This document shows, in pieces, positions 1 through 32,127 of a stretch of DNA of 32,127 nucleotides. Origin of the DNA: Thermoplasmata archaeon (GTDB taxonomy: Archaea; Thermoplasmatota; Thermoplasmata; RBG-16-68-12; JAGMCJ01); NCBI GenBank assembly GCA_023130895.1, contig JAGMAI010000095.1, positions 1 to 32,127 of the forward strand. The letters are read 5' to 3'. A model generated the notes under the pieces. It was not told the DNA's origin, searched no databases, and was given only the letters and a program-made list of their open reading frames with translations. The position numbers and the translations under genes are program-made. Within the stretch, counting starts at the first letter, position 1, and the number at the start of each line of letters is the position of its first letter.

Positions 1-287
1 TATACTTATGTGCAAAGGCTTTTTAGTCTCCACAGAAAGGATTATTCTGGACTACAATGCAGAACGGACACAGAAACACATGCGATGAGATCAGCAGCGT
101 ATTCACTACCGACCCAGAGTCTTCTGGAGAGTGGTCTCCCGAGAGCTATGTTCCGATGATGAAGAAAATGCTCTCTGGGTCTCAGGATTTCGTCATGTCA
201 AGGGGCGCCGTCAAGGTCCGTCGCAGAACTCAGAGAAGAGCGGGGGAGACTAGGAGAAGGGGAGGTGAGTAGACGGAAATCGTCGAT

Positions 288-1061
288 ATGTTCCCTTCAG
301 ACTCTTCGGCTCTTCTCCTAGGGCCTCCCGGGGTGGGAAAGTTCGAGTTCTCGGTGGAGTATGTCGTCGGAGCAATGGAAAACAAGGGTAGGGTGGTATT
401 CGTGGCAGTTGACATGCACCCCTTGGAGATACGCAGATGGATTATGAGATATGGAGGCGACATGCAGGAGAAGGAGGGGAAGAGCTTCATCTTCGTGGAC
501 TGCTATTCGCCGACCGTTGAGGACGTTCAAGAAGTCATCCCCAATGCCAAATCGTTGAGGGTCAACAGTCTGAGCAACATCGAGAGTATCGGAATGAACA
601 TATCCAAGGCAGTTGAGAGACTCGGAAGACCTGTCCGGATCGTCTTCTACACGCTCTCAACGCTCTTCCTGTACAATTCCTCTCAGGCAATGGCGAAGTT
701 CTTTCAGACAATATCATCGCGTGTAAGAACAGAATTCGGCTCGATACTGTATGTGCTTCAGGAGGGTGTGCACGAGGACAGGACCGTCTGTATGTTGGAA
801 TCACTCGTCGATGGCGTCGTTCAAATGCGATTCAACGAAGATCTCGGGCGGGAATGGCGAATACACCACTACAGAGGTGGCCGGTCGAATCCGCGCTGGA
901 CTGAATTCGATGCGAACAAGTACACCCTCGTTACACGAGTCGGTGAGAAGAGATTGATGAACCGATTTCTCGACTACGAGTATGGTGGATCTCCCAAGAG
1001 GAGGATGAAAGAAGTTGTTGCAGAACCTATCAGAGTTGAACCCCAGGCTCTCGAATCGTGA
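288..1061 (+). CDS. RecA/KaiC-superfamily (RAD55-like) ATPase, divergent
   Basis: 257 aa; P-loop-like LLLGPPGVGKFEF (GK followed by F rather than S/T); overlaps the next CDS by 4 nt; first gene of a same-strand operon. Confidence 0.7.
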   Translation: MFPSDSSALLLGPPGVGKFEFSVEYVVGAMENKGRVVFVAVDMHPLEIRRWIMRYGGDMQEKEGKSFIFVDCYSPTVEDVQEVIPNAKSLRVNSLSNIESIGMNISKAVERLGRPVRIVFYTLSTLFLYNSSQAMAKFFQTISSRVRTEFGSILYVLQEGVHEDRTVCMLESLVDGVVQMRFNEDLGREWRIHHYRGGRSNPRWTEFDANKYTLVTRVGEKRLMNRFLDYEYGGSPKRRMKEVVAEPIRVEPQALES

Positions 1062-1858
1062 GTCTCCGTCTCGAATCGGTGATGAAAATGCTCGTAGTTG
1101 AGACTTTAGGAGCTGTGGCTGGAATCGGTGTGTTCCTGGTTGGCGTCTTAGGTGCAACTACAATGAGGAGCAATCTCTGGAAGTCTCCCTTTGCCATGTT
1201 TGCCGTTGCAGGCCTCCTGCTGTCATCAAACTCGTTGATAAACATCTTTTACACCCTGGGTATGGTTCCCGGGGCCTTGGTCCCATTGGAAATGGCCATG
1301 ATGGTCTCCTTCATACTGCTTATTATGGGGATATCCTCGATTCTACTTGTCCTTGCCAGAATCTATGGCAACTCAACATTCAGCACAATACTCCTACCCA
1401 GAGACGCCTTTACAAGAATGACTCAAAGACTCGAGAAGATGTATGGCAAGGCAGGGGCGAAGCATATCATGTACGTCTTGGGAAAGGACTCCGAGTACCA
1501 CGTAGCATTGGAGATGAAGAGGAGGCTGGGGATGGATGGCGAATCCCTCGTGAAATGGCTGCCAGACATCTTCAGTCTGCTGGGATGGGCGGAGAAGACA
1601 AAGGTGATCGAATATGTGCCCAAGGAGACGATCCTCCTCAGGACGACAAACAATTTCGAAGCTCTGAACGCACCTTGTGACGGAACCGTCAGTTGCCACT
1701 TCCTTAGCGGTTCGATAGCTGGTTTGACCAAGGCCCTCCATCCCGGCAGAGACTGTGAGGTCGTGGAGACGAAATGTCAGAGCCTCGGTGATGATTACTG
1801 TGAGTTCACGGCCAGTCTCTTTCCACTTCCACGTTGGGGATTGGTGAGAAGCAAATGA
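1058..1858 (+). CDS. Membrane protein with C-terminal V4R (4-vinyl reductase-like) domain
   Basis: 266 aa; hydrophobic N-terminal segments (about residues 10-100), then V4R-like C-terminus GSIAGLTKALHPGRDCEVVETKCQSLGDDYCEF. Confidence 0.7.
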   Translation: MSLRLESVMKMLVVETLGAVAGIGVFLVGVLGATTMRSNLWKSPFAMFAVAGLLLSSNSLINIFYTLGMVPGALVPLEMAMMVSFILLIMGISSILLVLARIYGNSTFSTILLPRDAFTRMTQRLEKMYGKAGAKHIMYVLGKDSEYHVALEMKRRLGMDGESLVKWLPDIFSLLGWAEKTKVIEYVPKETILLRTTNNFEALNAPCDGTVSCHFLSGSIAGLTKALHPGRDCEVVETKCQSLGDDYCEFTASLFPLPRWGLVRSK

Positions 1859-1934
1859 ACTTGTCGAGGTTTAGGGTCTGGCTCGGATTGCGATTGCATC
1901 CGCATTTGGCAGAAGGAGCACGGAGCTGATTCCC

Positions 1935-2690
1935 ATGTCATCATCGTCCGAACATAAGGAGTGTGCCCATGAAAGAGTGAAGACATATGTTGAGGGCTTC
2001 GATGAGGCTCTTGGAGGCGGAATTCCGAGGGGCAGTATTGTGCTGTTGTCCGGCCTCCCAGGAACAATGAAATCGTCCCTAGCATACAGTATCCTCCTTC
2101 AGAACGCTGCAAACAAGGACCTACGAGGTCTCTACGTAACACTCGAACAGAGGCGCGACAGCATTCTGTCCCAGATGCGTACAATGGGCTTCACAAAAGA
2201 GGAGCCACTGGAGAAAATTGAGATATTCGACATCGCCCGGATAAAGAAAGAAGCAGGTGAAAGAGCGGAGGCCAAGTTTTGGATAGAGTATCTGAAGAAG
2301 GTGATCAACCTCAAGAGGAAGATATCGGACTTCAACCTATTCGTCCTCGATTCGCTCGATGCAATGGAATTCTTGGAGAGGGCTGAAGGGAAGCGGTCCC
2401 AGATCTTTCACTTGTTCGAATGGCTGAGAGAGTGGAAAACCACGGCCTTCCTTGTAACGGAGGCCCCGCCTGAACCAACAATCCAGGGTCTAGCGACCGC
2501 TGAAGTCAAGAGTGAGGTTGACTATCTCGCGGATGGCATAATCCATCTGAGAATGCACCACATCAACGACGTTGATGTGCAAAGAAGAATAAGGTGTATC
2601 AAGATGCGCGGTACTAGACATGATATGAGCTATTTCACGCTAGTATTCGAGAATGGCGTATTCAGCATAACGAGACCGATGAGCATGTAG
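1935..2690 (+). CDS. Single-domain KaiC-like ATPase (copy 1)
   Basis: YVEGFDEALGGGIPRGS; Walker A GLPGTMKSS; LYVTLEQ; Walker B LFVLDSLDAM; C-terminal DVQRRIRCIKMRGTRH. Confidence 0.85.
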   Translation: MSSSSEHKECAHERVKTYVEGFDEALGGGIPRGSIVLLSGLPGTMKSSLAYSILLQNAANKDLRGLYVTLEQRRDSILSQMRTMGFTKEEPLEKIEIFDIARIKKEAGERAEAKFWIEYLKKVINLKRKISDFNLFVLDSLDAMEFLERAEGKRSQIFHLFEWLREWKTTAFLVTEAPPEPTIQGLATAEVKSEVDYLADGIIHLRMHHINDVDVQRRIRCIKMRGTRHDMSYFTLVFENGVFSITRPMSM

Positions 2691-2704
2691 GAGAAGGAAT
2701 CGAC

Positions 2705-4843
2705 ATGGGAAAACCTCCAATATGCCCGTATTGCCAGTCTCCCAATCGAATGAATGTGTTGAGATGCCGTGTGTGTGGAGAGCGCCTGAGAGGCGATGAG
2801 AAGCAGCGGAATCAGTCTCTCCCGAAGCCGGTTGTACTTGAACGTGTCATGACCGGTGAAGTGTTCACAGCTGTGCTGGGTAAGGCGGGGTCCAAGAGGA
2901 AAGACAAGGAAGAGAACGCTGCACCAACTGCAAGCAGGACACGAATCAGTATCAAAGGTGAAGACCGAAGATCACGTCCGTATGAGGATCGTTTGAGTCA
3001 GGCAGACGACCTGGCTGCAAGGGCAGATGCTGCGATGGAGCTCGGCATGTTCGAAAAAGCAATCGAGTACTTGGACGAAGTCCTGGATATTTCACCGAGG
3101 GATCCCAAAGCTTTGTACAAGAAGGGCTTCTGCCTCGGGAGGCTAGGAAAACACGATGAGGCCATTACGTGGTACGAAAAGGCCCTCGAGGAGAATCCTG
3201 AGGATGCTCAGCTCTGGCATATGAAATGCGAGTCGGAAAGGGAGACCGAATCCTATAAGGATGCTCTTTTCTCTGCGGATAGGGCAATTCAAATTAGCCC
3301 AGATTTCGCCAACGCGTGGTTCTCGAAAGGATCCGTACTTCAGCTCTTGGGTAAGCTCGTAGAGGCCTATGTCTCCTTTATGGAAGTGTTGAGACTCGAT
3401 CCGAATCACACAGGAGCACTGACCCTGAGAAACGAGACAGAAGACACCTTGGCGAGTAGAGGTCTACACTCACTCATCGTTGGCAAGGCGTCGTGGAATG
3501 ACCTGCCCCGAAGCATGCAATACGATCCACAGTCGGGGCCATGCATGTCCAAGGCGCCTCTCGTATCGCTGGCAGAGGACGCCCAATCGGAAAATCGTTT
3601 CGATGAGAGTCTGTACTTCTACGATCAGGCACTTAGTGGAAACGAGGACGACTCCTTCCTCTGGCAGGAGAAAGGGGAAATCCTCTCCAAGATGGGCAGA
3701 TTCACACAGGCAGTCGGTTGCTTTGAGAGGTCTACCGCCTTGGCAAGTGGATCTCGTCGCGTTTCATCTGCACGCGGGAGGTACTCAGGACGTCATCTCG
3801 CCCCCCCGGCTCAGTCGCCTCGTCAGGAGGCAATGGAGGTCAAGGAATCGATGGGCGAAGCCACACGCCTGCCTGCAACGAAGAAGACCCCGCCCTTCGT
3901 CGGAAACGTCCCGGATGACAAGGCTAAGTCGGAAGTGAAGGAGCAAACGGCCTGCTCTTCGACAGTTCAACTTGGGGAAATACAAGAGAGGGCTATAGGC
4001 GCTGAGGACGTAGAGAGACTGGAGAAGAGAATCAGCGACATCCTCACACCCAAACAGAAATCAGATCGGGCCGAGGAGCAGACGGAGGATGAGGGTTTCT
4101 TCACAAGCAGACTGAAGATGAGGCTAGGAAGAGAAAGAGAGATACAGAAGACGTACGTGAGGGGCTTGGATGTTGCGCTCGGTGGGGGAATACCAAGTAG
4201 ACACGTTGTCTTGATCGCGGGCGCCCCAGGCACGATGAAGTCTTCTCTGGCCTTCTTCATACTATACAGCCACGCCTTGGAGGAGAGAAAGACGGGGTTG
4301 TACGTCACACTGGAGCAGAGCACAGCTAGCCTGATTGGTCAAATGGAGTCGCTTGGAATGGAGTATGATGGTGTTAGAGAATCGCTTAGGATACTTGATA
4401 TGGCCCACCTCAAGAGCCGTCATTCAATGACGAAGGAGAAGTGGATGAAAGTCCTCTACTCCCAAATCAAGAAACTGAAGCGTCGATTCGACCTGAGTTT
4501 CCTAGTCATTGACTCATTAGACGCTCTCATGGCGATTGGCGGTTTCAATCGGAAGAGGCAGAAGGCCTTCATGTTATTTGGGTGGCTGAGAGAACTCGGG
4601 GTGACGACCTTCGTTGTCGCAGAGAGACCGGATTTCGTTGTTGGCGGTAACGTCATTCAGTCAAAGAGCGTCGAGGACTTCCTTGCGGATGGCGTTCTTC
4701 TTTTGAGACTTCATCTTGTTGATGATGTGAATGTGCAACGAAGAATCAGATGTCTGAAAATGAGGGAGATGAGGCATAATAACGCGTATATGGCTCTCGC
4801 TTGGGATGATGGCTACTTCAACGTGACGAAAGTTGTCAGGTGA
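2705..4843 (+). CDS. Zinc-ribbon / TPR / KaiC-like ATPase fusion (copy 2)
   Basis: 712 aa; N-terminal CPYC...CRVC ribbon; TPR units (MELGMFEKAIEYLDEVLDISPRDPKALYKKGFCLGRLGKHDEAITWYEKALEENPED); C-terminal KaiC domain with GAPGTMKSS and FLVIDSLDAL. Confidence 0.85.
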   Translation: MGKPPICPYCQSPNRMNVLRCRVCGERLRGDEKQRNQSLPKPVVLERVMTGEVFTAVLGKAGSKRKDKEENAAPTASRTRISIKGEDRRSRPYEDRLSQADDLAARADAAMELGMFEKAIEYLDEVLDISPRDPKALYKKGFCLGRLGKHDEAITWYEKALEENPEDAQLWHMKCESERETESYKDALFSADRAIQISPDFANAWFSKGSVLQLLGKLVEAYVSFMEVLRLDPNHTGALTLRNETEDTLASRGLHSLIVGKASWNDLPRSMQYDPQSGPCMSKAPLVSLAEDAQSENRFDESLYFYDQALSGNEDDSFLWQEKGEILSKMGRFTQAVGCFERSTALASGSRRVSSARGRYSGRHLAPPAQSPRQEAMEVKESMGEATRLPATKKTPPFVGNVPDDKAKSEVKEQTACSSTVQLGEIQERAIGAEDVERLEKRISDILTPKQKSDRAEEQTEDEGFFTSRLKMRLGREREIQKTYVRGLDVALGGGIPSRHVVLIAGAPGTMKSSLAFFILYSHALEERKTGLYVTLEQSTASLIGQMESLGMEYDGVRESLRILDMAHLKSRHSMTKEKWMKVLYSQIKKLKRRFDLSFLVIDSLDALMAIGGFNRKRQKAFMLFGWLRELGVTTFVVAERPDFVVGGNVIQSKSVEDFLADGVLLLRLHLVDDVNVQRRIRCLKMREMRHNNAYMALAWDDGYFNVTKVVR

Positions 4844-5612
4844 TAGCATGAAATCGCATGGCAAAGTGATGACATATGTGAAGGGCTTCGATGATGAAAT
4901 CGGGGGAGGAATCCCTCCAGGACACATCACTCTGATTCGCGGCTCGACAGGGACTATGAAATCATCACTCGCTTACTACATCCTTTATAACAACGCCCTA
5001 GAAGGAAGAAAGGGCCTTTATATCACGCTCGAGCAAGATGCAGAGAGTCTGGCTGACCAGATGAGGTCCCTTGGGATGCCGATCAATGCCATACGTAAAC
5101 TCATCCCAATATTGGATTTGAGCCGAGGTCGGGAGAAACTCCAAGAACTTCACAGGAAGATGCGGTCACTGAAAGAGAAGGCCCTGTGGAGTCCGATACC
5201 TGAAAATGGATTCCTTGGAATCTGTCAAAACAAAGTAGAAGAGCTGATAGAGGAGCACAATTCTGATATGCTAGTAGTAGACTCACTGGAAGCCCTCGAA
5301 CTCGTTGCCGACTTCCGCGAGAGGAGGAAGGACCTGTACGATTTCTTTGAGTGGCTGAGGTTCCTCGATGTCACAGTGTTTATTGTCTCCGAATCGAGTC
5401 TGGACCTCCTGACCTTCATGAGGTCTGAGGAGACCTTCGATGAGGCTTTCCTCGCCGACGCGATATTCGAACTGAAGATGGAAACGGTCAACGGCATTGA
5501 TGTCCAGAGAAGAATTCGATGCGTGAAGATGAGGAGTGTTGAACACAAGACGGACTACTTCACTTTGGTTCATGAGAATAAGTGGTTTGAGATTGCGAAG
5601 GCTATCCGCTAG
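4833..5612 (+). CDS. Single-domain KaiC-like ATPase (copy 3)
   Basis: Walker A GSTGTMKSS; LYITLEQ; MLVVDSLEAL; DVQRRIRCVKMRSVEH. Annotated start is TTG; ATG at 4848 is more likely. Confidence 0.83.
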   Translation: MSGDSMKSHGKVMTYVKGFDDEIGGGIPPGHITLIRGSTGTMKSSLAYYILYNNALEGRKGLYITLEQDAESLADQMRSLGMPINAIRKLIPILDLSRGREKLQELHRKMRSLKEKALWSPIPENGFLGICQNKVEELIEEHNSDMLVVDSLEALELVADFRERRKDLYDFFEWLRFLDVTVFIVSESSLDLLTFMRSEETFDEAFLADAIFELKMETVNGIDVQRRIRCVKMRSVEHKTDYFTLVHENKWFEIAKAIR

Positions 5613-5623
5613 GGAGTGTTAAG

Positions 5624-6172
5624 GTGAAATGGAAAAGGCTCGGCCTCATTCTGTTGAGGTTTACAATCCTGTTCGCTGTTTCCGCGACCCTGGTTGGCGG
5701 GTTCTGGTTCCATGCCGAGCTCTACAAGCTCGGACTTCCGGCCATCATGGTCGCTGGGCCAATCATAGTCATTCTGATGATTCTGGCGTTCAGATTCGCA
5801 ATCTCGGGTGAATTTCGGCTTGTCATGAAGCCAAAGATGTCCCTCGCATTCGAGTTCAACGACATTGAAAAGGTCAGACACGGGGTGAAGACATCCATGC
5901 TCAGAAAACCGCAGGGCAGTCGGGACATTAAACCCGGCAGTGTGGTCACTGCGAAGATCAAAGGAAGGGATGTTGGAATCTGCAACGTGAGAATAATAGG
6001 AATCGACAGGAAGTATCTAGCGGATTTCGAGCAGAACGATTTGATTTCGCTTGGAATAGTGTCAGAAGCCGAGCTGTCTGACCTGTGGACTGGTCTGGGC
6101 GGCCAGATGGATGAAGGGGAATACAGTGAGCTAGTATTCTTCGAACCACTCGGGAAGGAGAAGAGAACATGA
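5624..6172 (+). CDS. Hypothetical membrane protein, two N-terminal TM segments
   Basis: 182 aa, GTG start; hydrophobic segments LILLRFTILFAVSATLVGGFWF and LPAIMVAGPIIVILMILAF; overlaps the next gene by 4 nt. Confidence 0.6.
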   Translation: MKWKRLGLILLRFTILFAVSATLVGGFWFHAELYKLGLPAIMVAGPIIVILMILAFRFAISGEFRLVMKPKMSLAFEFNDIEKVRHGVKTSMLRKPQGSRDIKPGSVVTAKIKGRDVGICNVRIIGIDRKYLADFEQNDLISLGIVSEAELSDLWTGLGGQMDEGEYSELVFFEPLGKEKRT

Positions 6173-7944
6173 CTCTCGAATTCGTTCTTGTGCTTATTGC
6201 TTCCATCCTCACTCTAGTTGTACTCATCGTCGGGATTGCTGCCCTGCGTTCGTGGATGACGAAGATGCCGTTTGTAGTCCTCGGCTTGCTCCTTCTGACC
6301 GTGAATCTGTCTTGGCTCGTGGGAAGAGCACTCCAGTCTCCTGGCATCGATGCCTTGAGCGTCTCCTCAACGATTCTGGTGTTCCCCACGACCACGATAC
6401 TAGTGATGACGTTCTTTCACGGACGCAGGTTCACGAGAAAGGTGTACCTTCCACTCATGGTTCTTGCTCCATCGCTCGGCATAATCCTGGTGTCGAGGAC
6501 AGAGGGATGGGCAAGTTCCGATCTATACGACCATTCTCTTTTCACCCTCTACGCAATTGCATGTCTCGGGATTTCGATTGGGGAATCCTCTTCTCATTGG
6601 CTGAGATCCCACATACTCCGGGAAGAAGGGTACCTGTTCGTACTCTCACTTCTGGTTCTTCTCACTACGGGGCTAATCTACCGAAGGATGGAAATCCTAA
6701 ATGCGAACAGCTTCGTAGGTCCAAGTCTCGGATTACTTCTGTTTGCTGCTATAGCTCTGATGGCACTACTTCGGGCCAATTATGCCCCGGTTAGGTTGCC
6801 ATCAAGGAGAAGTTCCCCAGAGGGGATGTCAAGGTTTGATCTTGAGGCAGGCAGGATTCATTTCATAAGTGAAACCAGACCCAAGTACTCAGTGACCATC
6901 TTCGCTGATATTATGAGAAACGGCAAGCCAGGGCTCATTCTGACATCCTCCAGCAGAGACACTTTCGAGGAAAGACACTGTGTTTCAAAGGCCGCTATCG
7001 TAAGAATCTCTTTCCATGGCGAACAGGGTTGCATCAGACCCTCCGACTTGAGTAGATTGTACTTCTCGGTCCGGGACTTTGCATTATCTCAAAGGCAGGG
7101 TGTAGTACTATTGGATGCTTTTCCAAGGATTGTCTGCAACAATGAGATCCAAGCGGTGAGAGAACTGACCATTCACATGCGACACCTTGCCAGAAGCACC
7201 GGTTGCACATTCATTGTGCCCAAGTCATTGATAACAGATATTGAGTTCTCCCGCATCGTGGGTCCGAAGGATATAGTGATGGAATTCCCTGACGTCGAAA
7301 AAAGGACTCTGCAGATACTTGACGCCCACATCGGTAAGCTGTGCCAATACCTCCTGCACGCCTACTGTAAGAGGAAGGACATCGCTATGAAGGATTTTCT
7401 TCTGGAGGACATTCCGGGTTTGGCGACATGGATGACCAGCACTCTGGATACACTAGGTGTGTACGCAGGCGATAATGCTGTGCTGAGGAATTGGGGACAT
7501 GAATCCCAAAGAATCTCCGCAGACCTATTGGGGTACTACAACTCTGACTTGGGTGAAGCTCAGCAACTCTCAGTGAATCCCCCTGTCATTTCAGGATCAC
7601 CCTTCTCGCAAGTCGTCTTCAATGGAAAAGAGGGATTGCCAGTTTTTGGCAAAGGGAAAGTTCGACCAAGAAAAGAGCTGGACACGAGAGAAAGATTGCT
7701 GCGAATATTCGCGAAGTATCTAGGGAAGGCTGGAAGATACGTCCTTGCAAAGGAAATTGAGAAACTCGGCAAGTCTCTGAACGAGGTTACGTTGGCGGAT
7801 GTTGCGGATATCGCAGAGAGAGCTCAAGAGGTTATGATTGAATTCGGGGAAATCGTCGATGTCAACGAGATCAAAGTGGACATGAAGTTGAGAGGATACA
7901 TCATGAAAGAGGAGATAATCGGAATCATGTCGGAAGGTGTGTGA
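6169..7944 (+). CDS. Multi-TM (about 7TM) sensor-like protein with DUF835 domain
   Basis: 591 aa; N-terminal hydrophobic helices; DUF835-like core PGLILTSSSRDTFEERH...IRPSDLSRLYFSVRDFALSQRQGVVLLDAFPRIVCNNEIQAVRELTIHMRHLARSTGCTFIVP. Confidence 0.7.
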   Translation: MTLEFVLVLIASILTLVVLIVGIAALRSWMTKMPFVVLGLLLLTVNLSWLVGRALQSPGIDALSVSSTILVFPTTTILVMTFFHGRRFTRKVYLPLMVLAPSLGIILVSRTEGWASSDLYDHSLFTLYAIACLGISIGESSSHWLRSHILREEGYLFVLSLLVLLTTGLIYRRMEILNANSFVGPSLGLLLFAAIALMALLRANYAPVRLPSRRSSPEGMSRFDLEAGRIHFISETRPKYSVTIFADIMRNGKPGLILTSSSRDTFEERHCVSKAAIVRISFHGEQGCIRPSDLSRLYFSVRDFALSQRQGVVLLDAFPRIVCNNEIQAVRELTIHMRHLARSTGCTFIVPKSLITDIEFSRIVGPKDIVMEFPDVEKRTLQILDAHIGKLCQYLLHAYCKRKDIAMKDFLLEDIPGLATWMTSTLDTLGVYAGDNAVLRNWGHESQRISADLLGYYNSDLGEAQQLSVNPPVISGSPFSQVVFNGKEGLPVFGKGKVRPRKELDTRERLLRIFAKYLGKAGRYVLAKEIEKLGKSLNEVTLADVADIAERAQEVMIEFGEIVDVNEIKVDMKLRGYIMKEEIIGIMSEGV

Positions 7945-8675
7945 CGATGAAGCTCATACAGACCTACATAGGCGGCTTTGACGTCATTTTGAACGGTGGG
8001 ATTCCCAATGGTCACAATGTGCTAATCGCAGGAACGCCAGGTACAATGAAGTCCTCTGTTGCCTACTCGATTCTCTATAACAACGCCATAAGAAGAGGCA
8101 CAAAGGGTTTGTACATATCTCTCGAACAGAAGAGAGCGAGCCTGCTGGACCACATGAAAAGCCTTGGATTGAGTCCAGAGACTGTCAAAGACAAGGTGAG
8201 TGTTCTTGACTTGAGTGAGCTTAGGAAGAAAATGGAGGACGCGGAAGAGGATATCTGGGTGGACTTCCTTTCGATGTATACGAAGAATATCAAGAATGTG
8301 TTTGACTATAACCTCCTCGTCTTGGATTCTCTCGACGCCTTGGAGGCTCTGGCAAAGTTCGAGGACTTCAGGATGGAGTTCTTCAAGATGTTGAGATGGT
8401 TCAAGGGTCTCGGGCTGACATCGTTCATAATCACGGAGATTCCAGAAGTGAGCCTCCCTCTGCTCTCGAGTCCTGACCTCTGGGAAGTCTTTGGAAAGCA
8501 CAAGGAAGAGTATCTCGCGGATGGAATCATCCTTCTGAAAATGGAGAAAAGGGGAGACTTCGAAGTACAAAGACGAATCAGATGCGTGAAGATGAGGAGC
8601 GCTCGTCATGATACAAGATATTTCGCGATTGTCTTTGAGAACGGAGAATTCCAAGTGACGAGAATCATGGCCTAG
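7941..8675 (+). CDS. Single-domain KaiC-like ATPase (copy 4)
   Basis: Walker A GTPGTMKSS; LYISLEQ; LLVLDSLDAL; EVQRRIRCVKMRSARH; ATG at 7947 is a likely alternative start. Confidence 0.85.
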   Translation: MTMKLIQTYIGGFDVILNGGIPNGHNVLIAGTPGTMKSSVAYSILYNNAIRRGTKGLYISLEQKRASLLDHMKSLGLSPETVKDKVSVLDLSELRKKMEDAEEDIWVDFLSMYTKNIKNVFDYNLLVLDSLDALEALAKFEDFRMEFFKMLRWFKGLGLTSFIITEIPEVSLPLLSSPDLWEVFGKHKEEYLADGIILLKMEKRGDFEVQRRIRCVKMRSARHDTRYFAIVFENGEFQVTRIMA

Positions 8676-8908
8676 TGGAAGCTCTTCTCATGTATCCTCT
8701 TCGGTGTCCTTCTCAATCCATGTATCAGAATGAGACATTATCATCGCTCTTGTTTGTGCATGCCAAGTTCAGGAAGGGTCTCAGACTCGATTCTGAGGGT
8801 TCCGTTTTAATGTTGCCATTACCGAATCAGATAACAGCCTAGAAAGTAAGATATATGCTCCTCCAAAAGGCCTCTCTATCCTATCTATCTAGGTGGGTGA
8901 CCTCAGCG

Positions 8909-9202
8909 ATGTCCAAGAACGATGCAGAACAGATGGACTGGAATCATACGAGAATCTGGCAGCAGCAATGCCGAGAAAGGCTGCAGGAGAATCCGTTGGA
9001 CCTGGACGCGCTGTTCGCTAAAGCGGCTTGGCTGGCGACATCAGGGGAATACGAGAAATGCATCGAAACCCTGGAAGTGATCACGAAGAGAGACACCTTC
9101 TACCCAGGGATCTGGATGCTCAAGGCCAAGATATTCGGACAGCTTGGCAACGAGAGGATGGCCAGGCTCTGTCTGGAAAGGGCTGAGGAGCAATCCATAT
9201 AG
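8909..9202 (+). CDS. Small TPR-like protein (tandem copy A)
   Basis: MSKNDAEQMDWNH...; TATA-like gtaagatatatg just upstream (about 8845-8856); similar to the next ORF. Confidence 0.65.
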   Translation: MSKNDAEQMDWNHTRIWQQQCRERLQENPLDLDALFAKAAWLATSGEYEKCIETLEVITKRDTFYPGIWMLKAKIFGQLGNERMARLCLERAEEQSI

Positions 9203-9259
9203 CTTATCAGTTCTGATTTCTGGAAGGGAAGAGATATCGTTTCTGAGAACGATTGCTGG

Positions 9260-9613
9260 ATGATGAGAAGCAAGCGCGATCGGCGAGAAGACATTCTCAA
9301 GCTCCTTCGGACATGCCAGAAGAGACTGGAAATGGACCTTATGGATGTGGACGCTTGGTTCTCGAAAGGGGTGACCCTTGCGTGGCTGGAGAAGTACAGG
9401 CAAGCCCTCTACTGTCTCAACCAGGTCACGAGGGTCAAGATAGACTATCCCTCCGTTTGGAGACTGAAGGCGACCATGTACGCCTTGATGGGGCACGAGA
9501 GGTTGTCCCGGCTCTGCACGGAGGTTGCGGAGCGCCTGCGATTGAGGGAGGACATCGATTCCTACGAGGATGCTCCTGCCACGGACGAATCCCACTCTGT
9601 TCCCGTATACTGA
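9260..9613 (+). CDS. Small TPR-like protein (tandem copy B)
   Basis: MDVDAWFSKGVTLAWLEKYRQALYCLNQVTRVKIDYPSVWRLKATMYALMGHERLSRLC aligns without gaps to copy A. Confidence 0.65.
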   Translation: MMRSKRDRREDILKLLRTCQKRLEMDLMDVDAWFSKGVTLAWLEKYRQALYCLNQVTRVKIDYPSVWRLKATMYALMGHERLSRLCTEVAERLRLREDIDSYEDAPATDESHSVPVY

Positions 9614-9702
9614 GGAGGAGCCCCGTTCCCACGATCGCCTTCTCGTACGAACTGCAGACATATCTTCTTTGGCCGTCTTCAGGAAAGACACAGGAAAAAA
9701 CT

Positions 9703-9719
9703 GGGCCGCCAAGCGGCCC
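9703..9719. terminator. Possible hairpin terminator
   Basis: GGGCCGC-CAA-GCGGCCC perfect 7-bp stem, followed by TTGTTG, downstream of the TPR pair. Confidence 0.35.
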
Positions 9720-9974
9720 TTGTTGTGGAGGGATGTTTAGCTAGGCAGCTCAGCACGCTGTATCCGAGATATGAATCCTTTGGCCATCTTCCTTCCAGAA
9801 CACGTGAGGGCGTGCAGGAAACATGGCACACCGACAAGAAGCAAGACACCTCTAGCGTTGGAATCATCTCAGCGCGGGGAGTGGTGAGAGGCTGACTGGA
9901 CCCTTGGATAACAGCCATCTCTGGGATTTCGATTCCTCTGACCATGTGTTTTCAACCCTAGACAGCATTCAGAC

Positions 9975-10286
9975 TCAATCCCTTCCGATTCTTTCTATGT
10001 CATCGACAAGGCTTTCCATCAGCCTTTTCATGAGTCCATTCTTTCGAAACCCGCTTCGTTTCTTCACACTCGCCACAATGAGAGTATGACCTGCGTTATG
10101 ATAGAGCTTCATGTGAACCTTCGGCTTGTTCCAAGGCGGATTCAGAATCATTCTCCCCTCGATTTCTTGGTTGTGAGAATCTCTTCTAGTGACCTCTATG
10201 CTGTTTCTCTCCAAGGCCTTCGGCATTTCCCGAAACATCAGTTCGAATGGATCATTCACCAGACTCATGGTCCGAATTTGTATCAT
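9975..10286 (-). CDS. Hypothetical small basic protein
   Basis: ORF from MIQIRTMSLVNDPFELMFREMPKALERN...; alternative start ATG at 10268; upstream extension to 10421 looks spurious. Confidence 0.45.
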   Translation of the reverse strand: MIQIRTMSLVNDPFELMFREMPKALERNSIEVTRRDSHNQEIEGRMILNPPWNKPKVHMKLYHNAGHTLIVASVKKRSGFRKNGLMKRLMESLVDDIERIGRD

Positions 10287-10599
10287 AATATTGAAAGGAA
10301 TGAGACAGAAGTATGAAGATTTCTGTCCTATTATCAAAACTAGAAATAACCATACGCAATGTTCTGTACAGGGCAATAGGAACTGTTCGTCCACTACCGG
10401 ACATTTGCAGTAAGGTCGCACGGGCCGTACGGGTGAAGTCTACACGAAGTTGCAGGGCTGTCACCAAGTCTCATCACAAGAAATGTCGTGATTCAATGAG
10501 AACGACGACATTGTTGGGTCGCCCTTGGAGTATGCGGGGAAAACAATTTTGGCTAGTCGCTTCTACTTCCGAGTCATACCTCTGTGCAACATCTTGAGG

Positions 10600-11754
10600 C
10601 TAGTGAATCAAGCGTGTGTCTATGACTATGATGGGCTCATCGTCGAAGGTCTTTGAGCTGAGAAGCTGCCATAGCCCGCGTCTCCTGTATAGCTCCCCCA
10701 TATCCTGTTCGATGAGTAGCCAATTTCCATCCGTCTTACCCATCTTGCCTTCCCTAACCATTTGTCTCACGGCATCACTTACTGGTATGTTCTGTACTGC
10801 CGAGACCATACGTATTGCGCTGATCAATGATACGTCTCTCTTTCGCTCTTCAGGTTTGGGCTCCCCCTCTTTCTCGGAGTAAGGGAACATGAATCCCACC
10901 CTCTTCTCTTTGAGCCTCCGTTTGCAGGCATTGACGTTCCGTCGGTAGACTCGTGCCACTTTCTTTGTCTTATCGTCTGAAGCCAATTCCTCTATCCGAC
11001 AAAGGTCATCCTTGAAATCATCTTCATCGAGGCCCAGGCTCCCAATGAACCATGTGACCATCTCGTGGCAATAGCCCAGGAAGTTTCCATCATCTTGAAT
11101 GTCTCTAATGGCCTTGAGTCTCTCAGCGAATGAACTGATTCTCTGCCTAGCCCACACTTTTACTACTTCATTTGTGAAGGTTCTCAGCTGCCTATACGTC
11201 TCGCCTTCCTTTCCTTCAAACTCTCTCTCCAGATCAGAGTTGGCCACAACGTTGTACACTGTTATCATTTCGCCACGAAGCTGACCTATCTTGTCATCTG
11301 GACATCTCAGGATTCTCTCCTCACGGATCGCACGTGAGAGCTGAAGAAGGGGTAGTTCGGACAATCGATATGTCTCCTCGATCTTCTCCAGGACTTTGGG
11401 TTTTGAATCGTTCTTCATTGTTTGCAGCAACCGATTCAATCCGTTGACCGTCATGGGTCTGCCCTTGTTTCGACCCGTCGTATTCAGTAGCACCTTTTCT
11501 TCTTCGAGCAGCTTACTTCTAACTTCCTCGAGAGGTATTTCTCCCCCACGGAATCTCAAGCGTCTCTTGAGAATCTCCTGCTGAATCTTGCCGCCATGCG
11601 ACAGCCTATTCAGCTCGTGGTTCTCCAGGAGCAGGAAGCGCAACTCTCTGAAGGTCAGCGGCTCGTTTCCGATGTCTTTGAACATTTCGATTATCGTTCG
11701 GTAGGGCTGTCTGTTGAAATCCTGAATCTCCTTCAATCCTTTACCTCGACCCAT
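10600..11754 (-). CDS. Hypothetical protein, island gene of unknown family
   Basis: Long ORF, protein-like composition; ATG at 11754 (MGRGKGLKEIQDF); no family recognised. Confidence 0.6.
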   Translation of the reverse strand: MGRGKGLKEIQDFNRQPYRTIIEMFKDIGNEPLTFRELRFLLLENHELNRLSHGGKIQQEILKRRLRFRGGEIPLEEVRSKLLEEEKVLLNTTGRNKGRPMTVNGLNRLLQTMKNDSKPKVLEKIEETYRLSELPLLQLSRAIREERILRCPDDKIGQLRGEMITVYNVVANSDLEREFEGKEGETYRQLRTFTNEVVKVWARQRISSFAERLKAIRDIQDDGNFLGYCHEMVTWFIGSLGLDEDDFKDDLCRIEELASDDKTKKVARVYRRNVNACKRRLKEKRVGFMFPYSEKEGEPKPEERKRDVSLISAIRMVSAVQNIPVSDAVRQMVREGKMGKTDGNWLLIEQDMGELYRRRGLWQLLSSKTFDDEPIIVIDTRLIH

Positions 11755-12191
11755 TTGTAACACCCCTTTGTCTTCTGTATGAATCTAATACCTATTTGGT
11801 AAATCGCATACGAATATTTAAGTCCTCGGGAGTATTTAGGTGATATAGCATGACCTCACTCGGGGACATCACTAGCAGCGACTCTTCAAGCAGGAATTGC
11901 ACTCGTGAGAAGGGGCTCCTCAAGCCTCAGTCGTCTTCGGTCAAATGCAGAAGAAGACCTCGGTTCCTGATTGGCATCTCGGGCCTCGGGCTCGGGATTG
12001 GCTGGCTCCAAGGACAGTTCCAAGCCACTTCGCACCGAGTCTCGGGCCTCTGTACCGTGCTAGAACTTCTGCTCTTGCTTGGTATTTTCCAAGAAAGGGA
12101 CGGTGCCGATTCGGGCAAGCGAAGGGATTCCAAGCCGTCCGATGTTTCGAGCCTGCCGAATCAAAAGTGGCTCGTTCGTAGGAGAGATCAT

Positions 12192-13367
12192 ATGGGTAAG
12201 CTAAGGCATGTCGGAACCCTAGATCACGCCCCGAGTCTTCAGGAATTGAGCAGATATGGACCAGGCAACTATAGCATCCTCACGACAAAGCCGGGCCTCA
12301 AATCCTGGAAAAGTGTAGTGATTCCCGATAAGAAAGAGACGGCTTCGAAGCAACCTTCTCCTCCTCCGCCTCCATCGGAAAGAACCACCCGATTTCCCGA
12401 CCAACCAAAAAGCAAAATTGAAGTCAGTAAGCCCGAGAAAAAAACGATATTCAAGAGAAGAGCAGAGGAGGTTGTCACGGAACCGCCTCCGAAGCAATCA
12501 CGGAATGTCGAACCTCTCAAGACCGACGCTGCTCTCTCAAGCGAGGGGCTTGACCGTCCTTCGAGGCGGATGCCTCCTCCAGATAAGAGTGTCAAGGGCA
12601 TGAAACCCAGCGTTTCGGAGCCAAAAGAAACGTGTGCGAGGTGCCTGCAACCGTCATTATCTCCGGTCCGCTGCGATTTCTGCCAAGAGATTCTTTGCAC
12701 CGACTACCGAAGAGGCTGCTTTGAGGGACACGATTGTCCCAATTCAAAAGCGTGCTTCATGTGCGGCAGGAGGGTTCCGAACCACCTTGTCGTGATACCT
12801 GGCTATTGTCATCAATACCTCTGCAGTGAGAAGTGTCTGAATGAGTGTCGAATGGACAATAGGAAGAATGCGGAATGCAAAGATTGTGTGGTGAAGTCAA
12901 TGGATGGGAATGATGGAAGAAAGACTGGACAAGAGGAAAAGGTGCCTCAAGAGAAAGACGACAGAGAAGATGCCATCCCGGAAGAACGGGAGTCGACAGA
13001 CGAAGGTGAGGAGGAGTTCGTGGAGATGTGTGATGGCATCCCTAAAGAACAGGCGTGCATGACCTGCCAAGTGGAGGATTGCGTTGGACGATTCTGTGAT
13101 GGGCTCTGCTACGGATGCAGTTTCGATGCTTGCGGGGATAGGTGCGAGAACGATGGATTCTGCAAGACCTGTGAGGAGTTTGATGATTGCAGGATCAGGT
13201 GCAGGGAAGCGCCAAAGGATTGCGACAAGAGACATTGTGAGGGCTTTGAGTGCGATTACCGTTATCCATCAGGCACGCATTGCGACGAAGATTGCCAGAA
13301 CTGCAAAGACACTGGATGCTACTTCTGGCGTCATCCCGAGGAAGAGGATCGCGATGATGCGGAATAG
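12192..13367 (+). CDS. Cysteine-rich protein with AN1-like zinc finger and Cys-rich C-terminal domain
   Basis: AN1-like CARC...CDFC...CTDYRRGCFEGHDC; about 20 Cys in the final ~115 aa. The ORF is open from 11850, but TAGGAGAG lies just upstream of ATG 12192. Confidence 0.6.
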   Translation: MGKLRHVGTLDHAPSLQELSRYGPGNYSILTTKPGLKSWKSVVIPDKKETASKQPSPPPPPSERTTRFPDQPKSKIEVSKPEKKTIFKRRAEEVVTEPPPKQSRNVEPLKTDAALSSEGLDRPSRRMPPPDKSVKGMKPSVSEPKETCARCLQPSLSPVRCDFCQEILCTDYRRGCFEGHDCPNSKACFMCGRRVPNHLVVIPGYCHQYLCSEKCLNECRMDNRKNAECKDCVVKSMDGNDGRKTGQEEKVPQEKDDREDAIPEERESTDEGEEEFVEMCDGIPKEQACMTCQVEDCVGRFCDGLCYGCSFDACGDRCENDGFCKTCEEFDDCRIRCREAPKDCDKRHCEGFECDYRYPSGTHCDEDCQNCKDTGCYFWRHPEEEDRDDAE

Positions 13368-13503
13368 GCCACGATTGGACTGGAGATATCGGCAATGTTG
13401 TGACGGCAGTGGAGGCAGATCAAAAGGAGGGGATGGAATGTCCAACACCGCGATGTCGTGCGAACTGCGACAGAAACATAGCTCTAGGTACGAGGTCTGA
13501 CGA

Positions 13504-14058
13504 ATGACGGAATCGAATCGCGCTCGCAAGAAGAAATCTCAAGTCGAAAAAGAGATAGTGGTTGTCAGAAAGGCCCGAGTGCATAAAGGAGATTCGGGAC
13601 TCGCCAACACGATGAAGCCCAGGGTAGCTTCCAAATCAGCTCCTGAGCCCCTAGAACTGCGTCTTAGAGAGGCCTCACAGTCGAAGATGACCTTTCATAT
13701 TACTCGGAAAAGAAGAGCTAGAAAGGCACCCAAACGTGTGCCAATAAGACGTGCATTCATTGAGACGAGTGAAATCGAGGACCAATCGAGAGTCCGAGAA
13801 AAGACTCCAAAGAGGGATATCATTGTGTCAAAGGCTGAAACCGAAGTCACCTATAATGAGAATGAGGGTAGCCAACCCTCACCCGAGAATAGAATCATCA
13901 AGACCTCGAGCCTGCGTCGCTTTGCTTCAGAAAAACTTCCTTCATCATCCGTTCTTCGAGAGGTTCTCATGGCGGAGAATGAGAAGCTTACAGCTGAGGA
14001 ATTTCTGGCAAAGCTAGATATCTGGCTTCACCTTTTCAAGAGGGATATCGGAGGATGA
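13504..14058 (+). CDS. Hypothetical highly basic protein
   Basis: 184 aa, Lys/Arg-rich (MTESNRARKKKSQVEKE...RKRRARKAPKRVPIRR); convergent 23-bp overlap with the recombinase. Confidence 0.45.
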   Translation: MTESNRARKKKSQVEKEIVVVRKARVHKGDSGLANTMKPRVASKSAPEPLELRLREASQSKMTFHITRKRRARKAPKRVPIRRAFIETSEIEDQSRVREKTPKRDIIVSKAETEVTYNENEGSQPSPENRIIKTSSLRRFASEKLPSSSVLREVLMAENEKLTAEEFLAKLDIWLHLFKRDIGG

Positions 14059-15370
14059 CTTTGTTGTTTGGGAGAGCCGTCACGAATTCCCATCCTTCAG
14101 TGACATACCTTTCGATTTGATCCATCCCTACGACCTTTTGATGATTGTTGTTTGGATTGGCCCCGACCAGACGGTTCCTGATGATGTCTCTCAGTTCCTC
14201 ATCTGAGATGTTGCAGAGCGAGTCCTTCTCTATCTCCTCCTCAGTGAACCCGGACATGCGCAACAGCTCTGTGCGGAATATTCGCTTCAGCTCTTCCTCT
14301 TTGGGAAGTTCGGGGACCTTTGTCTGCAGGAATTCCTGGCTCCTACTGTAGGCTTCCCTCATGTCCTCAACGACCTGAGCAGGCAGTTTGGCCTTGTTAG
14401 TGGTGTACCTATGCTCAATGTCTCCCACGTGCCCCATCCAAAAAGTTCGGTAATCACGGAGGACAAACCCTTTCGACTCTGCAAGCATGAGCTGTGTGTC
14501 GAAATAGGATCGGAGAACGTAGGGCCGCCATTGAAAGCCAGATTTCCTTATGGCTCCCCTAATCGCGTGTGAGACTTTGGTCGTTGATATGAAAGGCTTC
14601 CTGGCAGTTTTTGGCGTGAGAATGGGAGAATCCATCTTCATCTTCTCTCCATTGCGGAGTCTCTCCTCAAGGTAATCCTTCAGATATTCGCAACCCTCTT
14701 CGGACAGGAATGAGAAGTACCTCTGTCCAGCCTTGCTCAGTTCATGCCTAACCACGACTATGGTCGGTGTCTTTTCGAAAGCAATCGAATCGCCCTTTAC
14801 CTTCATCTCAGGAAGATCACCAACGACAAGTCCATCGTCTCCTGTGTAGCTGCCCAGTGTCTGTATCCTCAATCCTGAATGTGCCAGCAGAGCACACATG
14901 ACCCTGGTCTTCTTGTCTCCAGAAAGAAAGATCCCTTTGAGTTCCTGAGGAGTTGGCACTCTCTCGTCCTTCAATGTAGGATGAATCCCAGAGTCTCTGA
15001 CCTTGATCTTCTTCTGTATGACCTTGTCGTTGTGGCCAAGCCAGGATCTGAGTGCCTTCAGTATCGACGTTATGTATGAACCTGTCAGTTCCTTGTCCTC
15101 CAACTCGGTCACGTAGTCCAAAAGAACCTTGTAGAGTTCCTTCTTCGATTTTGCAGCGAACTTTCTTGGCGTAAGCTCGTGGCCTCTGCAGAAGTTGCCC
15201 AATCGACGCAAGTAGACATCAGCAGTCACGATGGAACCTCTTGCCACGTTGTCATACCAGCGCTTGACCTCTTTGTCTTCGAGTAGCGACTTGTAGGCAG
15301 TTCCTCTTCCCTTCCGCTTCGTCACGATGAGACTATCAGTTAACCCCAATATAATGGTTTCGTACCGCAA
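14036..15370 (-). CDS. Tyrosine recombinase / integrase (XerC/D-like)
   Basis: 444 aa; catalytic-type motifs HSGLRIQTLG, YVLRSYFDTQ, WMGHVGDIEHRYTT; TTG start directly 3' of tRNA-Lys. Confidence 0.8.
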   Translation of the reverse strand: MRYETIILGLTDSLIVTKRKGRGTAYKSLLEDKEVKRWYDNVARGSIVTADVYLRRLGNFCRGHELTPRKFAAKSKKELYKVLLDYVTELEDKELTGSYITSILKALRSWLGHNDKVIQKKIKVRDSGIHPTLKDERVPTPQELKGIFLSGDKKTRVMCALLAHSGLRIQTLGSYTGDDGLVVGDLPEMKVKGDSIAFEKTPTIVVVRHELSKAGQRYFSFLSEEGCEYLKDYLEERLRNGEKMKMDSPILTPKTARKPFISTTKVSHAIRGAIRKSGFQWRPYVLRSYFDTQLMLAESKGFVLRDYRTFWMGHVGDIEHRYTTNKAKLPAQVVEDMREAYSRSQEFLQTKVPELPKEEELKRIFRTELLRMSGFTEEEIEKDSLCNISDEELRDIIRNRLVGANPNNNHQKVVGMDQIERYVTEGWEFVTALPNNKVILRYPS

Positions 15371-15376
15371 TTAGTA

Positions 15377-15450
15377 CGGGCCTGAAGGGATTCGAACCCT
15401 TGACCTATCGGTTAAGAGCCGATCGCTCAACCTAGCTAAGCTACAGGCCC
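15377..15450 (-). tRNA. tRNA-Lys(CUU)
   Basis: Minus strand GGGCCTGTAGCTTAGCTAGGTTGAGCGATCGGCTCTTAACCGATAGGTCAAGGGTTCGAATCCCTTCAGGCCC+G; anticodon loop CTCTTAA; acceptor GGGCCTG/CAGGCCC. Confidence 0.95.
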
Positions 15451-15485
15451 ATCTGGTGACTGAGAACGCACTCACTATATTATCC

Positions 15486-18374
15486 TTATTCGATGAAGAT
15501 TGCAGGGCGCCAAGGCCTTGCCCCCGTGGCCCGTGATCCGGGATCGTGTCGTTCCGGGTCATCAGCGGTGAATATCGAGACCTCGCACTTGAACTCCCTT
15601 TCCAGGAAGCCCTTCGACTCCTCCAAGTAGTTCTTCTCATCGATGCATTGAGAGAACATTGTGACGTCGGATGGCTTCATCTTGGTGACCTGGTCCACAA
15701 GCTTGGGCGCCCACTTGGAGGCCTGCTTCGAACTCGCCCTTACGAGGTCGTCCTTCATGGCCTCTTTCATCAGGACTCCGACTTCGAGTTTGCCTTCCTT
15801 CCTCAGCCCGACCGCCGTCTCAAACATGTTTGCCATCCATTCCGGATGAGTGTAGAACACAAGCCGTGCGGGGGTCATGCCCGTCGCCCTGGAGATCTGC
15901 CTCACATCATCCAGCGTGTTCCGGAAGAACTTCTCGGACGCCTCCAGTTCCACCTTGATGCTGTCTTCATCAGTCTCAGGGAGTCCGGCGAGCGATACGA
16001 AACCCTCCTTTCCGATTCCTTCCCATATCTCTTCGCACACATGTGGAACGAAGGGGGCAAGAAGCATCGTCTGCAGCTCAACGAAGTCCGCCAGAAGCTC
16101 CGAGTTGGGGATGTCGTTGCACCTCCTGAGATACCAGTTCCAGTCACCCTGAAGGTCAAAGTATGCGTGTTTCAACGCAGTCCTCAGGTTGAGGAGTTCC
16201 ATGGCCTCGTTGTATCTCCCCACAGCCCTGTTCATTACCGATCTGAACCATCTATCAATCGGTTGCACGTCACCTCGAGTCTCATGGTCACTGAGCGCGA
16301 ACCTCATCCACTGCCGGAGCTTCCTTCCGATGGAATCGGCGAAGTCCACATCGAAGGAGGGGTCATCAAGACCTTCGCCTCCCTGCGCGAGCGTGATTCG
16401 TGTCACATCGGCGCCCCAGGCCTTTATCGCGTGCCTTATGTACGTCACGATTCCGTGGGACTTCGACATCCTCTGTCCTTCCAGCTTCACGAACCCGTTC
16501 ACTCCGAAGGCTCTTGGCCAGCTCTCCTGCGGGAAGATCGCGACATGGTTGAATATACAGAACACGAGGTGGTTCTGAACCAGGTCCTTGCCCGAGTTCC
16601 TGAGATCGAACGGATACCAGTAGAGGAACTCATTCCTCATCGCATCCAGTGTTTCCACATCTATCCCCGTCTTCTCCGCAACCGACTTTGCGTCCCCGCT
16701 TTCGAACAGGACGTAGTCAAAGAAGTCGTCATCGACCTTGTCAGCGCTCCCCTCAGGGAGCAGGTGGCAGAACGTGTAGTATGACATGTAGATCGTGGAG
16801 TCGGAAAGCGACTCGATCACCCAGCTCTCGTCCCAGGGAAGGGACGTGCCAAGTCCGTGATGGTGTGCGCACGCCCACTCTCGCAACCAGTCCACGACGT
16901 ACTCGAATTGCCTTCTCGAGATTTCCGGGAGCAGCCTCATCTTCTCCAGGGCTTCGTAGGTGAGCTTCTTCCACTCTGGATCCCCGTAGTCCAGAAACCA
17001 CTGATCGCGAACGAGCTTGACGACGGCTGGCGTCAGGCAGCGGCAAATGACCTCCCCGCTGGGCTCGTACAAGATGTCGGCCTCACCCGCCTCGATCATC
17101 TTCCGCTTGATTACGTCCTTTGCCTCCTCGACTTTCATTCCAGAGATGTCCCCGCAATCCTCGTTCATGACCCCTGTGTAGTAGCCCGTCCTGTAGATCT
17201 CGTCCTTCGCCTTCTCGAGCTTGTCCCTCTCCATCTGGTTCTCTATCCCCATGCGGTCCACGATCTCCACCGCTGGAAGTGGCCCCCATCCTTCGGACGT
17301 GATGATCGCGATCGGCGCTATGTTCTTGATCTCGTCAGGGTCTAGATCGAACTCGGCCAGGGTCTCCTCATCCTCCTGCAGGTCCTTGAGCGCTATCCAG
17401 TCGTCGGGGGCGTCCGAGGGCACGCTCGTCACAATCCCCGTGCCCTTCGCCTGGTCTATGAACTTCGATGGAAGGACCGGTATCTCCGATCCGATCACGG
17501 GTGCTCTGACCGTCTTCCCCACGAAGTCCCTGCCGCTCACAGAACCCACGACCTCGACGTCCTTCTTCTGCTCCGCAAGCTTTCTCGCGGCTTCCTCGCT
17601 GACCACCCATATCTCGGACCCGACGCGCACCTCCTTGTACTCGATGTCAGGATTCACCCAGAGGTTCGTCTGTCCGTAGACAGTCTCGGGCCTCAGCGTC
17701 GCGGCCAAGAGGAACTTCCCATCGGTCGGGAACTTTAGAAGAACGAACTCAGCGGGCGTCTCGCCCTCTCCCTCGAGTCTGTCATGGTCGCCCACCGGGG
17801 CCTCGTCCTTTGGACACCAGATGACCGGATGTTCTCCGAGGCGCACGAAACCATTGTCCTTCAGCTTTCTGAACTGCCATTTGACGAAACTGTCGTAGAA
17901 GGGATTCAGGCGAGTGGTGATGAACGACCTTCTCCAATCGACGGACGCCCCAAGGCTCTTCAGGTCAATCATTGCCTGCGGCGGGAAGTGCTGCGTCCAG
18001 TGGACGGGGTCACTGAACCTTATGATCTCGTCCTGCGGGATACCCATGTCTCTCATGATCCCGAACTGCATCTCCTCTCCTTCGGAGATCCTGTTGGCCG
18101 CCGCGACAATCGGCAGACCCGTGCAGTGGAATGCTTGCGGCATGAGCACGTTGTACCCTCTCATCCGCATGTGCCTAGCCAGGATCTCCGCGTGCAGAAA
18201 GGTGACCCCGAACCCCAGATGGAGGTATCCGTTCATGTAGGGGTATGGAACATTCAGGAAGAACTTCGGCTGCCCTTCGCGGGCATCGGCCTCAAAAGCT
18301 CCGGACTCCTCCCACTTCTTCTGCCACTTTGACTCCATGGCCAACTGTTCGTCGATTTTCATGTCGGTTCTCAC
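15486..18374 (-). CDS. leuS: Leucyl-tRNA synthetase (archaeal/eukaryotic type)
   Basis: PYPYMNGYLHLGFGVTFLHAEILARHMRMRGYNVLMPQAFHCTGLPI; RMSKSHG; ATG at 18362 likely start. Confidence 0.95.
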   Translation of the reverse strand: MRTDMKIDEQLAMESKWQKKWEESGAFEADAREGQPKFFLNVPYPYMNGYLHLGFGVTFLHAEILARHMRMRGYNVLMPQAFHCTGLPIVAAANRISEGEEMQFGIMRDMGIPQDEIIRFSDPVHWTQHFPPQAMIDLKSLGASVDWRRSFITTRLNPFYDSFVKWQFRKLKDNGFVRLGEHPVIWCPKDEAPVGDHDRLEGEGETPAEFVLLKFPTDGKFLLAATLRPETVYGQTNLWVNPDIEYKEVRVGSEIWVVSEEAARKLAEQKKDVEVVGSVSGRDFVGKTVRAPVIGSEIPVLPSKFIDQAKGTGIVTSVPSDAPDDWIALKDLQEDEETLAEFDLDPDEIKNIAPIAIITSEGWGPLPAVEIVDRMGIENQMERDKLEKAKDEIYRTGYYTGVMNEDCGDISGMKVEEAKDVIKRKMIEAGEADILYEPSGEVICRCLTPAVVKLVRDQWFLDYGDPEWKKLTYEALEKMRLLPEISRRQFEYVVDWLREWACAHHHGLGTSLPWDESWVIESLSDSTIYMSYYTFCHLLPEGSADKVDDDFFDYVLFESGDAKSVAEKTGIDVETLDAMRNEFLYWYPFDLRNSGKDLVQNHLVFCIFNHVAIFPQESWPRAFGVNGFVKLEGQRMSKSHGIVTYIRHAIKAWGADVTRITLAQGGEGLDDPSFDVDFADSIGRKLRQWMRFALSDHETRGDVQPIDRWFRSVMNRAVGRYNEAMELLNLRTALKHAYFDLQGDWNWYLRRCNDIPNSELLADFVELQTMLLAPFVPHVCEEIWEGIGKEGFVSLAGLPETDEDSIKVELEASEKFFRNTLDDVRQISRATGMTPARLVFYTHPEWMANMFETAVGLRKEGKLEVGVLMKEAMKDDLVRASSKQASKWAPKLVDQVTKMKPSDVTMFSQCIDEKNYLEESKGFLEREFKCEVSIFTADDPERHDPGSRATGARPWRPAIFIE

Positions 18375-18493
18375 CCACTAATCCTAGGGCGGAAAAAAGG
18401 CTTTCGCCTTGTCCTACGGGATAAGACATCTCGCGATATTATTAAATACCGTCCTGCAGATACGGTCTCCGACACGTCCTTATGTTCTCGGAC

Positions 18494-18513
18494 TGTATGA
18501 CCCAAGTCATACA
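18494..18513. promoter_or_regulatory. Perfect palindrome in the leader of the RHH regulator gene (candidate operator)
   Basis: TGTATGAC-CCAA-GTCATACA (8-4-8), 24 nt upstream of the ATG at 18538; TATA-like tattattaaata at about 18437-18448. Confidence 0.5.
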
Positions 18514-18537
18514 TCCTCGAGAGCGGGCGGTGGCTCT

Positions 18538-18921
18538 ATGAAGGAAATCAACGAGCGCGTGACTCTCAGACTGGAGAAAGACAACCTGGATAGGATGGAT
18601 TCTTTCTTGCAGAAGAGCAAGGAATTCTCGAATCGATCCCAGTTCCTGAGGGTTGCTGTAGAGGCCTTCATTGACCACACGGAGAAGACCCAGGAAGAGA
18701 TATCGGTGAAGATACCAGCGAAATACCTCGGATACATCGATGCAATGATCAGGGACGGCTATTTCCTTTCTCGGGAATATGCGGTCCTCAAATGCGTCGA
18801 GGAATTCCTCTCCCCAGAGAACGTGATGAGGCTCAGCAAACACAATGAGACGATGGGAGTAGCCTCTGGGAAGGAGGCCTCTGTTGACTTCGGCGACAAA
18901 AGAGAACTTCTCGAACGATAG
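18538..18921 (+). CDS. Ribbon-helix-helix (CopG-like) transcriptional regulator
   Basis: MKEINERVTLRLEKDNLDRMDSFLQKSKEFSNRSQFLRVAVEAFI RHH pattern. Confidence 0.75.
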   Translation: MKEINERVTLRLEKDNLDRMDSFLQKSKEFSNRSQFLRVAVEAFIDHTEKTQEEISVKIPAKYLGYIDAMIRDGYFLSREYAVLKCVEEFLSPENVMRLSKHNETMGVASGKEASVDFGDKRELLER

Positions 18922-19072
18922 ACAAAGGACGTGCCAGGCGCGGAAGTCTGTGCGACTCTAACGCTAGCCAAAAGATGGGAACGGCGAGGGCCGTAAAGCA
19001 CTGCTCACTGAAGGGATGGGATGCAAACCTTCGGGACACAGATTTCCGTGCAAACACCTTTGGAGGCAACCA

Positions 19073-19876
19073 ATGAGCGCAGAAGCGGAACAGGAAATCG
19101 TGGACCACGTCATGGGAATACTCTCAACAGACCTACCAGAGCCCCGAATCGTCATCGTGGGGTGCGGCGGTGCGGGATGCAACATCGCCGGCCAGGTTCG
19201 GGAACGGTCCGGGCAAGGATTAGAGACAGTCGCCATAAACTCCGATGAGGAGAGTCTCGGCAGCGTCGTATCCGACGTCAAGATCCGCTTAGGGAAGGGT
19301 CCGGAGCATTCCAGAGGTGCGAAGGGCGTTCCCGAAGTGGGAAAGGGCCTCGCTCGTGCCGCCAAGGATAGCATCTCTTCTGCGATCAGAGCGGACATTG
19401 CATTCGTCATTGTCGGGTTGGGCGGAGGCATAGGAACTGGCTGCGCTCCCGAAGTCTCCGGAATCATCCGCGAGTCCGGCGCGGTGGTCATCTCGATCCC
19501 TGTGATGCCTTTCTCCGTGGAGGGCCGAAACTCCGCCGCCGAGAAGGGATTGCGGGAGCTGCGCGCTGCCTCCGACTCCACGATCGTGCTGGAGAATGAC
19601 TCGCTTCTCAAGTTCGGAGCTGACGTACCGCTAACCGGGGCGTTCGCCGTTCTGAACGGTGTGATTGCCGGCTTGATCGATTGCGTTGTTGAGAGGATAT
19701 CGAGGACCTTCCTGACAGTGCTCGAAGACGAGGTCATGGCGATGGCAAGGAACATCCAGGTGGCCGTTGACGTTCAGGAATCGGGAGAGGGACGACTATC
19801 CCCTCTCCCTCCGCTCGAGGCCCAGGGGGAAATCCAGTCATATCCGGAAGAGTTCAACACCTTCGACACCGACTAG
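19073..19876 (+). CDS. FtsZ-like (tubulin superfamily) GTPase-domain protein, truncated
   Basis: IVIVGCGGAGCNIAGQV; tubulin signature VGLGGGIGTGCAPEVSGIIRESGAVVISIPVMPFSVEGRNSAAEKGLREL; no recognisable T7 loop. Confidence 0.8.
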   Translation: MSAEAEQEIVDHVMGILSTDLPEPRIVIVGCGGAGCNIAGQVRERSGQGLETVAINSDEESLGSVVSDVKIRLGKGPEHSRGAKGVPEVGKGLARAAKDSISSAIRADIAFVIVGLGGGIGTGCAPEVSGIIRESGAVVISIPVMPFSVEGRNSAAEKGLRELRAASDSTIVLENDSLLKFGADVPLTGAFAVLNGVIAGLIDCVVERISRTFLTVLEDEVMAMARNIQVAVDVQESGEGRLSPLPPLEAQGEIQSYPEEFNTFDTD

Positions 19877-19924
19877 AGAGCGACACAGTTTTATCTCTCC
19901 AGCCCATGCCAGCTTGGTGATGAC

Positions 19925-20344
19925 CTGACAGTAGTTACCGGTTCAGTTGAGCTCAGTACCGAGGGCGAGGTAGACATTATTGATGTGACGGACGATGTCA
20001 GGCGAGTCGTTTCCGACTGCGGGATGAACAGCGGGATAGCCTGCGTCTTCACGAGGAGTTCTACGAGCACCGTCACGACGATCGAGTATGAGCCAGGCCT
20101 TCTGAGGGATATACCCGATGCCCTGGAGAGGCTCTTCCCGAAGAACATGGAATACGGACACGAGCAGATGTGGCATGATGGCAACGGGCACAGCCACGTT
20201 CGGGCTGCGTTCTTGAAACCCAGCCTGACAGTGCCTTTCGTGGATGGAGACTTGCTCCTGGGGACATGGCAGCAGATAGTGTTCGTGGAGCTCGACAACA
20301 AGCGGAGGAACCGGAAGCTCATCATACAGATGGTCGGGGAGTAG
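19925..20344 (+). CDS. YjbQ/UPF0047 family protein
   Basis: VDIIDVTDDVRRVVSDCGMNSGIACVFTRSSTSTVTTIEYEPG...GHSHVRAAFLKPSLTVPFVDGDLLLGTWQQIVFVELDNKRRNRK; homologous N-terminus seems to begin at CTG 19925 (first GTG is 19985). Confidence 0.8.
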   Translation: MTVVTGSVELSTEGEVDIIDVTDDVRRVVSDCGMNSGIACVFTRSSTSTVTTIEYEPGLLRDIPDALERLFPKNMEYGHEQMWHDGNGHSHVRAAFLKPSLTVPFVDGDLLLGTWQQIVFVELDNKRRNRKLIIQMVGE

Positions 20345-20388
20345 CCTGAGAAGCGCCCGCCAAATCGGGCTTTTATACACGATTGGAC

Positions 20389-21756
20389 ATGCTCTTCGCA
20401 GTGCCCACATCTACTTCTGTTGGGAGAAGGCAGAGGAAAGTCAACCTCTATGTTCTGTCAACGCTCGCCTTCCTCATCAGCCTCGGGTTCGGGCTGATCG
20501 CGCCGTTTCTGCCCTTCTATGCCGAGTTCCTCGGCGCCGATGCCATCGCCATCGGAATCCTCCTGTCCTCTTTCATGGTAACTCGCGCTCTCCTGGCCAC
20601 TCCGTTCGGCAATCTCTCGGACAGGATTGGAAGGAAGCGGATAATCGGCGTGGGGGCCGTGATGTATGCCTTTCTCGCCTTCTTCTTCACTCTTCCAGGG
20701 GACTGGGTCGGTCTGATTTTCGTCCGCGCCTTTCAGGGTGTTGCGTCCGCAATGGTCTGGCCGGTAGGCGAAGCTCTGCTTGTGGACTCCGTGCCGGGGA
20801 GGCAACGGGGACGGGCGATGGGTGTGTACATTTTCGCGTCCAATGCGGGCTGGGTTCTTGGCCCCCTCATCGGCGGACTGCTCCTTTTCATGGGGCAGAA
20901 CGTCCTCGGCCTGGATACGCTCTCTAGCTATCGGTTTCCCTTCTACGTCCTCGCGATTCTGTCTCTCATCGCGGCGGGCCTCTTCTTCGCCACGGTTGAG
21001 GATGTAATCAAGCCAGATAAGCGCAAGAAGGAGGACAGGAGTTCAAGGACGAAGCGCAAGACCGTCCTGGACTCGAGGACATCCTCCGAGCTCAGGATTC
21101 TCTACCTCAATGCGCTGGTCAATGGTTTCAGCATGGGCATACTGAGTTTCATCACGATTCTCTTCATGAAGGACATCATCAATATCGAAGAGTATCTGAT
21201 TGGCATAATAATCGGCCTCACTGGTGCGATCGGGATGATTGCGAACATCCCTGCCGGAAGGCAGGCGGACAGGGTTGGACGAAAACCCGTTCTTCTTCTG
21301 GGCGGATATCTGGCCAGGTTCTCAATGTTGATCCTTCCATTCGTGGGGCTTCTGCCATTACGGGCGTTAGGAAGGGCAAACTCACTCGCGGACCCCTATC
21401 TCTACGGTCTTGTGGCCATCAGTGGAGTGTTGGCGTTCCGTTTCTTCGCATTCCAGATCAGCCAGCCTGCACTGAGAGCCTTGCAGGCGGACATAATCCC
21501 TGCCGCCGTCCGAGGGAGATTGATAGGTATGATGCAGACGATGTTCAACGTGGGGGCGATAATCGGCGCCCCGATAGGCGGGGCCGTCTATATGGCCTTT
21601 GGAGGACAGTTCTTCGGGATCCCTCCTTTCGTCATACCAGGGGAGGGAGTCCCATTCATCATCTCAGCAATCCTCGGGTTCATCACTCTGACGTTGATCC
21701 TGCTCTACGTCAGGGAACCAATAAAGGCCAGAAAGGAGAGAATCAGTGAGAAATAA
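20389..21756 (+). CDS. MFS transporter
   Basis: about 12 hydrophobic segments; MFS motif GNLSDRIGRKRIIGVG and second half GRQADRVGRKPVLLLGG; TATA-like cttttatac upstream. Confidence 0.9.
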   Translation: MLFAVPTSTSVGRRQRKVNLYVLSTLAFLISLGFGLIAPFLPFYAEFLGADAIAIGILLSSFMVTRALLATPFGNLSDRIGRKRIIGVGAVMYAFLAFFFTLPGDWVGLIFVRAFQGVASAMVWPVGEALLVDSVPGRQRGRAMGVYIFASNAGWVLGPLIGGLLLFMGQNVLGLDTLSSYRFPFYVLAILSLIAAGLFFATVEDVIKPDKRKKEDRSSRTKRKTVLDSRTSSELRILYLNALVNGFSMGILSFITILFMKDIINIEEYLIGIIIGLTGAIGMIANIPAGRQADRVGRKPVLLLGGYLARFSMLILPFVGLLPLRALGRANSLADPYLYGLVAISGVLAFRFFAFQISQPALRALQADIIPAAVRGRLIGMMQTMFNVGAIIGAPIGGAVYMAFGGQFFGIPPFVIPGEGVPFIISAILGFITLTLILLYVREPIKARKERISEK

Positions 21757-22657
21757 TTTAAGGGAGGCAGTCATATTTGCGGGGGAGACAATGGCCTCCA
21801 GAGATATTCAGAACGAACGGTCCGATAACAAGTTCATCCTCACTCGTGTCGGCGTCACGGACGTCAAGAAGCCCGTGAGAGTGAGGAGACCAGATAGAGC
21901 GACGACACTCACCGTCGACCTTGATGTTTTCGTTGACCTGCCCTCCTCAATGAAGGGCAGCCATATGTCCAGGAACCTGGAGGCGATCGGCGAGATCGTT
22001 GACAGCTCCGTCAGGCAGCCGGTCGCCGGCCTGGAGGACCTCTCACTGATGATATGCAGGAAACTCCTTGAGCGGCATGAGTACGCTTCCTACTCTGAGG
22101 CAAGGGCCAGCGCGTACTACTTCTTGGAGAAGGAGACCCCGCTGGGGACGAAGAGCCTTGAGAGGTTCAAGCTCGTTGCCAGGGCCGAGGCCCGCAGCGG
22201 TGAGCAGCCGGGAACCAAGAAGTCAATCGGAGTCGAGGTCGTTGGCATGACCACGTGCCCCTGTGCCATGGAGACCATCAGCGGCAGCACCAGCGGGTTA
22301 AAGGTGGAGCAAGCCATCACTCACAATCAGAGAAACAAGACATTCGTGATGATGGATGTTCCTGAGGGTATGACCGTTGAGGCAGATGACCTTGTGCACA
22401 TAGTGGAGAGATCGATGAGCAGCCCGACGTATGAGATACTGAAAAGGGAGGACGAGGCGGAGCTCGTCAGGCGGGCGCACTCGAACCCGAGATTCGTCGA
22501 GGACGTCGTGAGGGGGGTCCTAGCGCACATTCTGGAGGAATTCAAGGACTTGCCCGACTGGGTTCAGGTCCAGGTCAAAAGCGAGAGCGAGGAATCGATC
22601 CACAAGCACAACGCATTCGCCGAGAGAGTGACAACTCTCGGAGAACTTCGGGGATAG
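21746..22657 (+). CDS. mptA: GTP cyclohydrolase MptA (FolE2 family)
   Basis: LTRVGVTDVKKPVRVRR; FVDLPSSMKGSHMSRNLE; VVGMTTCPCAMETISG; likely start ATG at 21791. Confidence 0.9.
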   Translation: MRNNLREAVIFAGETMASRDIQNERSDNKFILTRVGVTDVKKPVRVRRPDRATTLTVDLDVFVDLPSSMKGSHMSRNLEAIGEIVDSSVRQPVAGLEDLSLMICRKLLERHEYASYSEARASAYYFLEKETPLGTKSLERFKLVARAEARSGEQPGTKKSIGVEVVGMTTCPCAMETISGSTSGLKVEQAITHNQRNKTFVMMDVPEGMTVEADDLVHIVERSMSSPTYEILKREDEAELVRRAHSNPRFVEDVVRGVLAHILEEFKDLPDWVQVQVKSESEESIHKHNAFAERVTTLGELRG

Positions 22658-22697
22658 CTCCCGCAAAGCTTTATTTCGTCAATCCCATTCACCCACG

Positions 22698-22877
22698 TTG
22701 AGTCTGATATCCATTTGTCATATCTGCGGTGCTCCCGCGACACAAACGTGCTCATACTGCGGAAAGCCCGTGTGCAGAGATGACTTCGATTTCCGCATGA
22801 CCGTGTGCAAGGCATGCGTCTCCAAGAGGCAGGAGCCCGAAAAACCGGAGAGAACGAGGACACGTCTATTTCAGTAG
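22698..22877 (+). CDS. Small zinc-finger protein (59 aa, B-box/treble-clef-like)
   Basis: TTG start; MSLISICHICGAPATQTCSYCGKPVCRDDFDFRMTVCKACVSKRQEPEKPERTRTRLFQ; TATA-like aaagctttattt upstream; below the ORF-track size cut. Confidence 0.65.
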   Translation: MSLISICHICGAPATQTCSYCGKPVCRDDFDFRMTVCKACVSKRQEPEKPERTRTRLFQ

Positions 22878-23357
22878 TCGGAGCGCATCGTCACGCTCTA
22901 TGCCCAATGCCCTCAACAGGTACTCCAGCGACTTCGAGGCTATCATGTCCTTCGTCTTCTCATCGAGAAACCTCTCCATTATTATGGGTGCCTTTGAATA
23001 GTATTGAATGGCGAATTCAGAAAGGTAATATGGAGCGCTGTCAGGGTCGAGTTCGCTGGCCTTGACGTAGAACTGCTCTGCCTCGTTGAACCTCCCGGCG
23101 TCCATGCAGAAAGAAGCGTAGGCCTCGATGTACTGGGGGTTCTCAGGTTCTAGATCTATCGCCTTCTTGTAGAGATCGGCAATCTTCTCGGGTTTGACCT
23201 TCGGATTCCCGATGCTCGCCTCCGCCTTGCCGAAGAATGCCCTCGCGTTCTCTGGACTCATCTTCGCTGCCTTGTTGAAATGCTTGAGCGCCTTATCGTA
23301 TTCGCACATCCCCAACAGCCTCTCGCCGTCAGCGATTTCTTCCTCAACTTCCTTCAT
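22866..23357 (-). CDS. TPR-repeat protein
   Basis: MCEYDKALKHFNKAAKMSPENARAFFGKAEAS...AIDLEPENPQYIEAYASFCMDAGRFNEAEQFYVKASELDPDS. Confidence 0.75.
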   Translation of the reverse strand: MKEVEEEIADGERLLGMCEYDKALKHFNKAAKMSPENARAFFGKAEASIGNPKVKPEKIADLYKKAIDLEPENPQYIEAYASFCMDAGRFNEAEQFYVKASELDPDSAPYYLSEFAIQYYSKAPIIMERFLDEKTKDMIASKSLEYLLRALGIERDDALRLLK

Positions 23358-23470
23358 GAACAGTCCTCTCAAGTGTCGTATTGACAACACCGAGATAAAA
23401 GTTTGGTCAGGAGTCGCAGGCCAGATTATCATGGATGATAATTTCGACGAAAGTGGCTTAACAACTCAGA

Positions 23471-23761
23471 ATGCTCTTCATAATGACTGCGATCATGATA
23501 TCTGGCGCCTATCTTGAGTTGAGGGTTGAGGGAGCGAAGAATCCGCCTCGGTCAGTCGTTTCCGCAACACGTCCCTACGGCTGGAGAGTTCGAGGGGACA
23601 AGCTCGTCTATCCACTATCTGAAGAGGAATTCAACGTCGATGATTCAGGCCGCGTCATGAAAACGCTCGAAGCCTTGAATCGAGCTAGCTATGTTTTGAA
23701 GATCCTGAGGATGCCCTACAAGATCAGTTTTCAAGCGAGATCCAAGACATCCCAAGTGTAG
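23471..23761 (+). CDS. Hypothetical small protein
   Basis: 96 aa ORF ending exactly against pheS; start uncertain. Confidence 0.4.
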   Translation: MLFIMTAIMISGAYLELRVEGAKNPPRSVVSATRPYGWRVRGDKLVYPLSEEEFNVDDSGRVMKTLEALNRASYVLKILRMPYKISFQARSKTSQV

Positions 23762-25297
23762 TCAGAATATGGGTTTTGCCTTCTTCAGCCACTCGATGTC
23801 GCTCACGTAGATCGTGCGCATGTCGGTTGTGTCTGTCAGGGCCATGACCAGCCTTTCGAGTCCGAGTCCCCATGCGAGGACGGGATGCTTCACACCGAAC
23901 GGATGGGTGACTTCTGGCCTGAATATCCCGGCACCGCCGAGTTCGACCCACTCCCCGTCCAAGTACATCTCCACTTCCAGGCTAGGCTCTGTGTATGGGA
24001 AGTAGCCCGGTCTGATGTTGATCTTGTCGTATCCCATCTTCCTGTAGAACTCCTTCAGCACGCCGATGAGCATCGCGAGATTGGCCCCCTTCTCCATGAC
24101 GATTCCCTCGACCTGGATAAACTCGGGAAGATGCTTCGAGTCCATCGCCTCTCGCCTGAAGACCCTGCCCACAGAGAAAACCTTGATCGGCGGGTCCGGG
24201 TGCTCCGAGAGGTATCTGAGCGTGTTCACTGTTGTGTGGGTCCTCAATATCGCCTTCCTGGCCTCGTCGACGTCCCATTCGTACTTCCAGCCTTCCGAGG
24301 CAGTGTCCCCGCCCGATTCGTGCATATCCTTGATCCTCTGGACCAGCTCCTCAGGCGGAAGGGGCAGCGTCCTCGGCTCCGATAGGTAGAACGTGTCCTG
24401 CATGTCCCGGGCCGGGTGGTCCTGGGGCTGGAAGAGCGCATCGAAGGTCCAGAAGGAGAGATCAACGAAATCGCCCTCGATCTCCTCGAAACCCATCTCC
24501 GCAAAGATTCGCTTGACCTTTCTGATATGCTCCACAAGGGGATGGCTCCTCCCGCCAGAGACTGGCGGAGCAAAGGCGTCTATGTCGTACTTCCTGAAGC
24601 TGACCTCCCTCCACTTCCCCGTCTGCAACAGTTCAGGCGTCAGCTGCGCGACCTCCTCTCCTATCTTGATGCCCTTCTGTATGCACTTCTTTCCCACGTC
24701 AGTGAGCGTGATCTCGCGGAGGACTCTCTCCCTCTCCTTGACCACATCCTGCCTTCTCAGCAGCATTCCGATCGTTGCGGCGTCCACATCGCTCTCAGAC
24801 AGCTCTCCCTCTGAGAGGCGTTGAATGAGCTCCTCGTCCTTGCCCTTCTCGGTGACGGCCTTCTTTCCATGCTCGGTGATGATCAGAACGGTGCTACCGT
24901 CTTCCTTCTCTATCGTGGCCCACACCTTTCTCTTCATCCATCCGATGGCGATCTGAACCTCCTTCGGCGAGAGACGCGCCCTCTTCTGGAGCGTTCCGAG
25001 ATCGATCCTTCCCCTGGCTTTCCTCAGCGCCTTCAGCGCTCTCCTCTCGGGAAGGTTCTTCGTCGCCCACTGCTTCTTGGCCAGAGAGTAGTAGCTGATG
25101 ACCTTCTCCTTTATCGTGACGAGCCCCTTGGACTGGAGCCAGGAGGAGGCGTTCATGACCTCGACGAGCTCCGCGAAACCTCCGCGCTTCAGAAGCTCAT
25201 CTGGAGCGGCCGAGCTGGCATCTCCGAATGCGAGAAGGACCTTCTTCTCGAGGAGGCTCAGTTCGTCCATCAGGTCATCGACATCCATCACAATCAC
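23762..25297 (-). CDS. pheS: Phenylalanyl-tRNA synthetase alpha subunit
   Basis: HPLVEHIRKVKRIFAEMGFEEIEGDFVDLSFWTFDALFQPQDHPARDMQDTFYL; AWGLGLERLVMALT. Confidence 0.95.
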   Translation of the reverse strand: MIVMDVDDLMDELSLLEKKVLLAFGDASSAAPDELLKRGGFAELVEVMNASSWLQSKGLVTIKEKVISYYSLAKKQWATKNLPERRALKALRKARGRIDLGTLQKRARLSPKEVQIAIGWMKRKVWATIEKEDGSTVLIITEHGKKAVTEKGKDEELIQRLSEGELSESDVDAATIGMLLRRQDVVKERERVLREITLTDVGKKCIQKGIKIGEEVAQLTPELLQTGKWREVSFRKYDIDAFAPPVSGGRSHPLVEHIRKVKRIFAEMGFEEIEGDFVDLSFWTFDALFQPQDHPARDMQDTFYLSEPRTLPLPPEELVQRIKDMHESGGDTASEGWKYEWDVDEARKAILRTHTTVNTLRYLSEHPDPPIKVFSVGRVFRREAMDSKHLPEFIQVEGIVMEKGANLAMLIGVLKEFYRKMGYDKINIRPGYFPYTEPSLEVEMYLDGEWVELGGAGIFRPEVTHPFGVKHPVLAWGLGLERLVMALTDTTDMRTIYVSDIEWLKKAKPIF

Positions 25298-25323
25298 GAA
25301 TGGTCACGTGCGATTTATTCTTT

Positions 25324-26442
25324 TCAGTCCCGCAATATGAAGTCCTCGATTCTGTCCTTGGCTTCTTCACGCTTCTGCTGGTGCTCCTTCAGGAACCCGT
25401 TGATCTTCTCGATGAGGATCTGCTTGCATTCCCCGCAGAGGATCTCACCGCCCTTGCACTTGAGATAGATGTCTCTCAGCTCATCGTCCTCGGGCATGAA
25501 GAAGTACATGTAGTAGTGATAGACCGTGCAGATGTCTGGATTGGCTCCAAGTTTCTTCTGCTCCTCCACGGAGACCCGCCCGCCCGTGAAGGCGTTGACG
25601 ATCTTCTTCCTCACGTCATCGGGTTGGTCCGTCGTGAACACGCTCGTGTGGGGGAGCGAGGCGGACATCTTGTCTCCACCCGCCAGGCTTGGGAGGAGCT
25701 TGTTGTGCAGGAGCGCTGGCTTGTAGTACCCGAGCAAGGGGGCGACGTCTCTGGCGATTCTGAAATGAGGGTCCTGGTCAATCCCGCAGGGAATCAGACA
25801 AGCGATGTTCCTGCCCTCGAGCACCGACTCGAGAAAACAGGGAACCGCCTGCATGCTCGTGTAGAAGATGCTTCCGATGTTGTGGCTGCTGTCGAAACCG
25901 AAGACCGCGCGGACCTTGGAGAAATTGATCCTCCTGGCGACGTCAATCGCTATCGGGTAGAGCGTGTGAATCAGCTCAGTGTCCAGGAATATCTTCGTCA
26001 GCTTGGGGTCGAATCCCAAGGCAATGACATCCAGCATGTTCTCGTAAGCGTACTTCTTGGTGTCCTCTCTCGTGAGGCCATCGTCGAACATGAACTTCTC
26101 ATCGTCCGTCAGCTGGAAGTAGAACTTGACCTTGAAGTTGTCCTGAAGCCATTTTGTGAGGATCCAAGGCAATATGTGCCCTAGGTGGGTGTCTCCTGAG
26201 GGACCGCGGCCTGTGTAGAGGAAGAAGCCATTCCCCTTCTCGTAGTCATCCAGGATCCTGTTGAAGTCGCGGTGTGAGTAGATGATCCCTCTCCTTATCA
26301 GGTGGTGCAGAGGGGAGGCGTGCTTTTCAAGTCTGTCCAGTATCTCCTGGGACACTAACTGAGTTCCGAACCTTTCCACTAGCTTATCGTAGTCGATCTC
26401 GCCCTTGACCTCCCATGGTGTTACAATGAAATCTTCAGCCAT
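25324..26442 (-). CDS. trpS: Tryptophanyl-tRNA synthetase
   Basis: FFLYTGRGPSGDTHLGHILPW; GGDKMSASLPHTSVFTTD (KMSAS); CGECKQILIEKINGFLKEHQ; start ATG 26442. Confidence 0.93.
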   Translation of the reverse strand: MAEDFIVTPWEVKGEIDYDKLVERFGTQLVSQEILDRLEKHASPLHHLIRRGIIYSHRDFNRILDDYEKGNGFFLYTGRGPSGDTHLGHILPWILTKWLQDNFKVKFYFQLTDDEKFMFDDGLTREDTKKYAYENMLDVIALGFDPKLTKIFLDTELIHTLYPIAIDVARRINFSKVRAVFGFDSSHNIGSIFYTSMQAVPCFLESVLEGRNIACLIPCGIDQDPHFRIARDVAPLLGYYKPALLHNKLLPSLAGGDKMSASLPHTSVFTTDQPDDVRKKIVNAFTGGRVSVEEQKKLGANPDICTVYHYYMYFFMPEDDELRDIYLKCKGGEILCGECKQILIEKINGFLKEHQQKREEAKDRIEDFILRD

Positions 26443-26582
26443 CTGAGTCGTCTCTGAATGAAGCAATATCCTAATAACGTTTCTCTCTCACTTTCTCCCA
26501 CGGTTCTCCAACGCATTGTGCTGACCGGGAACCACCATCGCCACGTGAAAAGGATTAATATCTCCGGATCCTTCCTGGCAGT

Positions 26583-27374
26583 ATGGGGGAGTCCATTGAT
26601 ACTGATTTTCTCGAGCGGGACAGACACGAGAGAATGAGAAGGATTCCGTGGATAGACCTGGACGCGGTCAGAACCGCTCGAGTTCTCGTCGTCGGAGCAG
26701 GCGCTCTCGGCAACGAAGTCGTGAAGGACATGGTTCTGGCGGGCTTCGCGGGAATCAGTCTCGTCGATATGGACCACGTCGCCAGGTCCAATCTGACCCG
26801 ATGCGTGTTCTTCCGGGAGCAGGATTCCGAAAGGAGGCGGCTCAAAGCCGAAGTTGTTGCAGAAAGAGCTATGGAACTCGACCCAGCGGTCAAGATCACA
26901 CCCTACACCGACAGAATCCAGGATATGCCTGAGGATTTCATCCCCTCCCATTCAATGATCCTCGGCTGCCTGGACAACGTGGCCACAAGACTCCATCTGA
27001 ACGCTCACTGCTACAATGAGGGCATACCATACATCGATGGGGCAATGGACGGGCTGATCGGAAAGGTGCAAGTCGTCCTTCCACCGGAAACGGCCTGTCT
27101 CCAGTGCGGAATGAACAAGACACACTCGAAGATCATGGAACTCAGGTTCAGCTGCACCGGCGAAGATGTCACGTTCTACGAGCCCAAGGTCGCCGCAGAG
27201 ATCACGACAACGAGCATAGTCTCGGCGGTCCAGGTGAGAGAGGCCCTCAAGATTGTGTCCGGAAGAGCGGAGGCTGTCCTGTCCAATGTATTCTACTACG
27301 ACGGTCTGAGAAACGTCTCAGAGACCCTCGAGGTCTCGAAGAACCCTGATTGCCCACATCATGGGGGGCAGTAG
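26583..27374 (+). CDS. E1-like ubiquitin/ThiF-family activating enzyme
   Basis: RVLVVGAGALGNEVVKDMVLAGF...LVDMDHVARSNLTRCVFF...ILGCLDNVATRLHLNAHCYNEGIPYIDGAMDGLIGKVQVVLPPETACLQCG; RFSCTG candidate catalytic Cys; zinc pair CLQC + CPHH. Confidence 0.92.
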   Translation: MGESIDTDFLERDRHERMRRIPWIDLDAVRTARVLVVGAGALGNEVVKDMVLAGFAGISLVDMDHVARSNLTRCVFFREQDSERRRLKAEVVAERAMELDPAVKITPYTDRIQDMPEDFIPSHSMILGCLDNVATRLHLNAHCYNEGIPYIDGAMDGLIGKVQVVLPPETACLQCGMNKTHSKIMELRFSCTGEDVTFYEPKVAAEITTTSIVSAVQVREALKIVSGRAEAVLSNVFYYDGLRNVSETLEVSKNPDCPHHGGQ

Positions 27375-27382
27375 TTTTGTTC

Positions 27383-27401
27383 CTCCGAAAACCTTTAAGA
27401 A
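27383..27401 (+). promoter_or_regulatory. BRE/TATA-like promoter upstream of the Ub-like gene
   Basis: ctccgaaaacctttaagaa about 30-50 nt upstream of the start; SD-like gggggag at 27423-27429. Confidence 0.5.
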
Positions 27402-27434
27402 CGCCTCAGGCAATAACTGTACGGGGGAGTGATT

Positions 27435-27674
27435 GTGACAACGAGAATCAGCGTCAAGAACGCGGAAACAGGGTCCTCGGTCGAGATGGAGCTGGAGGCC
27501 GAGAATACCGTCGAAGAGATAATCGAGAGCGCGGCCAGCTACTGGGAGGTCTCTCCTGGGGCCTATGTCCTCCGTCGTGGCAAGGCGGTTCTGCGCGGAC
27601 AGTCGACGATTGTGGAAGCGAAGATCCGTGAGGGCGACGTGGTCGAGCTGATACCTGACCCTGAGGGCGGCTAG
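27435..27674 (+). CDS. Ubiquitin-like beta-grasp protein ending in Gly-Gly
   Basis: MTTRISVKNAETGSSVEMELEAENTVEEIIESAASYWEVSPGAYVLRRGKAVLRGQSTIVEAKIREGDVVELIPDPEGG*; GTG 27435 follows SD gggggag (alternative GTG 27429). Confidence 0.85.
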   Translation: MTTRISVKNAETGSSVEMELEAENTVEEIIESAASYWEVSPGAYVLRRGKAVLRGQSTIVEAKIREGDVVELIPDPEGG

Positions 27675-28193
27675 GTGCGGTTCATGGGGCTGCCGAAGGA
27701 CATTCTGAGGTCCCGCGTGAGAAACGAGGTCCTGATGTGTCAAAGGAATCTCAGGCACGCCATTTCGGTCTCTGATAGGACTCTTCAGTCCTTCCCCATG
27801 GAGGTGAACCTGACGCTCGTGAAGACCCCCGGACCCATCTGGAAGGATGACACGATAAAGCATCGATTCACACACAAGCTGTCGATTCTGATAACTGAGG
27901 AGTATCCGTACGAGAAGCCCATCGTCAAGTGGAGGTCAGACGTGTTCCATCCCAACATCATGCTTCCTGGTGATGGTGGATACGTATGCACCAGGCTCTT
28001 GGACGACTGGAGTTTCAACTCGACCCTGCTCACGTTCGTCAAGGGAATCGAAACGCTGCTGACCAGTCCCAACCCCGCGAACCCCTTCGGTAGCGACTCG
28101 TGCACGCGGGCCGCTCAGTACTTCAACACTCACGAGTACAGCCCGCCAAATGTGATTGAGGATTCCAGGAATAAGCCGAAGATTCTGGGATGA
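27675..28193 (+). CDS. E2-like ubiquitin-conjugating (UBC-fold) protein
   Basis: YPYEKPIVKWRSDVFHPNIMLPGDGGYVCTRLLDDWSFNSTLLTFVKGIETLLTSPNPANPFGSDSCTRAAQYF: HPN motif and catalytic-type Cys; abuts the Ub-like stop codon. Confidence 0.92.
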   Translation: MRFMGLPKDILRSRVRNEVLMCQRNLRHAISVSDRTLQSFPMEVNLTLVKTPGPIWKDDTIKHRFTHKLSILITEEYPYEKPIVKWRSDVFHPNIMLPGDGGYVCTRLLDDWSFNSTLLTFVKGIETLLTSPNPANPFGSDSCTRAAQYFNTHEYSPPNVIEDSRNKPKILG

Positions 28194-28196
28194 CCC

Positions 28197-28832
28197 ATGA
28201 AGCGCCCGCGCGTTGTGAGCGAAAGGAAGAGAGCCATTCTTGAGCGGTCGCCACCGCCGTCGAATCGGTCCAGGCCCCATTTCTGGCTCAAGGATGAGAG
28301 TAGACGCGAAATCGAGGAAGCACTCGCGGGAACAGGGCCACTTCCTTTGTACATCTCAAAGACCGCCGAGGCAGAGATGAGGAATCACAGCGTCTCTTCC
28401 GGGAATCAGAACCTCGAAGCGATGGGTCTCCTTCTGGGTGACGTCTTCGCTCACTCAAAGAAATCCTACACCGTGGTCAAGAACGTCGTTACGACGGACC
28501 TCCAGGCATCAGGCGTCTCTGTGAGTTTCCACAGGAACGGGTTCGAAACGCTCTTCGATCGCCTCGACGAGGCGGATTTCGATTATGTCATTGTGGGCTG
28601 GTACCACTCCCACCCCGGATACACTTGCTTCATGTCGCCCAAGGATATTGAGACGCAGCGGCGGATGTTCAGGGAGGACTTTCACTTCGCGGTTGTCCTG
28701 GACCCGTTGAAGTTGCAGATCGAGGCTTTCACACTCTACGGGGAGGGTTGCATATCCGTACCCTTCGCGGTCTACTGGGAGGAACACGAAGATCCGTACG
28801 GAAGGAAGAAGCTCTCGCTCAAACCCAGATAG
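28197..28832 (+). CDS. JAB1/MPN/JAMM metalloprotease (Rpn11-like)
   Basis: EAMGLLLGDV...VGWYHSHPGYTCFMSPKDIETQ: JAMM HxH-x(10)-D with upstream Glu; starts 3 nt after the E2 stop. Confidence 0.93.
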   Translation: MKRPRVVSERKRAILERSPPPSNRSRPHFWLKDESRREIEEALAGTGPLPLYISKTAEAEMRNHSVSSGNQNLEAMGLLLGDVFAHSKKSYTVVKNVVTTDLQASGVSVSFHRNGFETLFDRLDEADFDYVIVGWYHSHPGYTCFMSPKDIETQRRMFREDFHFAVVLDPLKLQIEAFTLYGEGCISVPFAVYWEEHEDPYGRKKLSLKPR

Positions 28833-29370
28833 CGTGTCTGCCTCTCATCTTGGACTCCGTTTCCTTCCTCCTCTCCATTATGTGCGCGATGATCCCGTCC
28901 AAGAAAACGAGCGCAGAATCCTCGAACAGAGTGCCGAGCGGGGCGAGAGCCGCGGTCTCATCATCTGGCTCGGGATCCAGAACGACCACTAGGTTGGCCG
29001 CGTGTGCGAGTTTGGAGGTCCTCCTACTGGTCATCACTATTACCTTTGCCCCGACTCGTCTGATGATGTTCGCTGTCTGAATTGCCGACATGGTCTCGCC
29101 CGTGTTCGAGATGATCAGCGCAACATCGGTGTCGTCCACGATCGGGGTCGTTGTCTCACCGATGAAGAAGACTTTGAAGCCGAGCTGAACCAGGCGTATG
29201 GCGAAGGCCTTCCCTATCAGACCGGACCTGCCAGCACCATACATAAACACCTTGTCTGAGGACAGTAGCAGTCTGATGATTTCCTCGATAGTCTCTTTGT
29301 CCCCGTTCGCGAGGATTTCGGTTATCTTCTTCGCGATGTATTGCGATGATGCAGTTGCCCTGCTAGTCAC
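28819..29370 (-). CDS. hxlB: 6-phospho-3-hexuloisomerase (SIS domain)
   Basis: DKVFMYGAGRSGLIGKAFAIRLVQLGFKVFFIGETTTPIVDDTDVALIISNTGET. Confidence 0.88.
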   Translation of the reverse strand: MTSRATASSQYIAKKITEILANGDKETIEEIIRLLLSSDKVFMYGAGRSGLIGKAFAIRLVQLGFKVFFIGETTTPIVDDTDVALIISNTGETMSAIQTANIIRRVGAKVIVMTSRRTSKLAHAANLVVVLDPEPDDETAALAPLGTLFEDSALVFLDGIIAHIMERRKETESKMRGRHAIWV

Positions 29371-30389
29371 TTCTTCCCCTCCTTGGCGGTCTTCGCGACC
29401 CTTCTGGCCAAGACCCTCTCTAATATGACCTTCATGTACATCGCGTCATGTTCCAGGAGTGGCGAACCGGAGATAAGTGTGATGTCGTAGTTATTGTCCA
29501 GTATGCATTCGGCGAGAGGTTCGAACCTCAGATCACCCTTCTTGATCGGAGTGTATCTCAGCTCGTTCCCGTCTGCGTGCTCCACGCCGGAGAAATGCGT
29601 GTGGAAGTGCCCCCTCACGTGCTTCTTGAACTTGTCGAAGAGCTTCTGGAAATCTTCGCTGGTCCTCAGCGAGCCGCCTTCCCGCGAGTGTATGTGTGAG
29701 AAGTTGAGCACGGGAATGACACCTTTGTACTTCTCGCAGAGGGAGATGATCTCCTTCAGACTCCCAAAGACCTCTTGTCTTCCGCTGGACTCCAAGCCGA
29801 GTTTCGCCTTGATCCTCCTTGACCTGAACCACTTGAGAATCGAGTCGAGGTTCTTTCTGACCCTTATGCCCGCTTGCCTGTTCGTCAGGTCACCGTAGAG
29901 GCCGAGATGGGTCACCACGACCTTCGCTCCCATCTCATTGGCAAGGAGCCCGCCCCATTTGACGCTGTCCATGCTCCTCTCGCCCATGTCCTCTATTCCG
30001 ATGAGATCCATGTAGTAGGGCGTGTGAAGGCTCAGCTCGATGTCGAGGTCCCTGGACAGTCTTCCCAGCTCCACGAGTTCGTGATAATCCTTCGCTATGC
30101 CCGATGCCAGAATGTGAAGGAGGTCTCCCTTCATGACCTCCGCGTCCAGTTTGGCGATCACTTTCTTCCTGGAGCCTTCCTCTCTGACGATTTCAACAAT
30201 CAGCGCGTTCGGTATGTCCCTGGCGGCGATGCCAACCTCTTCCTCTGTGGCATGTCGTTCAACGAGCCCCACTCTGACCAGCTGAACCTCCATCGCGGTG
30301 AGACCGAGGTTGTGGACGTCCTCGATTCCATCTCGCAGGGTTCTACCTTTGCACGATAGGGGGATGCCCGCTGGGCCAAAACGTATCAT
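29367..30389 (-). CDS. Endonuclease IV-like / AP endonuclease family 2 TIM-barrel protein
   Basis: IRFGPAGIPLSCKGRTLRDGIEDVHNLGLTAMEVQLVR; VVTHLGLYGD; LGLESSGRQEVFGSLKEII; HFHTHFSGVEH. Confidence 0.8.
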   Translation of the reverse strand: MIRFGPAGIPLSCKGRTLRDGIEDVHNLGLTAMEVQLVRVGLVERHATEEEVGIAARDIPNALIVEIVREEGSRKKVIAKLDAEVMKGDLLHILASGIAKDYHELVELGRLSRDLDIELSLHTPYYMDLIGIEDMGERSMDSVKWGGLLANEMGAKVVVTHLGLYGDLTNRQAGIRVRKNLDSILKWFRSRRIKAKLGLESSGRQEVFGSLKEIISLCEKYKGVIPVLNFSHIHSREGGSLRTSEDFQKLFDKFKKHVRGHFHTHFSGVEHADGNELRYTPIKKGDLRFEPLAECILDNNYDITLISGSPLLEHDAMYMKVILERVLARRVAKTAKEGKK

Positions 30390-30469
30390 TACTCCACCAG
30401 ACTACTAACCCGAAGGTCTTACTACTTGGTACGCATTTATATTTATAGTTTTCGATATTGTGCCCTCAT

Positions 30470-30590
30470 AAACCCGTTTGTGACTTCCGATGCCACCGAG
30501 AACCTCGGTGCGCCGGACACTTGTGTCCGGGAGCTGTCCTCAACGGGCAGCTCGAAGCGCAAGACAGCGGTTGTCTGGCACGTCGGGTTT
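30470..30590. other. Multi-hairpin block (candidate structured RNA or regulatory DNA)
   Basis: Closing AAACCCG (30470-30476)/CGGGTTT (30584-30590) enclosing hairpins at 30494-30510, 30513-30530, 30531-30553 and 30562-30576; intergenic. Confidence 0.4.
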
Positions 30591-30657
30591 CGCCAGTCCA
30601 GATGGACAAAAGGTTTATATGAAGACCCTTCTTTAGACCCTCCTCAGAGGATATCCG

Positions 30658-31020
30658 ATGCCTGGCAATAGGAAATCCAATCCCAGACTATTGGAACTCA
30701 TAGAGCAGCTGAAGCGGCACTCTTACGAGAACAAAGCACCCATTTGGAAGGACACAGCCAGCAGGCTGAGCAAGCCTCGGAGGAGCTGGGCCGAAGTGAA
30801 CATCAGCAGGATATCCAGATACGCCAAGAAGGATGAGGTCATCCTCGTTCCCGGTCGGCTTCTTGGTTCCGGCAACATAGACAAGTCTGTGACCGTGGCC
30901 TCCTTTCATTCTTCCGAGACCGCAAGGAGAAAGATCACGGACTCCGGTGGCGTCATTCTGACGATTGAGGAACTAATGAACAAGAACCCAAAGGGAAGCG
31001 GTGTCAGAATAATGAGGTGA
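30658..31020 (+). CDS. rpl18e: Ribosomal protein L18e
   Basis: NPRLLELIEQLKRHSYENKAPIWKDTASRLSKPRRSWAEVNISRI; TATA-like ggtttatat at 30612-30620. Confidence 0.93.
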   Translation: MPGNRKSNPRLLELIEQLKRHSYENKAPIWKDTASRLSKPRRSWAEVNISRISRYAKKDEVILVPGRLLGSGNIDKSVTVASFHSSETARRKITDSGGVILTIEELMNKNPKGSGVRIMR

Positions 31021-31023
31021 ACC

Positions 31024-31437
31024 ATGGCTGTGATTGATGCGACTGGCTCCGTGCTTGGCAGGCTTGCCAGCGTTGTGGCCAAGAGGCTACTCGAAGGCGA
31101 GGAGATCGTTGTGGTCAATGCCGAGCATGCTATCATCTCTGGGGGCAGAGTATCCGTGTTCAACGAATACAAGGTGATAAGGGACATAGGTAGCCAGATG
31201 TCAGGTCCCTTCTTCCCGAGAATGCCGGACAAGATCGTGACGAGAACGATTAGAGGCATGATTCCCTACCAGAAGCCCAGAGGAAGGGAAGCGTTCAAGA
31301 GGTTGAGAGTCTACATAGGCGTTCCTGACTCGTATGCCGAGTCGAGTTTGGAGAGAATCGAGGAGGCCCTCGGGAAACTGACGTGCCAGTACACGAAGGT
31401 CGGCGATCTCTCAAGGAAGCTCGGGGCCAAGTTCTAG
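31024..31437 (+). CDS. rpl13p: Ribosomal protein L13
   Basis: MAVIDATGSVLGRLASVVAKRLLEGEEIVVVNAEHAIISG. Confidence 0.95.
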   Translation: MAVIDATGSVLGRLASVVAKRLLEGEEIVVVNAEHAIISGGRVSVFNEYKVIRDIGSQMSGPFFPRMPDKIVTRTIRGMIPYQKPRGREAFKRLRVYIGVPDSYAESSLERIEEALGKLTCQYTKVGDLSRKLGAKF

Positions 31438-31445
31438 GTGGTCCA

Positions 31446-31844
31446 ATGAAAATCATCCAGACAAGCGGAAAGAGGAAGAAGGCGATTGCGCGTGCCACGA
31501 TCAAGCCCGGGAAGGGCTTGGTCAGGGTGAACAAGAGGCCAGTCGAGATATTGAGCCCGGAATTGGCCCGCCAGAAGATTCTTGAGCCCATCGTCATGGC
31601 CGGAGACAAGATCAAGAAACTGGACATCGAGGTCAACGTGCAGGGCGGGGGCATCATGGGTCAAGCAGATGCGACGCGGACCGCTATCGCCAGAGGCATT
31701 GTGGCATACCTCGAGAACAAGGAGCTGGAATTGCTCTACAAAGAACGGGACAGAACCCTGCTCGCAAGCGATCCGAGAAGGAAGATGCCCAAGAAACCGA
31801 TGGGTAGGGGCGCAAGGAAGAAAAGGCAGAAGTCCTATAGGTGA
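31446..31844 (+). CDS. rps9p: Ribosomal protein S9
   Basis: TSGKRKKAIARATIKPGKGLVRVNKRPVEIL...KKPMGRGARKKRQKSYR. Confidence 0.95.
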   Translation: MKIIQTSGKRKKAIARATIKPGKGLVRVNKRPVEILSPELARQKILEPIVMAGDKIKKLDIEVNVQGGGIMGQADATRTAIARGIVAYLENKELELLYKERDRTLLASDPRRKMPKKPMGRGARKKRQKSYR

Positions 31845-31848
31845 TTCT

Positions 31849-32040
31849 GTGATTGTACCTGTGAGATGTTTCAGCTGCGGAAAGGTTGTGGCCTCTGAGT
31901 GGGAAGAATATCAGAAGAAAATCGGGATGGGCGAGGATCCCCAGAAGGTTCTCGACTCTCTTGGACTGACCCGCTACTGTTGCCGCCGGATGCTGCTTTC
32001 GAATGCGGACACGATTGACGACGTCTTGCCATTTGGCTGA
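31849..32040 (+). CDS. rpoN: DNA-directed RNA polymerase subunit N (Rpb10-like)
   Basis: MIVPVRCFSCGKVVASEWEEYQ...LDSLGLTRYCCRRMLLSN; CFSCGK + CCRRM; GTG start. Confidence 0.95.
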   Translation: MIVPVRCFSCGKVVASEWEEYQKKIGMGEDPQKVLDSLGLTRYCCRRMLLSNADTIDDVLPFG

Positions 32041-32079
32041 ATGCGAAGCCTTTTTGTTCTACGGCCTTATGCATGGTCA

Positions 32080-32127
32080 GGGCCCGTGGGGTAGTTTGGT
32101 ATCCTTCCAGCTTGGGGTGCTGGTAAC
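32080..32127 (+). tRNA. tRNA-Pro(GGG), 5' partial, truncated by window end
   Basis: GGGCCCGTGGGGTAGTTTGGTATCCTTCCAGCTTGGGGTGCTGGTAAC; anticodon stem-loop CCAGC TTGGGGT GCTGG. Confidence 0.85.

Follow-up and report, generated by a model that had tools for sequence, protein, structure and literature searches.

Eukaryote-like ubiquitin operons are already known from archaea. That of Caldiarchaeum subterraneum has been reconstituted biochemically, and its Rpn11 removes the pro-peptide after the Gly-Gly of the modifier (PMC5654768, PMC6043591). A JAMM-3 group comprises archaeal JAMMs closer to Rpn11, reported from operons that also encode Ub, E1 and E2 (PMC6043591), and an Rpn11-like protein (WP_019177758) is on record from Methanomassiliicoccus luminyensis (PMC4453063). 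While PMC6043591 and PMC4453063 name single JAMMs or clusters, we describe here a Thermoplasmata-wide cassette; in the open-licence literature we found no description of such a cassette or of a RING-like partner. Two further systems, Bil (BilABCD) and type II CBASS (Cap2/Cap3), resemble it in combining E1, E2 and JAB, with a Ub-like protein (Ubl) in addition in Bil. Bil has a tandem Ubl, Cap2 is an E2-E1 fusion, and both occur in a defence-island setting.

The locus under study lies in a stretch of 32,127 nucleotides from a Thermoplasmata archaeon, referred to here as the window. A first-pass annotation had proposed four consecutive same-strand genes for E1, Ubl, E2 and JAMM, and this reading was borne out. 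All four open reading frames (ORFs) are on the plus strand: an E1-like activating enzyme (26583..27374), a Ubl (27429..27674), an E2-like ubiquitin-conjugating enzyme (27675..28193) and an Rpn11-like JAMM (MPN+) protease (28197..28832). The E1, E2 and JAMM match Pfam ThiF (5.5e-52), UQ_con (1.7e-13) and JAB (6.5e-14), respectively, all above cut-off. Alignment with relatives puts the probable start of the Ubl at GTG 27435 and not at 27429, in agreement with the 79 aa read at first, and that of the E2 at ATG 27684 and not at GTG 27675. Of the spacings of 0 and 3 nt given originally, the 3 nt between E2 and JAMM stand, but the gap between Ubl and E2 is probably 9 nt with the revised start. The end of the E1 gene is 54-60 nt from the Ubl start. 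The stretch 27388..27428 (plus strand), with an A+T-rich box (AAAACCTTTAAGAA) ~35-45 nt upstream of that start, is, as read from the sequence, a possible separate promoter for Ubl-E2-JAMM. Dozens of genomes carry homologues in this order, which is more than chance would give.

The E1 is a protein of 263 aa with a single adenylation domain of the ThiF/MoeB type (ThiF spans residues 20-258). Its Cys191 (RFSCTG; codon 27153-27155) is invariant in 23 aligned sequences and is a candidate thioester cysteine; an AlphaFold2 model from five sequences had a pLDDT of 35, and it is conservation that suggests this role. C172, C175, C257 and H260 probably form a Zn site. For the Ubl, Pfam gave sub-cut-off matches to YukD, ubiquitin and ThiS. 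An AlphaFold2 model from the single sequence is a beta-grasp (pLDDT 83.9, pTM 0.73), as had been proposed, and its best PDB match by Foldseek is 6fnn, the Caldiarchaeum Ub, with further matches to NEDD8, ubiquitin and SUMO; the Ubl is thus predicted to fold like ubiquitin. It ends in PDPEGG directly before the stop codon, a motif conserved among aligned relatives with PDPQGG in one. Identification of the Ubl through a sequence profile (A2) was dropped: its top PDB matches were polyubiquitins inflated by their repeated domains, and single domains gave i-Evalues of ~5-6. It is the fold that identifies the Ubl.

The E2 retrieved solved E2s from the PDB with phmmer (best 1.2e-11). It carries an HPN motif, and its Cys105 (codon 27987-27989) aligns with their catalytic Cys, so that the cysteine first picked out by eye does lie at the UBC active site. 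The best phmmer matches of the JAMM in the PDB are Rpn11 (8e-15), which upholds the resemblance first noted, and its motif, GWYHSHPGYTCFMSPKD, is intact (E74, H137xH139, S147, D150). It is also an Rpn11/CSN5-like archaeal JAMM like those of the JAMM-3 group, a comparison made from the text description of that group.

A single-domain MoeB/ThiF-type E1 and a Ubl with weak ThiS/MoaD matches could also belong to a MoaD/ThiS/Urm1-like sulfur-carrier system that serves tRNA thiolation or cofactor synthesis, with the E2 as an accessory. We regard this as highly improbable, the least likely of the readings considered. The same cassette encodes an E2 with conserved HPN-Cys and an Rpn11-type JAMM, an E1 profile scores the eukaryotic E1 adenylation domains of UBA1/UBA3 above MoeB, and relatives carry further, more distant E1-like genes. 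The archaeal SAMP/Urm1 systems likewise have an E1-activated beta-grasp modifier and a JAMM desampylase; they contain no E2, whereas the cassette encodes one, and scores against the NCBIfam models for UbaA, SAMP1 and desampylase were far below cut-offs.

The closest comparison is with the Caldiarchaeum/Asgard operon, which likewise has Ub, E1, E2 and an Rpn11-type JAMM. As in eukaryote-like archaeal Ub operons generally, the window encodes a ubiquitin-fold modifier with Gly-Gly, an E2 with HPN and Cys, and an intact Rpn11-type JAMM. It differs from the Caldiarchaeum type in that its E1 lacks both the C-terminal extension of the Caldiarchaeum-like E1s of family f20 (414-440 aa) and a C-terminal UBL/UFD-like domain, its Ubl ends in PDPEGG, its JAMM is contiguous with the cassette on the same strand, and there is no small RING gene among the cassette ORFs, a RING-like gene being found elsewhere in the genome. 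The f20 operons themselves (L073, 3363-9493; L074, 4669-10087) are Caldiarchaeum/Asgard-like, with a larger E1, an E2, an Rpn11-like JAMM and a pro-Ub that ends in AGGWIFK or AGGWIFQ. L074 encodes, in addition, a large protein that matches RING and RWD below cut-off, and part of the E1 C-terminus of L073 is repeated after an intervening ORF.

Of 400 class genomes, 121 have an E2 match (PF00179) above the Pfam cut-off; they represent 43 of 105 genera and include eight of family f12 and two of f20, the latter with a Caldiarchaeum-like E2 as best match. A family E2 profile also matched strongly in members of the phylum beyond this class, and a Ubl profile matched 140 of the 400. Among 21 genomes tested for mcrA, the gene was present in those of f11, f24, f29, f30 and f32 and absent in the window's genome, its congener G014 and two f2 genomes; the system therefore occurs in both methanogens and non-methanogens. 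From mcrA in genomes of the class Thermoplasmata, we infer that these five families are Methanomassiliicoccales and that mcrA-positive genomes of the order of M. luminyensis carry the cassette.

We compared regions around the E2 matches (60 larger and 60 shorter). The rule is E1>Ubl>E2>JAMM on one strand; the order is Ubl>E2>JAMM>E1 in f26/f28, 0.9-2 kb separate E1 and Ubl in f2, and E1 lies away from the rest of the cassette in f17, f21 and the L036/L037 genomes. Genes read by eye from their sequences as a SIS-domain gene (44 loci, 12 families), L13 and S9 (42 loci, 11 families), TrpRS (28 loci, nine families) and PheRS-alpha (24 loci, nine families) neighbour the cassette, which holds this place, with PheRS/TrpRS and with SIS, L13 and S9, across about ten families. 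In trees of E1, E2 and JAMM most families are clades, the exceptions being f11, f24 and f30. Synteny and trees fit a mainly vertically transmitted chromosomal locus. Synteny, one of the checks that the first-pass annotation had named, is kept in relatives.

A cassette with the domain set of Bil (E1, Ubl, E2, JAB) and weak matches to PADLOC E1-E2 and JAB profiles might instead be an antiviral defence system akin to Bil or type II CBASS. We consider this very unlikely: the chromosomal locus is stable across families and the trees are largely family-monophyletic, the Ubl is single and not tandem, E1 and E2 are separate genes with no E2-E1 fusion, no nucleotide cyclase was recognised among the window ORFs read, and the cassette is co-inherited with a gene beside psmA, to which we return below. 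A housekeeping or proteasomal role, which the first-pass annotation had rated at least as likely as defence, is supported over defence by the conserved synteny, the mostly family-monophyletic trees, the weakness of the defence-model matches and this co-inherited RING-like gene on the upstream side of psmA. The broad reading, a conjugation set of eukaryotic type in a housekeeping setting and not in a defence island, stands.

We tabulated the catalytic features of 119 loci by script, using a crude motif search in which some E1 entries came out as '?' or as a neighbouring motif; the Ubl end was unreadable in 13 loci, eight of them in f12. The Ubl ends exactly in GG in 49 loci and carries 1 to 15 further residues in 57. 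With the 57 tailed Ubls a JAMM was found in 55 loci, and its motif was intact in 55 of 55; with the 49 GG-ending Ubls the JAMM was intact in 44 and flagged as inactive in five. One of the five, L189 (G072), is truncated where its contig ends and was left out. The complete JAMM ORFs without HxH are thus four (G018, G054, G234 and G306), all beside Ubls that end exactly in GG. The clearest example is G306, which differs in both features from its congeners, with their GG-S or GG-R and an intact JAMM. The co-variation of Ubl tail and JAMM motif is suggestive only, because the association has a Fisher p of 0.044 and the four HxH-less JAMMs come from two genera, the genomes not being independent.

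Outside f12, all tabulated loci have a Cys at the active-site position of the E2, including L068, where the pattern missed it and the printed sequence shows GIVC. In f12 the position is occupied by H, S, S, K, R or R in six of the eight genomes, and the printed E2 stretch of a seventh has no Cys, so that at least seven of eight lack the catalytic residue. Seven f12 genomes were searched: none had a match to the family JAMM, and the family E1 gave no match or one at the level of distant E1-like proteins only. The proteins read from L062-L064 join a Ubl-like N-terminal part, which has no Gly-Gly, to the E2-like part, a possible non-catalytic reuse. These fusions lie at 8011-8694 (minus strand) in L062, 6330-7004 (plus) in L063 and 8019-8783 (minus) in L064; those of L062 and L063 have TrkA/TrkH-like genes and the gene for a coiled-coil-like protein of 1454 aa nearby.

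Within f11, 22 genomes, of which 19 belong to genus g51 and three to g25, match the Ubl profile and have no E2 match. Among the f11 loci without E1/E2 that we read, the Ubl C-terminus is degenerate, the DPEGG end being replaced in L146, L147, L148, L150 and L160. In L146, L150 and L160 a short downstream ORF, beside SIS and AP-endonuclease-like genes, resembles part of a JAMM by eye (unscored). In G035, of the window's own genus (L145, 6736-7764), the Ubl is intact, the JAMM is 5'-truncated and E1 and E2 are missing; G035 still carries a RING-like gene beside psmA, a point against the overall reading given below.

The cassette had been called a minimal E1-Ub-E2-DUB system. The four identities stand, but 'minimal' is probably incomplete because a candidate E3 is encoded elsewhere in the genome. 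Among 44 near-complete genomes, zf-RING_2 matches at E<=0.001 occurred in 17 of 22 with an E2 and three of 19 without (p=1.3e-4), and in two of three f12 genomes. Most methanogen matches are one kind of protein, short, with a C4HC3 finger followed by several zinc ribbons; several RING-like proteins have an N-terminal hydrophobic segment, and some are large membrane proteins. The zf-RING_2 match in the window's genome is a membrane/DUF835 protein in a 788-aa frame, which we set aside as the E3, its whole-protein score of 23.2 falling below the gathering threshold of 27.3. We prefer the smaller RING-like/zinc-ribbon family beside psmA, since it fits the pattern of co-loss better.

The RING-like finger has seven invariant ligands (C9, C12, C25, H32, C35, C42 and C45); the eighth, C27, is missing in f29, and Lys or Gln takes the usual fourth-ligand position. 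In whole-protein scans it scores below the Pfam gathering threshold (23.2 against 27.3; 19.2), and it may bind zinc without ligase activity. We searched the class with a profile of 14 fingers, all from E2-positive genomes and therefore biased toward them. Within f11, a match was found in 35 of 36 E2-positive genomes (none in G351) against two of the 24 identifiable E2-negative ones (G176, weakly, and G267), with p=4e-13 in a test that ignores relatedness; in genus g25 the counts were 3/3 and 0/4. Outside f11, many E2-negative genomes match as well (for example in f4 and f19), so the class-wide count is no test of co-occurrence. Among those listed, these matches are mostly long ORFs of other architecture, but G061, G124 and G088, E2-negative too, have short ORFs.

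The RING-like gene lies away from the cassette, in surroundings that suggest a possible link to the proteasome. In 17 of 20 loci read, chosen from strong matches across families and not at random, the RING-like gene is followed on its strand by psmA at a distance of 0.2-5.4 kb; the exceptions are in G011 (f17), G023 (f21) and G053 (f2). FtsZ and/or a Pop5-like gene (a name read by eye, with no Pfam match) fill the interval, and beyond psmA come SBDS and usually also Rrp4. One of the 17 is the locus of the window's genome (L290, contig 117), where FtsZ, proteasome alpha and SBDS are all borne out by Pfam. The RING-like protein encoded at this locus is truncated by the end of the contig and has a match to the finger profile at 5e-17; in Pfam it shows zinc ribbons only, with no zf-RING_2 match at E<=0.01. 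Both 20S alpha and beta genes are present. On co-occurrence and the psmA neighbourhood, the RING-like/zinc-ribbon protein upstream of psmA is tentatively the best E3 candidate, although a position beside psmA is not proof of function.

We consider it likely that these genes make up a ubiquitin-like cascade of the Thermoplasmatota, largely vertical in descent and probably linked to the proteasome, with a candidate E3. The steps, the E3 role and the destination that we infer are as follows. The C-terminal Gly of the Ubl ending in PDPEGG would be adenylated by E1, and the Ubl, probably loaded on Cys191, would pass to Cys105 of E2 and then to substrate lysines, from which the Rpn11-like JAMM would remove it again. 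In lineages with residues after the Gly-Gly, the JAMM may also mature the precursor; the window's Ubl already ends in GG, so there the JAMM would act only in deconjugation. The RING-like protein of L290 may serve as E3, and since this candidate lies upstream of the 20S alpha gene, delivery of substrates to the 20S proteasome would be the likeliest output. The combined evidence argues for the E1-E2 relay and JAMM deconjugation; RING-assisted proteasomal targeting is put forward more tentatively.

The same E1-Ubl-E2-JAMM set could perform genuine conjugation without degradation (SUMO/Urm1-like and regulatory, on membrane or ribosome-associated proteins), the psmA neighbourhood being incidental. 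The hydrophobic N-terminal segments or large membrane type of several RING-like proteins would suit such a role, as would the translation genes adjoining the cassette, the presence of SBDS, Rrp4 and FtsZ in the superoperon of the RING-like gene, any of which could be the link, and the fusion of the f26/f28 Ubl behind zinc ribbons and DUF835. Against this, the JAMM is closest to proteasomal Rpn11 and the RING-like gene and psmA are same-strand neighbours in most loci read; on balance we find non-degradative conjugation rather unlikely, and keep proteasomal delivery as the preferred output.

A fuller version of the proteasomal reading, to which we give somewhat less than an even chance, is that Thermoplasmatota, including methanogens, have an E1-Ubl-E2, RING-like E3 and JAMM proteasome pathway distinct from that of Caldiarchaeum/Asgard, and that it has repeatedly decayed in a consistent manner: E1/E2 and E3 lost together, the Ubl without its Gly-Gly, the JAMM without its metal site, with one family retaining a Cys-less fusion of Ubl and E2 in a non-catalytic role. 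If the cascade works as proposed, ubiquitin-style tagging with a proteasome link would not be confined to eukaryotes, Asgard archaea and Aigarchaeota, and would extend widely through a euryarchaeal phylum among whose members are methanogens with cultivated relatives. The question of an archaeal route from ubiquitin to proteasome would then be testable by proteomics and genetics, since such methanogens carry the system, and the decay series would supply natural controls for each step.

Several related arrangements were seen in passing. G026 has a further system (L077, 4930-8628, minus strand) with a Ubl ending in VGGKDE, an E1 with an N-terminal extension, a Ubl-E2-like fusion with Cys, a JAMM that includes a hydrophobic segment, and two small proteins that combine hydrophobic segments and CxxC motifs. 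In f26/f28 (L084, 6811-11879; L085, 6717-11144) the Ubl stands behind zinc ribbons and DUF835, and the JAMM has a long coiled-coil-like extension. Among the G401/G400 loci (L163, 5764-7220, plus; L162, 6260-7966, minus; L161, 1942-7032, plus), G401 encodes a Ubl (PDPEGGY) next to an N-terminally extended JAMM and, at another place, a second JAMM next to an E2; the JAMM of G400 forms the C-terminus of a protein of 1696 aa. The window's own genome encodes a second JAB protein of 356 aa (L239, 775-1845, minus strand; G000:C214) beside a small zinc-ribbon-like ORF. Within the window, an ORF that looks integrase-like by eye (14036-15451, minus strand) lies directly beside a tRNA-Lys; a copy of the tRNA-Lys of at least 14 nt, the mark of an integrated element, was found nowhere else in the window. 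Several KaiC/RecA-like ATPase genes, again by eye, form a run at 288-8675 (plus strand), one of them fused to TPR-like repeats.
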